From contig ONGG01000010.1 of assembly GCA_900317305.1 (NCBI GenBank), positions 62,001 through 126,000 on the forward strand: a stretch of 64,000 bases of DNA, in the 5' to 3' direction. The stretch comes from an uncultured Prevotellaceae bacterium (GTDB taxonomy: Bacteria; Bacteroidota; Bacteroidia; Bacteroidales; Bacteroidaceae). Each line of letters begins with the position of its first letter. Within the stretch, counting starts at the first letter, position 1. This document shows, piece by piece, positions 1 through 64,000 of the stretch. The translations under genes were made by a program, and so were the position numbers. The notes under the pieces are model-generated. The model ran no database searches. It worked only from the letters and a program-made list of their open reading frames with translations, and had not been told where the DNA came from.

Positions 1-2231
1 TTCTCCATCTCATTGAGTTCATGATAATGGGTGGCAAAAAGGGTGCGGGCACGGGCCTTGACGTGCTCGTGCAGGTATTCCACAATAGCCCAGGCAATGG
101 AAATGCCGTCGTAGGTGGAGGTGCCACGGCCCAATTCATCGAAGAGCACCAATGAGCGGGGCGATACATTGTTGAGGATATTGGCGGCCTCAGTCATCTC
201 GACCATAAAGGTGGACTCACCCAATGAGATATTGTCGGAGGCTCCCACACGGGTGAATATTTTGTCCACCAGACCGATTCTTGCGGCTTCTGCGGGCACG
301 AAACATCCTATCTGGGCCATGAGTACGATAAGGGCGGTCTGGCGCAACAGCGCCGATTTACCAGCCATATTCGGACCCGTGATGATAATAATCTGCTGTC
401 GCTCGTTGTCGAGCATGATATCGTTGGGCACATAGCGCTCGCCTAGCGGCAGTTGGGTCTCGATCACGGGGTGGCGTCCTTGCTTGATGTCGATGACCTC
501 GGAATTGTCGACTACTGGCCGCACATAGTGGTTCTCTTCCGACACGGTAGCAAAAGAGAGTAGGCAGTCGAGACGGGCAATGAGGTTGGCATTGATCTGG
601 ATGGCGGGGATGAACTCCTGGATGGCCATCACGAGGTCGTTGAAAAGTTGGGCTTCCAAAACCTGTATCTTATCCTCAGCACCAAGGATTTTCTCCTCAT
701 ATTCTTTCAGTTCCTGGGTGATATAGCGCTCGGCTTGTGCCAATGTCTGCTTGCGCACCCACTCGGCAGGCACCTTGTCCTTATAGGTGTTGCGCACCTC
801 AAGATAATAGCCAAACACATTATTATATCCTATCTTCAGCGATGAGATACCTGTGGCTTCGGTCTCACGCTGCTGTATCTTGAGCAGATAGTCCTTGCCA
901 TTATAGGCGATGGCACGCAGTTCATCGAGCTGTTCGTTCACCCCGTCGTTGATGATGTCGCCCTTGTTCACCAGGAATGGTGGATCAGGCTTGATCTCAC
1001 GCTGGATGCGGTCGCGGATGGTGCGGCATACATTGATTTGCTCGCCGATGGCACGCAGCACAGGATGGTCGGCACTCATACAGGCCGTCTTGATGGGCTC
1101 GATGGCCTGAAGGGCTATCTTCAACTGCACAATCTCACGGGGCGACACCCTGCCCACTGCCACTTTCGAGATGATGCGCTCCAGGTCGTTGATGAGGTGC
1201 AACTGTTCGTCTGCCTGCTGACGGAATTCGGGATGACGGAAGAAATACTCCACCACATCGAGACGCTCATTGATGGGTTTGGCATCCTTCAATGGGAAGA
1301 TAAGCCAACGATGCAACATACGGCCACCCATCGCCGTGATGGTCTTGTCGATGACCTGGAGCAGTGACGAACCGCCCTCCTGCATGGTGCTGACCAGTTC
1401 GAGCGAACGGATGGTGAATTTGTCGAGACGCACATACTTGTCTTCCTCAATCCGCGAGATAGAGGTGATATGTCCAATCTGGGTGTGCTGAGTGAGTTCG
1501 AGATACTGCAGGATAGCTCCAGCGGCCACCACGCCATTCTGCAAGTGGTCGACACCAAATCCTTTCAACGACTTGGTCTGGAAATGGCGCAACAGTTTCT
1601 CACGGGCTGTCATGGAGGTGAACACCCAATCGTCGAGTTCGAACACACAGTGTTTTGTACCGAAATAGCGCTCAAAATCGGCTTTTCGGGCACGGTCGTA
1701 GAGCACCTCCTTGGGCTGGAAATTACCAATGAGTTTTTCCACATAGTCGTAGGTTCCCTCACCAGTAAGAAACTCACCCGTGGAAATATCGAGAAAAGCC
1801 ACGCCACAAGAGCCTTTTCCAAAATGTACGGCAGCCAGAAAGTTGTTCTCTTTGTAGTTGAGCACATTGTCGCTCATGGCCACACCAGGGGTTACCAGTT
1901 CGGTAATGCCGCGTTTCACCAAGGTTTTGGTAAGTTTGGGGTCTTCCAACTGGTCGCAAATGGCCACCCTGCGTCCGGCACGAATCAGTTTGGGCAGGTA
2001 AGTGTCGAGCGCATGGTGTGGAAATCCGGCCATTTCGGCCGAACCCGACGTACCGCCATTGTTACGGCGGGTAAGGGTAATACCCAGAATCTTGGATGCG
2101 GCCACCGCATCCTCGCAATAGGTCTCATAGAAGTCACCACAACGAAAGAGCATCAGCGCGTCGGGATGTTTCGCCTTCAGCGTGAAAAACTGCTTCATCA
2201 TAGGGGTAAGTCCTTTTTCCTTAGCTGCCAT
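1..2231 (-). CDS. mutS: DNA mismatch repair protein MutS (3' end outside window)
   Basis: MutS recognises mismatches and small loops and starts methyl-independent or MutL-dependent mismatch repair. The protein begins [16 protein letters not shown] at 2231, and the mismatch-reading F-x-E is at residues 34-36 (GDFYE). About 743 residues are visible, covering mismatch-binding, connector, lever and most of the ATPase domain. A Walker A region (GPNMAGKS, near residue 620) and a Walker B/signature region ([10 protein letters not shown]) lie before the window edge, where the frame is still open at ATHYHELNE. MutS proteins are usually about 870 residues, so roughly the last 130 are missing only because of the edge. 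A good promoter lies 25-55 bases upstream. It is the left neighbour of the candidate replication origin and is transcribed away from it. Confidence 0.97.
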
Positions 2232-2254
2232 AACAAGTGGTTTGATTGAAGTAG

Positions 2255-2285
2255 CAAAATTACGAAAAATCGATTGAAAAGCAAA
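2255..2285 (-). promoter_or_regulatory. Bacteroidetes-type promoter of mutS
   Basis: On the minus strand, TTTG (2282-2285) is separated by exactly 19 bases from TAATTTTG (2255-2262). This matches the Bacteroidetes sigma consensus TTTG-N19/20-TAnnTTTG. Transcription would begin near 2248, leaving a very short leader before the mutS ATG at 2231. Confidence 0.75.
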
Positions 2286-2306
2286 AGTATGACATCATTT
2301 TTTTAA

Positions 2307-2380
2307 AGGAGTATAGAAGTTCAAGAGTTCAGAGAATAATTAAGGTAATAAACACGCATACTCCTGCACTTTTTGCACTC
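2307..2380. repeat. Short inverted-repeat element left of the candidate origin
   Basis: The stretch carries AGGAGTAT (2307-2314) and its inverse ATACTCCT (2358-2365), with GAAGTTCAAGAGTTCAG in the left arm and CTCCTGCACTTTTTGCACTC in the right. The vocabulary of AGGAGTT, AAGTTCA and CTCCTGCAC words is shared with 2767-2890 and 19069-19110. No protein is encoded. I read it as a degenerate member of a dispersed intergenic repeat family. Confidence 0.5.
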
Positions 2381-2391
2381 TTTGATAAAAT

Positions 2392-2766
2392 TGTGGAAAA
2401 CTTGTGGATAACTGATGGAAAAAATAATAATCAATCACCATTTTTCCACACCATCCAAGAATCACAAAAAATGGGTGGAAAAAATACAATATATTCCACC
2501 ACTTAAGCAACAGTTTTGCACACTGCACTCCCCCACCCTACTTTTCCACATCATTTTATCCACCACATTCAATAACTGTGGAAAACTATATAATTCATTT
2601 ACAAACAATGATTTAATATCAACAAACCAATGGTATAAATGTAAATAAATCCATAAAACCTCATAATAAGAACATATCAATATAGTTTTCCACATTTTCC
2701 ACACCCCATCATTATTCATCATTTTCTTTATTTTTTTAAAAAAGAAAAGAAATATAATAATAATTT
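2392..2766. other. oriC: Candidate chromosomal replication origin (oriC): DnaA-box cluster and AT-rich element
   Basis: This non-coding stretch holds DnaA-box-like 9-mers. A perfect TGTGGATAA is at 2403-2411 and TTATCCACC is at 2556-2564. TTTTCCACA is at 2442-2450, 2542-2550, 2686-2694 and 2695-2703 (the last two directly abutting). The inverse, TGTGGAAAA, is at 2392-2400 and 2577-2585. GGTGGAAAA at 2474-2482 is a weaker match. From 2704 to 2766 follows an almost pure A/T tract that could be the unwinding element. The E. coli DnaA consensus is TTATCCACA; that TTTTCCACA is also bound here is inference. mnmG (gidA), often near oriC in bacteria, lies 4 kb away, and three parS-like sites lie 6-10.5 kb away. 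dnaA itself is not in the window. Confidence 0.7.
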
Positions 2767-2890
2767 GAAGTTCAGAAGTTCAAGAGTTGCAGGAGTTCAG
2801 ACATTACCATAGCAAATAGCCATTGAGCACAACGAAGTGAATTCGGGCTATTGTCTGAACTCCTGCACTTCTGTAACTCCTGCACTCCTT
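2767..2890. repeat. Inverted-repeat element right of the candidate origin
   Basis: A 15-base arm GCAGGAGTTCAGACA (2789-2803) is perfectly inverted at 2852-2866. The flanks are also roughly complementary: an AAGTTCA/AGAGTT-rich left side faces a CTTCTGTAACTCCTGCAC right side, and CAAATAGCC faces GGGCTATTG. The left arm resembles 19069-19110 and, more weakly, 2307-2335. It encodes nothing plausible. It may fold in RNA or DNA and belongs to a short dispersed repeat family. Confidence 0.6.
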
Positions 2891-2904
2891 TTAATATATA
2901 ATAC

Positions 2905-2936
2905 AAAAGAGTCAGGCAAACTTTTGTTTGCCTGAC
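2905..2936 (-). terminator. Terminator of the sdhCAB operon
   Basis: GTCAGGCAAAC (2911-2921) and its exact inverse (2926-2936) form an 11-bp stem with a TTTT loop. Read on the minus strand it is followed by TCTTTTGT. It lies about 37 bases past the sdhB stop. Confidence 0.8.
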
Positions 2937-2972
2937 TGATTGAATTATCCTTAAAGGAATGATGTGACTGGT

Positions 2973-3731
2973 TTAGTCGGCCAGTTTGGCCTTGATGAAC
3001 TCGCGGTTGAGTCGTGCGATATTGGCGATGGTCTCGCTCTTCGGACAAACAGCCTCGCAGGCGCGGGTGTTGGTGCAGTTGCCGAAGCCCAACTCTTCCA
3101 TCTTTGCCATCATCGCCTTGGCGCGTTTGGCGGCCTCTGGACGTCCCTGCGGGAGGAGAGCCAGCTGACTTACCTTCGAGCTCACGAAGAGCATGGCAGA
3201 GCCGTTCTTGCAGGCTGCAACGCATGCACCACAACCGATGCACGAAGCGCAGTCCATGGCCTCGTCGGCGTCTTGTTTCGGAATGAGGATGGCATTGGCA
3301 TCCTGTGCCTGACCCGTACGCACGCTGGTATAGCCACCAGCCTGGATGATCTTGTCGAAGGCGCCACGGTCTACCATACAGTCTTTGATAACGGGGAAGC
3401 CAGCCGAACGCCAGGGCTCTACGGTGATGACATCACCGTCGTTGAAGCGGCGCATGTAGAGCTGGCAGGTGGTGGCCCCACGCTCGGTCTTGCCGTGTGG
3501 TGTACCGTTGATATAGAGCGAGCACATGCCACAGATACCCTCGCGGCAGTCGTGGTCGAACACGAATGGCTCACGGCCTTCGTTGATCAGTTCCTCGTTG
3601 AGGATGTCGAGCATCTCCAGGAAAGAGGTGTCGTCGGGAATGTCTTTCATCTCGTGGGTGTCGAAATATCCTTTCTCACGAGGTCCGTTCTGACGCCAGA
3701 ACTTGATAGTGAATGATATATTTTTAGCCAT
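2973..3731 (-). CDS. sdhB: Succinate dehydrogenase/fumarate reductase iron-sulfur subunit
   Basis: This is the electron-transfer subunit that links the flavoprotein to the membrane cytochrome b. Of its 252 residues, Cys62, 67, 70 and 89 form the plant-type [2Fe-2S] site ([10 protein letters not shown]). Cys161-164-167-170-174 ([14 protein letters not shown]) and Cys219-225-229 supply the [4Fe-4S] and [3Fe-4S] sites. It is the last gene of a C-A-B operon, five bases after the sdhA stop. In anaerobic Bacteroidales this complex works mainly as a fumarate reductase that ends the succinate pathway. That direction is inferred from lineage; sequence alone does not separate Sdh from Frd. A strong terminator follows. 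Confidence 0.95.
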
Positions 3732-3736
3732 GATTG

Positions 3737-5719
3737 TTAGTTCTTATAATTACGTGTTTGTACCTTGATTGCCTCATACTCTAACGGCTCCTTGATGAGC
3801 TCAGGTGCCTTGTCGTCGGAGCCCTGGTATTCCCAGCAGCCCACATAGAAGTAGTTCTCATCGTCGCGCTTGGCCTCGCCTTCCTCTGTCTGGTATTCCT
3901 CACGGAAGTGACCACCGCAGCTCTCGTTGCGTGAGAGGGCATCGTAGGCTACCAACTGACCCATGGTGATGAAGTCGCGGAGGTGGATGGCCTTGTCGAG
4001 CTCGATGTTAAGTCCTTCTTTCGTTCCAGGAATGAAGAGGTTGGTGTCGAATTCCTTGCGCAGTTTCTTGATGAGTTCGATACCTTCTTTCAGACCTTCG
4101 GCGGTGCGGCCCATACCCACGTGCTCCCACATGATGTGGCCCAGCTCCTTGTGGATGGAGTCGACACTGCGCTTGCCCTTGATGTTCATCAGACGGTCGA
4201 TCTCGGCTTCAACGGCCTTCTCGGCAGCCTCAAACTCAGGCAGGTCGGTAGAGATGCGCGGCCATATTTCCTGGTCGGCCAGATAGTTCTGGATGGTGTA
4301 AGGCAACACGAAATAGCCGTCGGCCAGACCCTGCATGAGGGCGGAGGCACCAAGACGGTTGGCACCATGGTCGGAGAAGTTGCACTCGCCAATGGCGAAG
4401 AGTCCCTTGATGGAGGTCTGCAACTCATAGTCTACCCAGATACCACCCATGGTGTAGTGGATGGCGGGATAGATCATCATGGGATGATAGTAGGTCACGC
4501 CATTGATCTCGCAGGCTTTCTTGCCAGGGAACACGTCGGTGATCTCCTCATACATCTCGAAGAGGTTGCCGTAGCGTTGCATGATGACATCAATACCCAG
4601 GCGGTTGATCGACTCGGAGAAGTCGAGGAACACGGCCAGACCGGTGTTGTTCACGCCGAAGCCTTTGTCGCAGCGCTCCTTGGCGGCACGTGAGGCCACA
4701 TCGCGTGGAACAAGGTTACCGAAGGCGGGATAGCGGCGCTCCAGATAGTAGTCGCGGTCTTCCTCAGGAATCTCATATCCTTGTTTTGTACCAGCCTGAA
4801 GTGCTTTTGCATCCTCGAGTTTCTTGGGCACCCAGATACGTCCGTCGTTACGCAGCGACTCCGACATCAGGGTGAGTTTCGACTGCTTGTCGCCATGAAC
4901 AGGAATACAGGTGGGGTGAATCTGCACATAGGATGGGTTGGCAAAATAAGCTCCCTTGCGGTAGCACTGAACGGCAGCTGTACAGTTGCAGCCCATAGCG
5001 TTGGTAGAGAGGAAGTAGGTATTGCCATAACCACCAGTGGCGATAACCACGGCATTGGCGGAGAAGCGCTCCAGTTTGCCAGTGACCAAGTTCTTGGCAA
5101 TGATACCACGGGCACGGCCGTTGACAATCACCACATCTTCCATCTCATAGCGAGTGTAGAGCTTCACCTTGCCGGCCTGCACCTGAGCGCTGAGCGACGA
5201 GTAGGCACCGAGCAGAAGCTGCTGGCCTGTCTGTCCCTTGGCATAGAATGTACGCGACACCTGCGCGCCACCGAAAGAGCGGTTGGCCAACATGCCACCA
5301 TACTCACGGGCGAAAGGCACACCCTGTGCCACACACTGGTCGATGATATTGTTCGATACCTCGGCCAGACGGTAGACATTGGCCTCACGGGCACGATAGT
5401 CGCCACCCTTCACGGTGTCATAGAAAAGACGGTATACAGAGTCACCATCATTCTGATAGCATTTGGCGGCGTTGATACCACCTTGTGCGGCGATGGAGTG
5501 TGCGCGGCGTGGGGAGTCCTGGATACAGAAGTTGATGACATTGAAGCCCATCTCTCCAAGACTGGCGGCGGCACTGGCACCAGCCAGACCGGTACCTACG
5601 ACGATGATGTCGAGTTTCAGTTTATTCTTCGGGTTCACCAAGCGCTGGTGGGCCTTGTAGTTGGTCCATTTCTCTGCTACTGGTCCTTCGGGAATTCTTG
5701 AATCTATTTTCTTAGTCAT
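3737..5719 (-). CDS. sdhA: Succinate dehydrogenase/fumarate reductase flavoprotein subunit
   Basis: This 660-residue subunit holds covalent FAD and interconverts fumarate and succinate. The N-terminal [17 protein letters not shown] is the dinucleotide-binding fold, and [15 protein letters not shown] carries the conserved region around the flavin-linked histidine. [11 protein letters not shown] and [11 protein letters not shown] belong to the substrate and capping domains. I chose the start [12 protein letters not shown] at 5719. A longer frame to 5797 exists but would run 86 bases into sdhC. With this start the gene overlaps sdhC by 8 bases (ATGACTAA), a typical translational-coupling arrangement. 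The length fits the B. fragilis/Wolinella type. Confidence 0.96.
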
Positions 5720-6398
5720 GATAGCAGAGACTTGGTGCACACTTGAAAGCGAAGGCAAGCACCACGATGAGGAAGCAAGCCATAAGGATGGTGACATAGA
5801 CGAGGCCTATAGTCTTCCAGCGCTTGAACCATATTTTACCACTGATACCAAGGGTTTGCATGGCGCTCCAGAAACCATGGGAAAGATGGAACCAGATGGC
5901 CACGAGCCAGATGATATAGAGCACTACGAAGACAGGATTGGAGAAGGTCTCTACTATCCATCCAAAGCCGTCAGTAGGACTGAGCTTGGTCTCCATACCC
6001 ACGAGTTCGGCGAACATCATGTTGTACCAGAAGTTGAAGAGATGCAGCAGGAGGCCGAGGAGAATGATGATACCGAGAACAAGCATGTTCTGCGATGCCC
6101 ACTCCACTTTACTGGGAGTGTCGGTGACAGCATAGCGCTCATTTCCACGGGCGCGGCGGTTTTGCGCTGTGAGAATGAAAGCGTAGACAATGTGAATGAC
6201 TGCCAGGGCAGCCAGACCCAAAGTGGCGACTACCGCATACCAGTTGGAACCCAACAACTCGCAAATCCAGTTGTAGGCTTCGCCTGAGAATAGTGCCGCG
6301 ACGTTCATACAGCAGTGGAACGTCAGGAAGAGGATAAGTGCAATACCGGTGACCGACATTACGACCTTCCTACCAATAGAAGAATTGATTAACCACAT
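5712..6398 (-). CDS. sdhC: Succinate dehydrogenase/fumarate reductase cytochrome b subunit
   Basis: This 228-residue membrane subunit anchors SdhAB and carries haem and the menaquinone site. Five hydrophobic segments are visible, beginning at [19 protein letters not shown] and ending at [17 protein letters not shown]. Histidines inside them ([41 protein letters not shown]) are the likely axial ligands of two haems, as in the Wolinella-type di-haem cytochrome b. One subunit replaces the SdhC/SdhD pair of E. coli. It is first in the operon, with a promoter and a leader of about 120 bases upstream. Confidence 0.93.
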
Positions 6399-6525
6399 AA
6401 ATGATTGAAATTTAATAATTTAATTATAGTGTTATTTTTCTTATTACAATAGTATAGTATTGCATCCATGGTTAATAAGGCAAAAAATACCCAATTTTGA
6501 GTATTATAACAACGCCTTCAGATTG

Positions 6526-6556
6526 CAAAAATAGTATATTTTAGTGATTAATCAAA
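6526..6556 (-). promoter_or_regulatory. Promoter of the sdhCAB operon
   Basis: On the minus strand, TTTG (6553-6556) is spaced 19 bases from TATTTTTG (6526-6533), a full match to the Bacteroidetes promoter. The predicted start near 6519 leaves an A/T-rich leader of about 120 bases before sdhC. Confidence 0.75.
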
Positions 6557-6560
6557 GGTT

Positions 6561-6595
6561 TTTGAGGAAAAATCCGATTATTATGCTTACTTTTG
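6561..6595 (+). promoter_or_regulatory. Promoter of mnmG
   Basis: TACTTTTG (6588-6595) matches the -7 consensus TAnnTTTG. A TTTG lies upstream at 6561-6564, with a longer than usual 23-base spacer. It is back to back with the sdhC promoter, so the 267-base intergenic region holds two divergent promoters and no other recognised feature. Confidence 0.5.
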
Positions 6596-6665
6596 CGGTG
6601 GAATTGATTCATCAATAGTGCAATCAGTTTGATTCAACCCTCCAAAATTTCTTGTTTTTCGGATT

Positions 6666-8543
6666 ATGAATTATAAGATGGATTATGATGTCATTGTCGT
6701 GGGCGGTGGTCATGCGGGCTGCGAGGCAGCTTGTGCTGCTGCCGGTATGGGTGCGCGCACTTTGCTCGTGACGATGGACATGAACAAGATAGCACAAATG
6801 AGTTGCAACCCTGCCGTGGGCGGGATTGCCAAGGGACAAATTGTGCGCGAGATCGATGCGCTGGGGGGATGGATGGGTCTGGTGACCGACGCCACAGCCA
6901 TACAGTTCCGTATGCTCAACCGCTCGAAAGGTCCTGCGGTATGGAGTCCGAGGGCGCAGTGCGACCGTGGCAAGTTCATTTGGAAATGGCGTGAGACGCT
7001 TGATGCCATTCCTCTGCTTGATATCTGGCAAGACCAGGTGGAGCAACTCATCGTGGAGGATGGTGTGGCCGTGGGCGTGACCACCCTCTGGGGTGTGGAG
7101 ATCAGGGCTAAGAGCATAGTCATCACGGCAGGCACCTTCCTCAACGGACTGCTGCATATCGGACATTGTCAGGTGCCGGGTGGACGTATCGCCGAGCCCG
7201 CCGCCCTTCACCTTACCGAGAGCATCACGCGTCATGGGGTGCGCACGGCGAGGATGAAGACAGGTACGCCAGTGCGCATTGACCGCCGGTCGGTACACCT
7301 CGAAGAGATGGAGGTGCAGGATGGCGACCACGACTTCCATCAGTTCAGTTTCATGCCTTCCAGGCGTACACTCAATGCACTCACTTGCTGGATATGTTAT
7401 ACCAATCCTGCGGTGCACGAGGTGTTGCGGGGCGGACTGGCCGACTCACCACTTTATAATGGACAGATACAAAGTATTGGTCCGCGCTACTGTCCGTCGA
7501 TAGAGACCAAACTGGTGACTTTTCCAGAACGAGAGCAACACATGCTTTTCCTTGAGCCTGAGGGGGAGAATACGAACGAAATGTATCTCAATGGGTTCTC
7601 GTCGAGTATGCCGATGGATGTGCAAATCAATGCACTCCGGCAAATACCTGCCCTGAGGGATGTGAAGGTCTACCGACCTGGCTATGCCATCGAGTATGAT
7701 TTCTTCGACCCCACACAGTTGAATCACTCGTTGGAGTCGAAGGTGATAGGAGGACTGTTCCTTGCAGGTCAGGTGAATGGCACCACGGGTTATGAGGAGG
7801 CTGCCGGACAGGGTCTGGTGGCTGGTGTGAATGCCGCTATACGCTGTGGTGGCGGAGATCCTTTCGTGATGCGACGCGACGAGAGTTATATAGGTGTGCT
7901 CATCGACGATTTGGTGACCAAAGGTGTCGACGAGCCGTATAGGATGTTCACCTCCAGGGCCGAATATCGTATCCTGCTCCGTCAGGATGATGCCGACGCC
8001 CGACTCACCGAGAAAGCCTACAACATGGGTCTGGCATCGCGTGAGCGCTACGACTGGTGGAAGGAGAAGCAGGAGGCTATCTCACGCATTATCCACTTGT
8101 GTGAGAAGACACCCATCAAACCCCGTGAGGTGAATGACCGGTTGGAAAAACTGGGCACTACCCCACTCCACTATGGTTGCAAGGCTGTAGACCTGATTGG
8201 TAGACCGCAGGTCGACCTGAACGTGCTCATGGAGATGTTGCCTGAACTGCGCCAGACCATCGACGCATTGCCCAACCGCCGTGAGGAAATCTGTGAGGCT
8301 GCCGAGGTGCTCATGAAATACAAAGGATATATTGACCGCGAACGACTCGTGGCCGATAAGATGCACCGACTGGAGGATATCAAAATCAAGGGTCATTTCG
8401 ACTACAAGAACATGACCCAGATTTCAATAGAGGCACGGCAGAAACTGGAGCGGATTAATCCCGATACCTTGGCCCAGGCCAGCAGGATCCCCGGGGTATC
8501 GCCCTCGGATATCAATGCCATGCTGGTGATGATTGGGAGATAA
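6666..8543 (+). CDS. mnmG: tRNA uridine-5-carboxymethylaminomethyl modification enzyme MnmG (GidA)
   Basis: With MnmE, MnmG makes the (carboxymethyl)aminomethyl group at wobble U34 of several tRNAs, using FAD and a folate one-carbon donor. Its 625 residues match family length. VVGGGHAGCEA (about residues 10-20) is the FAD-binding fold. PRAQCDRGKF carries a conserved cysteine, GTPVRIDRRS lies in the substrate region, and EPYRMFTSRAEYRILLRQDD starts the C-terminal MnmE-binding part. It starts at ATG 6666, 70 bases after its promoter element. In many bacteria this gene sits beside oriC; here the candidate origin is about 4 kb upstream. Confidence 0.96.
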   Translation: MNYKMDYDVIVVGGGHAGCEAACAAAGMGARTLLVTMDMNKIAQMSCNPAVGGIAKGQIVREIDALGGWMGLVTDATAIQFRMLNRSKGPAVWSPRAQCDRGKFIWKWRETLDAIPLLDIWQDQVEQLIVEDGVAVGVTTLWGVEIRAKSIVITAGTFLNGLLHIGHCQVPGGRIAEPAALHLTESITRHGVRTARMKTGTPVRIDRRSVHLEEMEVQDGDHDFHQFSFMPSRRTLNALTCWICYTNPAVHEVLRGGLADSPLYNGQIQSIGPRYCPSIETKLVTFPEREQHMLFLEPEGENTNEMYLNGFSSSMPMDVQINALRQIPALRDVKVYRPGYAIEYDFFDPTQLNHSLESKVIGGLFLAGQVNGTTGYEEAAGQGLVAGVNAAIRCGGGDPFVMRRDESYIGVLIDDLVTKGVDEPYRMFTSRAEYRILLRQDDADARLTEKAYNMGLASRERYDWWKEKQEAISRIIHLCEKTPIKPREVNDRLEKLGTTPLHYGCKAVDLIGRPQVDLNVLMEMLPELRQTIDALPNRREEICEAAEVLMKYKGYIDRERLVADKMHRLEDIKIKGHFDYKNMTQISIEARQKLERINPDTLAQASRIPGVSPSDINAMLVMIGR

Positions 8544-8565
8544 TAATTTTGTAAAATATTTTTTA

Positions 8566-8581
8566 TGTTTCACGTGAAACA
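8566..8581. promoter_or_regulatory. parS: parS site, perfect (ParB-binding centromere)
   Basis: The 16 bases TGTTTCACGTGAAACA are a perfect palindrome and equal the bacterial ParB-binding consensus TGTTNCACGTGAAACA. The site lies in the 60-base gap between mnmG and apt. Two near-identical sites follow at 9242-9257 and 13065-13080. Confidence 0.85.
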
Positions 8582-8603
8582 ATTCAATTAATAGACCAAC
8601 GAT

Positions 8604-9134
8604 ATGAACAACGAAATTCTGCTCCAGAACCTGAGGAGCATTCCCGACTTCCCCGTGAAGGGAATCAATTTCAGAGACGTCACCACCCTCTTCAAAAGTG
8701 GCGAGTGCCTCAGAATCATGCTAGACGAACTCTATGAGATTTACAAGGACAAGGGCATCACCAAAATCGTGGGTATCGAGAGCCGTGGCTTTGTCATGGC
8801 CTCTGCACTGGCCGTGAAGTTAGGTGCCGGAGTAGTGCTCTGCCGCAAGCCCGGAAAACTGCCCGGCGAGACCGTCAGCGAGACCTATAAGAAGGAGTAT
8901 GGAGAGGACACCATCGAAATCCACAAGGATGCCATCACCGAGGACGACGTGGTGCTCCTGCACGATGACCTCCTGGCCACCGGAGGAACCATGAAGGCTG
9001 CCCTCGACCTGGTGAAGAAATTCCATCCCAAACAGACCTACATGAACTTCATCATCGAACTGGTGAATGAAGGCCTCGACGGACGGAAGCCATTTGGCGA
9101 TGAGGTGGAGATCACCACACTGATGCAACTGTAA
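8604..9134 (+). CDS. apt: Adenine phosphoribosyltransferase
   Basis: Apt converts adenine and PRPP to AMP in purine salvage. Its 176 residues include the N-terminal IPDFPVKGINFRDVTTLF of the family, IVGIESRGFVMASALA (substrate loop), RKPGKLPGETVSETY (flexible hood) and the PRPP-binding VVLLHDDLLATGGTMKAA. The DDLLATGGT motif is intact, so an active enzyme is expected. It follows mnmG by 60 bases, the gap occupied by a perfect parS site. A hairpin after the stop codon could separate it from uvrC. Confidence 0.95.
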   Translation: MNNEILLQNLRSIPDFPVKGINFRDVTTLFKSGECLRIMLDELYEIYKDKGITKIVGIESRGFVMASALAVKLGAGVVLCRKPGKLPGETVSETYKKEYGEDTIEIHKDAITEDDVVLLHDDLLATGGTMKAALDLVKKFHPKQTYMNFIIELVNEGLDGRKPFGDEVEITTLMQL

Positions 9135-9148
9135 TCATCAACTATTTC

Positions 9149-9178
9149 AAGAGGGAGAAACCAACGTGTCTCCCTCTT
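9149..9178 (+). terminator. Hairpin after apt, probable terminator
   Basis: AAGAGGGAGA (9149-9158) and TCTCCCTCTT (9169-9178) form a perfect 10-bp stem. The following CTCTTCTTG is only moderately T-rich, so efficiency is uncertain. Confidence 0.5.
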
Positions 9179-9241
9179 CTCTTCTTGATACCCCAAACCA
9201 TTGTTCCTAAGGCATGGCATAGGTCATGCTTCCTTGATTAG

Positions 9242-9257
9242 GGTTTCACGTGAAACA
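9242..9257. promoter_or_regulatory. parS: parS-like site (15/16) at the 5' end of uvrC
   Basis: GGTTTCACGTGAAACA differs from the parS consensus only in the first base. The palindromic core GTTTCACGTGAAAC is intact. It ends 14 bases before the chosen uvrC ATG. Confidence 0.75.
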
Positions 9258-9270
9258 ATTTGATGCCGCT

Positions 9271-11100
9271 ATGAGAAACGAGACCGAAGAACAACTCAAA
9301 CAACGACTGAAGAACATCGTGCTCAATATGCCCGAGCAACCCGGCAGTTACCAGTATCTCGACGATAATGGAACCATCATCTATGTGGGTAAGGCCAAAA
9401 ACCTGAAACGAAGAGTTTCGTCCTATTTCCACAAAGAGGTAGACAGGTTCAAGACCAAGGTGCTCGTGAGCAAGATCAGAGACATCAAATACACTGTGGT
9501 GAAAACCGAAGAGGATGCCCTGCTGCTTGAGAATAGTCTGATCAAGAAATACAAGCCGCGCTACAACGTGCTGCTGAAAGACGGCAAGACCTATCCCAGT
9601 ATCTGTGTCACCAACGAACCCTATCCGCGCATCTTCAAGACCCGAAATATCAACCGCAAATGGGGCACTTACTATGGACCCTATAGTAACATGGGACCCA
9701 TGATAGCCGTGCTTGATCTCATCAAGAAACTCTATAAGCCCAGGGCATGCAATATGGTAATGACCAAAGACCGTATTGCAGAGGGGAAATACAAAACCTG
9801 CCTGAAATACCACCTGCATATCTGCGACGCTCCCTGTGTGGGCAAGCAGAGTTATGAGGACTATCAGGAGAATATCCGTCAGGCCAAGGAAATTCTCAAA
9901 GGCAATACCCGTGATGTGATACGCCAACTCACCCAACTGATGATGTCGCTGGCCCAAGAACTGAGGTTTGAGGAGGCTGAGGAAATCAAGCGCAGAATAG
10001 CACTTATCGACAACTATTGTGCCAAGAGTGAGGTGGTGAGCCACACCATACACAACGTCGATGTGTTCAGCATTACCAATGACGAGCATTCCAACTATGC
10101 CTTCATCAACTATATGCATGTGACCAACGGTAGCATCAATCAGGCCTTCACCATTGAGTACCGGAGAAAACTACAGGAAAGCGACGATGAGTTGCTCGCC
10201 TTGGCCATCCCCGAGATACGACAGCGGTTCAACAGCAATGCCAAGGAAATCATCCTTCCAAGAGATATAGAGTGGAAACCCGAGAACGTGGAGGTGACCA
10301 TACCACAGCGCGGCGACAAGAAACACCTGCTCGAACTATCGCAGATGAATGGCAAGCAATACCGGCTCGACCGATTGAAGCGCACGGAGAAACTCAATCC
10401 TGAACAACGACAGACCCGCTTGATGAAAGAGTTGCAAAACGCACTCCAACTCGAGAAACTGCCCTATCATATCGAGTGTTTCGACAACTCCAATATCAGT
10501 GGTGAGGATGCCGTGGCGGGATGCGTGGTGTTCAAGGCCATGAAACCCAGCAAGAAGGATTACCGGAAATACAACATCAAAACCGTGATAGGTCCCGACG
10601 ATTATGCCTCGATGAAAGAGGTGGTGAGACGTCGCTATAGTCGGATGATAGAGGAGGAAACTCCCCTACCCGACCTGATTATCACCGATGGTGGAAAAGG
10701 ACAGATGGAAGTGGTGAGACAGGTGGTGGAAGACGAACTTCACATCCATATCCCCATTGCCGGACTGGCAAAAGACGACCGTCACCGCACCAACGAACTC
10801 CTTTTCGGATTTCCACCAATGGTCATCGGCATGAAGACCGACAGCGAACTCTTCCATATCCTCACCCAGATACAAGACGAGGTGCATCGCTATGCCATCA
10901 CGTTCCACCGCGACAAACGAAGCAAGCATGCCCTGCACTCCGAACTCGACGATATCAAGGGCATCGGACCAAAGACCAAGGACGCGCTGATCAAGGCATT
11001 GAAATCGGTGAAACGCATCAGGGAGGCATCGCTCGAACAACTTCAGAAAATTGTGGGTCCTGCCAAGGCAAAGGTTATTTTCGAGCACTTCGAAAAATAA
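9271..11100 (+). CDS. uvrC: Excinuclease ABC subunit C
   Basis: UvrC makes the dual incisions of nucleotide excision repair after UvrAB loads on damage. The 609 residues show the GIY-YIG nuclease (GSYQYLDDNGTIIYVGKAKN), a UVR motif for UvrB (LAQELRFEEAEEIKRRI), the RNase H-like nuclease (ECFDNSNISGEDAVAG and DLIITDGGKGQMEV) and C-terminal helix-hairpin-helix repeats (IKGIGPKTKDALIKAL). I chose ATG 9271 (MRNETEEQ). A GTG at 9250 in the same frame lies inside a parS-like palindrome and would add seven poorly conserved residues. All catalytic regions appear intact. Confidence 0.95.
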   Translation: MRNETEEQLKQRLKNIVLNMPEQPGSYQYLDDNGTIIYVGKAKNLKRRVSSYFHKEVDRFKTKVLVSKIRDIKYTVVKTEEDALLLENSLIKKYKPRYNVLLKDGKTYPSICVTNEPYPRIFKTRNINRKWGTYYGPYSNMGPMIAVLDLIKKLYKPRACNMVMTKDRIAEGKYKTCLKYHLHICDAPCVGKQSYEDYQENIRQAKEILKGNTRDVIRQLTQLMMSLAQELRFEEAEEIKRRIALIDNYCAKSEVVSHTIHNVDVFSITNDEHSNYAFINYMHVTNGSINQAFTIEYRRKLQESDDELLALAIPEIRQRFNSNAKEIILPRDIEWKPENVEVTIPQRGDKKHLLELSQMNGKQYRLDRLKRTEKLNPEQRQTRLMKELQNALQLEKLPYHIECFDNSNISGEDAVAGCVVFKAMKPSKKDYRKYNIKTVIGPDDYASMKEVVRRRYSRMIEEETPLPDLIITDGGKGQMEVVRQVVEDELHIHIPIAGLAKDDRHRTNELLFGFPPMVIGMKTDSELFHILTQIQDEVHRYAITFHRDKRSKHALHSELDDIKGIGPKTKDALIKALKSVKRIREASLEQLQKIVGPAKAKVIFEHFEK

Positions 11101-11135
11101 TAGCCTTTTATAGACCTATATTGAAAAAAATGATG

Positions 11136-11143
11136 TATTTTTG
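11136..11143 (+). promoter_or_regulatory. Possible -7 element ahead of dtd
   Basis: TATTTTTG matches TAnnTTTG and lies 17 bases before the dtd ATG. No TTTG occurs at the expected 19-20 base spacing, so this is a partial match only. Confidence 0.4.
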
Positions 11144-11160
11144 CGATAATTATCAACGCT

Positions 11161-11613
11161 ATGAGAACAGTCATTCAAAGAGTATCGCAGGCATCGGTGA
11201 CCATCGATGGAAACATGAAGTCGGAAATCGGCAAGGGATTGCTGGTGCTGCTCGGCATCTGCGATGACGATAATGAGGAGGATATCGACTGGCTCGTCAG
11301 GAAAATCGTGCAACTGCGGGTTTTTGACGACGAGAATGGCGTGATGAACCGCTCCGTGATCGATATCCAGGGCGAAATCATGGTGGTGAGCCAGTTCACG
11401 CTCTATGCCTCCTATAAAAAAGGCAACAGGCCATCGTGGCTCAGGGCATCCAAACCCGAGGTCGCTACCCCACTCTACCTGCTTTTCTGCAAGAAAATGT
11501 CGGAGGCTCTCGGAAAATCCGTCGCCACAGGTTCTTTTGGCGCCGATATGAAGGTGAGTCTGATCAACGATGGACCGGTGACCATCTGTATGGATACCAA
11601 AAACAAGGAATAG
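11161..11613 (+). CDS. dtd: D-aminoacyl-tRNA deacylase
   Basis: Dtd hydrolyses D-amino acids (and glycine mischarged on tRNA-Ala) from tRNA, preventing their use in translation. The 150-residue length is standard. The active-site motif SQFTLYA and the cross-subunit NDGPVT motif are both present, as is GNRPSW in the substrate pocket. It starts MRTVIQRVSQASVTIDG, the usual family opening. It is followed after one base by the MazG-like gene, so the two are probably co-translated. Confidence 0.95.
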   Translation: MRTVIQRVSQASVTIDGNMKSEIGKGLLVLLGICDDDNEEDIDWLVRKIVQLRVFDDENGVMNRSVIDIQGEIMVVSQFTLYASYKKGNRPSWLRASKPEVATPLYLLFCKKMSEALGKSVATGSFGADMKVSLINDGPVTICMDTKNKE

Positions 11614-11614
11614 C

Positions 11615-11956
11615 ATGGAACCACGGAATATCACGCTGAAAGAGGCCCAACGGCAAGTGGATGAATGGATACGCACCTATGGTGTGCGCTACTTTTCAGA
11701 GCTCACCAATATGGCCTGTCTCACTGAGGAGGTGGGTGAACTGGCACGGGTCATGGCACGCAAATATGGTGACCAGAGTTTCAAGAATGGCGAGAAAGAA
11801 CAGTTGGGCGAGGAGATGGCCGATATCCTGTGGGTACTCATCTGCCTGGCCAACCAGACGGGGGTCGACCTCACTGAGGAATTCCAGAAAACGATGGAGA
11901 AAAAGACCAGTCGCGACAGTCTGCGCCATATTTCCAATCCAAAATTGAAAGCATAA
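11615..11956 (+). CDS. MazG-like nucleotide pyrophosphohydrolase
   Basis: This small all-alpha NTP pyrophosphohydrolase has 113 residues, the size of single-domain MazG/iMazG proteins. The metal-binding pattern ExxE...ExxD is visible as LTEEVGELARVMAR and EEMADILWVLICLA. Family members hydrolyse (d)NTPs to monophosphates and are thought to clean the nucleotide pool or lower ppGpp; the substrate here is unknown. It starts one base after the dtd stop and is followed by deoC 17 bases on, placing it in a small housekeeping operon. Confidence 0.85.
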   Translation: MEPRNITLKEAQRQVDEWIRTYGVRYFSELTNMACLTEEVGELARVMARKYGDQSFKNGEKEQLGEEMADILWVLICLANQTGVDLTEEFQKTMEKKTSRDSLRHISNPKLKA

Positions 11957-11973
11957 ACCAAATAAAAACGACT

Positions 11974-12891
11974 ATGGAATTAAAGAAAATTGATGCTCAA
12001 AACACTCCTAAGAGCAAATACGAAGAGGTATTGAACAAATACAATGTGGAGATTGATGATGCCACCGTACAGGAAGAGGTAAAACGTATTATTGCTGAGA
12101 AAGTGCCCCAGAACGACACACTCGAAGTGAAGAAATTCTTGATGGGAAGCGTGGAACTTACCTCGCTCAACACCCAGGATTCTGATGAAAGCATCATGGC
12201 ATTCACCGAGAAAGTGAACCGTTTCGACGAGGAATACCCCACCCTACCCCATGTGGCCACTATCTGCGTTTATCCTTGTTTTGCCAGCGTAGTGAGCAAT
12301 ACCCTCGAGGTGGATGGCGTGGAAATAGCCTGCGTTTCGGGCAGTTTCCCATCATCTCAGGCACTCATCGAGGTGAAAGTGGCCGAGACAGCACTCGCTG
12401 TGAAAGACGGAGCCACAGAGATTGATATCGTCATGCCGGTGGGAAAATTCTTAAGTGGCGACTACGAGGGCGTATGCGATGACATCAGTGAGATGAAGGG
12501 TGCTTGCGGCGACAAGGCCATGAAGGTAATCCTGGAGACTGGACTGCTCAAAACGGCAAAGAATATCAAGATTGCCTCTATCTTGTCGATGTATGCCGGG
12601 GCCGACTATATCAAGACATCTACCGGAAAACTCAGTCCTGCGGCCACTCCAGAGGCTGCCTATGTGATGTGCCAAGCCATCAAGGAGTACTATGATGAGA
12701 CGGGCATACAGATTGGTTTCAAACCCGCCGGTGGACTCAACACTGTGACCGACGCTCTCACCTATTACTCCATTGTGAAGGAAATACTGGGTGAGAAATG
12801 GCTTACCAACAAATGGTTCCGACTGGGTACGAGCCGTCTCGCCAACATGTTGCTTAGCGAGGTAATAGGCGAAGAAACCAAGTTCTTCTAA
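11974..12891 (+). CDS. deoC: Deoxyribose-phosphate aldolase
   Basis: DeoC cleaves 2-deoxyribose-5-phosphate to glyceraldehyde-3-phosphate and acetaldehyde in deoxynucleoside breakdown. The TIM-barrel core shows IDIVMPVGKFLSGDY, KVILETGLLK (lysine 2) and ADYIKTSTGK (Schiff-base lysine), followed by GFKPAGGLNT. At 305 residues it is longer than the 220-260 residue E. coli/Bacillus forms. The extra is an N-terminal helical stretch of about 60 residues typical of Bacteroidetes versions. A bidirectional terminator follows. Confidence 0.95.
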   Translation: MELKKIDAQNTPKSKYEEVLNKYNVEIDDATVQEEVKRIIAEKVPQNDTLEVKKFLMGSVELTSLNTQDSDESIMAFTEKVNRFDEEYPTLPHVATICVYPCFASVVSNTLEVDGVEIACVSGSFPSSQALIEVKVAETALAVKDGATEIDIVMPVGKFLSGDYEGVCDDISEMKGACGDKAMKVILETGLLKTAKNIKIASILSMYAGADYIKTSTGKLSPAATPEAAYVMCQAIKEYYDETGIQIGFKPAGGLNTVTDALTYYSIVKEILGEKWLTNKWFRLGTSRLANMLLSEVIGEETKFF

Positions 12892-12948
12892 TCACACTTT
12901 TCCCCTTTTGGTAATCAATTACTGTGATAATTGCAGTGCAAAAATAGA

Positions 12949-12982
12949 AAAACCCTGGATATCATTGCATATCCAGGGTTTT
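12949..12982. terminator. Bidirectional terminator between deoC and the polyprenyl synthetase gene
   Basis: AAAACCCTGGATAT (12949-12962) and its exact inverse (12969-12982) form a 14-bp stem with a 6-base loop. The A and T runs at the ends give a U-tract in both directions, fitting the convergent genes. Confidence 0.9.
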
Positions 12983-13003
12983 GTATAGGGTAAGAGATAA
13001 AGA

Positions 13004-13987
13004 CTAAATATTTCTATTGGCCACAAAGTCAAGATAGGCCTGCAATGCTTCTTTTACCTCAATTTGTTTCACGTGAAAAATGATATATCGCTGTGCTTGG
13101 GCACTGAAATCGTCCATTTTTTTCACCGCATAGTCAATACCTCCGTTTTGGATGGCGAATTGCACCAACTGTTGGATTTCAGCGTCGGTCACGAAGCCTT
13201 TCTTCACCTTTTTGGCTAAATTGAGCATCTCCTCATTGCCTGTGCTCTTAAGGGCATAGATGATGGGAAGTGTCAGTTTCCCCTCAGCCATATCGTTGCC
13301 AGTGGGTTTGCCTATCTCCTTGGAGTCGTAATAGTCGAAAATATCGTCACGAATCTGGAAAATCATGCCTATCGCCATACCAAAATCGTAGGCTTCACTC
13401 ACCTCCTCGGCGGTGGCATTCACCGACAAAGCACCATTCATTGCGCAACGGGCAAACAGCGAGGCTGTCTTCTGACTGATAATCTTGTAGTATATCTCTT
13501 CCGAGATACCATCCTCAGCGAAATTGTTCAGTTGCAGCAACTCGCCTTTCGAGAGCGTCTGTCCCAGTTCGGCAAGGCTGGTCACAATACTGGTGTTGTT
13601 ACTTTTCGAAACATAAAGCAAGGCCGAAGAGAGAATATAGTCGCCTACAAGCACTGCCACTTTGTTGTTGAACATTGCATTGACCGATGCCTGACCACGG
13701 CGCTTGTCACTCTCGTCCACCACGTCGTCGTGCACCAGACTGGCGGTATGAAGCAGTTCCAGTCCCAATGCGGCATGTTGCGTGGTGAGATTCACCTCGC
13801 CAAGATTTTTGGTAATCAGTAGCGTAAGGATAGGACGCATGCGCTTACCGCCACGCTGCCTGATGTGCTGCAGGGCGTCGGCTAGGAGTCCATCAGTGTG
13901 TGAGAGTGACTCATCAAACAGATTGATGAATTCTTTGAGTTCTGCCTCAATGGGCTTTCTTATAATAGAGAGATAATCCATTGCCAT
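13004..13987 (-). CDS. Trans-polyprenyl diphosphate synthase (octaprenyl/heptaprenyl type)
   Basis: This enzyme condenses isopentenyl diphosphate units onto an allylic primer to make the long chain used for menaquinone. Its 327 residues have both aspartate-rich motifs: DDVVDESDKRRG (first DDxxD-type) and IRDDIFDYYDS (second DDxxD). GGKRMRPILTLL and KTASLF also fit the E-type synthase family. The small residues before the first motif suggest a long product, but the chain length cannot be fixed from sequence. A parS-like palindrome lies inside its last 80 bases, encoding FHVKQI. It is divergent from polA. Confidence 0.9.
   Translation of the reverse strand: MAMDYLSIIRKPIEAELKEFINLFDESLSHTDGLLADALQHIRQRGGKRMRPILTLLITKNLGEVNLTTQHAALGLELLHTASLVHDDVVDESDKRRGQASVNAMFNNKVAVLVGDYILSSALLYVSKSNNTSIVTSLAELGQTLSKGELLQLNNFAEDGISEEIYYKIISQKTASLFARCAMNGALSVNATAEEVSEAYDFGMAIGMIFQIRDDIFDYYDSKEIGKPTGNDMAEGKLTLPIIYALKSTGNEEMLNLAKKVKKGFVTDAEIQQLVQFAIQNGGIDYAVKKMDDFSAQAQRYIIFHVKQIEVKEALQAYLDFVANRNI
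13065..13080. promoter_or_regulatory. parS: parS-like site (15/16) inside the polyprenyl synthetase gene
   Basis: TGTTTCACGTGAAAAA differs from parS only at position 15. It lies within coding sequence, so the codons are constrained by both functions if it is used. Confidence 0.65.
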
Positions 13988-13997
13988 AAATTTCGCA

Positions 13998-14005
13998 CAA
14001 AAATA
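13998..14005 (-). promoter_or_regulatory. Possible -7 element of the polyprenyl synthetase gene
   Basis: TATTTTTG on the minus strand lies 11 bases upstream of the start codon. No TTTG is seen at the usual spacing. The 79-base gap must also hold the polA promoter, for which I see no clean match. Confidence 0.4.
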
Positions 14006-14066
14006 AGCATTTTATCTGGGAAAAATGAAAAAAATGAGTAATTTTACACAGAAAATTTGAAACCAT

Positions 14067-16832
14067 ATGGATAAACTATTTCTCTTCGATGCGTATGCGC
14101 TTATCTACAGAGCATACTACGCCTTTATCCGCGCACCGCGAATCAATTCCAAAGGACAGAATACTTCGGCCATTCTGGGTTTCTGCAACACCCTGCAGGA
14201 GATTTTATCAAAGGAGAAACCCAAGTATCTGGGCGTTGCCTTCGATCCTCATGGACTGACTTTCCGTAATGAGATATTCCCTGAGTATAAGGCCCAGAGA
14301 GAGAAAACACCCGAGGATATCCTCCTTGCTGTACCTATTATAAAAGATATCCTTGATGCCATGAATATCCCGGTGCTCATGGTAGAGGGCTTTGAGGCCG
14401 ACGACGTGATAGGCACTTTGGCAAAAGCGGCTGTGAGAGAGGGTGTGGAGACCTATATGCTCACTTCCGACAAGGATTATGGACAGCTCATCGGCGACAC
14501 CGTGAAAATGTACCGACCACGTCATGGCGGAGGCTACGAGGTAATTGGAACAGCGCAAATCAATGAGAAATATGGTATCAGCCGACCATCACAGGTTATC
14601 GACTTGCTGGCTCTTATGGGCGACGCAGCCGACAATTTCCCAGGGTGTCCGGGGGTGGGGGAGAAGACTGCTGTAAAACTCATCAACGAGTTTGATACGG
14701 TCGACAATCTGCTCGAACATACCGACCAGTTGAAAGGTGCATTGAAAAAGAAGGTGGAGGAACATGTCGATGATATTCGTCTTTCGAAAACTCTCGCCAC
14801 CATCAAGACCGACGTGCCCGTGACCCTCGACCTGGAAAAACTCAAGGTCACCGACCCCGATGAGCCACGACTGAAGAAAATCTTCGACGAGTTGGAGTTC
14901 AAGTCACTCATCGACAAATTTCTTAATAAACCTAAAAAAAGTCCTCAAAATGTGAATTTACAACTCGATTTGTTTGGCGAATTTCAACCCGCTGATGGAG
15001 AAGTTGAGAAAAATTCGAGTTTTGAGAGCCTAAAAACCATAGATCACGATTATCAACTCGTTGAAAAACAAGAAGATATTAAAAAATTATGTGATTTTTT
15101 ATTGACATTTGATTTTTTGAGTCTAGATACGGAAACCACTTCCACCAATCCCATTGAGGCCGAATTGGTGGGTTTGAGCTTTTCGGTGCACGAAAACCAG
15201 GCTTTCTATGTTCCTGTGCCTGCCAGTCAGTCGGAGGCGCAACAAGTAGTGGAGATTTTCCGACCTCTTTATGAAAATCCCCGGATTTTGAAAATCGGAC
15301 AGAATATCAAATACGATATGCAGGTGCTCGCCAACTATGGCATCAATCTCGAAGGTGAGTTGTGGGATACAATGATTGCCCATTATCTCATCCAACCCGA
15401 GTTGCGGCACAACATGGACTTGCTTGCCGAGGTCTACCTCAACTATAAGACCATTCATATCGATGAGCTCATCGGTCCGAAAGGAAAGAATCAGCGGAGT
15501 ATGCGCGACCTTACGCCCAGCGAGGTCTATGAGTATGCTGCCGAGGATGCTGATGTCACCCTGAAACTGAAGAGGGTGCTGGAACCCAAACTCAAGGAGG
15601 TGGGTGCCGAAAGGCTTTTTTATGAGATAGAGATGCCACTCGTACCAGTCTTGGCTTCAATGGAGCGCAATGGGGTGCGCATCGACACCGACTCCTTGGC
15701 AGAGACCTCGAAGGCATTCACTAGGCGTATGCACGATATAGAGCATCAAATCTATGAGTTGGCTGGCGAGGAGTTCAATATCTCCTCACCCAAACAGGTG
15801 GGCGATATCCTCTTCTCGAAACTCAAAATCGTGGAGAAACCCAAAAAGACAAAGACCGGACAGTTTGTCACCTCAGAGGAAATCCTCCAGGCGTTGAAGG
15901 GAAAACACGAGATTGTGGAGAAAATCCTCGACTATCGTGGACTGCGGAAGTTGCTGAGTACGTATATCGACACGCTGCCTTTGCTTATCAATCCCAAGAC
16001 CCAGCACATCCACACTTCTTTTAATCAGACAGTTACAGCCACAGGACGACTGTCGTCGAGCGACCCTAACCTGCAGAATATACCGGTGCGTGGCGAGGAT
16101 GGCAAGGAAATCCGTAAGGCATTCATTCCCGAACCCGGTTGCCTCTTCTTCTCGGCCGACTATAGTCAGATTGAGTTGCGGGTCATGGCTCATCTCAGTG
16201 GCGATGAGAATATGATCAATGCATTTATCGAAGGCCACGACATCCATGCGGCCACGGCTGCCAATATCTATAAGGAAGATATCGACAAGGTGACCAGCGA
16301 CCAGCGACGAAAGGCGAAAAGGGCTAATTTCGGCATCATCTACGGCATTACCGTCTTCGGACTGGCAGAGCGGTTGGAGATTGAGCGTTCGGAGGCACGG
16401 CAGTTGATTGATGGCTATTTCGAGACCTTCCCGAAGGTGAGGGAGTATATGGAGAAGTCGAAGGAGATGGCACGCGAGAAAGGGTATGTGGAGACGTTCT
16501 TCCACCGCCGTCGCTATCTTCCCGACATCAACAGTCGCAATGCCACCGTACGTGGATTCGCCGAGCGCAATGCCATCAATGCTCCTATCCAGGGTTCGGC
16601 GGCCGATATCATCAAGGTGGCAATGATACGTATCTACCAACGGTTCAAGGAAGAGCATCTTCGTTCAAAGATGATTCTCCAGGTGCACGACGAACTCAAC
16701 TTCAGTGTCGTTCCCGAAGAGAAGGGTAGGGTAGAGGCCATCGTGAAAGAGGAGATGGAGAATGCATACCACCTGCGTGTACCCCTTGTAGCCGATGCCG
16801 GATGGGGCGCCAATTGGCTTGAAGCCCATTGA
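14067..16832 (+). CDS. polA: DNA polymerase I
   Basis: PolA fills gaps and removes RNA primers. The 921 residues hold three domains: 5' nuclease (FDAYALIYRAYYAFIRAPR to about residue 290), 3'-5' exonuclease (about 325-510, with intact LDTETTSTN, YDMQVL and YAAEDADVTLKL) and polymerase (FSADYSQIELRVMAHLSG, RRKAKRANFGIIYGI, QVHDELNF). The proofreading carboxylates are therefore retained, unlike in some Gram-positive PolA. Between the first two domains (about 14925-15130) codon use turns strongly A/T-rich compared with the rest. The gene is divergent from the polyprenyl synthetase gene and is followed by the promoter array of ychF. Confidence 0.97.
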   Translation: MDKLFLFDAYALIYRAYYAFIRAPRINSKGQNTSAILGFCNTLQEILSKEKPKYLGVAFDPHGLTFRNEIFPEYKAQREKTPEDILLAVPIIKDILDAMNIPVLMVEGFEADDVIGTLAKAAVREGVETYMLTSDKDYGQLIGDTVKMYRPRHGGGYEVIGTAQINEKYGISRPSQVIDLLALMGDAADNFPGCPGVGEKTAVKLINEFDTVDNLLEHTDQLKGALKKKVEEHVDDIRLSKTLATIKTDVPVTLDLEKLKVTDPDEPRLKKIFDELEFKSLIDKFLNKPKKSPQNVNLQLDLFGEFQPADGEVEKNSSFESLKTIDHDYQLVEKQEDIKKLCDFLLTFDFLSLDTETTSTNPIEAELVGLSFSVHENQAFYVPVPASQSEAQQVVEIFRPLYENPRILKIGQNIKYDMQVLANYGINLEGELWDTMIAHYLIQPELRHNMDLLAEVYLNYKTIHIDELIGPKGKNQRSMRDLTPSEVYEYAAEDADVTLKLKRVLEPKLKEVGAERLFYEIEMPLVPVLASMERNGVRIDTDSLAETSKAFTRRMHDIEHQIYELAGEEFNISSPKQVGDILFSKLKIVEKPKKTKTGQFVTSEEILQALKGKHEIVEKILDYRGLRKLLSTYIDTLPLLINPKTQHIHTSFNQTVTATGRLSSSDPNLQNIPVRGEDGKEIRKAFIPEPGCLFFSADYSQIELRVMAHLSGDENMINAFIEGHDIHAATAANIYKEDIDKVTSDQRRKAKRANFGIIYGITVFGLAERLEIERSEARQLIDGYFETFPKVREYMEKSKEMAREKGYVETFFHRRRYLPDINSRNATVRGFAERNAINAPIQGSAADIIKVAMIRIYQRFKEEHLRSKMILQVHDELNFSVVPEEKGRVEAIVKEEMENAYHLRVPLVADAGWGANWLEAH

Positions 16833-16845
16833 TGGGTGGGTTTAT

Positions 16846-16876
16846 TTTGCTTTCCTCTCGGTTTGCACTAACTTTG
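16846..16876 (+). promoter_or_regulatory. Promoter copy 1 of the ychF array
   Basis: TTTG (16846-16849), 19 bases, TAACTTTG (16869-16876). The -7 box is embedded in the inverted repeat 16868-16892. Confidence 0.65.
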
Positions 16877-16928
16877 ACTTCGTCGAAGTTAGGCTGCGGT
16901 TTGGAAAAGCAAAAAAACTTCGTTTTAT

Positions 16929-16959
16929 TTTGCTTTTCGCTCACCTTGCACTAACTTTG
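16929..16959 (+). promoter_or_regulatory. Promoter copy 2 of the ychF array
   Basis: TTTG (16929-16932), 19 bases, TAACTTTG (16952-16959). The -7 box is embedded in the 13-bp inverted repeat 16951-16979. Confidence 0.65.
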
Positions 16960-17019
16960 CCACTGCGTGGCGAAGTTAGGCTTCGGTTCAACAATGAAAA
17001 CAAAAACTTCGTATTTTGT

Positions 17020-17050
17020 TTTGCATTGTCTTCACCTTGCACTAACTTTG
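17020..17050 (+). promoter_or_regulatory. Promoter copy 3, proximal promoter of ychF
   Basis: TTTG (17020-17023), 19 bases, TAACTTTG (17043-17050), with no inverted repeat. Transcription would begin near 17057, about 19 bases before the ychF ATG. This is the most likely main promoter. Confidence 0.75.
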
Positions 17051-17075
17051 CAAGAAATTTCAAAATAGATAGAAT

Positions 17076-18176
17076 ATGGCCTTAAAATGTGGTATTGTGG
17101 GACTCCCCAATGTTGGTAAGTCCACCCTTTTCAACTGTCTGTCGAGTGCCAAGGCACAGGCAGCCAACTTTCCTTTCTGTACGATAGAACCCAATGTGGG
17201 GGTGATTACCGTTCCCGATGAGCGGCTCAACAAATTGGCCGAATTGGTACATCCCGGACGGATTGTTCCCGCCACTTGTGAGATTGTCGATATCGCCGGA
17301 CTGGTGAAAGGTGCGTCGAAAGGTGAGGGTTTGGGCAACAAGTTCCTGGGCAATATCCGCGAGACCGATGCCATTATCCATGTGTTGCGCTGCTTCGACG
17401 ACGACAACATCACGCATGTGGATGGCACCATCGACCCTATCCGCGACAAGGAGATTATCGATACCGAACTGCAATTGAAAGACCTCGAGACCATCGAGTC
17501 GAGACTGGCCAAACAGCAGAAAGTGGCCTCCCTGGGTAACAAGGAGGCCAAGGTCGAGGTGGCTGTGCTCATGGCCTACAAAGAGGTGCTCGAGAAAGGC
17601 CAGAATGCCCGTGTGGTGACCTTCGACAGCAAGGAGGAGCAGCAGGCTGCCCACGACTTGTTCCTGCTCACAGCCAAGCCCGTACTCTATGTGTGCAATG
17701 TAGATGAGTCGGCTGCCAAGGATGGCAATGACTATTCGCGCCGTGTGGAGGAGGCCGCCAAGGCCGAGGGTTCCGAGGTGCTGGTGATCGCTGCCAAGAC
17801 CGAGGAGGATATTGCCAGTTTCGAGAGCTATGAGGATAAGAAGATGTTCCTCGACGAACTGGGACTGGAGGAGAGTGGTATGAACCGCCTCACCAAGAAA
17901 GCCTATGCCTTGCTCAATCTTGAAACATTCATCACCGCCGGCCCGATGGAGGTGAAGGCCTGGACTTATCATAAAGGATGGAAAGCCCCGCAGTGTGCCG
18001 GTGTCATCCACTCCGATTTCGAGAAAGGATTCATCCGTGCCGAGGTCATCAAGTATGACGACTACATCAAATATGGCTCAGAGGCGGCCGTTCGCGAAGC
18101 AGGAAAACTGGGTGTCGAGGGCAAGGACTATGTGGTGCAGGACGGCGACATCATGCATTTCCGCTTCAATGTGTAA
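17076..18176 (+). CDS. ychF: Redox-regulated ATPase/GTPase YchF (Obg family)
   Basis: YchF (OLA1 in eukaryotes) is a ribosome-associated P-loop NTPase that prefers ATP. Its 366 residues match the family. GLPNVGKSTLFN is the P-loop, NFPFCTIEPNVG is switch I, DIAGLVKGASKGEGLGNKFL is switch II, and VCNVDE replaces NKxD, the change that gives ATP preference. A coiled-coil arm (about 125-200) and a C-terminal TGS domain (ETFITAGPMEVKAWTYHKG, VIHSDFEKGFIRAEV) follow. It starts 26 bases after the third of three tandem promoter-like repeats. lgt begins 18 bases downstream. Confidence 0.96.
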   Translation: MALKCGIVGLPNVGKSTLFNCLSSAKAQAANFPFCTIEPNVGVITVPDERLNKLAELVHPGRIVPATCEIVDIAGLVKGASKGEGLGNKFLGNIRETDAIIHVLRCFDDDNITHVDGTIDPIRDKEIIDTELQLKDLETIESRLAKQQKVASLGNKEAKVEVAVLMAYKEVLEKGQNARVVTFDSKEEQQAAHDLFLLTAKPVLYVCNVDESAAKDGNDYSRRVEEAAKAEGSEVLVIAAKTEEDIASFESYEDKKMFLDELGLEESGMNRLTKKAYALLNLETFITAGPMEVKAWTYHKGWKAPQCAGVIHSDFEKGFIRAEVIKYDDYIKYGSEAAVREAGKLGVEGKDYVVQDGDIMHFRFNV

Positions 18177-18194
18177 CCCCAATTTATTAAAGAT

Positions 18195-19046
18195 ATGCAC
18201 AACCTTCTCTATGTCGTTTGGAATCCCAGCGAGGTGGCCTTTAGTCTGGGTTTTATCTCCATCCGTTGGTACTCGCTCTGTTGGCTGATAGGACTGTTGC
18301 TGGCTTATCTGATAGTTAAAAAACTTTACAAAGAGCAGAAAATCAAGGACGAGCTCTTCGACCCGCTCTTCATCTACTGTTTTCTGGGCATTCTCATCGG
18401 TGCCCGTCTGGGTCATTGCCTGTTCTATGAGCCTGGCTATTTTCTCAGCAGTGGAACCCATGTCATAGAGATGTTTTTGCCCATCCACAAGATGGCCGAT
18501 GGCTCATGGAAATTCACTGGTTATGAGGGACTTGCATCGCATGGAGGTACGCTCGGACTGATGATAGCCCTCTATATCTATTTCAGAAAGACCCACTTGA
18601 GCCTTTGGCAGGTGCTCGACAATATCGCCATCGCCACGCCCATCACCGCTTGTTTTATCCGGTTGGGCAACCTGATGAATTCCGAGATTATCGGCAAGGT
18701 GACAGATGTGCCCTGGGCTTTCATTTTCGCCAATGCTGAGCCTTCGTTGGCCACCGAGCCCCGTCATCCTGGTCAGCTCTACGAGGCTATTGTCTATTTC
18801 CTCTTCTTCTTTGTGGGATGGTATATTTACCGTCGTCGTCCCGAGAAGGTGGGTACGGGCTTTTTCTTCGGTCTCTGCCTCACACTCATCTTCACTGCCC
18901 GCTTCTTCATCGAGTTTACCAAGATCAATCAGGTGGACTTCGAGAATGCCCTTCCGCTCGACATGGGACAGCTCCTCAGCATCCCCTTCGTCATCATCGG
19001 CATTGCCTGCATGATAGGTGGAAAATGGATGAAGAAACTAGGGTAG
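18195..19046 (+). CDS. lgt: Prolipoprotein diacylglyceryl transferase
   Basis: Lgt attaches diacylglycerol from phosphatidylglycerol to the lipobox cysteine of prolipoproteins in the inner membrane. The 283 residues contain about seven hydrophobic segments. [43 protein letters not shown] and [13 protein letters not shown] are the conserved family blocks, including the essential arginine and asparagine of the Lgt signature. Several predicted lipoproteins encoded in this window (VanX-like, Ig-like, one FKBP) would be substrates. It probably shares the ychF transcript. It converges on the methyltransferase gene with 47 bases between and no clear terminator. Confidence 0.95.
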
Positions 19047-19068
19047 GGAACTCCAATTTCTTAACTTG

Positions 19069-19110
19069 AAAGGAGTTGAGAAGTTACAGGAGTTCAGGCA
19101 TTACTATTGC
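19069..19110. repeat. Third copy of the AGGAGTT/TTCAGRCATTAC repeat
   Basis: AAGTTACAGGAGTTCAGGCATTACTATTGC (within 19081-19110) aligns with 2782-2812 beside the candidate origin, with about 80% identity by eye. It spans the end of the methyltransferase gene, so that protein's last residues (VGNSNA) are encoded by repeat sequence. Confidence 0.55.
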
Positions 19111-20329
19111 CAACTTTTATTTTCTCACACACCAGGAGCAGGTGCTGCTGTAGGGTGGTGGTGGCGAAGATATAGGTGTCGCCGCCATCGGCCAGCTTCA
19201 GGCGCTTGCGCAGTTCGGCCACCGTCATGGGGAAGTTGCGCACTGTGATGTTGGCCTGATGCAGTCCGGCAAGTTGCTGTCGCAACTGGCGTTTGTTCAT
19301 GGTGGTGGTGGCACGGACCACAAATTGTCGTCCGGGGAAATCCATTATTGGGCTTTCGCTCACGAAAAGGTGACTATTGGCATGGAGGGCCGTGATGCCG
19401 TAGCGATGGGCCAGCGCCGAAAAACAGCCCGATTTCATCACAGCAGCCCCAGGCTCATACAAGTATTTTCCCTCCAAGGGCATTTGGTCATCGACAATGG
19501 GTAGCGATTGTGATGGGGTAGGGGAGAAGGCGACCACTTGGTCGTCGTCGGCACAAAACAACTTGAGAGGGCTTTCGGAAGGAATGGCCGAAAGCACTAC
19601 CAGCAGTTCCTTGCACTCGTTTCCCGTGGCCACGATATGAATTTCTCGCACACTGTTTGGATACACACCCTCAAGGCTCTCAAGCGTGTGGTGCCAGTCG
19701 AGCATAGGCGATAGCTTCAGCATCACGATATCGGCTTTCTGGAGCAGCGTGGAGAGCAGTAGCAGCACGTCGGGCGTGCAGTCGGCAATGGCGAAGGTGC
19801 GGCCACCATGGTGGTCGCGCCGGGCAGGGTCGACGAAGATGAGTTGCTGATGAGGCAGGGAGTGGAGTAGGGTGGTGCCGTCGCCTTCTACTACTTCGGC
19901 CTGATGGAGGCCGAGGGCATGGAAATTGTTCCGTGCGCAGTCGCAGAGCGCCTTCTGCTGCTCAATATAGACCCCTTTGTCGAACAGTGGACAGAGGAAG
20001 GCGAAGTCGACCCCGAACCCTCCGGTGAGGTCGGCCATCGACGTGTGACGCCCTTCGGTCATCTCCTGGAGCAGGCGTTGACAAAGCCGTTGCTTATAGC
20101 GTGCTGTCTGCTCCGACGAGCATTGTTCCATCGACAGGTGAGGTGGATAGACGATTCCGTCGCAGGTCGCCCATGAGGGTATTTTGTTACGCGCTTTCTG
20201 CCATCCCGCTATCTGACTGACGGCCACCGCCATGTCTACGTCGCCGTGGCTCCTTGCCTGAAGGGCCAGTTGGCGAACGTCGCATAGGCGGTGGCCGTCG
20301 ATAAATGCTTGTGTGGCGGGGTCGATCAT
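19094..20329 (-). CDS. Class I SAM-dependent methyltransferase with THUMP-like C-terminus
   Basis: This 411-residue protein has a SAM-binding core at about 95-250: MADLTGGFGVDFAFL (motif I), GVYIEQQKALCDCARNN (acidic loop) and QLIFVDPARRDHHGGRTFAI, the DPAR catalytic-type loop. The C-terminal 80 residues (QLAGLHQANITVRNFPMTV) match the THUMP-like domain of Bacteroidetes methyltransferases, suggesting an RNA substrate. The target base is unknown. It overlaps the upstream VanX-like gene by four bases (ATGA) and ends a seven-gene minus-strand operon beginning at ruvB. The last few codons fall in a dispersed repeat, so the native C-terminus may have been altered. Confidence 0.85.
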   Translation of the reverse strand: MIDPATQAFIDGHRLCDVRQLALQARSHGDVDMAVAVSQIAGWQKARNKIPSWATCDGIVYPPHLSMEQCSSEQTARYKQRLCQRLLQEMTEGRHTSMADLTGGFGVDFAFLCPLFDKGVYIEQQKALCDCARNNFHALGLHQAEVVEGDGTTLLHSLPHQQLIFVDPARRDHHGGRTFAIADCTPDVLLLLSTLLQKADIVMLKLSPMLDWHHTLESLEGVYPNSVREIHIVATGNECKELLVVLSAIPSESPLKLFCADDDQVVAFSPTPSQSLPIVDDQMPLEGKYLYEPGAAVMKSGCFSALAHRYGITALHANSHLFVSESPIMDFPGRQFVVRATTTMNKRQLRQQLAGLHQANITVRNFPMTVAELRKRLKLADGGDTYIFATTTLQQHLLLVCEKIKVGNSNA

Positions 20330-21078
20330 CTGATCACTTTATAGTTGCGCTTGGCCTCGGCGCGGGTGCAGAGGTTGAAGTGCCACCATTCGGTGCGCAG
20401 GGGCTTGAAGCCGCCTACAGCCATCACCTCGCGCAGCAGCTGGCGGTTGGCGCGCGCCTCCTCGGTCATGCGCTTCGTGCGCACCAGCACGTCCTCATGG
20501 TCGATATGCGAGAGGCTGCTCATATGGTCGACCAGAGCGCCCATGGGGATGGTGTCGCCGTTCTCACGGCAGATGGAGATGTCGACGGCCATGCCGTAGT
20601 TGTGCATGCCGCCGCCATTGGCGGGGTTGCTCACATAGATGTTCTTCGAGGTGCCTTTCACCACGTTCCACATCTTCTGTTGGATACTCATGGGGCGGGT
20701 GGCGTCGAAGATAATCAGACTCAGTTCGGGACGCAGTTCCTTCAGTCGTTTCTGTGCCATGGCCAGTGCCTTGGCGGCCTTGGGATGGAGGTATCCCTCG
20801 CGCAGGTCGTCGTAGAGCACACGGCCCGTAAAATTGTCGGGCCGTGAATACATCAGACTCACGCGGATGGTGGGGTCTACCGACTGCACGTTCACCATGC
20901 CCTGGCGCTCCATCGAGAGGGCTGTGGCACTCAGCGATTGCGTCACGGTGTCGCGGGGCAGAGTGGAGTGCCCCGCCTGGGTCGGCGTGTCGGCAGGCAA
21001 GGCAGCCTTAGGCGCACGACCACCACCATTGCCGGAGCATGCGATGAGCAGTGCGGCAATGAAAGGAAGAATTCTCAT
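20326..21078 (-). CDS. D-Ala-D-Ala dipeptidase, VanX/DdpX family (M15D), lipoprotein
   Basis: This is a zinc dipeptidase of the VanX family, with 250 residues. The N-terminus MRILPFIAALLIACSGNGG is a lipoprotein signal with Cys at position 14. The zinc motifs are GMHNYGMAVDISI (HxxxxxxD) and RTEWWHFNL (ExxWH), both complete. DATRPMSIQQKMWNVV is the conserved specificity helix. VanX proper gives vancomycin resistance only alongside VanH and VanA; neither is nearby. A periplasmic role in recycling D-Ala-D-Ala, as for DdpX, is more likely. It is followed by the methyltransferase with an ATGA overlap. Confidence 0.88.
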   Translation of the reverse strand: MRILPFIAALLIACSGNGGGRAPKAALPADTPTQAGHSTLPRDTVTQSLSATALSMERQGMVNVQSVDPTIRVSLMYSRPDNFTGRVLYDDLREGYLHPKAAKALAMAQKRLKELRPELSLIIFDATRPMSIQQKMWNVVKGTSKNIYVSNPANGGGMHNYGMAVDISICRENGDTIPMGALVDHMSSLSHIDHEDVLVRTKRMTEEARANRQLLREVMAVGGFKPLRTEWWHFNLCTRAEAKRNYKVIR

Positions 21079-21099
21079 GAATGGAGTTTTCTTTAAAAA

Positions 21100-21681
21100 T
21101 CAGAACTGCACTTTGGGTGCTTTCTCGGCCCCACTCTCGGCGGCAAACTTCTCCATGGTCTTGAAACCGAAGATACCGGCGAAGATATTGTTGGGGAACG
21201 AGCGGATGTTCTTATTGTACTCGGTCACTGCAGCATTGTATTTGTTGCGGGCCTCGTTGATGCGGTTCTCCGAACCCTCAAGCTGGTTCTGCAGGTCGCG
21301 GAAGTTCTCGTTGGCCTTCAGGTCGGGATAGTTCTCGGCCACGGCGATGAGTCGGCCGAGCGATGAGCTCAGGTCGCTCTGGGCTTTCTGGAACTCCTTC
21401 ATCTGCTCAGCAGTCATGTTCGAGGGGTCGATGGTAATTGAGGTGGCTCTGGTGCGGGCCTCGGTCACTTCCTTCAGGGTGTTCTCCTCATGTTGGGCAT
21501 AGCCTTTCACCGTCTCCACAAGGTTGGGGATGAGGTCGGCCCTGCGCTGGTAGGCCGACTGTACGTCGGCGGCAGCCTGTGTGGCATTCTCCTGAACGCC
21601 AATCATGCCATTGTAGGTCGACATGGCCCAAAGGGCTATCAATACCACGATAGCAATGATGAATAATAATGTTTTCTTCAT
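21100..21681 (-). CDS. lemA: LemA family protein
   Basis: LemA proteins are small membrane-anchored helical proteins of unclear function, often paired with TPM-domain proteins as here. The 193 residues start with one hydrophobic segment (LLFIIAIVVLIALWAMSTYNG), then a long helical region with family motifs AYQRRADLIPNLVETVKGYA and LGRLIAVAENYPDLKAN, and end FPNNIFAGIFGFK. It begins 44 bases after the TPM gene and precedes the VanX-like gene by 21. Co-occurrence with the TPM protein suggests a shared envelope function. Confidence 0.92.
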   Translation of the reverse strand: MKKTLLFIIAIVVLIALWAMSTYNGMIGVQENATQAAADVQSAYQRRADLIPNLVETVKGYAQHEENTLKEVTEARTRATSITIDPSNMTAEQMKEFQKAQSDLSSSLGRLIAVAENYPDLKANENFRDLQNQLEGSENRINEARNKYNAAVTEYNKNIRSFPNNIFAGIFGFKTMEKFAAESGAEKAPKVQF

Positions 21682-21725
21682 GATGTTGGGTTATTTAATG
21701 ATGAATACTGTTTTCTATGTTGTGG

Positions 21726-22544
21726 CTACCAGCCGCCGCCAGCGCCACCTCCGCCGAAGCTTCCACCTCCGAAACTTCCTCCGCCGAAGCCGCCGCCACC
21801 GCTGCTGAATCCTCCGCCTCCGAAGCCTCCTCCGCCGATGTAGATGCCTCCACCCTTGCCACCATTCCGCCACAGATAGGCGATGATGATAATGATGATG
21901 ATGATTTCGATGATGCCGAATCCATCCTCTTCGTCCACAGGGTCAGAGATAGAGGTGGAGGGGGGCAGTTCGCCCTCCTTGAGCAGTTTGTAGATGGCAT
22001 AACAGGTTTGCGACACGGCCAGGTCGGGATTGCCGTTGCGCATGTTGGGCTGTATGAAGTTGCGTCCAATCCTTCCGCAGCTCGCATCGGTGAGATAGGC
22101 CTCGAGACCTTTTCCAGGTGCGATGAAATACTGCCTGTCTTCGGTGGCGATGACCACCACCAGTCCGGTGCGTGTGTCCTTGTATCCCACTCCATAGCGG
22201 TTGCCCACATTTTGTGCCATGCGGAAGGTGTCGCCGTTCTTCACGTGGCGCACGATGATGAACACCGTCTGGATGTCCATCTCCATCTTCATGTGGTGCA
22301 GATAGTAGTTGGCCGAGTCTTTGTATTCCTGCGAGAGGATATGGTCGGGGTCGCAGACAAACTGCGTGGAGTCTTTCAGATAAACCATCTGGATGTTGTC
22401 GGCACTCCAGATGGGGTAGCCGTCGCTCGACCTCTCGGTGGCGGCCAGGGCGGTGGTGCCGACGAAGAGGAATACCGCCAGCCATGCCAGCAAGTGCCAG
22501 TGGCGTAAAGGTGTCGAGGGTAATGGATGGTTGAATATTGGCAT
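21726..22544 (-). CDS. TPM-domain (YgcG family) membrane protein with Gly-rich tail
   Basis: The 272 residues start with a signal peptide (HWHLLAWLAVFLFVGTTALA). A TPM/DUF477 domain (about 55-190) follows, with FVCDPDHILSQEYKD and GVGYKDTRTGLVVVIATEDRQ. Next comes a transmembrane segment made almost only of isoleucine (EIIIIIIIIAYLW) and a Gly/Phe/Ser-rich tail of about 40 residues. This layout is typical of YgcG-like proteins. TPM domains bind metals and have been tied to photosystem II repair in plants; the bacterial role is unknown. It precedes lemA, the usual partner. Confidence 0.88.
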   Translation of the reverse strand: MPIFNHPLPSTPLRHWHLLAWLAVFLFVGTTALAATERSSDGYPIWSADNIQMVYLKDSTQFVCDPDHILSQEYKDSANYYLHHMKMEMDIQTVFIIVRHVKNGDTFRMAQNVGNRYGVGYKDTRTGLVVVIATEDRQYFIAPGKGLEAYLTDASCGRIGRNFIQPNMRNGNPDLAVSQTCYAIYKLLKEGELPPSTSISDPVDEEDGFGIIEIIIIIIIIAYLWRNGGKGGGIYIGGGGFGGGGFSSGGGGFGGGSFGGGSFGGGGAGGGW

Positions 22545-22563
22545 ATTGTAGTGGTGTAAGAGG

Positions 22564-22974
22564 TTATCTCATGGCGAGGGCCTTGTTCTCGGCGGCCTCC
22601 ATGAGCTCGCGCTCTCCCGGTCCCTTGTCGTTGAGGCCGCAGAGGTGCAGGATGCCATGGATGATCACGCGGTGGAGCTCTTCGTCATACTGTGTGCCTT
22701 GCTGCTGGGCATTGGAGGCCACGGTGTCGAGCGAGATGACGATATCACCGTTGATGGTGTCGCCCTCGTCGTAGTCGAAGGTGATGATATCGGTATAGTA
22801 GTCGTGACCCAGGTATTCACGGTTCACTTCCAATATTTTGGCATCGTCGACGAAGAGATAACCTATCTCACCCGTCTTCTTGCCGTAACTGGCTGCCACA
22901 GCCTTGATCCATGCCGTGGTGGCGCGTTTCCTGATTTTGGGCATGCTCACGCCCTCGCTGTTGTAGGTAATCAT
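22564..22974 (-). CDS. ybeY: Endoribonuclease YbeY (rRNA maturation factor)
   Basis: YbeY is a zinc-dependent endoribonuclease for 16S rRNA 3' processing and ribosome quality control. At 136 residues it is near family length. The zinc site HRVIIHGILHLCGLNDKG holds the first two histidines (HGILH). The third position of HxxxHxxGxDH is replaced by GLND, a variation I believe is common in this phylum. YYTDIITFDYDEG is the conserved core. It overlaps coaD by four bases (ATGA), so translation is coupled. Confidence 0.9.
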   Translation of the reverse strand: MITYNSEGVSMPKIRKRATTAWIKAVAASYGKKTGEIGYLFVDDAKILEVNREYLGHDYYTDIITFDYDEGDTINGDIVISLDTVASNAQQQGTQYDEELHRVIIHGILHLCGLNDKGPGERELMEAAENKALAMR

Positions 22975-23426
22975 TGGGTTGGGGTCTTGGGTAGGAATTT
23001 GCTGGTGTCGCGGCCGAAGCGGGCGAGTTCTCTCACGGTGCTCGAACTGACGCAGGCCAGTTCGGGTCGGGCGAGGAGCAGCACGGTCTCCACACCGCCC
23101 ACGAGCCGGTTGATGTCGGCCTGCTCGCGCTCGCTCTCGAAGTCTTTCACGTTGCGCACGCCTTTGACGATGAACTGTGCTCCCTCGCGGTGAACCAGGT
23201 CGATGGTGAGGTCGTCGTAACCTTTCACCTCTACCCGTGGCTCGTTATGGTAGATGGCAGCGATGGCCTTGATACGCTCCTCGGTGGGTTGGCTGTAGTG
23301 CTTGTCTTTGTTGATACCTACGCCAATGACCACGCGGTCGGCGAAGCATAGGGTGCGCCGTACGATGTCGTCGTGGCCGATAGTGAATGGGTCGAAACTG
23401 CCTGCGAAAATGGCTGTCTTTGGCAT
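22971..23426 (-). CDS. coaD: Phosphopantetheine adenylyltransferase
   Basis: CoaD joins 4'-phosphopantetheine and ATP to dephospho-CoA, the penultimate step of CoA synthesis. The nucleotidyltransferase signature AGSFDPFTIGHDDIV is at residues 8-22. KGVRNVKDFE and SSSTVRELARFG are the other two substrate-binding blocks. The 151 residues are normal. The product also supplies the phosphopantetheine arm for the acyl carrier protein encoded at 57640-57876. It lies 17 bases downstream of ruvB. Confidence 0.96.
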   Translation of the reverse strand: MPKTAIFAGSFDPFTIGHDDIVRRTLCFADRVVIGVGINKDKHYSQPTEERIKAIAAIYHNEPRVEVKGYDDLTIDLVHREGAQFIVKGVRNVKDFESEREQADINRLVGGVETVLLLARPELACVSSSTVRELARFGRDTSKFLPKTPTQ

Positions 23427-23443
23427 ATCGTTTGAGTTTAGTG

Positions 23444-24478
23444 TCAGTCGAAGAGGTCGCGTTGCATGGGGTTGCCACGATAGGGGTTGCGTCCCAGATG
23501 CTCATAGGCCAGTTCGGTCACCATGCGCCCACGGGGTGTGCGCTTGATGAATCCCTCCATGATGAGGAAAGGTTCGTAGACCTCCTCTAAGGTGCCGGCG
23601 TCCTCGCCAACGGCCGTAGCGATGGTGGAGATGCCCACTGGTCCGCCACGGAACTTGTCGATGATGGTGAGCAAGATTTTGTTGTCAATCTCGTCGAGAC
23701 CATATTGGTCGATGTTGAGAGCGGTGAGGGCCACACGGGCGATGTCGATGTCGATGCTTCCGTTGCCGCGCACCTGGGCAAAGTCGCGCACGCGGCGCAG
23801 CAGGGCGTTGGCAATACGGGGCGTGCCACGACTGCGGCGGGCAATCTCGGCAGCGGCCTCGCTGGCGATGGGCACCTGGAGGATGCTGGCCGACCGTTTC
23901 AGGATCTCGGTGATGGTCTCGGGCTCATAGTATTCCAGGTGCATGTTGATGCCGAAACGGGCACGGAGAGGTGCTGTGAGCAGACCGCTCCGCGTGGTGG
24001 CTCCAATCAGTGTGAAGGGGTTCAGATCGATCTGTATCGACCGGGCCGATGGACCTTTGTCGATCATGATATCGATGCGGAAGTCTTCCATGGCTGAGTA
24101 GAGGTATTCCTCCACCACGGGCGAGAGACGGTGTATCTCGTCGATGAAGAGCACGTCGTTGGTCTCGAGCGAGGTGAGGATGCCGGCCAGGTCGCCGGGG
24201 CGGTCGAGCACCGGACCACTGGTGAGTTTGAAACCCACGCCCAGTTCGTTGGCAATGATGTTGCTCAGTGTGGTCTTGCCCAGTCCTGGCGGACCGTGGA
24301 GCAAGGTATGGTCGAGGGGTTCGCCACGGTATTTGGCAGCCTCCACAAACACCTGCAGGTTCTCCACCACGCTCTGCTGACCACGGAAGTCGCTGAAGTG
24401 GAGGGGGCGCAGGGCGTTCTCGAAGTCTTTCTCCGCTGGTGATACCCTTTCGTTTCTGATGTCAAAATAGTCGTCCAT
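23444..24478 (-). CDS. ruvB: Holliday junction branch migration helicase RuvB
   Basis: RuvB is the hexameric AAA+ motor that with RuvA drives Holliday-junction branch migration. Its 344 residues contain Walker [12 protein letters not shown] (about 63-73), Walker [10 protein letters not shown], sensor-1 [19 protein letters not shown], sensor-2 [18 protein letters not shown] and the C-terminal winged helix ([17 protein letters not shown]). It opens a seven-gene minus-strand operon through coaD, ybeY, the TPM gene, lemA, vanX-like and the methyltransferase. All gaps are under 50 bases. Confidence 0.97.
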
Positions 24479-24537
24479 ATACGGTAGTGGATGGTTGAGG
24501 CACGAGAGGGTGTGAGTCCTTCAGTGCCAAGCAGTGG

Positions 24538-24545
24538 CAAATTTA
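24538..24545 (-). promoter_or_regulatory. Possible -7 element of the ruvB operon
   Basis: TAAATTTG on the minus strand lies 59 bases before the ruvB ATG. No TTTG at 19-20 bases. The rest of the 205-base gap holds the tRNA promoter. Confidence 0.4.
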
Positions 24546-24616
24546 GGTAAAATTTCTGATATTTCTCATGATGGATGGTGATTTTTGTCCTTACCCAAAA
24601 ATAATTTCCTTTTTTC

Positions 24617-24648
24617 TTTGGATTTTAGATGGAAAGGCATTACCTTTG
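24617..24648 (+). promoter_or_regulatory. Promoter of the tRNA gene
   Basis: TTTG (24617-24620), 20 bases, TACCTTTG (24641-24648). This is a full consensus match with a predicted start about 30 bases before the tRNA. Confidence 0.75.
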
Positions 24649-24683
24649 CAGACCGAAAACTATGTCGCATTGCCGACTTAGCA

Positions 24684-24757
24684 GGGCTTTTAGCTCAGTT
24701 GGTTAGAGCAACAGACTCATAATCTGGAGGTCCTAGGTTCAAGCCCTAGAAGGCCCA
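24684..24757 (+). tRNA. tRNA with CAT anticodon (elongator Met, or Ile2 if lysidine-modified)
   Basis: The 74 bases fold as a cloverleaf. GGGCTTT pairs with AAGGCCC (one G-T). The D arm is GCTC/GAGC, the anticodon stem CAGA/TCTG with loop CTCATAA, and the T arm CTAGG/CCTAG with loop TTCAAGC. CCA is not encoded beyond CA. The anticodon CAT with no initiator features suggests elongator methionine. A tRNA-Ile(CAT) read after lysidine modification cannot be excluded by eye. It has its own promoter and a strong terminator. Confidence 0.95.
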
Positions 24758-24767
24758 CGAAAAAGAG

Positions 24768-24797
24768 AGTATCATGAATGTTCATGATACTTTTTTT
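24768..24797 (+). terminator. Terminator of the tRNA gene
   Basis: AGTATCATGAA (24768-24778) and its exact inverse (24781-24791) with a 2-base loop are followed by a run of seven T. Confidence 0.9.
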
Positions 24798-24874
24798 GTT
24801 CAATATCGGTTGTGGTGCTCCAACTGGGTGAATTGTCCGCAGCCATCGATTTTGTCGTAGAACTGGAGTGAAAA

Positions 24875-24906
24875 TTTGGTCGGTATGATTATTTTTGTTA
24901 CCTTTG
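24875..24906 (+). promoter_or_regulatory. Promoter of the SpmAB-like gene and downstream operon
   Basis: TTTG (24875-24878), 20 bases, TACCTTTG (24899-24906). The predicted start near 24913 supports the ATG at 24944 over the GTG at 24923. Confidence 0.75.
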
Positions 24907-24943
24907 GCCTTCACCAAATAAGGTGCTTCTAAATAAATCTCGT

Positions 24944-26176
24944 ATGGTACTCAACTATATCTGGATAGGTTTTTTCCTCGTCTCGTTCCTCATAGCCGTG
25001 GTACGGCTCATCTTCATGGGCGATGTCGAAGTATTCCCCGCAATGATGGATTCCACCTTCGAATCTTCGAAGACAGCCTTCGAAATCTCCATCGGACTCA
25101 CGGGTGTGCTTGCCCTGTGGATGGGCATCATGAAAGTAGGTGAGAAGGGTGGTGTGGTGGCCGCTTTCGCCAAGTTGCTCGGTCCGGTGTTCTGCCGGCT
25201 CTTTCCCGATATTCCCAAGGGCCATCCCGTCACTGGCTCCATCTTCATGAATATCGCCGCCAATATGCTCGGTCTCGACAATGCCGCCACCCCAATGGGA
25301 CTGAAAGCCATGGAGCAGATGCAGGAACTCAATCCGAAGAAGGATACCGCCACCAACTCGATGATCATGTTTCTGGTGCTCAATACGTCGGGCCTCACCA
25401 TCATCCCCGTGAGCATACTTGTCTATAGGGCACAGATGGGGGCCGCACAACCCACCGACGTGTTCATCCCTATCCTCCTGGCTACGTTTTTCTCCACCAT
25501 CGCCGGACTGGTGGTGACCTCGCTCTTCCAGCGCATCAACCTCTTCAATCGTACGCTGCTGCTCACTCTCGGCGGACTCTGCCTCTTCGTGGCGGCTATC
25601 ATCTGGGGATTCAGCCGCATGGACAAGGAGCAGATGAACGTCGTGAGCACCACGGTGGCCAACACGCTGCTGATGTCGGTTATCGTGGGATTCATCGTGG
25701 CAGGGGCCTTGAGGCGCGTCAACGTCTACGATGCCTTCATCGAAGGGGCGAAAGACGGTTTCACCACGGCGGTGCGCATTATCCCCTATCTCGTGGCTAT
25801 CCTCGTGGGCATCGGCGTGTTCCGTGCGGCTGGAGCCATGGATATGCTCGTGGGAGGGGTGAAATGGGTTGTCGAGGCCATAGGGTGCAATACCGACTTC
25901 GTGGAGGCACTGCCCACGGCACTCATGAAACCACTCTCGGGCAGTGGGGCGCGCGGCATGATGGTCGATGCGATGACGCAATATGGCGCCGACTCCTTCG
26001 TCGGACGACTCAGTTGCATCTTCCAAGGCTCCACCGACACCACGTTCTATATCCTTGCCGTCTATTTCGGCAGCGTCAATATCCGTTATACCCGCCATGC
26101 CGTGACCTGCGGACTGCTGGCCGACCTCGCCGGCATCATCGCGGCCATCGCCATCGCTTATATGTTCTTTGGTTAA
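24944..26176 (+). CDS. SpmA-SpmB fusion, nucleoside-recognition (Gate) domain membrane protein
   Basis: The 410-residue protein fuses two Gate-domain halves homologous to Bacillus spore maturation proteins SpmA and SpmB. The first half ends near residue 235 (LFNRTLLLTLGGLCLFVAA) and the second begins near VVSTTVANTLLMSVIVGF. The signatures GLDNAATPMGLKAMEQMQ and LMKPLSGSGARGMMVDAM identify the family. About ten transmembrane segments are visible. The organism does not sporulate, so the role must differ; transport of a nucleoside-like or cell-wall-related molecule is a guess. I chose ATG 24944 because GTG 24923 is only about ten bases from the predicted transcription start. The flippase gene follows nine bases on. 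Confidence 0.85.
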   Translation: MVLNYIWIGFFLVSFLIAVVRLIFMGDVEVFPAMMDSTFESSKTAFEISIGLTGVLALWMGIMKVGEKGGVVAAFAKLLGPVFCRLFPDIPKGHPVTGSIFMNIAANMLGLDNAATPMGLKAMEQMQELNPKKDTATNSMIMFLVLNTSGLTIIPVSILVYRAQMGAAQPTDVFIPILLATFFSTIAGLVVTSLFQRINLFNRTLLLTLGGLCLFVAAIIWGFSRMDKEQMNVVSTTVANTLLMSVIVGFIVAGALRRVNVYDAFIEGAKDGFTTAVRIIPYLVAILVGIGVFRAAGAMDMLVGGVKWVVEAIGCNTDFVEALPTALMKPLSGSGARGMMVDAMTQYGADSFVGRLSCIFQGSTDTTFYILAVYFGSVNIRYTRHAVTCGLLADLAGIIAAIAIAYMFFG

Positions 26177-26185
26177 CACGTTATT

Positions 26186-27673
26186 ATGGCAGATCTCAAA
26201 AACCTTGCAAAAGACACGGCCATCTATGGCCTGAGCAGCATAGTGGCACGTTTCGTCAATTACCTGCTCGTTCCCATACAGACGTCGAAGTTTGCTTCCA
26301 CAGGAGGCGAATATGGCATCATCACAAACGTTTATGCTTATGTGGCCATACTCATCATGCTGCTGACTTTTGGCATGGAAACCACTTTTTTCAGATTCAT
26401 GAACAAGGAGGGTATGAATCGGGAAAAGGTGTATTCCACCGTGCTGAGAATGGTTGGAACGGTGGGTATAGTGACTTCTTTGGTCATGTTGCTTTTCTGT
26501 AGACAAATAGCGGAACTATTGGGATATGGCAATCATCCGGAATATGTGGTGGTGATGTATCTTACGGTGGCACTCGATGCATTCACGGCCATCGCATTCG
26601 CTTATCTGCGCTGTGAGCATCGTCCCATCAAATTTGCTTCGTTGAAAATCGCCAATATCGCGCTGAACATTGTGCTCAACCTCATCTATTTCTTCGGATT
26701 GCCATTGCTTCATCTCAATCCGTTTGGCATATATGGAGAGACGTTCCACTACGACGTGGTTTGGGTGTTCTACATCAATCTTTTCTGTTCATTGTTCAAT
26801 CTCGTTTTCCTGCACAAGGAACTCAGAGGTATCAAATATGGATTTGACAAGAAAATGTGTCGGCAGATGTTGACTTATGCCTGGCCTATTCTTGTCATGG
26901 GAATAGCCGGACAGCTCAACCAGAGCCTTTCGCAAATCATGTTCCCCAAGGTGTATCCGGGCAGCGATGGATTCAGTGAGTTGGCCATATATGGCGCCTG
27001 CATAAAGATTGCGATGATCATGATGATGATCACACAGGCATTCCGCTTTGCTTACGAGCCATTTGTGTTTAGCAAGGTGAAGGATAAGGATAGTAAGGAA
27101 GTGTACGCACAGACCATGAAATACTACGTCATCTTCACCTTGTTGGCCTTCCTGGTGGTCATGGCATATCTTGACTTGCTGAAGTTTTTGATAGGAGAGA
27201 GTTACTGGAGTGGATTGCGTGTAGTGCCGATCGTGATGGCTGCCGAAATCATTTTTGGCATTTTCTTCAATCTCTCCTTCTGGTATAAACTTACCGACCG
27301 TACTATCTGGGGAGCTTATTTCTCAGGCATTGGTGCGGTGGTGCTCTTCACCATCAACCTGATCCTCATTCCACGATTCAGTTACATGGCTTGTGCATGG
27401 GCAGGACTTATCGCTTATAGTGTTTCAATGCTGCTGTCTTATTTCATTGGGCAGAAATATTTCCCTGTGGCCTATCCCCTGCGAGATATCTTCACTTATT
27501 TTGCAGTGGCTGCCTTGTTGTATGTTGGCATCCATTTCGTTTCAGCCAACCTACCTCTCTGGGCCTCGCTGACTGTGAACACCTTCCTTGTGCTCCTTTT
27601 CGTTGCCTTTACGGTGAAACGCGATTTCCCATTGTCCAACCTGCCATACGTTGGCAAGTATTTCAGGAAATAA
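26186..27673 (+). CDS. Polysaccharide flippase-type membrane protein (MOP/Wzx-like)
   Basis: This 495-residue integral membrane protein of the MOP exporter superfamily has about 12-14 hydrophobic helices. It starts LKNLAKDTAIYGLSSIVARFVNYLLVPI, a typical Wzx/PST opening (fold inferred from pattern). Such proteins flip lipid-linked oligosaccharides across the inner membrane. No glycosyltransferase cluster surrounds it, so its substrate is unknown; a lipid-linked envelope glycan or peptidoglycan precursor are options. Codon use is less G/C-biased than in the flanking genes. It lies between the SpmAB-like gene (9 bases) and the S46 peptidase gene (18 bases). Confidence 0.85.
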   Translation: MADLKNLAKDTAIYGLSSIVARFVNYLLVPIQTSKFASTGGEYGIITNVYAYVAILIMLLTFGMETTFFRFMNKEGMNREKVYSTVLRMVGTVGIVTSLVMLLFCRQIAELLGYGNHPEYVVVMYLTVALDAFTAIAFAYLRCEHRPIKFASLKIANIALNIVLNLIYFFGLPLLHLNPFGIYGETFHYDVVWVFYINLFCSLFNLVFLHKELRGIKYGFDKKMCRQMLTYAWPILVMGIAGQLNQSLSQIMFPKVYPGSDGFSELAIYGACIKIAMIMMMITQAFRFAYEPFVFSKVKDKDSKEVYAQTMKYYVIFTLLAFLVVMAYLDLLKFLIGESYWSGLRVVPIVMAAEIIFGIFFNLSFWYKLTDRTIWGAYFSGIGAVVLFTINLILIPRFSYMACAWAGLIAYSVSMLLSYFIGQKYFPVAYPLRDIFTYFAVAALLYVGIHFVSANLPLWASLTVNTFLVLLFVAFTVKRDFPLSNLPYVGKYFRK

Positions 27674-27691
27674 TACAATAAAAACCAAGAT

Positions 27692-29812
27692 ATGATGAAA
27701 AAAATTGCTATGTTCATTGCCGGTCTGGCCATGTTGACACAGGCCAAGGCCGACGAGGGTATGTGGACCATCTACAACCTGCCCCCCCAGGTGTATGAAA
27801 TCATGCAGAACGAGGGTTTCAGCATGACCTACAACGACTTGTATTATGGCGAGACGGCACTGAAGAATGCCGTGGTCAATTTCAGTGGTTATTGCTCGGG
27901 CGTGGTTGTCTCGCCCGACGGACTGGTGTTCACCAACCACCACTGCGGGTTCGAGGCCATCCGCAGCCACTCCACCGTGGAGCATGACTACATGCTCAAC
28001 GGATTCTATGCCAAGACCTACGAAGAGGAACTGCCCAATAAGGACATGTTCGTGAGTTTCATGGTCGACCAGGTTGATATCACCGACCGCCTGGTGAAGA
28101 TGGGCCTCGAGGGTATGAGCAACTACAAGCGGGCCGTGCTCATCGACTCCATCACCAATGCCCTCACCGACTCGGTGAAGCGTATCGACAAGACGCTCCA
28201 TGTGAGTGTGGACCCCTTCTATGAAGGCAACCGTTACTATGCCACCACCTATCAGGACTTCACCGACTTGCGCCTGGTGTTCACCATCCCCAAGTCGATG
28301 GGTAAGTTTGGTGGCGAGACCGACAACTGGATGTGGCCGCGCCAGACCTGCGACTTCTCCGTGTTCCGCATCTATGCCGACCCCAAGACCAATGGTCCGG
28401 CCGAATACAGCAAGGACAATGTGCCTTACCATCCCAAACGATGGGCAAAGGTGTCGATGCAGGGATATAAGGAGGGCGACTTCGCCATGACTATCGGCTA
28501 TCCCGGCAGTACGGAGCGTTATCTCTCGTCGTATGGCATCAAGCAGATGCGCGATGCCGAGAATGCCGTGCGTGCCCAGGTGCGTGGCGTGAAGCAGGAG
28601 GTGATGATCAAGCACATGAGGGCCAGCGAGGCCGTGCGCATCAAGTACGACAGCAAGTATGCCCAGAGTTCCAACTATTGGAAGAACTCCATCGGTATGA
28701 ACAAGTGCATCGACTCCATCGGCATCATCCAGCAGAAGGCTGACTTCGAGCAACGTATAAAGCAGTGGCAGGACACCACGGGCTACCTGAAGGGCGTGCT
28801 CAACTTCGACCGCCTGAAGACGCTCTACGACAAGAGTTTTGAGCCTACCTACACCCTCTATAATCTGATAGAGTCGTTCTTCCGGTCTGGTGAGTTCTTC
28901 AACCGTGCCCGCAAGGTGGCTGGCGACGGCATCGAGGTGAAGGGACCGAAGGATAACCCCAAGAAGCAATACTACCAGTTTGATGACAACAGCGATGAGT
29001 GGGACGAGGCTCTCGACAAAGAGGTGCTGGCCGCTATGCTGAAGAACTATGCCGGACAGGTGAATGAGAAATATTTGCCGAAGTTCTATTCCGTCATCAA
29101 GACCAAGTTTAACAACAACTACACGGCCTACGTCGACTACCTCTACAAGAAGTCGGTGCTGATGAAGAAAAACAAGCGTATCAAGTTCAATGACAAGAAG
29201 TTCAAGAAAGACCCGGGCCTGAAGTTCGGCGAGGATATCCTGGAGGTCTACTACGACCTGCTCTCACAGGTGCGTGTGGCCAGCGACGATATCGCCACCC
29301 AGGAGCGTTACCTCTGCGACGCCGTGGTGCGCATGGAGCAAGACCTGCCTCACTACAGCGATGCCAACTTCACCATGCGCCTGAGTTACGGACAGGTGGG
29401 CGAGTACTTGCTCAACGGACAGCCCTCGGGCTACTACACCACCGCCGAGAGTATTGTCGAGAAGATGGATCGTGCCGACAAGGTCATCGACTATGTGGCT
29501 GAGCCCATCATGAAAGAATTGCTCTCGTCGAAGGACTTCGGACCATACACCGACAAGACCACCGGCAAGATGCAGCTCTGTTTCCTCACCAATAACGACA
29601 TCACGGGCGGCAACAGCGGCTCGCCGATGTTCAACGGCAAGGGTGAGCTCATCGGACTGGCTTTCGATGGAAACTGGGACAGCCTCTCGAGCGACATCTT
29701 CTTCGACAAGAAGTTGGCCCGCTGCATCGGTGTCGACATCCGCTTCGTGCTGTTTATGATGGACCGCTGGGGACATGCCGACCGACTGCTGAAAGAAATC
29801 AACGCCCAATAA
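27692..29812 (+). CDS. S46 dipeptidyl-peptidase (DPP7/DPP11 family)
   Basis: This secreted serine peptidase removes dipeptides from oligopeptides in the periplasm. It is a main route of protein use in asaccharolytic relatives such as Porphyromonas. The 706 residues begin with a signal peptide (KKIAMFIAGLAMLTQAKA). The chymotrypsin-like triad shows FTNHHCGFEAI (His) and ITGGNSGSPMFNG (Ser642). Eighteen residues after the serine is Gly660 (LAFDGNWDS). In this family Gly there goes with DPP7-like preference for hydrophobic P1, and Arg with DPP11-like Asp/Glu preference. That reading rests on my memory of the alignment. The GH2 gene follows 24 bases later. Confidence 0.93.
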   Translation: MMKKIAMFIAGLAMLTQAKADEGMWTIYNLPPQVYEIMQNEGFSMTYNDLYYGETALKNAVVNFSGYCSGVVVSPDGLVFTNHHCGFEAIRSHSTVEHDYMLNGFYAKTYEEELPNKDMFVSFMVDQVDITDRLVKMGLEGMSNYKRAVLIDSITNALTDSVKRIDKTLHVSVDPFYEGNRYYATTYQDFTDLRLVFTIPKSMGKFGGETDNWMWPRQTCDFSVFRIYADPKTNGPAEYSKDNVPYHPKRWAKVSMQGYKEGDFAMTIGYPGSTERYLSSYGIKQMRDAENAVRAQVRGVKQEVMIKHMRASEAVRIKYDSKYAQSSNYWKNSIGMNKCIDSIGIIQQKADFEQRIKQWQDTTGYLKGVLNFDRLKTLYDKSFEPTYTLYNLIESFFRSGEFFNRARKVAGDGIEVKGPKDNPKKQYYQFDDNSDEWDEALDKEVLAAMLKNYAGQVNEKYLPKFYSVIKTKFNNNYTAYVDYLYKKSVLMKKNKRIKFNDKKFKKDPGLKFGEDILEVYYDLLSQVRVASDDIATQERYLCDAVVRMEQDLPHYSDANFTMRLSYGQVGEYLLNGQPSGYYTTAESIVEKMDRADKVIDYVAEPIMKELLSSKDFGPYTDKTTGKMQLCFLTNNDITGGNSGSPMFNGKGELIGLAFDGNWDSLSSDIFFDKKLARCIGVDIRFVLFMMDRWGHADRLLKEINAQ

Positions 29813-29836
29813 CCATCCCCTTTCTTCACCCCTGAA

Positions 29837-32725
29837 ATGAGAAAACTATTCACTTGCCTCATGTTGTCGGTGGCGCTCGGTGTGGCTGCTGCCGAAAACC
29901 CTTTCCGTCAACGAATCAGCCTTGCCGGAACATGGCAGTTCGCCCTCGATCCAAATGCCACACTCAAAGCCGACAGCCGGCTCGCCGACCAGTTGACGCT
30001 GCCAGGAACCACCGACACCAACAACAAGGGATTTGAGCCGCAAAACACAAGCGAGACAACCCGCCTCACACGTTTGCACAGTTATGTGGGAAAGGCGTGG
30101 TATGGCAAGGAGGTGGATATCCCAATGGCATGGAAAGACTGCAGGGTGACGATGGTGCTCGAGCGCACCAAGCCCTCTGTGGTCTATGTTGACGGCACCA
30201 AGGTGGGCGAGAGCGATGATATCTGCACACCGCAGCAGTTCGACCTCTCCACAGCACTCACCCCTGGCCGTCACACCATCACGCTGATGATCGACAATGG
30301 CGAGACGGTGCCACCGCAACTGCTCAGCAACTCGCATGCCTATACCGAGGACACGCAGACCAACTGGAATGGGGTCATCGGAGAGATGTATCTCGAGGCC
30401 TGTCCGAAAAACGGCATCGCCAGCATCGAGGTGCTGGCCGATGCACCGAAACGGCAGGTGGAGGTGGTGGTGGCGCTCACTCAGCCTGTGAGGAGCAACA
30501 CCCACCTGAGGGTGGATGTCACACCCTTAGAGGAGCATGGCGCCATCATCTCACGTGATTTTTGGACAGATAAGAGCGTCAGTGCTTCGGCCGATGGCAA
30601 CTATCATTTGGTGGTCGACGTGAAGGAGGCGCAGATGTGGGACGAGCACCACCCCACAGCCCGCTATGCCCTCGAGGTGACGGTCGACGGGAAGGACGCA
30701 CTGTCCACTACCTTCGGCTTGGTTGACTTCCGTGTCGATGACCACCATTTCATGGCCAATGGCCGCGAGGTGTTCCTTCGTGGCAAGCACGATGCCTGCG
30801 TCTTCCCCCTCCAGGCCCATGTGCCGATGACTATTGCCGAATGGGTGGACTATCTCTCGAAAAACCGCGAGTATGGTATCAACCACATTCGTTTCCATTC
30901 GTGGTGCCCGCCAGAGGCTGCCTTCGAAGCCGCCGACCAACTGGGGGTCTACTTGCAGCCCGAACTCCCTTTCTGGGGCGATTTCAACAAAGACGATGAG
31001 CGGCTCATGACCTTCCTCCACAAGGAGGGGGAGCATATCCTGCGCACCTACGGACATCACCCATCGTTCGTGATGTTCGCACTGGGCAACGAACTCTGGG
31101 GCTCTATAGAGAAGATGGCCGACTTCGTGGCCGACTTCAGGTTGTTGGCACCCCATAAGCTTTTCACTTTCGGGTCGAACTACTACTTGGGTTACCAAGG
31201 AGTGAAGCCTGGCATGGACTATTTCACCACCTGTCGCGTGGGCGGTGAGGCCTGGGGGGCGTTCGATACCCATACCCGCGGCTCGTTCTCCTTCGCCGAT
31301 ACCTACGACGGGGGTATCATCAACCATTGCCATCCTGGCACCACCATCAATTTCAAGGATGCCTGCGCACGCTCCTCTGTGCCGGTCATCAGCCACGAGA
31401 CGGCACAGTTTCAGACCTATCCCGACTTCGACGAGATACACCGCTACACGGGGGTGCTCTATCCCTACAACTTGCAGGTGTTCTACAAACGGTTGGTGCA
31501 GGCGGGCATGGCCGCTCAGGCCAAGGACTTCCACCGTGCTTCCGGACTGTGGAGTCTGCAACTCTACAAGGCCGATGTGGAGATGGATATGCGCACGCCC
31601 AATATGGCCGGCTTCCAGTTGCTCGACGTGCAGGACTACCCAGGGCAAGGCAGTGCTTACGTGGGCGTGCTCGACGCATTCATGCAAGAGAAGACGTTCA
31701 TGAGAGAGTCGGGTGGCAAGCAGGTGTGGAAATCGTTCTGTGGCGAGGTGGTTCCACTCTTGGAGACAGAGCGGTTCTGCTATGCCAACAACGAGACCAT
31801 GCACGGACATGTGAAGCTCTTCAACTATAGTTCGGGCGAGGGTGATACCCGCTGGCTGCAGGGAAGGATGGAGTGGACGCTCAGCGACGAGCGGGGCAAG
31901 GTGTTGCGCAACGGCGAAATGGACATTCCGACCGACTGCCACGGACTGATAGACGTGGGCGATTTCGCCATAAACTTCGCCGGCATCGACCAGCCCATGC
32001 GGCTCAATCTCTCGCTTCTGGCCACCCTCAATGCCTCTACTGGCACGGATTTCAAGAACAACTATGCCCTATGGGTCTATCCTCAGCAAGATGACCTTGA
32101 GCAGCTCAAGAAAGGTATCATCGTGACACGCGTGATGGATGCCAAGGTAATGAAGAAACTGGAGCGTGGCGCAAAGGTGCTGTGGATGCCCGACACCTCG
32201 GCTTGTAAGGACCATGTGGTGGGCGGCTTGTTCCAGACCGACTATTGGAACTACCGTATGTTCAAGACCATCAGCGAGAACAACCACCGTCCGGTGTCGC
32301 CAGGCACGTTGGGTATCCTCACCGACCCCAAGCATCCGCTTTTCGACCTGTTCCCCACCGAGATGCACTCCAACTGGCAGTGGTTCCCCGTGGTGAAGGC
32401 GAGCAATCCGATGATTCTCGACAATCTGCCAGCCGATTACCGTCCTTTGGTGCAGGTCATCGACAATATCGAGCGCAACCACCGCCTGGGCCTGGTCTTT
32501 GAGTTTGCCGTGGGCAAGGGCAGGCTCCTCGTATGCATGTGCGACATCGGCAAAGCCTCCGAGCAGGTGGAGGGACTACAGTTCTACAAATCGCTCCTCC
32601 ACTATATGCAGTCCGACAGGTTCCGTCCGTCGCAACATTACCGTGCAGCCGAACTCCTTCAACTGCTTCAGCAGCCCATCGTGGAGCGGCAACTTGAGGA
32701 ACTGAACAATATCTCGCCTTATTGA
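29837..32725 (+). CDS. Glycoside hydrolase family 2 protein
   Basis: The 962-residue secreted enzyme has a signal peptide (LFTCLMLSVALGVAAA), a sugar-binding jelly roll (LAGTWQFALDP; to about 195), an Ig-like domain (about 200-310) and a TIM barrel (about 310-610). A C-terminal part lacks recognised motifs. The likely acid/base is Glu419 (FALGNELWG) and the nucleophile Glu521 (VISHETAQFQTYP), both at the GH2 positions. Substrate is not determinable; GH2 includes beta-galactosidases, mannosidases, glucuronidases and pectin-side-chain enzymes. No SusC/SusD pair is near, so this is not a classical polysaccharide utilisation locus. A strong terminator follows. Confidence 0.9.
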   Translation: MRKLFTCLMLSVALGVAAAENPFRQRISLAGTWQFALDPNATLKADSRLADQLTLPGTTDTNNKGFEPQNTSETTRLTRLHSYVGKAWYGKEVDIPMAWKDCRVTMVLERTKPSVVYVDGTKVGESDDICTPQQFDLSTALTPGRHTITLMIDNGETVPPQLLSNSHAYTEDTQTNWNGVIGEMYLEACPKNGIASIEVLADAPKRQVEVVVALTQPVRSNTHLRVDVTPLEEHGAIISRDFWTDKSVSASADGNYHLVVDVKEAQMWDEHHPTARYALEVTVDGKDALSTTFGLVDFRVDDHHFMANGREVFLRGKHDACVFPLQAHVPMTIAEWVDYLSKNREYGINHIRFHSWCPPEAAFEAADQLGVYLQPELPFWGDFNKDDERLMTFLHKEGEHILRTYGHHPSFVMFALGNELWGSIEKMADFVADFRLLAPHKLFTFGSNYYLGYQGVKPGMDYFTTCRVGGEAWGAFDTHTRGSFSFADTYDGGIINHCHPGTTINFKDACARSSVPVISHETAQFQTYPDFDEIHRYTGVLYPYNLQVFYKRLVQAGMAAQAKDFHRASGLWSLQLYKADVEMDMRTPNMAGFQLLDVQDYPGQGSAYVGVLDAFMQEKTFMRESGGKQVWKSFCGEVVPLLETERFCYANNETMHGHVKLFNYSSGEGDTRWLQGRMEWTLSDERGKVLRNGEMDIPTDCHGLIDVGDFAINFAGIDQPMRLNLSLLATLNASTGTDFKNNYALWVYPQQDDLEQLKKGIIVTRVMDAKVMKKLERGAKVLWMPDTSACKDHVVGGLFQTDYWNYRMFKTISENNHRPVSPGTLGILTDPKHPLFDLFPTEMHSNWQWFPVVKASNPMILDNLPADYRPLVQVIDNIERNHRLGLVFEFAVGKGRLLVCMCDIGKASEQVEGLQFYKSLLHYMQSDRFRPSQHYRAAELLQLLQQPIVERQLEELNNISPY

Positions 32726-32772
32726 GAATCTGCCCTAAGGAAAGAAGCGCATACTCCAAACGGTATGGATGC

Positions 32773-32817
32773 AATTCGGGCGAAATCTATCCAAAAAAGG
32801 TAGATTTCGCCCGAATT
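32773..32817. terminator. Bidirectional terminator between the GH2 and DEAD-box genes
   Basis: AATTCGGGCGAAATCTA (32773-32789) is perfectly inverted at 32801-32817, a 17-bp stem with an 11-base loop. T-rich sequence follows on the plus strand. It lies between convergent genes. Confidence 0.85.
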
Positions 32818-32884
32818 CTTTTCTCGTCCAACGAATTTCGTTGTTGAAGGTGAAAACAGGGGAAAAATGTTGTTTGTGCCCTGT

Positions 32885-34849
32885 TTATTTCTTCTTCGGC
32901 TTACGCCTTGCCCAACCTTCTTCAGTGAAGTCGGGCTCGTCGCCCTTGAGTGCGGGGGTACGGTTGGGGAAGAACTGGCGCCAGTCACCGCTCTCGTTTT
33001 CCATACGGGCGGCTCCACGGCTGCCCTTACGTGAGCGGGGGGCATCGCTGCCGCCACGTTGGCGTTTGGGTTTCTTCTCGAAACGGCCGAAATCGTCGTG
33101 GGTGAAGTCGGTGGGGTAGTCGTTGCGGCGCTGGCGCTGTGGGCGGTCTTCACGCTCACCACGCGAGGCTGCCGGTTTCCGGCTGTCCCTACGTCCGCCA
33201 CCATGCCCTTTCTCGTCGGCATCGTTGCAGCGCACGTCGCGGCCCTTGTAAGTGGTGCCGTCGAGGGCTTCCATCACCTTCTCGGCATCTTCCTCGGGCA
33301 CTTCGATATACGAGAACTTGCCCAGCAGGTCGATATGTCCCACGTCTTGGCGGCCCCTCACGTGCTTGTTGATGAACTGCATCACCTCGCCGGGATAGAA
33401 GCCGTCGTCCTTGCCCAGGTTGATGAAGAGGCGGCGGTAGCCCCGTTCGGCCTTCCGATGCCCTTGTGACTTGCCTTTGCCCTCTCCTTTGCGCTCCGAT
33501 GACTTCCGCTCGCTTTTGAGCGAGGGTTTCTCTATCTCGGGGGCGTCGGCGTAATAGGCAAGGAAACGGCCGAAGTTGCGCGACACGATTTTCTTGATGA
33601 GGTCTTCCTTCTCCATATACTCAAAATGGCGGTTGATCTCGGTCATGAAAGGAGCAATCTCCTCCTCGTTCACGTCGGTCTTCTCTATCTGGTCCATCAC
33701 GCGGTAGAGTTGCTTGGTGCAAATCTCCTTGGGCGTGGGCAGGTCGGCCTCGACGAAGGCCTTGCCTATTTCCTTCTCTATGGCCTTGATCTTCTTCACC
33801 TCACGGGTGTGGACGATAGAGATGGAGGTGCCTTTCTTGCCTGCACGGCCCGTGCGGCCGCTGCGGTGGGTGTAGTTCTCGATATCCTCGGGCAGACCGA
33901 AGTTGATGACGTGGGTGAGGTCGTCGACATCGAGTCCACGCGCTGCCACGTCGGTGGCCACGAGCAGTTGGGTGAGGTGCTGCCTGAACTTCTGCATGGT
34001 GAGGTCGCGCTGCTGCTGCGAGAGGTCGCCATGAAGCGACTCGGCATTGTAGCCGTCGCGGATGAGTTTGTCGGCTATCTCCTGAGTCTCTATCTTCGTG
34101 CGGCAGAAGATGATGGCGAAAATGCGGGGATAATAGTCAACGATGCGTTTCAGGGCCAGGTATTTGTCCTTGGCATGCACCATGTAGTAGATGTGGTTCA
34201 CATGTTCGGCACCCTCGTTGCGGCTGCCCACCACAATCTCCTTGTGGTCGTGCAGGTAGTTCTTGGCGATGGCCTCGATCTCCTTGCTCATGGTGGCCGA
34301 GAAGAGCAGGGTGTTGCGGTTGGAGGGCACGCCCTTGAGAATCTCGTCGATGCTCTCCGAGAAGCCCATGTTGAGCATCTCGTCGGCCTCGTCGAGCACC
34401 ACGTTGCTCACGTTGTCGAGTTGGGCCACGCCGCGGTTCATCAGGTCGATGAGGCGGCCGGGAGTGGCCACGATAATCTGTACGCCCTTGCGGAGCGCGT
34501 TGATTTGGTTGACGATGGAGGTGCCACCATATACAGGCACGATTCTTACTCCCGTCATGTATTTGGAGAAGTCTTTCAGGTCATCACTGATCTGTAGGCA
34601 CAGTTCACGGGTGGGTGATAGGATAAGTGCCTGGGTGGTTTTCTCCTCGGGGTTGATTTTTTGCAAGAGAGGGATGCCATAGGCCGCAGTCTTGCCCGTT
34701 CCGGTCTGTGCCAGGGCGATGACGTCGTTGCCGATGCCGAGCAGGTAGGGGATGACCTCTTCCTGCACGGGCATGGGCTGCTCGAATCCCATCTCGGTGA
34801 TGGAGCGGCGAATATCTTCGCTCACGCCAAGTTCTTCGAATGTTTTCAA
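32885..34849 (-). CDS. DEAD-box ATP-dependent RNA helicase
   Basis: This is a CshA/DeaD-type RNA helicase for ribosome assembly or mRNA decay. Motifs in order: Q motif (FEQPMPVQEEVIPYL), AQTGTGKTAAYGIPLL (Walker A), VLDEADEMLNMGF, LFSATMSKE, and HRSGRTGRAGKKGTSI (motif VI). A DbpA-type RNA-binding domain follows at about 450-545 (RRLFINLGKDDGFYPGEVMQ). The last 110 residues are a Lys/Arg/Gly-rich disordered tail, which likely binds RNA. It starts nine bases after an FKBP gene and is the end of that operon. DeaD-like helicases are often cold-induced; no cold-shock signal is seen here. Confidence 0.94.
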   Translation of the reverse strand: MKTFEELGVSEDIRRSITEMGFEQPMPVQEEVIPYLLGIGNDVIALAQTGTGKTAAYGIPLLQKINPEEKTTQALILSPTRELCLQISDDLKDFSKYMTGVRIVPVYGGTSIVNQINALRKGVQIIVATPGRLIDLMNRGVAQLDNVSNVVLDEADEMLNMGFSESIDEILKGVPSNRNTLLFSATMSKEIEAIAKNYLHDHKEIVVGSRNEGAEHVNHIYYMVHAKDKYLALKRIVDYYPRIFAIIFCRTKIETQEIADKLIRDGYNAESLHGDLSQQQRDLTMQKFRQHLTQLLVATDVAARGLDVDDLTHVINFGLPEDIENYTHRSGRTGRAGKKGTSISIVHTREVKKIKAIEKEIGKAFVEADLPTPKEICTKQLYRVMDQIEKTDVNEEEIAPFMTEINRHFEYMEKEDLIKKIVSRNFGRFLAYYADAPEIEKPSLKSERKSSERKGEGKGKSQGHRKAERGYRRLFINLGKDDGFYPGEVMQFINKHVRGRQDVGHIDLLGKFSYIEVPEEDAEKVMEALDGTTYKGRDVRCNDADEKGHGGGRRDSRKPAASRGEREDRPQRQRRNDYPTDFTHDDFGRFEKKPKRQRGGSDAPRSRKGSRGAARMENESGDWRQFFPNRTPALKGDEPDFTEEGWARRKPKKK

Positions 34850-34858
34850 TCTATTGTT

Positions 34859-35827
34859 TTATTTTTTGATAGTGGCGGGTTTCCGTGTGGTAACCTTCTT
34901 TTGGGGTGTGGGTGCTGGAGAGTTGGCAGACGGGGTGTCGGTTTTCTTCTCCTCGGCTTTGATCACCTTCTCTACCTCAACCCGGAAGATGAGGGTGGAA
35001 TAGGGCTTGATCTCTCCCATATTGCGCTCGCCATAGGCCAGGTTGTAGGGGATGTAGAGTTCCCACATGCTGCCTTCGGGCATCATGGTGAGGGCCTCGG
35101 TCCAACCTTTGATGACATCGGTGGGGCGGAAGGTGGTGGTCTGCGGGTTGCGCTTGTAGCTGCTGTCGAAGATGGTGCCGTCTACCAACCGGCCCTCGTA
35201 TTTCACCTCCACTTGGTCGTTGGCGGTGGCGATGGGACCATTGCCTTGACGCAGCACCCTGTATTGCAGACCGCTGGGTTGGGTGGTCACACCAGGCTGC
35301 TTGGCGGTCTGTTTCAGGAATTCCTCACCTTCTTTCTTCAGTGCCAGTATATGTTGCTCTTTACGGTCTTTCACATAGCGCTGGGCAGCGGAGTCGGTGA
35401 AGGTAGAGTAGTCTTTCTTGAGCGCGGCAAGGAAACCCTGGTTGATGGCATCGATATTCAGACTGTCGGCCACGCCAGCCAGGTTTCTTTTGGCTGTGGC
35501 CAGCATGTTGGTGCTCACCATATGGGCCACGTCGACACCGGCGGCATAGGCGTTGAGTTCGGGGTGGTTGGTCTCCTTCGAGATGGCTGCCTCAAAGCCT
35601 TCGATGAATTTGTAGAGATAGGTGGTGTCAACACCTCTCTGGCTGATGAGGTAGGGGATGAGTCCGTTGGTCATCTCTATGCCCGTGGCATAACTGATGG
35701 AGTCGTTGGCATTCTGTAGCACTAGGGGAGCCGTGGTGGGCTTGTTTTCCTTTTTCTTCTTTGCCTCGGTGGTATTGAGGGAGGCACCCATGGCGAAGAG
35801 GAGTGCCAGCAACACAATTTTCTTCAT
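34859..35827 (-). CDS. FKBP-type peptidyl-prolyl isomerase, periplasmic, with Lys-rich tail
   Basis: The 322-residue protein has a signal peptide (KKIVLLALLFAMGASLNTTEA), an N-terminal dimerisation domain of the FKBP_N type (about 40-190), a C-terminal FKBP domain (about 195-285; GLQYRVLRQGNGPIA, YEGRLVDGTIFDSSY, ELYIPYNLAYGERNMG) and a basic/proline tail (KKVTTRKPATIKK). The arrangement resembles FkpA/Mip chaperones. It is third of three FKBP genes in a row and directly upstream of the DEAD-box gene. A hairpin separates it from the second FKBP. Confidence 0.92.
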   Translation of the reverse strand: MKKIVLLALLFAMGASLNTTEAKKKKENKPTTAPLVLQNANDSISYATGIEMTNGLIPYLISQRGVDTTYLYKFIEGFEAAISKETNHPELNAYAAGVDVAHMVSTNMLATAKRNLAGVADSLNIDAINQGFLAALKKDYSTFTDSAAQRYVKDRKEQHILALKKEGEEFLKQTAKQPGVTTQPSGLQYRVLRQGNGPIATANDQVEVKYEGRLVDGTIFDSSYKRNPQTTTFRPTDVIKGWTEALTMMPEGSMWELYIPYNLAYGERNMGEIKPYSTLIFRVEVEKVIKAEEKKTDTPSANSPAPTPQKKVTTRKPATIKK

Positions 35828-35880
35828 GATGATGTGTAGATTGATTGGTCTGATGAATGGTTAGGGGCTTTTCTTAACAA

Positions 35881-35910
35881 TTGGCACCCGCCCCGAAAGG
35901 CAGGTGCCAA
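35881..35910 (-). terminator. Intercistronic hairpin between FKBP genes
   Basis: TTGGCACC (35881-35888) and GGTGCCAA (35903-35910) form an 8-bp stem extended by partial GC pairs. The minus-strand downstream sequence TTGTTAAG is a weak U-tract, so this may be a partial terminator or an mRNA stabiliser. Confidence 0.45.
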
Positions 35911-35941
35911 CCGTTTGCCGTCATCTCATAGAGATGATGGA

Positions 35942-36793
35942 TTATTTCGATTCCAGAAGCTCAATGGTGAAGATGAGGGTGGAGTAGGGCTTGATGCCAG
36001 CCATCTCACGACCACCGTAAGCTTTGTCTTCGGGGATGACAACCTCCCATTTCGAACCCACGGGCATGTGGGTGAGGGCCTCGGCGAAACCGGGGATGTT
36101 CTGGCGAACCATCATCTCCAGAGGCTGGCCATGCTTGGCAGAGCTGTCGAACACCTGTCCGTCGATGGTCTTGCCCTCATAGTTCACCTTTACGGTAGAG
36201 GAGTCGGTGGGGATGGCACCATTGCCTTCCTTGATGACCCTGTACTGCACACCCGAGGGAAGGGTCTTCACACCGGGTTTCTTGGCGTTCTCGGCGAGGA
36301 ATTTGGCACCAGCCTCCTTGTTCTTGCTATATTTGGTATCCATTATGCTGTTGTGTACGCGCTCGGCCATGCCGTCGAGTTGCGGACCCACTTTCTCGAT
36401 GTCCATGATGTGCTTGTTGCCCTTGATACCGTCGATGAGGCCGGCCACCAGGTTCTTGGTCGATACGTGATATACGGAGTCGTTGCCGAAGATGCCACGG
36501 TTGATGCCGCTGGTCATCTGTGAGCCCACTTGCAAGCCAGCGAAGTAGGCGGCTTCCTTGGCGCTGTTGCCAGCCTTGGTGCCTTCTTTGAAACCTCTTA
36601 CGAAGTCGGCGATATAGGCTGTGTCGATGCCTTGGCTTTGGATATAGCCCTTCATCTGTCCGCCGTTAGCCAGACCGATGGCGTAGCTCAGGGTGTCGAT
36701 GTCGGTATGAAGACTTGCCTTGGGGGAGTGGTTGCACGATGCACTGGCCATGGCAATGATGGCTGCAGTTGCGAAGATTGATAATTTTTTCAT
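35942..36793 (-). CDS. FKBP-type peptidyl-prolyl isomerase, probable lipoprotein
   Basis: The 283 residues begin KKLSIFATAAIIAMASASCNHS, a signal sequence ending in a cysteine compatible with a lipoprotein. An FKBP_N domain (YAIGLANGGQMKGYIQSQG to about 165) and an FKBP_C domain (GVQYRVIKEGNGAIP, YEGKTIDGQVFDSSA, WEVVIPEDKAYGGREMAG) follow. Its ending LIFTIELLESK is canonical. It is the middle of three paralogues and begins 24 bases after the first. Folding of envelope proteins is the likely role. Confidence 0.92.
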   Translation of the reverse strand: MKKLSIFATAAIIAMASASCNHSPKASLHTDIDTLSYAIGLANGGQMKGYIQSQGIDTAYIADFVRGFKEGTKAGNSAKEAAYFAGLQVGSQMTSGINRGIFGNDSVYHVSTKNLVAGLIDGIKGNKHIMDIEKVGPQLDGMAERVHNSIMDTKYSKNKEAGAKFLAENAKKPGVKTLPSGVQYRVIKEGNGAIPTDSSTVKVNYEGKTIDGQVFDSSAKHGQPLEMMVRQNIPGFAEALTHMPVGSKWEVVIPEDKAYGGREMAGIKPYSTLIFTIELLESK

Positions 36794-36817
36794 GAATTGT
36801 TTATAGTTTTTTGATGA

Positions 36818-37423
36818 TTATTTCACTTCAATGAGCTCCACGTCGAAGATGAGTGCGGAGAATGGGGGGATGAGTGTGCCTGCACCACCCTCGCCATAAC
36901 CCAGGCGGTAGGGGATGAAGAAACGGTATTTGGCACCCTCCTGCATGAGCTGGAGTCCCTCGGTCCAACCGGTGATCACCTGGTTGAGGGGGAAGGTAGC
37001 GGGCTCACCACGCTGGAAACTGCTGTCGAAGACGGTGCCGTCGACGAGGAATCCCTCATAGTGGCATACCACTTGGTCGGTGGCTTTGGGCTTGCGGCCG
37101 TTGCCCTCGCGGAGCACCTTGTACTGCAGACCGCTTGGCAGTGTCACCACACCTTCGTTCTTGGCGTTCTCGGCCAGGTATTTCTCTCCTGCTTCCTTGG
37201 CCACCTTGCCTTGCACGGCACGGTCGGCGTTCATCTTCTGCTCTTTCTTCTGGAAGTAGGCTTCCACAATGGTCTGTGCGTCTTTGTTGGATACTTTCAG
37301 GGTGTTGCCTGCCAGAACGTCTTTGATGGCTTCGGCAAAATCGTCGATATTGAGGTCTGTGGCACCCATTTGGGCCAGTTGGCGACCAACGCCCAAGCCT
37401 AGGGCATAACTAACTTTGTCCAT
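36818..37423 (-). CDS. FKBP-type peptidyl-prolyl isomerase, cytoplasmic FklB-like
   Basis: The 201-residue protein starts MDKVSYALGLGVGRQLAQMG with no signal peptide, so it should be cytoplasmic, unlike its two downstream paralogues. FKBP_N spans about 1-95 and FKBP_C about 100-200 (GLQYKVLREGNGRKP, YEGFLVDGTVFDSSF, RFFIPYRLGYGEGGAG, LIFDVELIEVK). The overall size and order match E. coli FklB (FKBP22). It is first in the FKBP-FKBP-FKBP-helicase operon and has its own upstream -7 element. Confidence 0.93.
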   Translation of the reverse strand: MDKVSYALGLGVGRQLAQMGATDLNIDDFAEAIKDVLAGNTLKVSNKDAQTIVEAYFQKKEQKMNADRAVQGKVAKEAGEKYLAENAKNEGVVTLPSGLQYKVLREGNGRKPKATDQVVCHYEGFLVDGTVFDSSFQRGEPATFPLNQVITGWTEGLQLMQEGAKYRFFIPYRLGYGEGGAGTLIPPFSALIFDVELIEVK

Positions 37424-37463
37424 AAAAAATCTTAAGAATTAAAATGCATTTTAAAAATTGCGG

Positions 37464-37471
37464 CAAAGTTA
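37464..37471 (-). promoter_or_regulatory. -7 element of the FKBP operon
   Basis: TAACTTTG on the minus strand lies 40 bases upstream of the first FKBP start. A TTTG at 19-20 bases is not seen. Confidence 0.5.
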
Positions 37472-37515
37472 CTCATTTTCTGCGATTGAATGGGTGTAAT
37501 TTGTGGAAAAAATAC

Positions 37516-37523
37516 TATTTTTG
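37516..37523 (+). promoter_or_regulatory. -7 element upstream of the sirtuin gene
   Basis: TATTTTTG matches TAnnTTTG. It is divergent from the FKBP promoter and 112 bases before the sirtuin ATG. The upstream half of the promoter is not clear. Confidence 0.45.
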
Positions 37524-37635
37524 TACATTATTAATAAATCGGAATGCCGTTTGTTCGTCCTTTACCTATTCTTGTGGAAACAAGGGGATGAGGCAAGGGG
37601 CATGGCTCCCGGATTGAAACCTTAACTTTAAGCGT

Positions 37636-38340
37636 ATGAAGAAAGTAGTGATATTGACTGGTGCGGGCATGTCGGTGGAGAGTGGCCTGAAGACCTTCCG
37701 CGATGCCGACGGCTTGTGGGAGAACTATCCGGTTGCCCAAGTGGCTACGCACGAGGGTTGGCTCAACGACCCTGCTCTTGTTACCAAGTTCTACAACATG
37801 TTGCGCAAGAAGACGCTCAACGCCAAACCCAATGAGGGCCATCAGCTGGTGGCCGCCTTGCAGAACTACTATGACGTGGAGGTGGTGACGCAGAATGTCG
37901 ACAACCTGCACGAGGTGGCGGGCAGCAAGAAGGTGGTTCACCTGCATGGTGAGTTGATGAAGGTGTGCTCGAGCATCGACCCCTACGACGCACGCTATAT
38001 CCAGACGCTCACTCCCGAGAACCCGGAGGTGGAGGTGGGGGCCAAGGCAGGCGACGGTTCGCTGCTGCGCCCGCATATCGTGTTCTTCAACGAGGCGGTG
38101 CCGATGATAGAGGTGGCCATAGACAAATGCTTGCAAGCCGACATCTTCATCATCATTGGCACCTCGCTGGTGGTCTATCCGGCTGCCGGACTGGTGAGAT
38201 ACGTGCCCAGGCACGCACCGATCTACCTCATCGACCCAGGCGATGTGAGGGTGCCTGAAACGGAGCGCTTCGAACACCTCAAGATGGGTGCCTCGGCGGG
38301 CATGAGGATACTCTACGACCGACTGGTAAAGGAGGCCTGA
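37636..38340 (+). CDS. NAD-dependent protein deacylase (sirtuin)
   Basis: This Sir2-type enzyme removes acyl groups from lysines using NAD. The 234 residues show LTGAGMSVESGLKTFRD (NAD loop), VVTQNVDNLHEVAG (catalytic TQNxD), HLHGE (catalytic histidine), LLRPHIVFFNEAVP and IIGTSLVVYPAAG. Most bacterial sirtuins have four zinc cysteines; here only one Cys is in that region (KVCSSIDPYD), so the usual structural zinc site is missing. I believe related Bacteroidales proteins share this. FNEAVP replaces the common FGE. It converges on the Na/Pi transporter gene with four bases between stops. Confidence 0.92.
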   Translation: MKKVVILTGAGMSVESGLKTFRDADGLWENYPVAQVATHEGWLNDPALVTKFYNMLRKKTLNAKPNEGHQLVAALQNYYDVEVVTQNVDNLHEVAGSKKVVHLHGELMKVCSSIDPYDARYIQTLTPENPEVEVGAKAGDGSLLRPHIVFFNEAVPMIEVAIDKCLQADIFIIIGTSLVVYPAAGLVRYVPRHAPIYLIDPGDVRVPETERFEHLKMGASAGMRILYDRLVKEA

Positions 38341-38344
38341 CCCA

Positions 38345-40063
38345 TCAGGCTTCCTTCTGGCGCATGCCCATGCGGGCCTCCACCACGTTCACCACGTAGT
38401 CGCCCAGTTTCTCACACTCTGAGATGATGTCCATATAGATGGTTCCCACACCATAGGAGTATTCGTGGTTGTTGATGTCGTTGATGTTCTGCGACTTCAA
38501 CTGGTTGCGATAGTTGTTGATTTCGTTCTCGATGTTGAACGAACGGTTCACGTTGAACGATTCCTTTCGTCCGCTCATCAGCGAGTTCATCTGCTCCAGG
38601 GCATTGTTGGTGAGTTCCATCATCTGGTGCAGTTGCTCATACTGCTTCTCGGTGAAATGGTCTTGTTTGCTTTGCACCTTGCGGTTGATGGTGCGTGCCA
38701 TGTTGTAGCATGAGTCGCCGATGCTCTCAAGTTCGGAAATCTCGCGCAGCATGGCACGTATCTTGTGCTTGGTATCGTCGCTCAGGTGAGCGTCCGACAC
38801 CTGGTCGAGATACCTGGCTATCTCTATCTCCATATTATCGGAGATATCCTCGTATTTCTCGATGCGTGCGAAGAGTTTGCCGAATTTCTGCATGTCTTTC
38901 TCGGTGAGCAACTCGCGCACCATGCCAAACATACGTTGCATTCGTTCTGCAAACGAGCGTATCTCCTTCTGTGCCTCGAGCACCGAGAGTTCAGGGGTCT
39001 TCATGATGCCCGAGGTGATGAAATGCAGACGGAAGTCTTCCTCCTCACCGGCCTCCTTGCCCTTGATCATCCAGCACACGAAGCGCTCAATATAGGGGGT
39101 GAACCAAATCTGGAGCAAGGTGTTGGTGATGTTGAAGAGGGAGTGGAAGGCAGCGAGAACGATGCTGGTCTTGACGAGGTTGGCGGCATAGCCTGGGGCA
39201 TCGCTGCTGATGGTGCGGTCGAAACCGATGATGGAGCAGACAAAACTGATAAAAGGCTGCAAGAGGATGAGCGCCCAGGTCACACCGATGACATTGATGA
39301 TGAAGTGGGCAAAGGCGGCACGGCGCGCCGAGGTGTTGGCGGTAAAGGCCACGATGTTGGCGGTGATGGTGGTGCCGATGTTCTCGCCGAGCACGAGCAT
39401 GATGCCTTGGTCGATATGGAGCACGCCAGTGGAGCAGAGGGTCATCGTGATGGCCATGATGGCTGCCGACGACTGCACGCAAAGGGTGAGCACGGTGCCT
39501 ATGAGCAGGAAGAAAAGGGTGTTCCCAAAACTGGACTCGTTGAATTGCTGGAAGAACCGGCTGATGGTGGCACCCGTCACGGGGTCCTCAACCAGTGAGA
39601 AACTGGTCTCCTTCAGGGTGATCAAACCAAGAAACAGGAATGCGACTCCGAAGAGGAAGTCGCCCATGATGCGCCTGCTCTTCATATAGATGAGAATGAT
39701 GCCGATGAAGAATCCGGGATAGATGAGATAGGTGACATTGAACACGTCGGAAAGCGACATGATCCATGCCGTGACGGTGGTGCCGATATGTGCGCCCATA
39801 ATCACCGAAATGGCTTGCAACAGTGTGAGCAGTCCGGCATTCACAAACGATACGGTCATCAGCGTGGTGGCGGTAGACGACTGTACGGCGGCGGTGACAA
39901 ACATACCCGTCATCACACCCGTGAAACGGTTGGTGGTCATCGCACCGAGCACATGGCGCAATTGTGGACCGGCCATCTTCTGCAGGCTCTCGCTCATGGA
40001 TTTCATACCAAACATGAGAAGAGCCAGCGCACCGAGCAACTTAAATATGATCCAAATCGACAT
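38345..40063 (-). CDS. Na+/phosphate cotransporter family protein with PhoU-like tail
   Basis: The 572-residue membrane protein has two Na/Pi cotransporter repeats, each with a QSS motif: TAAVQSSTATTLMT (near residue 60) and LCVQSSAAIMAITMTL (near 200). The C-terminal 200 residues (about 345-560) are a helical PhoU-like domain (ISELESIGDSCYNMARTI). This is the NptA/YjbB-type layout; YjbB exports phosphate in E. coli. Import versus export is undetermined here. No pst or pho genes are near. Confidence 0.92.
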   Translation of the reverse strand: MSIWIIFKLLGALALLMFGMKSMSESLQKMAGPQLRHVLGAMTTNRFTGVMTGMFVTAAVQSSTATTLMTVSFVNAGLLTLLQAISVIMGAHIGTTVTAWIMSLSDVFNVTYLIYPGFFIGIILIYMKSRRIMGDFLFGVAFLFLGLITLKETSFSLVEDPVTGATISRFFQQFNESSFGNTLFFLLIGTVLTLCVQSSAAIMAITMTLCSTGVLHIDQGIMLVLGENIGTTITANIVAFTANTSARRAAFAHFIINVIGVTWALILLQPFISFVCSIIGFDRTISSDAPGYAANLVKTSIVLAAFHSLFNITNTLLQIWFTPYIERFVCWMIKGKEAGEEEDFRLHFITSGIMKTPELSVLEAQKEIRSFAERMQRMFGMVRELLTEKDMQKFGKLFARIEKYEDISDNMEIEIARYLDQVSDAHLSDDTKHKIRAMLREISELESIGDSCYNMARTINRKVQSKQDHFTEKQYEQLHQMMELTNNALEQMNSLMSGRKESFNVNRSFNIENEINNYRNQLKSQNINDINNHEYSYGVGTIYMDIISECEKLGDYVVNVVEARMGMRQKEA

Positions 40064-40155
40064 AAATCATTAAATTTTCCTTCAAAATATACCCTATTTC
40101 GTTTTTTCTCACTACTTTTACATGCAAATCCAAAATAACGACAAAATACGATACA

Positions 40156-41817
40156 ATGAGAGAATTACTAAAAATCCGATGCAAAAATAATAAAAAAAAC
40201 GTAGAAATCCCCATGGGTAGCACACTTTCTGAGGTTTTTACGCAATTGAAATTGGAAATGCCCTATGGGCCTGTGAGCGCTAAGGTGAACAACCAGGTCA
40301 CCGGTCTCGACTTCCGCCTCTATCACAACAAGGACGTGGAATTCCTCGACATCACTCACCCCTCTGGGCACCGGGCATACACGCGCACCCTGTTCTTCGT
40401 GCTCTGTAAAGCCGTGCACGACCTTTATCCCAAAGGGAGCGTGGTCATCGATATCCCCGTGTCGAATGGTTACTACTGCGACATGACGCTCGGCCATCCT
40501 GTGACACAGCAGGATGTGGATGCCTTGAAGCAGCGCATGCGACAAATCATCGAGGCCGACATTCCTATCAGGCGACGGGAGTGCACGGTGGATGAGGCAG
40601 CGAAGATTTTCGAGGAGCGTGGCACCAGTTCGAAGGTGAAGCTCATGCAGACCATCGGCGACCTCTATACCGTTTATTACGAACTCGACGACTATGCCGA
40701 CTACTACTATGGGGCACTGCTCCCCAGGACGGGTTGTCTCTATCTCTTCGACCTGGCCAAATATTACGATGGCATGCTGCTGCGCATCCCCCAGATAAGC
40801 AACCCCTCACAACTGGGCGAGATGATCGTGCAAGACAAGATGTTTGGCATCTTCAAAGAGCATCACCAGTGGCAGAACATCCTCGGCATCAGTACGGTGG
40901 GCGATTTCAACGTGTCGGTGTCGAAAGGCTATGCCTCGTCCATCGTCAATATCTCTGAAGCCCTGCAGGAGAAGAAAATCGCCAAGATAGCCGAGGATAT
41001 CGCACAACGCGACGATGTGCGCATCGTACTGATATCCGGCCCCTCGTCGAGCGGAAAGACAACCACCTGCAAGCGACTCTCCATACAGCTCGTGTGCAAT
41101 GGGCGTCGGCCGGTGATGATGTCGCTCGACGACTATTTTATCGACCGTGAGCAAACACCAAGGGACGCTAAGGGTGACTACGACTTCGAGAGTCTGTATG
41201 CACTCAACATCCCCTTGCTCAACAAGCAACTCAATGCGCTCCTCGCTGGCGAGGAGGTGGAACTGCCCAAGTACAATTTCCAAAAAGGAAAGAGCGAACC
41301 AAGTGGTCAGCTGCTGAAGCTCAACCCCAAAGACATCCTTGTGATAGAAGGCATCCACGCCCTCAATCCCGAACTTACCTCGCATGTTCCCGAATGCCAG
41401 AAATTCAAGGTCTATGCCTCGGCGCTCACTACCATCTTGCTCGACAACCACAACTACATCCCCACAACCGACAACCGGCTCCTGCGACGCATCATCCGCG
41501 ACGACAAATACCGGGGCGTCTCGGCTCAGGAGACCATACGCCGTTGGCCATCGGTGAGGGCGGGCGAGCAGAAATGGATCTTCCCCTATCAGGAGAATGC
41601 CGATGCCATGTTCAATACGGCCATGATCTATGAGTTGGCGGTCATCAAGCAACAGGCCCGCCAACTGCTCGAACGGGTGCCCAGAAAGGCCGAGGAGTTC
41701 TCCGAAGCCTACAGGCTCAATAAGTTCTTGAGCTATTTCGTCGACATCCCTTCCGACCAACTGCCCTATACCTCACTGCTTAGGGAGTTCCTCGGAGGCA
41801 GTTCCTTCACCTACTAA
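40156..41817 (+). CDS. Nucleoside (uridine-type) kinase with TGS and ThrRS-like N-terminus
   Basis: The 553-residue protein has a TGS-like domain (about 1-65), a region resembling the tRNA second additional/editing domain of threonyl-tRNA synthetase (about 65-260, including AVHDLYPKGSVVIDIP) and a uridine-kinase P-loop domain. In the kinase, Walker A is SGPSSSGKTTTCKRL near residue 295, and MMSLDDYFIDREQTPRD and VIEGIHALNPEL follow. The kinase part probably phosphorylates a nucleoside; the purpose of the synthetase-like half is unknown. The arrangement recurs in Bacteroidetes and some Firmicutes. It is divergent from the Na/Pi gene. Confidence 0.88.
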   Translation: MRELLKIRCKNNKKNVEIPMGSTLSEVFTQLKLEMPYGPVSAKVNNQVTGLDFRLYHNKDVEFLDITHPSGHRAYTRTLFFVLCKAVHDLYPKGSVVIDIPVSNGYYCDMTLGHPVTQQDVDALKQRMRQIIEADIPIRRRECTVDEAAKIFEERGTSSKVKLMQTIGDLYTVYYELDDYADYYYGALLPRTGCLYLFDLAKYYDGMLLRIPQISNPSQLGEMIVQDKMFGIFKEHHQWQNILGISTVGDFNVSVSKGYASSIVNISEALQEKKIAKIAEDIAQRDDVRIVLISGPSSSGKTTTCKRLSIQLVCNGRRPVMMSLDDYFIDREQTPRDAKGDYDFESLYALNIPLLNKQLNALLAGEEVELPKYNFQKGKSEPSGQLLKLNPKDILVIEGIHALNPELTSHVPECQKFKVYASALTTILLDNHNYIPTTDNRLLRRIIRDDKYRGVSAQETIRRWPSVRAGEQKWIFPYQENADAMFNTAMIYELAVIKQQARQLLERVPRKAEEFSEAYRLNKFLSYFVDIPSDQLPYTSLLREFLGGSSFTY

Positions 41818-41872
41818 CCCATCGGTACGAGTAGGAAGAAAGCATAACACAATCATCATTGTTGTATATTTA

Positions 41873-41913
41873 TACCTCGGAATAATCAAAATATTGCATA
41901 TTATTCCGAGGTA
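41873..41913. promoter_or_regulatory. 14-bp palindrome between nucleoside kinase and korA
   Basis: TACCTCGGAATAAT (41873-41886) and ATTATTCCGAGGTA (41900-41913) are perfect inverses with a 13-base loop. No T-run follows, so it is not a canonical terminator. It may end the kinase mRNA or act as a regulator site 65 bases above the korA promoter. The following 50 bases repeat ATATGCA three times. Confidence 0.5.
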
Positions 41914-41977
41914 ATGATATTTATATGCAGTTAATATGCATAATATGCAATGGTTTTTGATTTTTATTCAAAAACAT

Positions 41978-42008
41978 TTTGCCAATTCAATAGTTTTTAA
42001 GAACTTTG
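41978..42008 (+). promoter_or_regulatory. Promoter of korAB
   Basis: TTTG (41978-41981), 19 bases, GAACTTTG (42001-42008), one mismatch in the -7 element. The predicted start is about 40 bases before the chosen korA ATG. Confidence 0.6.
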
Positions 42009-42054
42009 CACTCGAATTATTTAGAGGCAACTGATTTTGTTAAAAAATATCATA

Positions 42055-43917
42055 ATGGCAGAACAATTGGAAATTAAGGAATTAGACCATGTCGTAGTTC
42101 GTTTTTCGGGCGACTCCGGCGATGGTATGCAGTTGGCTGGCAACATCTTCTCTACGGTGTCGGCCTCTGTAGGTAATGGCATCTCAACATTTCCTGATTA
42201 TCCGGCAGACATCCGTGCCCCGCAAGGCTCTCTTACCGGTGTGTCGGGATTCCAGGTGCATGTGGGCGAGGGGAAAGTCTATACCCCGGGTGATTTGTGC
42301 GATGTGCTGGTGGCTATGAACGCTGCGGCGCTCAAGACCCAGTATAGGTATGCCAAGCCACAGGCCACCATCATCATCGACACCGACAGTTTCGGTCCTA
42401 ACGACCTGAGGAAGGCGGCTTTCCAGACTGATGACTACCTGGGCGAGATGGGCATCGACCCCGACCGTGTGGTGGCTTGTCCCATCACGAAGATGGTGAA
42501 AGACTGCTTGGCCGACAGCGGTATGGACAACAAGGCGGTGCTGAAGGCGGTGCTGAAGTGCCGCAATATGTTCGCTCTCGGACTGGTGTGCTGGCTCTTC
42601 AACCGCGACCTGGGTCTGGTGGCCAATTTCCTTCGTGAGAAGTTCGCCAAGAAACCGGCTATTGCCGAGAACAACATCAAGGTGGTGCAGGCTGGTTTCG
42701 ACTATGGCCATAACGTGCATGCCTCAGTTCCCTCCACCTACCGCATAGAGTCAAAGTCGAAGGTGAAGGGCCGCTATATGGACATCACCGGCAACAAGGC
42801 TACGGCCTACGGACTGATCGCCGCCGCCGAGAAAGCCGGATTGCGCCTCTATCTGGGCAGTTATCCCATCACCCCTGCCACCGACATCCTTCACGAGTTG
42901 TCGAAGCACAAGTCGTGTGGGGTCATCACCGTGCAGTGCGAGGACGAGATCTCGGGGTGCGCCAGTGCCATCGGCGCTGCTTTCGGAGGCGCACTGGCCG
43001 CTACCTCCACCTCCGGTCCGGGCATCTGCCTGAAGTCGGAGGCTATGAACTTGGCCGTCATCGATGAACTGCCGCTCGTGGTCATCGATGTGCAGCGTGG
43101 TGGTCCTTCCACAGGTCTTCCCACGAAGAGCGAGCAGACCGACCTGTTGCAGGCACTCTATGGCCGCAATGGCGAGTCGCCCATGCCTGTGATTGCCGCC
43201 AGCAGTCCCACGGCTTGTTTCGATGCCGTGTATGCCGCTGCCAAGATTGCTCTTGAGCACCTCACTCCCGTCATCCTGCTTACCGATGCCTATGTGGCCA
43301 ATGGTTCGGCGGCTTGGAAGTTGCCTACCATCGACGAACTGCCCGACATCCATCCTCACTATGTCACCGAGGCACAGAAGGGCCATTATACGCCTTATGA
43401 GCGCGACCCGGAGAGTCTGGTGCGCTATTGGGCCATCCCCGGACAGGAGGGCTACACCCATATTCTTGGTGGTCTGGAGAAAGACGGTGCCACAGGTGCC
43501 ATCTCTACCGATCCTGAGAACCACGACCGTATGTGTCGTCTGCGTGCCGAGAAGGTGGCTCGCATCCCCGTGCCCGATGTCGAGGTGGCTGGCGATGAGG
43601 CCGATGCCGAACTGCTCATCGTGGGCTTCGGCGGCACCTATGGCCATCTCTACTCGGCCATGGACGAACTGCGCCAGAAAGGCCACAAGGTGGCCCTTGC
43701 CCATTTCGAGTATATCAACCCGCTGCCTGCCAACACCGCCGAGGTGCTCAAGCGCTATCCGCGTGTGGTGGTGGCCGAGCAGAACCTGGGACAGTTTGCC
43801 GCATACCTGCGCACCAAGGTCGATGGCTTCGTGCCCTTCCAGTTCAATCAGGTGAAAGGCCAGCCTTTCGTGGTGGCTGAGTTGGTGAAGGCTTTCGAGG
43901 ATATTATCAATCAATAA
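42055..43917 (+). CDS. korA: 2-oxoglutarate (2-oxoacid):ferredoxin oxidoreductase alpha subunit
   Basis: KorA with KorB interconverts 2-oxoglutarate and succinyl-CoA using ferredoxin. The 620 residues fuse a gamma-type domain (VVVRFSGDSGDGMQLAG to about 190) to the alpha domain (GNKATAYGLIAAAEKAGL, YPITPATDILHELSK, ATSTSGPGICLKSEA, QRGGPSTGLPTKSEQTDLLQ). I chose MAEQLEIKELDH at 42055, not the in-frame TTG at 42037. In anaerobes the enzyme often runs reductively to make 2-oxoglutarate from succinyl-CoA. No delta (ferredoxin-like) subunit is adjacent. Confidence 0.94.
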   Translation: MAEQLEIKELDHVVVRFSGDSGDGMQLAGNIFSTVSASVGNGISTFPDYPADIRAPQGSLTGVSGFQVHVGEGKVYTPGDLCDVLVAMNAAALKTQYRYAKPQATIIIDTDSFGPNDLRKAAFQTDDYLGEMGIDPDRVVACPITKMVKDCLADSGMDNKAVLKAVLKCRNMFALGLVCWLFNRDLGLVANFLREKFAKKPAIAENNIKVVQAGFDYGHNVHASVPSTYRIESKSKVKGRYMDITGNKATAYGLIAAAEKAGLRLYLGSYPITPATDILHELSKHKSCGVITVQCEDEISGCASAIGAAFGGALAATSTSGPGICLKSEAMNLAVIDELPLVVIDVQRGGPSTGLPTKSEQTDLLQALYGRNGESPMPVIAASSPTACFDAVYAAAKIALEHLTPVILLTDAYVANGSAAWKLPTIDELPDIHPHYVTEAQKGHYTPYERDPESLVRYWAIPGQEGYTHILGGLEKDGATGAISTDPENHDRMCRLRAEKVARIPVPDVEVAGDEADAELLIVGFGGTYGHLYSAMDELRQKGHKVALAHFEYINPLPANTAEVLKRYPRVVVAEQNLGQFAAYLRTKVDGFVPFQFNQVKGQPFVVAELVKAFEDIINQ

Positions 43918-43932
43918 GAGGAGGAGTAAACA

Positions 43933-44940
43933 ATGAGCGAATATACAGCACAAGATTATAAGAAAGGCCAGCCACGTTGGTGTCCTGGCTGTGGCGACCA
44001 CTTCTTCCTGGCATCGCTGCATAAGGCCATGGCCGAGGTGGGCGTGGCACCTCATCAGATGGCCGTCATCTCGGGCATCGGATGCAGCAGCCGCCTGCCC
44101 TATTATGTGAGTACCTATGCCATGCAGACCATCCATGGCCGCGCTGCTTCTATCGCCACGGGCCTGAAGGTGGCCAATCCCGACCTCACGGTGTGGCAGG
44201 TGAGCGGCGATGGCGATGGACTGGCCATCGGCGGCAACCATTACATCCATGCCATGCGCCGCAATATCGACCTCAACATGATATTGCTCAACAACCGCAT
44301 CTATGGTCTTACCAAGGGACAGTACTCACCCACCTCGCCCCGCGGTTTCGTCTCGAAGTCGAGCCCCTATGGCACCGTGGAGGACCCCTTCCGTCCGGCA
44401 GAGCTCTGTTTCGGCGCCCGTGGCAAGTTCTTTGCCCGTGCCGTGGCCACCGATGCCGCAGGAACGGTCGACGTGCTCAAGGCGGCCTATTTCCACAAGG
44501 GCGCCGCTGTGTGCGAGATTCTGCAGAACTGCGTCATCTTCAACAATGGTGCCTACGACCCTATATACAATAAGGAGGGGCGTAAGAAGAACGCCATCTA
44601 TGTGCGCCATGGCGAGAAACTGGTCTTCGGCGAGAACAATGAGTTTGGTCTCGTGCAGGAAGGGTTCGGACTGAAGGTGGTGCGTATCGGTGAGGATGGC
44701 GTCACCCTCGACGATATCCTCGTTCACGACGCCCATTGCGAGGACAACACCTTGCAACTGAAACTGGCGATGATGGACAACGAGCACGGTTTCCCCGTGG
44801 CGCTCGGTGTAATCCGTGATGTGGAGGGTCCCACCTACGACCAGGCCGTGGCCGAACAAATCGAACAGGTGTCGGCACAGAAGAAATACCACAATTTCGC
44901 AGAGTTGCTCGAGACCAACGACACCTGGGAGGTGAAATAA
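43933..44940 (+). CDS. korB: 2-oxoglutarate (2-oxoacid):ferredoxin oxidoreductase beta subunit
   Basis: This is the thiamine-diphosphate subunit. Its 335 residues show RWCPGCGDHFFLAS (cluster-binding cysteines), GIGCSSRLPYYV and the TPP motif GDGDGLAIGGNHYIHAMRRN with NNRIYGLTKGQYSPTS. All expected motifs are present. It begins 15 bases after korA, and GAGGAGG just upstream of its ATG is an unusually good Shine-Dalgarno sequence for this phylum. A strong terminator follows. Confidence 0.95.
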   Translation: MSEYTAQDYKKGQPRWCPGCGDHFFLASLHKAMAEVGVAPHQMAVISGIGCSSRLPYYVSTYAMQTIHGRAASIATGLKVANPDLTVWQVSGDGDGLAIGGNHYIHAMRRNIDLNMILLNNRIYGLTKGQYSPTSPRGFVSKSSPYGTVEDPFRPAELCFGARGKFFARAVATDAAGTVDVLKAAYFHKGAAVCEILQNCVIFNNGAYDPIYNKEGRKKNAIYVRHGEKLVFGENNEFGLVQEGFGLKVVRIGEDGVTLDDILVHDAHCEDNTLQLKLAMMDNEHGFPVALGVIRDVEGPTYDQAVAEQIEQVSAQKKYHNFAELLETNDTWEVK

Positions 44941-44962
44941 CCCTCCTTAGTGCAGAGATAGG

Positions 44963-45009
44963 AAATCCCCTCCCCACATGTTGCAAACGACATGAGGGGA
45001 GGGGATTTT
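44963..45009 (+). terminator. Terminator of korAB
   Basis: AAATCCCCTCCCCACATG (44963-44980) pairs with 44991-45008 except for one mismatch, giving a long GC-rich stem with a 10-base loop, then TTTTC. The 353-base gap to the next gene otherwise holds only a promoter and no recognised RNA. Confidence 0.85.
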
Positions 45010-45177
45010 CGTAGTTGAGGGCCAACAAGGAGACCATCTTGCACGTATCTTGTTTGAATTTGACTCAAAAATGGATAGGATTTGCTTGTTTTGCGACAGG
45101 TTTTGCGCCGTTTTCTTGATTTTGTCCGAATTAGGGTTTTGTGTCGTATGCATTTGGAGAGAAAATCTCAAAAAATC

Positions 45178-45208
45178 ATTGCAAGGTGTGATAGGTGCCC
45201 TAACTTTG
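45178..45208 (+). promoter_or_regulatory. Promoter of the small secreted protein gene
   Basis: ATTG (45178-45181), 19 bases, TAACTTTG (45201-45208). The leader is about 80 bases, A-rich (many AAAAA runs), which may help translation start in the absence of a Shine-Dalgarno sequence. Confidence 0.65.
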
Positions 45209-45293
45209 CATCGGCAAAAGCAAAAAAGCAAATCTTGCCAGGACAAAAAAGAGATCAATAACAAGAAAGTAAAACAAAAAAAATACAAGAACA

Positions 45294-45785
45294 ATGAAAA
45301 CAAGAATCACATTAATGGTTGCAATGATGACGATAGTCCTCTCAGCCTCAGCAATGCCTTTTACAGAAGCACGTAACAAAGCCATGTTCCTCAGCGACAA
45401 AATGGCCTACGAACTTAACCTCACCGAATCACAGTTTGAGGCGGTGTATGAGATCAATCTCGACTATATGCTCAACCTTGACGAGGAAACCGACATGTTT
45501 GGCTACATCTGGAACATTCGCAACCGCGACCTGGGCATGGTGCTCTCCGACTCTCAGCACAGCCAATATCTTGCAAGTGACTGGTTCTACCGCCCCTTCA
45601 CAATGGATGACGATGGCTGGACGATGGCTGTCAACACTCGTTACGAAGAAGGAAAGTATCTCATGGAGCAGCCCGATGCGTACCTCAGCTACAAGGGTGG
45701 CCACAACCAAATGGATGCCAGCTTCTATACAGACCAGCAGTTCGACATGCCAGAAACTGCCAGATTATTGGGCCAGACCCATTAG
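45294..45785 (+). CDS. Small secreted protein of unknown function
   Basis: The 163 residues begin with a clear signal peptide (TRITLMVAMMTIVLSASA). The mature part has a helical stretch FLSDKMAYELNLTESQFEAVYEIN. This resembles uncharacterised Bacteroidales proteins with a KMAYEL..T..Q...VYEIN pattern and is faintly like CpxP/Spy LTxxQ helices. The rest is Tyr/Asp/Met-rich with no cysteine and no catalytic motif. It has its own promoter and terminator, so it is a free-standing unit between two larger operons. I do not know its function; an envelope or matrix role is a guess. Confidence 0.8.
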   Translation: MKTRITLMVAMMTIVLSASAMPFTEARNKAMFLSDKMAYELNLTESQFEAVYEINLDYMLNLDEETDMFGYIWNIRNRDLGMVLSDSQHSQYLASDWFYRPFTMDDDGWTMAVNTRYEEGKYLMEQPDAYLSYKGGHNQMDASFYTDQQFDMPETARLLGQTH

Positions 45786-45829
45786 TAGGAGACATAACCC
45801 TTCTAGAATAATCATAAACAATCTCTGTC

Positions 45830-45858
45830 ACCACATCCCTAAGGGGGTGTGGTTTTTT
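45830..45858 (+). terminator. Terminator of the small secreted protein gene
   Basis: ACCACATCCC (45830-45839) pairs with GGGGTGTGGT (45844-45853), then a T run. It lies between convergent genes. Confidence 0.8.
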
Positions 45859-45875
45859 ATTGTTGTTCAGCAGGT

Positions 45876-47477
45876 TTACCGTTCCACATGGAGCGGATTC
45901 ATGGTGCTTATGCCCAGCACCTCCAGTCCCTTGAGCACAATGGGGTTGGTCTCGTTCATCACTTGGAAGTATTCGGTCATGTCCCAGAGGTCGCGGGCGA
46001 TGAGGGCTTTGAGCTGCGTGCGCAGATAAGGCAGGGTGTGGGCCAACTCATCATCGTCGGTAGGCTTCACATCGGCCTTGGCCGCCTCGCTGATGATGTT
46101 GTCGAGGAGGCTCTGAGGTACCTCGAACTGTCGGTTGAACTCCTCAAATGTCTTGTATTGCTTCTTGAGTTGCTTGCGGTTGTTGTCGATATACTTCAGA
46201 TTGGCGTTGATGATGTAGTTCTTGGCCGACAATTGGCGATGGAACTTGGTGAAGCGCGTGGTGTCGAGCGGCACGAAATGGTCGGGCATGATGCCACCGC
46301 CACCATACACTGTGCGGTGCTCGCGCAATGTCTGGAACTTCAGCGAGTCGGCGAAGTGGATGCTGTCGGCATTGGTCAGCTCGCCATTCTTCAGACGGTT
46401 GTCAATGTCTTTGGCGTAGTCCTTGTTGCCGCCCTTGGTATAGGGCTTCTGTATGCAGCGCCCGGAGGGAGTGTAGTAGTGGGCGATGGTGAGGCGTATC
46501 ATTGAGCCGTCCTCAAACTCCAGGGGCCGTTGCACCAGTCCCTTGCCAAAGGAACGGCGGCCCACGATGGTGCCACGGTCTTGGTCTTGGAAAGCACCCG
46601 CCATGATCTCGGAGGCCGATGCGCTGAACTCGTTGATGAGCACCACCACCTGGCCGTCGAATGTCTTGTGGCCGTCGGCACGGTATTCCATTCGCTGTGT
46701 GCTGCGCCCCTCGGTGTAGACAATCATGTCGCCACGGTCGAGGAAGTCGTTGATGATAGTGGCCGCCGACTGCAGGTAGCCGCCACCATTGTCTTGCAAG
46801 TCGATGATGAGGCGACTGATGCCTTGCTCCTTGAGCTTCTCCAGGGCCTGCGAGAACTCATCGTAGGTGGTGGCGCCGAAATTGCCGATGCGGATGTAGC
46901 CCACGCCCGGGCGGATGACATACGACGCGTCGAGCGAGTGGACGGGTATCACGTCGCGGATGATGGTGAAGGGCAACAGTTCCTTGAAACCCTGACGCTT
47001 GATTTTCAGGGCCACCTTGGTGCCCTTCGGTCCGCGCAGGCGGCGCATGATGTCTTCCTTCGACATCTTCACACCGGCTATGGCGGTGTCGTTGACAATC
47101 ACGATGCGGTCGCCGGCAATGATGCCCCCTTTCTCCGAGGGACCGTTAGAGATGGTCTGTATCACCACAAGCGTGTCTTCCATCATATTGAACTGCACGC
47201 CGATGCCCTCGAAATTGCCCTCCAGCGACTCGTTGAGCGACTTCACCTCCTTGGCGGTGGAGTATGTGGAGTGGGGGTCGAGTTTCTCGAGCATGCCACG
47301 GATGGCATCCTCTACGAGCTTGCTCTCGTTGACGGTGTCGACATAGAGATTGGTGATGGCCATCTCGGCCCATTGGAGTTTGGCTTTCGGACTATCCGCC
47401 CTCATGATGCGCTGGGCGCAGAGGGTGGTGGATACGAGCAGCAGGAGGGCTGCGGTGGCGAAAATCTTTCTTCTCAT
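45876..47477 (-). CDS. C-terminal processing peptidase (S41 family)
   Basis: This secreted or periplasmic Ser/Lys protease of the CtpA/Prc type has 533 residues. A signal peptide (KIFATAALLLLVSTTLCA) is followed by a PDZ domain (about 90-175; GNFEGIGVQFNMMEDTLVV, GGIIAGDRIVIVNDTAI) and the S41 core. The nucleophile serine is in EFSASASEIMAGAFQD and the lysine in RRSFGKGLVQ. Such enzymes trim or degrade envelope proteins from the C-terminus. It begins 22 bases after parE and is last in the GH3-to-ctp operon. Confidence 0.93.
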   Translation of the reverse strand: MRRKIFATAALLLLVSTTLCAQRIMRADSPKAKLQWAEMAITNLYVDTVNESKLVEDAIRGMLEKLDPHSTYSTAKEVKSLNESLEGNFEGIGVQFNMMEDTLVVIQTISNGPSEKGGIIAGDRIVIVNDTAIAGVKMSKEDIMRRLRGPKGTKVALKIKRQGFKELLPFTIIRDVIPVHSLDASYVIRPGVGYIRIGNFGATTYDEFSQALEKLKEQGISRLIIDLQDNGGGYLQSAATIINDFLDRGDMIVYTEGRSTQRMEYRADGHKTFDGQVVVLINEFSASASEIMAGAFQDQDRGTIVGRRSFGKGLVQRPLEFEDGSMIRLTIAHYYTPSGRCIQKPYTKGGNKDYAKDIDNRLKNGELTNADSIHFADSLKFQTLREHRTVYGGGGIMPDHFVPLDTTRFTKFHRQLSAKNYIINANLKYIDNNRKQLKKQYKTFEEFNRQFEVPQSLLDNIISEAAKADVKPTDDDELAHTLPYLRTQLKALIARDLWDMTEYFQVMNETNPIVLKGLEVLGISTMNPLHVER

Positions 47478-47499
47478 TAGTGAATGTTCCTCAGTTGTT

Positions 47500-49458
47500 T
47501 TATTGGTTTTCTTCCTCTTCGGGCAGGTCTTCCTCTATAACGAGGTTGTCGATGATGAAATTCTGTCGCTCCATGGTGTTTTTCCCCATGTAGTATTCGA
47601 GCAGCTGTTGCACTTGGTCGTTCTTGTGAAGAGTCACTTGTTCGAGACGGATGTCAGGACCGATGAAGTGGACGAACTCCTCGGGCGAGATTTCGCCAAG
47701 ACCTTTGAAACGGGTGATCTCGGGGTCGGGACCGAGGTCGCGGATAGCGCTGAGGCGTTCCTCGTCGCTGTAGCAGTAGCGGGTGATGAAATCGGTCTTG
47801 CGCTCGCCGCTGGCTCGCTTCTCGTCGGCCTCGGCAATGACTTTCTTGTCCTTGATCTTCGTGCGGCGGTTGCGCACACGGAAGAGAGGGGTCTGGAGCA
47901 CGTATACGTGGCCTTTCTTGATAAGGTCGGGGAAGAACTGCAGGAAGAAGGTGATGATGAGCAAGCGGATGTGCATGCCGTCGACATCGGCGTCGGTAGC
48001 CACAATCACCTTGTTGTAGCGCAGCGTGTCGAGACCATCCTCGATGTCGAGGGCGGCCTGAAGCAGGTTGAACTCCTCGTTCTCGTAGACCACCTTCTTG
48101 GTGAGGCCGTAGGAGTTGAGGGGCTTGCCACGGAGCGAGAACACGGCTTGTGTGTTCACGTCGCGGCTCTTGGTGATGCTGCCGCTGGCCGAGTCGCCCT
48201 CGGTGATGAAGATGCTGCTCTCCTCCTTGCGGTCGTTCTTGGTGTCGCTGTAGTGGATGCGGCAGTCGCGTAACTTGCGGTTGTGCAGGTTGGCTTTCTT
48301 GGCGCGCTCGCGGGCGAGTTTGGTGACACCGGCCATGGCCTTGCGCTCTTTCTCGCTCTCGGCGATTTTCTGAAGCATGGTTTCAGCCACGTCGGGGTTC
48401 ATGTGCAGGTAGTTGTCCACCTCCTGTTTGATGAAGTCGCCCACGTACTTGTTCACCGACACGCCGTCGGGACTCATCGTGAGCGATCCCAACTTGATCT
48501 TGGTCTGGCTCTCGAACATCGGTTCCTCGATGTTCACGGCGATGGCCGCCACCAGTCCGTTCCTGATGTCGCCATACTCGTAGTTCTTTCCGGAGAACTC
48601 CTTGATGGTCTTGGCGATGTGCTCCTTGAAGGCACTCTGGTGGGTGCCGCCTTGAGTGGTGTGCTGACCGTTGACGAAAGAGTGGTATTCCTCGCCATAC
48701 TGGTTGGTGTGGGTGAAGGCAATCTCGATATCCTCGCCCTTGACGTGGATGATGGGGTAGATGCCCGGACTGGTCATCTTGTCGTTGAGCAGGTCCTCGA
48801 GCCCGTTGCGGCTCAGGATGCGGCGGCCGTTGTACATGATGGTGAGCCCGGTGTTCAGGTAGGTGTAGTTGCGCAGCATCGTCTCCACAATCTCGTCGTG
48901 GAAACGGTAGTTCTTGAACAGGGTATTGTCGGGTTCGAACCAGATGTAGGTGCCGGTCTCATCGGCGGTGGGTTCAGTGGTGTCGGTCTGCAACTGACCG
49001 CGTTCGAAGGTGGCTTTGCGCACCTGGCCGTCGCGGTAGGAGCGCACCTCGAAGCGGGTACTCAGGGCATTCACAGCCTTCACACCCACACCATTGAGGC
49101 CCACGCTCTTCTTGAAGGCCTTTGAGTCGTATTTGCCGCCAGTGTTGAGTTTGCTCACGGCTTCGATAAGTTTGCCTTGGGGGATGCCGCGGCCGTAGTC
49201 GCGCACACGCACGCGCAGGTTATCCTCAATGTCTACCTCGATGCGCTTGCCGGCGTTCATCTTGAACTCGTCGATGGAGTTGTCGATGACTTCCTTGAGC
49301 AGCACGTAGATGCCATCCTCGGGTAATGAGCCGTCGCCCAGACGGCCGATATACATACCAGGGCGGGTGCGGATGTGCTCGCTGTCTTCAAGGTGGACGA
49401 TGTTGTCGTCGGTATAGTCTACATTTGGGGTGTTGATGTCGGTGATATCGTTGTTCAT
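47500..49458 (-). CDS. parE: DNA topoisomerase IV subunit B
   Basis: ParE is the ATPase subunit of topoisomerase IV, which decatenates daughter chromosomes. Its 652 residues begin with a short tail, then [26 protein letters not shown] (GHKL N-box), [13 protein letters not shown] and [14 protein letters not shown]. The TOPRIM domain shows [11 protein letters not shown] and [15 protein letters not shown]. The start ILxLED..H.RTRPGM favours ParE over GyrB, whose gene should be elsewhere. parC is not adjacent. It lies between the GNAT gene and ctp. Confidence 0.92.
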
Positions 49459-49503
49459 GTTGGAATCTTTATTTCTTAATGCATATGGCCTCGGGGCATG
49501 GGT

Positions 49504-50661
49504 TTACTGGCCCGTGGTGATGGGACGCTTGAAGCAGCGGCGGCGCTTGTGGAGCTGGGTATCGAAGAATTCCCATTGGCTCTGTACGTTGACGTTGCTC
49601 TCCATCTCGATGTTGCTCTCACCCCATTCAAAACCGTATTTGATGTACCAGGGTATGAGGTCGGCGAAGAGCAGCGCGTTGGCACCCTTCTTGCGGTATT
49701 CGGGCAGGATGCCGATGAGGTAGAGGTCCACGATGTTGGTCTTGTGGGCCTTGATGGCGCGCAGCATGTGCCACCATCCAAAGGGCCATAGACGTCCCTT
49801 GTGGCATTTCTGCAGGGCCTTGCTCAGTGAGGGAAGGGTGAGGCCCACACCCACGATCTTGTGGGGCTCCACGCTCCAGTCCTCGACCACGGTGAAGAGG
49901 TTGAGGTCGGCCATGGGCATGTACATACCCACGTATTGGTCGATTTGGCGCTCCGTGAGTTCGGAGAAGGAGTAGAGGTCTTTCATGCACTCGTTGAGCA
50001 CGGCGAAGACGCGCTTGCCATAGCCACCCTCGAACACCTCCTTGCGGGTGAGTTTCTTGGCATGCAGGTTGTAGCGCCGTTCGATCATGCTGGCTATTTT
50101 GGCTATTTTGGCAGGCACTTCGGTGGGGATGAAAATTTTGAACTCTACATAGTCGTTGTCTTTCTCAAAGCCTTGTTGCTCAATATGCTTGGGATAGTAG
50201 GGGTAGTTGTAGATGGTGGCCAAAGTGCCGAGTTGGTCGAAGCCTTCGGTGAGCATGCCCTCGGGGTCCATGTCGGTGAAGCCGAGCGGTCCCACAACCT
50301 CGGTCATTCCGTTCCGTCTGCCGTAGTCTTCCACGGCCTGGATGAGGGCACGCGACACCTCGATGTCGTCGATGAAGTCAATCCATCCGAAGCGTACGCA
50401 TGGCCGGTTCCATTTCTTGTTGGCCTTGTGGTTGATGATAGCAGCCACGCGCCCCACGAGTTTGCCATCTTTGTAGGCAAGGTAATACTCCGACTCGCAG
50501 AACTCGAAGGCCGCGTTCTTGTCGCGGCTGAGGGTTGACAGGTCGTCACTGTAGAGCACGGGGGCATCATAGGGATTGCCTTTGTAGAGGTCGTAGTGGA
50601 ACTCGATGAATTTCTTCAAATCTTTCTTGGTCTCTACTTTCTTGATAGTGATAGCAGACAT
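49504..50661 (-). CDS. GNAT-like acyltransferase of unknown substrate
   Basis: The 385 residues have an N-terminal GNAT-like half (about 1-170; AYKDGKLVGRVAAIINHKAN and FGWIDFIDDIEVSRALIQAV) and a C-terminal half with a second, weaker GNAT pattern (IVDLYLIGILPEYRKKGANALLFADL, the acetyl-CoA-binding loop R/K-x-x-G). The two-GNAT layout resembles FemX/lipid-modifying acyltransferases and a widespread uncharacterised Bacteroidetes family. Substrate is unknown. It is in the GH3-Ig-DUF3108-GNAT-parE-ctp operon, mostly with envelope proteins. Confidence 0.75.
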   Translation of the reverse strand: MSAITIKKVETKKDLKKFIEFHYDLYKGNPYDAPVLYSDDLSTLSRDKNAAFEFCESEYYLAYKDGKLVGRVAAIINHKANKKWNRPCVRFGWIDFIDDIEVSRALIQAVEDYGRRNGMTEVVGPLGFTDMDPEGMLTEGFDQLGTLATIYNYPYYPKHIEQQGFEKDNDYVEFKIFIPTEVPAKIAKIASMIERRYNLHAKKLTRKEVFEGGYGKRVFAVLNECMKDLYSFSELTERQIDQYVGMYMPMADLNLFTVVEDWSVEPHKIVGVGLTLPSLSKALQKCHKGRLWPFGWWHMLRAIKAHKTNIVDLYLIGILPEYRKKGANALLFADLIPWYIKYGFEWGESNIEMESNVNVQSQWEFFDTQLHKRRRCFKRPITTGQ

Positions 50662-50702
50662 ATTTGGAATGGTATGGTTTTACAATACAGTACTTGGATG
50701 GT

Positions 50703-51518
50703 CTATTTAATGATAGAGGTAAGAGGGTTGCGGTTGCCTTTCATCGTGGTGACGAAGGCCTTGGCGTTGCCGAAGTTGAGCGTGATGTCGATGCGTACGG
50801 GCACGTGGTTGCTGTCGTCGGTCACGAAAAAGGTGGCATACTGCCGGTATGCCTTTTTCGACTCTTTCCACTCCAGATAGGTGAGTTTCATACAGCGGTA
50901 TTTCACGTTGTTGTCGCCTTTCACGGTCTCTTTGCCGTCGTAGCGCAGAAGGGCGGTGGTGGTTCCGTCGCCATCGGCCACCAGGAACTTCTCGGTATGG
51001 CCTTTCTTCCATCCCGAGGGGTCGAGGCTGCGGGCGCGGCTGAAGATGTTGAGCATGTCGTAGACACATTGCTCGCTGGTCTTCTCGCTGCGGGCGTGGG
51101 TGCCATCATGCCTCAGCCTGTGCATCTTCAACTTGCATTTGCTGTTGGGGTAGTCGTACCACACTTCGTCTACGGTGTAGCGCTTGCCCTCTACGGCTCC
51201 TTTCCTGAAGTAAAGGGGCGATAGGGTGGGGGTGACATATCCGGTGAGGGTGTCGCGCATGACGAAGAACTTGTCGAGTTTGCCGTTGCCTCTGGTGATG
51301 AGGCTGCTCCTGAAGGCGTCTTTGCCCTGGTATTTGGTTTGGGAGGTAGTGAGCGATGCCAAGCCCACTTTCACCCAGACGAACTTCCAGTTGAAGTAGA
51401 GGTTGTAGGTAAGCGTCTCACCCGATTTGAAAGCGGTATTGGTGAGCGGGCATTGTGCCATGACCGACGATGCGAAGAGGGTCAGCAATGCGAAAAGGGT
51501 GGTTCTTATTTTCTGCAT
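50703..51518 (-). CDS. DUF3108 domain-containing exported protein
   Basis: This 271-residue exported protein has a signal peptide (TTLFALLTLFASSVMA). The DUF3108 fold begins at FKSGETLTYNLYFNWKFVWVKVG, a beta-rich domain found in periplasmic proteins with no known activity. YDMLNIFSRARSLDPSGW and VPVRIDITLNFGNAKA are conserved family blocks. I chose MQKIRTTLFAL at 51518; an upstream in-frame ATG at 51542 would give eight extra residues before the signal. It precedes the GNAT gene by 41 bases. Confidence 0.85.
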   Translation of the reverse strand: MQKIRTTLFALLTLFASSVMAQCPLTNTAFKSGETLTYNLYFNWKFVWVKVGLASLTTSQTKYQGKDAFRSSLITRGNGKLDKFFVMRDTLTGYVTPTLSPLYFRKGAVEGKRYTVDEVWYDYPNSKCKLKMHRLRHDGTHARSEKTSEQCVYDMLNIFSRARSLDPSGWKKGHTEKFLVADGDGTTTALLRYDGKETVKGDNNVKYRCMKLTYLEWKESKKAYRQYATFFVTDDSNHVPVRIDITLNFGNAKAFVTTMKGNRNPLTSIIK

Positions 51519-51578
51519 GGTGGTATGTCTTAAGTATGACAATGACGGAATGGCATGGGGTGCCCCAGCCTGTCCGCG

Positions 51579-53555
51579 TTAATAATTTTGGGGTATGTAG
51601 ATGATGCCCAGTTTCTGGGCTCTTTCTGCATTTCTGTTTCTGGTCTTTTTCTTTTTCTCGGCCTTCTGCTTGATGAGGGCACTGGGCTTCTGCCGGTAAG
51701 CGGGTGTGGAAGCCGGGTTCCAATTGCGCTCAAAAGGCCAGCGGGCCTTGCACTCTATCTTTTCGGGGTAGTAGTACACGGTCTCGGCCTGTTGGTTGTT
51801 TGCATACTCGCCGGTATCCCAGCGGCCGTTGTCGTTGGCATCGGCAAACACGCGCAGGTAGTACTCGCCGGGCTTCACATACTCGAAGGTGAAGTCGCCA
51901 GTGGACGAAGACAGTTGCCGTTGCACCCGTTGCGATTTGTCGATGAGCTCACCCACATAGGGCACATCTTGGTCGCGCACGATGTGGAAGATAATGGTGC
52001 TGAAATCATCGGCTGTCCTTACGCGGGTGCCTTTTCTCGTGGCAGCACAGGCTTTGCCGTAGATGTCGACGAAGGCGGCAGAGTCGATCTCGAGTTTGTA
52101 TTCCCTGCCAAGGCTCCACAGGTTGGCTGTGGTGTCGGGCCGCAACACGAATATGCGTTGGGCGGGTGGGATGTTTTTGTCGGCGTCGAGTGTGCGGTCG
52201 GCGAGCACGAATGGCCGCTCCTCCCATAGGGTATCGTTCTTCGCATAGAGGCGTATGCCGGCGGTGTCGATACGGGCGATAGGTGTGGCCGACTCAATAC
52301 CCACATAGTCGAAGGGGTTCATGTCGGAGGCGATTTGCAGTTTCAGTTCGAGGGGTTTTGCTGCCATCTCGGTCTCAAACTTCTCGCCCTTCTTCTTGGC
52401 CTTTTCCTGTTTTTTCTGCCAAGTCTCAAATTCCTTTTGCTGCTGTTTCAGGCGTTTGGCTAATGGGTTCTTCGAGAGGATGGAGAGGGTGTCGGTCTTG
52501 GCTGCCAACACGCCAGTGGTGTCGGTGCCCAGGAATTTCACTTCCACCTCAAGGGTGTCTTGGTTCACCAACAGGGTGTCGCGCAGCCAGTAGGTGAGGG
52601 TGTCGCGGCGCTCTGAGGCCTCAAGCAAGAAGGCGTCGTGCTCGTCGAAGTTCAGTCCGCGGAAGGTGGGCGTCTGCTCGTGTCCGGCACTGAAGAAGAG
52701 CGTGAAGTGGTCGGCTTCCTTGCGCTCGTTTTTCACCAGATAGCGCTCGGTCTGTGTCTCGGTGAAGGCACGCAGCACGATATCGTCGGGCAGGAAGTGG
52801 GTATAGCCTGTCTGGTTGATGTTCTCGATATGGAGGGAGTCACGCCAGATGGTGTCTTGGCGCACGTCGGGCTTCGACGTGGGTACGATGATGTCGCTGT
52901 TGAAGGCTATTTTCTCACTTTTCTGAGAGAACATATAGTTGCCGTCGGTATCTTGCAGCGCATAGATGTGGTATTGGCCAGGAGCCACGCCTTTCACCAC
53001 GAAGTGTCCTGAGGGGTCGGTGCGTGCCACCCTGATCATGGGGGTGGTGGTGAAGGCGGTGTCGTTCAGGTTGTCGTAGAGTCCCACGAGGATGCCTTTC
53101 ACGGGTTCCAGATTCTCGGCCTCGAGCACATATCCGGCCACCTCCATGGTGTCGATGACGGTCCCGGTGGAGAAGCTGTAGGTGAAGTTACCGAGGGGAT
53201 TGTCCTCGTTGTTGTCGGTGATGGCATCCGAGAAGTCGATGGTGTAGGTGGTGTTGGGCTGGAGCGAGTCGTTGAGTTGAACGATGATGCGCTTGCCGGC
53301 ACCCTTGATCTCAGGCACCTCCAGTTGTGGAGGTGACACCACCACGTTCTCCGTGGGATTATCGATTTTGATGAACTCGTCGAAATAGATGGTGATGTGT
53401 CTGGAGTCGACACCCGTGGCCATGTCGGCAGGCACGGCACCTACCACGCGAGGGGGTGTTTCGTCATACCATCCACCATCGGGCTGCCCCATGCGGGCAC
53501 AGCCAGAGAGGGCCACGAGGGTGAGGGTCAATATGTAGAGAAATGGTTTTCTCAT
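51579..53555 (-). CDS. Ig-like domain (Big_5) lipoprotein
   Basis: The 658 residues start KPFLYILTLTLVALSGCARMG, a lipoprotein signal with Cys19. An SbsA-type Ig-like domain (about 33-135; ETPPRVVGAVPADMATGVD, ITIYFDEFIKID, NTTYTIDFSDAITDNN) and a carboxypeptidase-regulatory-like beta domain (about 143-210; GILVGLYDNLND, GVAPGQYHIYALQD) follow. The long remainder ends in a Lys/Arg-rich tail (KQKAEKKKKTRNRNAERA). This is a surface or periplasmic structural protein of unknown function, widespread in Bacteroidetes. Its start overlaps the GH3 stop by four bases (ATGA). Confidence 0.85.
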   Translation of the reverse strand: MRKPFLYILTLTLVALSGCARMGQPDGGWYDETPPRVVGAVPADMATGVDSRHITIYFDEFIKIDNPTENVVVSPPQLEVPEIKGAGKRIIVQLNDSLQPNTTYTIDFSDAITDNNEDNPLGNFTYSFSTGTVIDTMEVAGYVLEAENLEPVKGILVGLYDNLNDTAFTTTPMIRVARTDPSGHFVVKGVAPGQYHIYALQDTDGNYMFSQKSEKIAFNSDIIVPTSKPDVRQDTIWRDSLHIENINQTGYTHFLPDDIVLRAFTETQTERYLVKNERKEADHFTLFFSAGHEQTPTFRGLNFDEHDAFLLEASERRDTLTYWLRDTLLVNQDTLEVEVKFLGTDTTGVLAAKTDTLSILSKNPLAKRLKQQQKEFETWQKKQEKAKKKGEKFETEMAAKPLELKLQIASDMNPFDYVGIESATPIARIDTAGIRLYAKNDTLWEERPFVLADRTLDADKNIPPAQRIFVLRPDTTANLWSLGREYKLEIDSAAFVDIYGKACAATRKGTRVRTADDFSTIIFHIVRDQDVPYVGELIDKSQRVQRQLSSSTGDFTFEYVKPGEYYLRVFADANDNGRWDTGEYANNQQAETVYYYPEKIECKARWPFERNWNPASTPAYRQKPSALIKQKAEKKKKTRNRNAERAQKLGIIYIPQNY

Positions 53556-55060
53556 GCGTTCATCTCAATGAGTTCGTTGATTACCCGTCGGCTGTTGGAG
53601 AGGCGGGGCACCTTGTGCTGTCCGCCCAGTTTGCCTTTTGATTTCATCCATTGGTTGAAGAGGTCGCGACGGGCTTTGATGACCTCGAGGTGCTGCAGGG
53701 TAATGTCTTTGTAGCGCTTGGCCTCGTAGTCGCTGTTGATCTCCTGCAGTTTCTGGTCGAGCAGATGTGCGAAGCGGTCAAGGTCGTCGGGCTCCTTGGC
53801 GAATTCTATCATCCACTGGTGCCGGCACTTGGCCTTGTTGTCCATAAACACAGGGGCAGCGGTGTATTCGAGCACCTCGGCTCCGGTCTGCTCGCAGGCG
53901 TAGGCGAGGCCTTTCTCTGCGTTGTCTACGATAAGTTCCTCGCCGAAGGCATTGATGAAGTGCTTGGTGCGCCCGGTGATGATGAACTTATAGGGGTTTT
54001 TCGAGGTGAAAGTGACAGTGTCGCCGATAAGGTATCTCCAGAGTCCGCACGAGGTGGAGATGACCATGGCGTAGTTGCGCCCTGTCTGCACACCGCTCAG
54101 TGGCACCACGGTGGGATGCTCCTTGTCGATCTCCTCCATGGGGATGAACTCGTAGAAGATGTCGTAGTCGAGCATGAGGAGCATGGCACTGTCGTTGGGG
54201 TCGTCTTGCAGGCCGAAGAAGCCCTCGCTGGCGTTGTAGGTCTCCATGTAGTGCATGTTGGGCGAGGGGATGATCTCCTTGTACTGCTGGCGGTAGGGAG
54301 TGAAGGCCACGCCACCGTGGAAGAACACCTCAAGGTCGGGCCATACCTCGGTGATGTTGCTCTTGCCTGAGATCTCGAGCACACGGGTAAGCACGGAGAG
54401 CATCCATGAGGGCACGCCCGAGATGTTGGTCACTTTCTTGTTGATGGTCTCACGGGCAATGCGGTCGCGTTTCACCTCGAAGTCGGAGAGCAGAGTGGTC
54501 TTCTTGCACGGCACGCGCACCAGGTTGGCCAGGGGGTTGATGTTCTCGATGAGGATGGCGCTCAGGTCGCCCACCAACGAGTTGCTGAAGTCGTAGTTGG
54601 GCGCATGGCTGCCACCGAGGATGAGGGCCCTGCCGTCGAAGAGGCGGCTCTTGGGGTTGTTGCGCAGGTAGAGGGCCACGGAGTCGAACCCGCCGGCATA
54701 GTGTATATGCTGGAGTCCCTCGTTGCTCACGGGGATGAACTTGCTCTTGTCGTTGGTGGTGCCCGACGACTTGGCGTACCATTTCACGCTGCCAGGCCAA
54801 AGCACGTCGTGCTCACCATGACGCATGCGGTCGATGTCGTTCTTCAGTTCCTCGTAGGTGTTCACAGGCACGTTCTGTGCGAATTGCTCATAGTTCTTGG
54901 TGGAACTGAACAGATGGTTGATGCCATATTCGGTGTCACGGGCACGTTCTATCAGCCGGTGCATCACTTGGTTCTGGAGTGCTTCGGCATCATGATAGTG
55001 GCGGTCGAGTTCTTTCTGCCGGGCAGAGAAGACCAAACTGGCTATTTTCGTTATGCTCAT
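53552..55060 (-). CDS. GH3 auxin-responsive-promoter family acyl-adenylase
   Basis: The 502-residue protein is of the GH3 family, named after plant enzymes that link jasmonate or auxin to amino acids through an acyl-adenylate. Visible adenylation blocks are KWYAKSSGTTNDKSKFIPVS (P-loop-like), ASEGFFGLQDDPND and LIGDTVTFTSKNPYKFIITGRTKHF. The bacterial substrate is unknown. I chose MSITKIASLVFS at 55060; in-frame ATGs further up would add 16 residues overlapping the promoter region. It leads a six-gene minus-strand operon ending at ctp. Confidence 0.85.
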   Translation of the reverse strand: MSITKIASLVFSARQKELDRHYHDAEALQNQVMHRLIERARDTEYGINHLFSSTKNYEQFAQNVPVNTYEELKNDIDRMRHGEHDVLWPGSVKWYAKSSGTTNDKSKFIPVSNEGLQHIHYAGGFDSVALYLRNNPKSRLFDGRALILGGSHAPNYDFSNSLVGDLSAILIENINPLANLVRVPCKKTTLLSDFEVKRDRIARETINKKVTNISGVPSWMLSVLTRVLEISGKSNITEVWPDLEVFFHGGVAFTPYRQQYKEIIPSPNMHYMETYNASEGFFGLQDDPNDSAMLLMLDYDIFYEFIPMEEIDKEHPTVVPLSGVQTGRNYAMVISTSCGLWRYLIGDTVTFTSKNPYKFIITGRTKHFINAFGEELIVDNAEKGLAYACEQTGAEVLEYTAAPVFMDNKAKCRHQWMIEFAKEPDDLDRFAHLLDQKLQEINSDYEAKRYKDITLQHLEVIKARRDLFNQWMKSKGKLGGQHKVPRLSNSRRVINELIEMNA

Positions 55061-55105
55061 TATTTCGTTTTGTGATATTGCCCGTAGGGCAAAACTATGG
55101 AAATG

Positions 55106-55113
55106 CAAATTTA
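55106..55113 (-). promoter_or_regulatory. -7 element of the GH3-to-ctp operon
   Basis: TAAATTTG on the minus strand, 45 bases before the GH3 ATG. The upstream TTTG is not at the usual distance. Confidence 0.4.
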
Positions 55114-55236
55114 CCCCAAACTTTTGTAATACTTGAGGTTTTCACTATTTTTAACGGCAATCCCCCTGCTGTGCACAGCAGAGGGAGATTCGTAGCACGG
55201 ATGTGCGTGCTTTATGGGTGGGGATGCACGAAAAGG

Positions 55237-56272
<1,036 letters not shown>

Positions 56273-56283
<11 letters not shown>

Positions 56284-57535
56284 ATTTCTTGAAAACGACA
56301 CATGCGTTGTGACCGCCAAAGCCGAAGGTGTTGCTGATAGCAGCTCTCACGGTGCGCTTCTGTGCCTTGTTGAAGGTGAAGTTGAGGTTGTAGTCGATCT
56401 CCTCGTCCTTGTCGTCCTCCTCGTGGTTGATGGTGGGAGGAATAATGTCGTTCTGTACGGCAAGGATGGTGAGCATGGCTTCCACGGCACCAGCGGCACC
56501 GAGCAGGTGACCCGTCATCGACTTCGTACTGCTAATATTGAGCTTGTAGGCCGACTCGCCAAACACTTCCTTGATGGCCTTGGCCTCGGAGATGTCACCC
56601 ACATGGGTAGAGGTGCCATGAACGTTGATGTAGTCGATGTCCTCTGGGCGCAGACCGGAGTCGCGGAGGGCATTCTCCATCACCAGGCGGGCTCCCAGAC
56701 CCTCGGGGTGTGAGGCGGTGATATGATAGGCGTCGGCACTCTCGCCCTCGCCCACCATCTCGGCATAAATCTTGGCTCCACGGGCCTTGGCGTGCTCCAG
56801 TTCCTCAAGGATAAGGCATCCGGCACCCTCGCCCATCACGAAACCGTCGCGGCTCTTGCTGAAGGGGCGTGAGGCGGTGGTGGGGTCGTCGTTGCGGGTG
56901 GAGAGGGCTTTCATCGCATTGAAGCCGCCTACGCCGCAGGCGCAGATGGCTGCCTCGGCACCACCGGCTACGATGGCATTGGCCTTGCCCAGACGAATCT
57001 GGTTGAAGGCATCGGCCAGGGCATTGCTCGAAGAGGCACAGGCCGATGTGGTGGTATAGTTGGGGCCATGGAAACCGAAATGGATGGAAATCTGTCCGGA
57101 AGCAATGTCGGCAATCATCTTCGGGATGAAGAACGGACTGAATTTCGGACCGGCGGCCTCATGGGCGCCATACATTTTCACTTCGGTCTCAAAAGTCTTG
57201 ATTCCGCCAATGCCCACACCGTAAATCACGCCGATGCGGTTCTTGTCTTCCTGGTCAAGATCCATGCCGCTGTCCTTCACGGCCTGGATGGCGGCTATCA
57301 TGGCTAGTTGGGTGTAGCGGTCCATCTTACGGGCCTCCTTTCCATCAAGGAAGTCGGTGATGGCCAGGTCTTTCACCTCACAGGCGAAATGTGTCTTGAA
57401 GAGACTGCTGTCGAAACCTTTTATTTCGGCCGCACCACTCACACCAGCTAATGCGTTCTTCCAAGTTTCCTCGGGTGAGTTGCCCAATGGTGTGACGGCA
57501 CCAAGGCCTGTTACTACTACTCTCTTAAGTTCCAT
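56273..57535 (-). CDS. fabF: Beta-ketoacyl-ACP synthase II
   Basis: FabF performs the condensing step of fatty-acid elongation with malonyl-ACP. The 420 residues show the Cys-His-His triad in TTTSACASSSNALADAF, NVHGTSTHVGD and SKSMTGHLLGAAGAVEA, and the C-terminal ISNTFGFGGHNACVVFKK. All match KAS II. It follows acpP by 104 bases containing a large hairpin, and overlaps rnc, the common acpP-fabF-rnc order. Confidence 0.97.
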
Positions 57536-57564
57536 TAAGTTATCAATTGAAATTCAACATTAAA

Positions 57565-57621
57565 TTTTATGGTTTATAGTGCGGCATGTACTATCGGTGC
57601 CGACAACTATAAACCATAAAA
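57565..57621 (-). promoter_or_regulatory. Large hairpin between acpP and fabF
   Basis: TTTTATGGTTTATAGT (57565-57580) is exactly inverted at 57606-57621. The 25-base loop holds a second stem, CGGCA/TGCCG (57582-57586 and 57598-57602). No U-run follows on the minus strand, so it is more likely an RNA-stability, attenuation or processing element than a full terminator. Confidence 0.6.
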
Positions 57622-57639
57622 AAAGGTATGGAGGTAGGG

Positions 57640-57876
57640 TTATTTGCTGTGCTCCTCGATATAGGAGATGGCGTCACCAACAGTGGCGATCTTCTCAGCG
57701 TCCTCGTCGGGGATGTTCACCTCGAATACACGCTCAAACTCCATAATCAACTCTACGGTGTCGAGAGAGTCTGCACCCAGGTCATTCTGGAAGCTTGCCT
57801 CTGGCTTAATCTCATCTTCACTTATACAGAGTTTGTCAACGATAATGTCCCTAACTTTTTTCTCGATTTCTGACAT
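57640..57876 (-). CDS. acpP: Acyl carrier protein
   Basis: ACP carries growing acyl chains on a phosphopantetheine arm. The 78 residues are acidic and contain [16 protein letters not shown], with the modified serine in DSL near residue 37. It starts [16 protein letters not shown]. It is first in an operon with fabF and rnc and has a good promoter upstream. The arm is made from CoA, for which coaD is encoded at 22971-23426. Confidence 0.97.
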
Positions 57877-57928
57877 AATACTTTTGCTTTAAAATGATTA
57901 TTAATATTCTTTTTTTGAAATCCGGGTG

Positions 57929-57960
57929 CAAAGGTGCGAATTTTTATCCATGTGTGCAAA
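57929..57960 (-). promoter_or_regulatory. Promoter of acpP-fabF-rnc
   Basis: On the minus strand TTTG (57957-57960), 20 bases, CACCTTTG (57929-57936), one mismatch from TAnnTTTG. The predicted start is about 45 bases before acpP. Confidence 0.6.
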
Positions 57961-58049
57961 TTTTTTTTGGAAAAAAGCAAGTCGCATTGCACAAACACCA
58001 TACGATTGTGCAAATTTTTGCCCCCATTGGGAAAAAAAAGAGGCAATAA

Positions 58050-58081
58050 TTTGGGATGTCTTTGAATAATTGTTATATTTG
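58050..58081 (+). promoter_or_regulatory. Promoter of the DUF4254-GT9-rubredoxin operon
   Basis: TTTG (58050-58053), 20 bases, TATATTTG (58074-58081). This is a full consensus match, 48 bases before the DUF4254 ATG. Confidence 0.75.
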
Positions 58082-58129
58082 CATATTGTTCGTCCTTGTA
58101 GGGACTTAAATCATTAATATACGAAATAT

Positions 58130-58735
58130 ATGTCAAACACTGATAAATACAACGAGGTTTTCAGCAAGGCTGTCAACGATTATCATGTCCTCGACAATGT
58201 CGACACGCCCATCAACAATCCCTACGACCGTGACTCGCTTGAGAACCGTCTTTACCTGAAGTGCTGGATTGATGCCGTGCAGTGGCACCTTGAGGACCTG
58301 ATCCGCGACCCGCACATCGACCCGCTGGAGGCGCTCTCGCTCAAGCGGCGCATCGACCGCAGCAATCAGGACCGTACCGATCTGGTGGAGCAGATTGACT
58401 CCTATTTCCTGCACCAGTATAGCGACGTGAACGTGCTGCCCGACGCCCGTATCAATACCGAGAGTCCGGCTTGGGCCATCGACAGGCTCTCTATCCTCTC
58501 GCTGAAAATCTACCACATGCGTGAGCAGGTGGAGCGTAAGGATGCCGACCAGGCTCATCTGGAGCGCTGCAGGGGGAAACTGGCCGTGTTGCTCGAGCAG
58601 CAACGCGACCTGTCGACGGCCATCGACCAGTTGCTCGACGACATCGCTGCCGGCCGTAAGTATATGAAGACCTATCGGCAGATGAAGATGTATAACGACC
58701 CTTCTACCAATCCCGTGCTTTACAAGAAAAAGTAG
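58130..58735 (+). CDS. DUF4254 protein
   Basis: The 201-residue, mainly helical, soluble protein has the DUF4254 features DRDSLENRLYLKCWIDAVQWHLEDLIRDP and RRIDRSNQDRTDLVEQID. Charged coiled-coil stretches (VERKDADQAHLERCRGKLAV) run to the end. Its function is unknown. In Bacteroidetes it is commonly next to a family 9 glycosyltransferase, as here with a 4-base gap, so a role in lipopolysaccharide core assembly is a reasonable inference. Confidence 0.85.
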   Translation: MSNTDKYNEVFSKAVNDYHVLDNVDTPINNPYDRDSLENRLYLKCWIDAVQWHLEDLIRDPHIDPLEALSLKRRIDRSNQDRTDLVEQIDSYFLHQYSDVNVLPDARINTESPAWAIDRLSILSLKIYHMREQVERKDADQAHLERCRGKLAVLLEQQRDLSTAIDQLLDDIAAGRKYMKTYRQMKMYNDPSTNPVLYKKK

Positions 58736-58739
58736 AGTC

Positions 58740-59801
58740 ATGTCATCAAGTAACGAACATCTCCTGATTATCCGTTTTTCTGCGCTGGGCGACGTGGCGA
58801 TGATGGTGCCTGTGGTCTATTCGCTGGCCACACAGTATCCCCATCTCAGGATAACGGTGCTCAGTCGCGACTTCGCCCGGCCCTTCTTCGATGGCCTTGC
58901 CCACAACGTAGGGTTCATGGAGGTCGACCTGAAGAAGGAGGTGAAGGGCATCACGGGACTCAATGCGCTCTATCGGCGACTCAAGGCCAAGCATTTCACC
59001 GCCGTGGCCGATATGCACGGGGTGCTGCGCACCCATTACCTGCGCCAGCGTTTCCTTATCGATGGTTTCCATGTGGCGCATATCAACAAGCACCGTTCCG
59101 GCAAGCGCCGGCTCGTCAGACCGAAAGACAAGCAGATGGTGCAGCAGCCTACCTCGTTTCAGAACTATGCCGAGGTACTCTCCCGCCTGGGTTATCCCGT
59201 GAATTTGGAGTTCAAGTCAATTTTCCCTCCTCAGGGTGGCAACCTTCGTCTGCTCTCGCCTGCCGACTTACAGGAGAAGAAGACGTTTGAGAAATGGATT
59301 GGCGTGGCTCCTTTCGCCGCCCATCAGGGCAAGGTGCTCGAGCCTGAGAAGACCGAGCAGGTGGTGCGTATGTTGCTGCAAAAGCATCCCAATGCCCGCA
59401 TCTTCCTTTTTGGCGGAGGAAGGAAAGAACGCGATGTTTTCGCGAGATGGTGCGCCGACATACCGAGGTGCTTTGCCGCCGCCGACCTTCTTAAAGGCAT
59501 TTCTGAGGAATTGATTCTGATGAGCCATCTCGACTTGATGGTGTCGATGGATAGTGCCAACCAGCACCTGGCGTCGCTTGTGGGCACTCCCGTGGTGAGC
59601 GTGTGGGGGGCTACCCACCCTTATGCGGGATTCCTGGGATGGGGCCAGACCGATGCCAACGTTGTGCAGGTAAACCTGCCTTGCCGCCCCTGCAGCATCT
59701 ATGGCAACAAACCCTGTATGAGGGGCGACTGGGCCTGTCTGCGCAACATCACGCCCGAAATGGTGGTGGAGCGGGTGGAGTATGTGCTCGATCATCGATG
59801 A
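58740..59801 (+). CDS. Glycosyltransferase family 9 (heptosyltransferase-like)
   Basis: The 353 residues have the GT9 start [20 protein letters not shown] (catalytic Asp in GDVAM) and a C-terminal GT-B fold with [37 protein letters not shown] and [21 protein letters not shown], the donor-binding block. The C-terminal [21 protein letters not shown] is cysteine-rich, as is usual in this family. It probably adds a heptose or similar sugar to the lipopolysaccharide core. No other core genes are near. Confidence 0.9.
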
Positions 59802-59832
59802 TTTTTTTACTCACTTAATACATTTTTACATT

Positions 59833-59988
59833 ATGAAGTACGTATGTGACACTTGTGGTTGGGTTTACGACCCCGAGGTGGGCGACCCCGACAACGGCAT
59901 TGAGCCCGGAACTGCTTTCGAGGACCTTCCAGAAGATTGGGTTTGCCCCATCTGTGGAGTAGGCAAAGAGGATTTCAGCGAGGAATAG
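59833..59988 (+). CDS. Rubredoxin
   Basis: The 51-residue protein has two CxxCG knuckles, [13 protein letters not shown] and [13 protein letters not shown], that hold a single iron. It starts [10 protein letters not shown] at 59833; a longer reading from 59782 would overlap the GT9 gene. Rubredoxins pass electrons to peroxide or oxygen-reducing enzymes such as rubrerythrin in anaerobes. No partner enzyme lies beside it. It is the last gene before a bidirectional terminator. Confidence 0.95.
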
Positions 59989-60084
59989 TCGCCGATGTCT
60001 CTTGTCGGCAACAAGATGATGTTGCCGTGTGAAATGATAATGGATATGCTTCCGGGGCACAATGTGCTTCTTGGGGCACAAAAA

Positions 60085-60125
60085 TAAAAATCGCTAATCA
60101 TCCAACAGGTGATTAGCGATTTTTA
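60085..60125. terminator. Bidirectional terminator between rubredoxin and the aldo/keto reductase gene
   Basis: TAAAAATCGCTAATCA (60085-60100) is exactly inverted at 60110-60125 with a 9-base loop, with A and T runs at the ends. Confidence 0.9.
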
Positions 60126-60157
60126 TGGTTGATGCCTTAGCGTGATGCGGAATGACG

Positions 60158-61125
60158 CTATTCGAAAGGCTTGGCATGGATGCAACGCATGTTCTTCTCC
60201 AACTGGGCGGTGCTGCTGGCACCCACGAGCACCGAGGTGACACCCTTTTGGGCCAGGATCCACGACAGGGCCATCTCGGCGAGGGTCTCCCCACGTGCCT
60301 CGGCCTGACTGTTGAGGTCGCGCAACTGTTGAAGCAGTTGGGGCGTAAGGTCCTTGCTGCTGAGCGAGCCGCCGCGCGACATGCGCGAGTCGGCCGGAAT
60401 GCCGTTCAGGTAGCGGTCGGTGAGCAGGCCCTGTGCCAGGGGCGAGAACGAGATGAACCCGATACCGTGCTCATGGCAGTAGTCGAGGATACCTTCATCC
60501 AGGGGTGAGCGGTCGAGCAAGTTGAGCTTGCCCTGATAGATGAGCAGGGGCACATCGCGGCTGCGCAGGTACTCATCGGCAAAGCGCAGGGCCTCGAGGG
60601 GCCAGCGCGAGATGCCTACATAGAGTGCCTTGCCCGAGCGCACGATGTCGACGAGCGCCTGGAGGGTCTCCTCGAGAGGGGTCTCGGGGTCGTAGCGGTG
60701 ACTGTAGAACAGGTCGACGTAGTCGAGGTGCATGCGCCGCAGGCTTTGGTCAAGACTGGCGAAGAGATACTTGCGTGAGCCCCAGTTGCCATAGGGGCCC
60801 ACATATCGTAGCCGGCTTTCGAACTGATGAAGAGTTCGTCGCGGTAGGGAGCGAAATCCTCTACCATCAGCCTGCCCATGGTCTCTTCGGCAGTGCCGTA
60901 TGGCGGACCATAGTTGTTGGCCAGGTCGAAGTGGGTGATGCCATGGTCGAAAGCGTAGTGGGTGATATCGCGGCTGCGCTGGTAGGGGTCTACGTCGCCG
61001 AAATTGTGCCAGAATCCCAGCGACACTTTGGGCAGCAGGATGCCACTCTTGCCGCAGCGGCGGAAGAGCACGTCCGACTGTTCATAACGGTCGGGTGAAG
61101 CGATGTATTGGGGCTTGATGTTCAT
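60158..61125 (-). pseudogene. Aldo/keto reductase, frameshifted (YghZ-like)
   Basis: Two overlapping frames make one aldo/keto reductase of about 320 residues. Residues 1 to about 112 (61125 down to 60800) carry FDLANNYGPPYGTAEE with the catalytic Asp and Tyr and ISSKAGYDMW with the Lys. The other frame continues at GPYGNWGSRKYLFASLDQSL with YSHRYDPETPLEETLQAL (His) and ends VLVGASSTAQLEKNMR. The YghZ family reads KAGYDMWPGPYG across the join, so the site near 60798-60803 looks like a 4-base loss. A reading error is also possible. It follows ispG with an ATGA overlap. Confidence 0.9.
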
Positions 61126-62960
61126 GGTTTTGGGGTTTTGTCGTTGTCAATAAGTTGGAGCAGGTGTTCCACGGCCTCGGCCTCGGGGATGTTTTTCTCC
61201 ACACATTCCTTGCCGCGGTAAAGAGAGATCTTGCCTCGGCCGGCACCTACATATCCGTAGTCGGCGTCGGCCATCTCGCCCGGACCGTTCACGATGCAGC
61301 CCATGATACCGATTTTCAGACCTTTCAGGTGCTTGGTGGCCGCTTTGATGCGGGCAATGGTGGCTTGCAGGTCGTAGAGCGTGCGGCCACATCCAGGACA
61401 ACTGATATACTCGGTCTTGCTGGTGCGCAGACGGGCGGCTTGCAGGATGCCCAGCGAGGTGGAGAGAATATCGGTGGTTGGCAGGTCGCCGTCGTTGAGC
61501 AGCCATAGTCCATCGGTCAGTCCATCAATCATAAGGGCACCCATGTCGGCGGCGGATTCTATCTGGAAGTCGCTCTTCTCTTCTTTCGAATGGGCATAGG
61601 CTTGGGCAAACACCACAGGATTGTCGACACCGGCCTTCATCAGTTCGTGCACGAAGGCGCGCTGCTCGCCCAGACGGTTGACATGTCGGCTCACGCACAC
61701 TGCCACCACCTCGGGGTGGGCTTTCAGGCAGGCCGTGTATTCCTCAAGGTTGGCGCCGTAGTTGAGCACCAGGAATTTCACGTCGGCCTTTACCGAGGCG
61801 ATAAGCGGCATGGCGGTATGGGGGAAGATGGGGTAGGTGTTCTCCCGCCCATCAAACACGTTGTAGTCTACGATGTAGCGTTGCTTGCCGACAGAGGAGG
61901 GGACGGTTTGTCCGGAGTAGATATAGTCGGGCTTCTGCTCACCGTCGCTCACGTCGCCATCGGCCGAGATCACCACTACGGGCACATTGCAGCCACCGAT
62001 GTTGCCCACGGCGTGGGTCTTGCGCCGTGTGGGGCGCAGGTAGTCGAAGTCTTTTGCTGCGGAGGTGGGGATGAGCGTGTGGTGGGCGCGGGCTGTGATG
62101 TAGTCCACAAGATGCCGGGCCACGGGAATCTCGCACTCGGGCTCCTCGCTTAGCGACACCCGCACGGTGTCGCCGATGCCGTCGGCCAACAGGGCTCCGA
62201 TGCCCACGGCACTCTTGATGCGTCCGTCCTCGCCCTCGCCAGCTTCGGTCACGCCTAAATGCAGGGGGTAGTGCATGTCTTCCTGGTCCATCTGGTGCAC
62301 CAGGAGCCTTACCGACCGCACCATCACCACGGTGTTGGAGGCCTTGATCGAGATGACCACGTTGTCGAAGGCCTCACGGTGGCAGATACGCAGAAACTCC
62401 ATGCAACTCTCCACGATGCCCTCGGGGGTGTCGCCATAGCGCGACATGATACGGTCGGAGAGCGAACCGTGGTTCACTCCGATGCGCAGGGCGGTGTGGT
62501 GTTCTCGGCAAATCTGCAACAAGGGCAGCAGGGTGTCCTCTATCTTCTTCAGTTCGGCGGCATACTCCTCGTCGGTATACTCGAGTTTCCGGAAAGTGCG
62601 GGCCGGGTCGACGTAGTTGCCGGGGTTGATGCGCACCTTCTCGGCATAGCGTGCGGCCACCTCGGCCACATGGGGATTGAAATGTACGTCGGCCACAAGG
62701 GGGGTGTTGATGCCCTGGCTGCGCAGACCGGCGTTGATATGGCGTAGGTTCTCGGCCTCTCGGGTGCCTTGAGTGGTGAATCTCACATACTCGCCACCAG
62801 CCTCGATGATACGTTTGGCCTGTGCCACACATCCCTCGGTGTCGTTGGTCAACACGGTGGCCATCGACTGCACGCGGATGGGGTTGTCGCCACCCATGGG
62901 CACACCACCCACATTCACCTCCCACGTCTCGCGGCGGGTATAGTTAAACAGGTCGGTCAT
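61122..62960 (-). CDS. ispG: 4-Hydroxy-3-methylbut-2-enyl-diphosphate synthase (long form)
   Basis: IspG (GcpE) makes HMBPP from MEcPP in the non-mevalonate isoprenoid pathway, using a [4Fe-4S] cluster. The 612 residues start with the TIM barrel (GGDNPIRVQSMATVLTNDTE, LVADVHFNPHVAEVAARYA). A central insertion domain follows (about 280-510), and the C-terminal cluster domain shows SCPGCGRTLYDLQ and GIMGCIVNGPGEMADADYG. The inserted domain is characteristic of Bacteroidetes, Chlamydiae and plants; E. coli's is about 370 residues. purE lies three bases upstream. Confidence 0.95.
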   Translation of the reverse strand: MTDLFNYTRRETWEVNVGGVPMGGDNPIRVQSMATVLTNDTEGCVAQAKRIIEAGGEYVRFTTQGTREAENLRHINAGLRSQGINTPLVADVHFNPHVAEVAARYAEKVRINPGNYVDPARTFRKLEYTDEEYAAELKKIEDTLLPLLQICREHHTALRIGVNHGSLSDRIMSRYGDTPEGIVESCMEFLRICHREAFDNVVISIKASNTVVMVRSVRLLVHQMDQEDMHYPLHLGVTEAGEGEDGRIKSAVGIGALLADGIGDTVRVSLSEEPECEIPVARHLVDYITARAHHTLIPTSAAKDFDYLRPTRRKTHAVGNIGGCNVPVVVISADGDVSDGEQKPDYIYSGQTVPSSVGKQRYIVDYNVFDGRENTYPIFPHTAMPLIASVKADVKFLVLNYGANLEEYTACLKAHPEVVAVCVSRHVNRLGEQRAFVHELMKAGVDNPVVFAQAYAHSKEEKSDFQIESAADMGALMIDGLTDGLWLLNDGDLPTTDILSTSLGILQAARLRTSKTEYISCPGCGRTLYDLQATIARIKAATKHLKGLKIGIMGCIVNGPGEMADADYGYVGAGRGKISLYRGKECVEKNIPEAEAVEHLLQLIDNDKTPKP

Positions 62961-62963
62961 CGC

Positions 62964-63473
62964 TCAGTTGGTCTTGAATTGGTAGTTCTTGATCTCGGCC
63001 AACTGGCGGTTGGCCTTTTCTATCTTCTCGCCCAGGTTGGCCTTGTAGGCTTCCACGCGTGAGGCCACCTCGGTGTCGGCGATGGCTATCATCTCGGCGG
63101 CCAGGATGGCGGCATTGGCGGCCGCGTTCACTCCCACGGTGGCCACGGGGATGCCCGGAGGCATCTGGATGATGCTCAGCATGGCATCGAGACCGTCGAG
63201 CATGCCCTTGATGGGCACTCCGATGACAGGCACGGTGGTCGATGCGGCGATCACACCGGGCAGGGCTGCGGCCATGCCGGCGGCTGCGATAATCACCTTG
63301 ATGCCACGGTTTTTGGCCTGACGTGCGAATTGCTCCACGGCATCGGGAGTGCGGTGTGCGGAGAGGGCGTTCACTTCAAAGGGTATGGCCATGTCTTCAA
63401 GCATTTGCATGGCTTTCTCCATCACGGGCAGGTCGCTGGTGCTTCCCATGATGATGCTTACGATAGGATTCAT
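62964..63473 (-). CDS. purE: N5-carboxyaminoimidazole ribonucleotide mutase
   Basis: PurE converts N5-CAIR to CAIR in purine synthesis. The 169 residues begin VSIIMGSTSDLPVMEKAMQML, with the class I active-site segment NALSAHRTPDAV (catalytic His) and AAAGMAAALPGVIAA. All the usual blocks are present. A partner purK is not in the window. It sits between a PAP2-like membrane gene (21 bases) and ispG (3 bases). Confidence 0.96.
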   Translation of the reverse strand: MNPIVSIIMGSTSDLPVMEKAMQMLEDMAIPFEVNALSAHRTPDAVEQFARQAKNRGIKVIIAAAGMAAALPGVIAASTTVPVIGVPIKGMLDGLDAMLSIIQMPPGIPVATVGVNAAANAAILAAEMIAIADTEVASRVEAYKANLGEKIEKANRQLAEIKNYQFKTN

Positions 63474-63494
63474 GTCGTTATGGTTTTGTTGGGT

Positions 63495-64000
63495 TTATAC
63501 ATATACTACCGACAGGAAGGCGCAGACGATGCCGACGAGGTAGCCGGCCACCACCTGTTCAAGGGTGTGCTGCTTGAGGATGATGCGGCTGGTGCCCACC
63601 ATGCCGGCGAGCAGGAGCAACAGGCAGATCCACCACACGGGGTTGAAGTTGAAGATCATAGCGAAGGCCACCAGGGCTCCCGTCACGCCCCCGATGGCTG
63701 CCGAGTGGGTGGAGATTTTCCACCATAGATTGATGATGGCGCACACCACCTGGATGATGAGCGAGGCCATCACGATGCTGCCGATGAAATGCGAGGCATG
63801 GTTGATTGTGAGCAGGTAATAGCAGGTGAGATAGCACATGATGGAGATGACATAGGGCACCACGCGCCGCTCCTTCACACCCAGTTGGATACGGGTCCAT
63901 CCCTGATAGCGGCGGTAAAGGCGTATCATGGCGGTGGGAAGAAGGATGGTGAAGGTGTATACCATCAGCAGGATGTAGATTTTCACGCCTAAGGGCAGGA
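63495..64000 (-). CDS. PAP2-like membrane phosphatase (5' end outside window)
   Basis: A membrane protein with at least 168 residues visible. Five hydrophobic stretches occur. NHASHFIGSIVMASLIIQVV and ISTHSAAIGGVTGALVAFA carry the His residues of the PAP2 phosphatase signature (SxxxHS-like), and GTSRIILKQHTLEQVVAGYLVG the final Arg/His block (Rx6H). A GTG at 63986 could start it, but the frame is open to the edge and LPLGVKIYILLMVY reads like an internal loop and helix, so I treat it as partial. PAP2 proteins dephosphorylate lipids such as undecaprenyl pyrophosphate. Confidence 0.85.
   Translation of the reverse strand, partial: LPLGVKIYILLMVYTFTILLPTAMIRLYRRYQGWTRIQLGVKERRVVPYVISIMCYLTCYYLLTINHASHFIGSIVMASLIIQVVCAIINLWWKISTHSAAIGGVTGALVAFAMIFNFNPVWWICLLLLLAGMVGTSRIILKQHTLEQVVAGYLVGIVCAFLSVVYV

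Follow-up and report, generated by a model that had tools for sequence, protein, structure and literature searches.

The window, i.e., the whole stretch of 64,000 nucleotides analysed here, corresponds to positions 62001-126000 of contig C40 in its own genome (G000), a draft of 3.68 Mb in 66 contigs, with an assembly completeness of 93%. Near its left end, a gap of 741 bases, as described in an earlier note on this DNA, separates the start of mutS (2231) from the stop of sdhB (2973), the latter encoding the iron-sulfur subunit of a succinate dehydrogenase/fumarate reductase. The gap revealed a GC content of 0.32 (68% A+T). Genes for sdhB, sdhA, and a cytochrome subunit occupy 2973-6398 on the minus strand, followed by mnmG and apt. 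The features considered below are the following:

3-2231, minus strand: mutS, running off the window (NF003810, 3.3e-287)
2307-2371: interspersed repeat, degenerate copy between mutS and the putative origin
2392-2411, minus strand: left DnaA-box pair, TGTGGAAAA at 2392-2400 and TGTGGATAA at 2403-2411 (exact matches)
2442-2450, plus strand: DnaA box TTTTCCACA (exact match)
2474-2482, minus strand: DnaA-box variant TTTTCCACC (exact match)
2514-2522, plus strand: weak box TTTTGCACA, one mismatch
2542-2564, plus strand: DnaA box TTTTCCACA at 2542-2550 and variant TTATCCACC at 2556-2564
2577-2585, minus strand: DnaA box TTTTCCACA (exact match)
2686-2703, plus strand: tandem DnaA boxes TTTTCCACATTTTCCACA, head-to-tail, adjoining the A/T tract
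2704-2766: predicted DNA unwinding element, CCCCATCATTATTCATCATTTTC followed by a T-run/A-run, 84% A+T
2712-2726, plus strand: DnaA-trio-like run of five steps, NTN as read here and NAN on the complement (weak alone, P 0.09)
2769-2889: interspersed palindromic repeat, copy between the putative origin and sdhB
2973-3731, minus strand: sdhB (NF005746, 5.7e-122)
8566-8581: parS-like site TGTTTCACGTGAAACA, exact palindrome
9242-9257: parS-like site, one mismatch
13065-13080: parS-like site, one mismatch

DnaA boxes and A/T tract between mutS and sdhB

Exact matching on either strand of the gap revealed six copies of TTTTCCACA (starts 2392, 2442, 2542, 2577, 2686, and 2695) and single copies of TTATCCACA (2403), TTATCCACC (2556), and TTTTCCACC (2474), and nine boxes of the form TTWTCCAC lie between 2392 and 2703. 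The six, one, and one copies of TTTTCCACA, TTATCCACA, and TTATCCACC counted in 2392-2703 are those of the earlier note, and the A/T tract that it placed behind the boxes is real, covering 63 bases. Its remark that only isolated copies occur elsewhere holds for the one at 37502, while a copy at 1735 within mutS (the window carries eight TTTTCCACA in its 64 kb) and the TTTTCCACC at 2474 had gone unmentioned. Genome-wide, 57 exact TTTTCCACA were counted, six of them within these 312 bases, compared to 32 for the reversed-word control. Pairs in the same orientation (TTWTCCACM-N0-30-TTWTCCACM) occur three times genome-wide, each time within the cluster, and the reversed pattern gave none. Among distinct 60-mers of the window ranked by nearest-neighbour energy, only that at 6397 is less stable than that at 2711. 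Two features by which an oriC is judged, namely an intergenic cluster of DnaA boxes and an adjoining A+T-rich, easily melted stretch, are thus present at 2392-2703 and 2704-2766, respectively.

Copies of a palindromic, interspersed repeat with a length of roughly 120 bases and a DNA hairpin z of -7.7 flank the putative origin on both sides, and at least 84 match rows were obtained for this repeat in the genome (40 of 158 candidates scored, with both strands and the query itself counted). A repeat of 188 bp, PINSR, is described for P. intermedia in an excerpt of PMC4755523.

GC skew, dnaA, and parS-like sites in the draft genome

The cumulative GC skew, proposed in the earlier note as a check of its oriC claim, was followed along 200 of the 213 kb of contig C40 and reached its minimum (-2300) in bin 60001-65000, rising afterwards. 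On this contig the cluster is located at 64392-64703, inside the very same bin. The minimum is flat, with -2215 already in bin 40001-45000, and a second, shallower dip appears near 155 kb. Since a draft in 66 contigs precludes a skew for the whole chromosome, relatives were sampled by spaced 20-kb stretches instead.

The gene dnaA, correctly described as not adjacent, lies on another contig (C41), and the 3.5 kb around it revealed two one-mismatch boxes. Adjoining dnaA/dnaN genes are common at an oriC but not required, and the cluster lacks such an adjoining dnaA. Distances from dnaA to the origin amount to 0.84 Mb in the relative G014 and 0.59 Mb in G035. This separation is not new and has already been published for Bacteroidetes: an excerpt of Naito et al. 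2015 (PMC4755523) states that oriC is commonly far from dnaA in this group and gives a predicted oriC for chromosome 1 of Prevotella intermedia OMA14, which resembles that of the window in its multiple DnaA boxes at a GC-skew transition and its distant dnaA. One cyanobacterial oriC is also far from both dnaA and dnaN according to an excerpt on DoriC 10 (PMC6323995).

Allowing at most one mismatch, the parS-like word TGTTTCACGTGAAACA was detected three times in the genome, all within C40:70566-75080 (starts 70566, 71242, and 75065), with no hit for the control. Sites of the parS type sit near origins, and all three putative sites are 6-11 kb away from the cluster, as would be expected of an oriC. 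In the five relatives assembled in one to three contigs (G014, G025, G035, G009, and G007), the numbers of such sites were 1, 3, 1, 1, and 1, and where the origin is known (four of the five), they lie 31-67 kb away from it; as the reversed-word control also hit one place each in G014 and G035, the single sites there are weak evidence. Both parS-like sites of G012 are on the contig of its origin, and of those in G028, two adjoin mnmG/apt on C33 and another is located on C86.

Homologous clusters in relatives and their link to nadA

A single dense box cluster was found in eight of the 12 same-genus relatives first read (G014, G024, G032, G007, G035, G029, G008, and G034), the last two and G007, G035, and G029 having been preselected by a DNA match to the cluster (5/8). 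Measured within the stretch read, its distance from the skew minimum is less than 3 kb in G024, G029, G008, and G034 and 7-13 kb in G014, G035, G032, and G007, with the minimum of G007 located at the edge of the stretch. Clusters are also present in the later-added G012, G028, G025, and G027 (in the latter at C45:7468, with the skew minimum at the stretch edge). No cluster occurred in the stretches first read of G009, G001, G023, and G025; for G023 and G025, a cluster subsequently turned up upstream of nadA, and for G009 and G001 none was located. The exact-pair pattern gave no hit in G006, G015, G001, and G009, in none of which the origin was located, nor did it in G028, although a cluster is present there, i.e., the pattern misses the G028 cluster.

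In the spaced 20-kb samples, the skew turned near 1.74 Mb in G035, at 1.43-1.54 Mb in G014, and at 2.68-2.83 Mb in G025, and box clusters are located at 1740.5 kb, 1509.6 kb, and about 2763.6 kb (upstream of nadA), respectively; each of these genomes also had single samples of the wrong sign elsewhere. Three exact DnaA boxes within 110 bases were additionally observed in G025 away from its skew turn (C1:23946-24055). This triple was rejected as an origin since the sampled skew does not turn there, and it could be a titration site or the origin of a mobile element.

Nine origins could be aligned. The alignment runs from a box pair on the left (TGTGGATAA/TGTGGAAAA or close variants, similar to the pair at 2392-2411) through a middle block to the right end, where two neighbouring boxes or words resembling them precede ATCAT (ATAAT in G034) and a T-run/A-run. 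The 18 bases of 2686-2703 are identical in G035, there too beside an A/T tract, and the right end of the window origin (2684-2764) matched G035 with 81% over 81 bases in the DNA search. This search, performed with the cluster, yielded matches in 13 of 60 genomes, own genome counted, at E <=0.001, and matches other than self mainly cover the A/T tract. Hits in G044, G048, G058, G022, and G030 resemble chance matches of A/T-rich sequence, whereas G035, G029, G007, G008, and G034 had hits that led to box clusters, and the match in G003 lies beside its nadA. A tandem-box search of a wider contig collection resulted in at least 120 stretches, with many Firmicutes titles among the matches listed, and is uninformative for the lineage. 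The conservation in relatives that an oriC should display was thus found, with a gene context that varies.

Regarding this context, a SdhB/FrdB protein was detected in 55 of the 60 genomes searched, own included. The earlier note had proposed conservation of the cluster between mutS and sdhB as a check, and this was not borne out: at the 29 SdhB/FrdB loci of relatives returned (flanks up to 1.5 kb), neither mutS nor the cluster was present, so that mutS-sdhB was rejected as a general arrangement, and among the mutS upstream regions of 15 relatives, two or more exact boxes were identified only in G028 and G012. Longer stretches of relatives harbored much of the same gene set within tens of kilobases, in reshuffled order. 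G028, the closest relative by SdhB, carries 14 boxes, five of them exact, within the 530 bases ahead of mutS, and its A/T tract is on the mutS side. The order in G012 is nadA, A/T tract, boxes, an alanine-dehydrogenase-like gene (named by reading its translation alone), and mutS. The window has its boxes towards mutS and its A/T tract towards sdhB, and we therefore interpret the sdhB side as a junction formed by rearrangement.

The suggestion that the DnaA of this organism may favour TTTTCCACA is not indicated, because relatives use A or T at box position 3, so that TTTTCCACA does not look lineage-specific. In 30 nadA upstream regions (28 same-genus, two others), we counted 38 TTATCCACA and 27 TTTTCCACA, and all five exact boxes in the cluster of G028 are TTATCCACA, with TTTTCCACA absent as an exact match. 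An excerpt of PMC6323995 names TTTTCCACA as the dominant box in oriC of cyanobacteria, which are a different phylum, unlike the relatives considered here with their A or T.

The gene nadA (quinolinate synthase), identified by sequence and, in the named relatives, by annotation, starts directly after the A/T tract in G029, G032, G024, G035, and G014 and is the usual neighbour of the origin in the genus. A search for nadA gave matches in 28 same-genus genomes, for each of which one locus was read (for G024 an extra copy on C26, not the C13 copy). Up to 600 bases upstream were scored with 1 per exact box and 0.35 per one-mismatch box, and 21 of the 28 loci scored at least 2, a value reached by none of 200 shuffles each and by none of 50 segments adjoining sdhB/frdB. 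Upstream of nadA, 20 of the 28 loci contain the middle-block core, once as a variant form. In the order-wide set, where five of 30 loci are cut by contig ends with unreliable upstream positions and three further matches came without a locus, six of the 30 (G052, G037, G054, G056, G059, and G051) had scores reached by 0 or 1 of 200 shuffles. The genome of the window, at 93% completeness, gave no nadA match. The same was observed for G001, G006, G009, G015, G027, G028, and G034 of the genus. As a separate observation, G024 harbors two extra nadA copies (C26:4678-5667 and C30:15864-16850) with 89% to G029, compared to 76% for its C13 copy, and these are possibly a contamination of that assembly.

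The middle block AAAAAGATATAAACTTATTAATTTTGCA is conserved in seven origins of relatives (L078, L159, L165, L073, L151, L070, and L082), while in the nine-origin alignment it is absent from the window origin and degenerate in G034. It ends in TAATTTTG, which resembles the -7 promoter motif of Bacteroidetes, and the block may still be a plain nadA promoter; against this counts G007, which keeps the block in its origin although nadA is 0.9 Mb away. A wider picture, which we put forward with considerable doubt, would be that oriC of Bacteroidales carries a mid-origin element A(n)GATATAAACTTATTAATTTTGCA read by an undescribed factor within an ancestral oriC-nadA arrangement, and that the genome of the window has lost both the element and nadA, with denser strong boxes compensating and the flanking repeats letting the origin flanks exchange. 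A report of an oriC-nadA link was not found in the literature, subscription papers and the DoriC tables lying outside the scope of this search.

Among named genomes, the densest box window in 350 kb of Prevotella sp. oral taxon 299 F0039 (NC_022111) is 1146801-1147200, which falls within the 10-kb bin of the skew minimum and holds eight boxes, all of them one-mismatch forms. The nearest SdhB/FrdB in the plasmid collection (87%) belongs to Prevotella sp. oral taxon 299 as well. NC_022111 is filed as a plasmid, with a size of 1.77 Mb, a chromosome-type origin candidate, parS-like sites, and sdhB/frdB; OY725993, NZ_OY725801, and NZ_OY725921 are likewise filed as plasmids and carry nadA, two of them annotated with leuS. 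Within the stretch read, the skew is lowest at the gap upstream of nadA in Phocaeicola massiliensis and Parabacteroides distasonis, and the minimum in the 41 kb covered of Bacteroides finegoldii lies away from nadA. The densest box window coincides with the nadA gap in P. distasonis, is tied first there in B. finegoldii, and lies elsewhere in P. massiliensis. Like the window, P. distasonis (NZ_OY725801), P. massiliensis (OY725993), and the same-genus nadA origins display TATCAT or ATCAT at the right end, followed by a T-run/A-run. Boxes of P. distasonis and P. massiliensis are few and mostly of one-mismatch form, unlike those of the window, and nadA-linked origins lie upstream of nadA, whereas that of the window lies between mutS and sdhB instead.

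Interpretation as a probable replication origin

The skew minimum on contig C40, the uniqueness of the cluster, the clusters of relatives near a skew turn, and the nearby parS-like sites all support the oriC reading of the earlier note, and as judged from sequence, 2392-2766 is very probably the chromosomal replication origin. As such it is an ordinary feature, with neighbouring genes that differ from those of most relatives. DnaA, encoded elsewhere in the genome, would bind the nine boxes, and DnaA on the tandem pair at 2686-2703 would extend onto the adjoining ATCAT/T-rich strand, opening the A/T tract. The helicase would then be loaded at 2704-2766, giving rise to two forks leaving in opposite directions, and segregation of the duplicated origins would be the task of ParB bound to the putative parS sites at a distance of 6-11 kb. 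We infer each of these steps, i.e., DnaA binding, unwinding, initiation, and ParB binding.

Excerpts of PMC6669920 and PMC8287927 describe adjoining boxes plus NAN steps as a minimal unwinding module, the basal unwinding system of Bacillus subtilis. Since the window matches the general search pattern given there (tandem boxes and at least three NAN steps within 16 bases), we propose that DnaA may be loaded from 2686-2703 into 2704-2766. None of the five steps of the window (3'-AAT AAG TAG TAA AAG-5') equals the trio consensus 3'-GAT-5'. The NAN pattern is loose, as shuffles of the same 24 bases have an average run of 3.1 versus the five seen. With shuffling of the first 24 bases only, the P of 0.09 was obtained for the window, and the sum over ten origins, which are related and hence not independent, was reached in 0 of 5000. 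GAT steps were detected once each in G007, G029, G032, and G014 among these ten, and not in the window.

Sites of the datA/DARS type carry boxes too, and one end of the gap is the upstream region of mutS, so that the cluster might be a DnaA-titrating or -reactivating site or a DnaA-regulated mutS promoter and not an origin. We regard this as very unlikely: no second such cluster was found in the genome, an unwinding-type A/T tract lies beside the tandem boxes, the cluster holds the skew minimum of its contig, and its homologues adjoin different genes in different relatives, which argues that the boxes do not follow mutS. Still less credible is the origin of an integrated plasmid or conjugative element, for which the repeat copies on both sides and a gene order unlike that of relatives would speak, but which fits poorly with the housekeeping genes on both sides (mutS, sdhB/sdhA, mnmG, and apt, common to relatives), with homologous clusters in many relatives, and with the lack of a Rep-type family match among the eight neighbouring proteins scanned. 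A chance run of box-like words, conceivable in a gap of 68% A+T, can be dismissed, as nine TTWTCCAC boxes stand against a mean of 0.089 and a maximum of 3 in 2000 dinucleotide shuffles of the gap.

With the chromosomal origin at 2392-2766 as the preferred reading, an origin is placed in a draft genome where a search at dnaA would be natural. This is relevant when growth rates of Prevotella-like bacteria are estimated from metagenomes (peak-to-trough). Comparing relatives also yields A(n)GATATAAACTTATTAATTTTGCA as a candidate conserved origin element, and the gap upstream of nadA offers a practical origin marker in the genus, perhaps also more widely in Bacteroidales.
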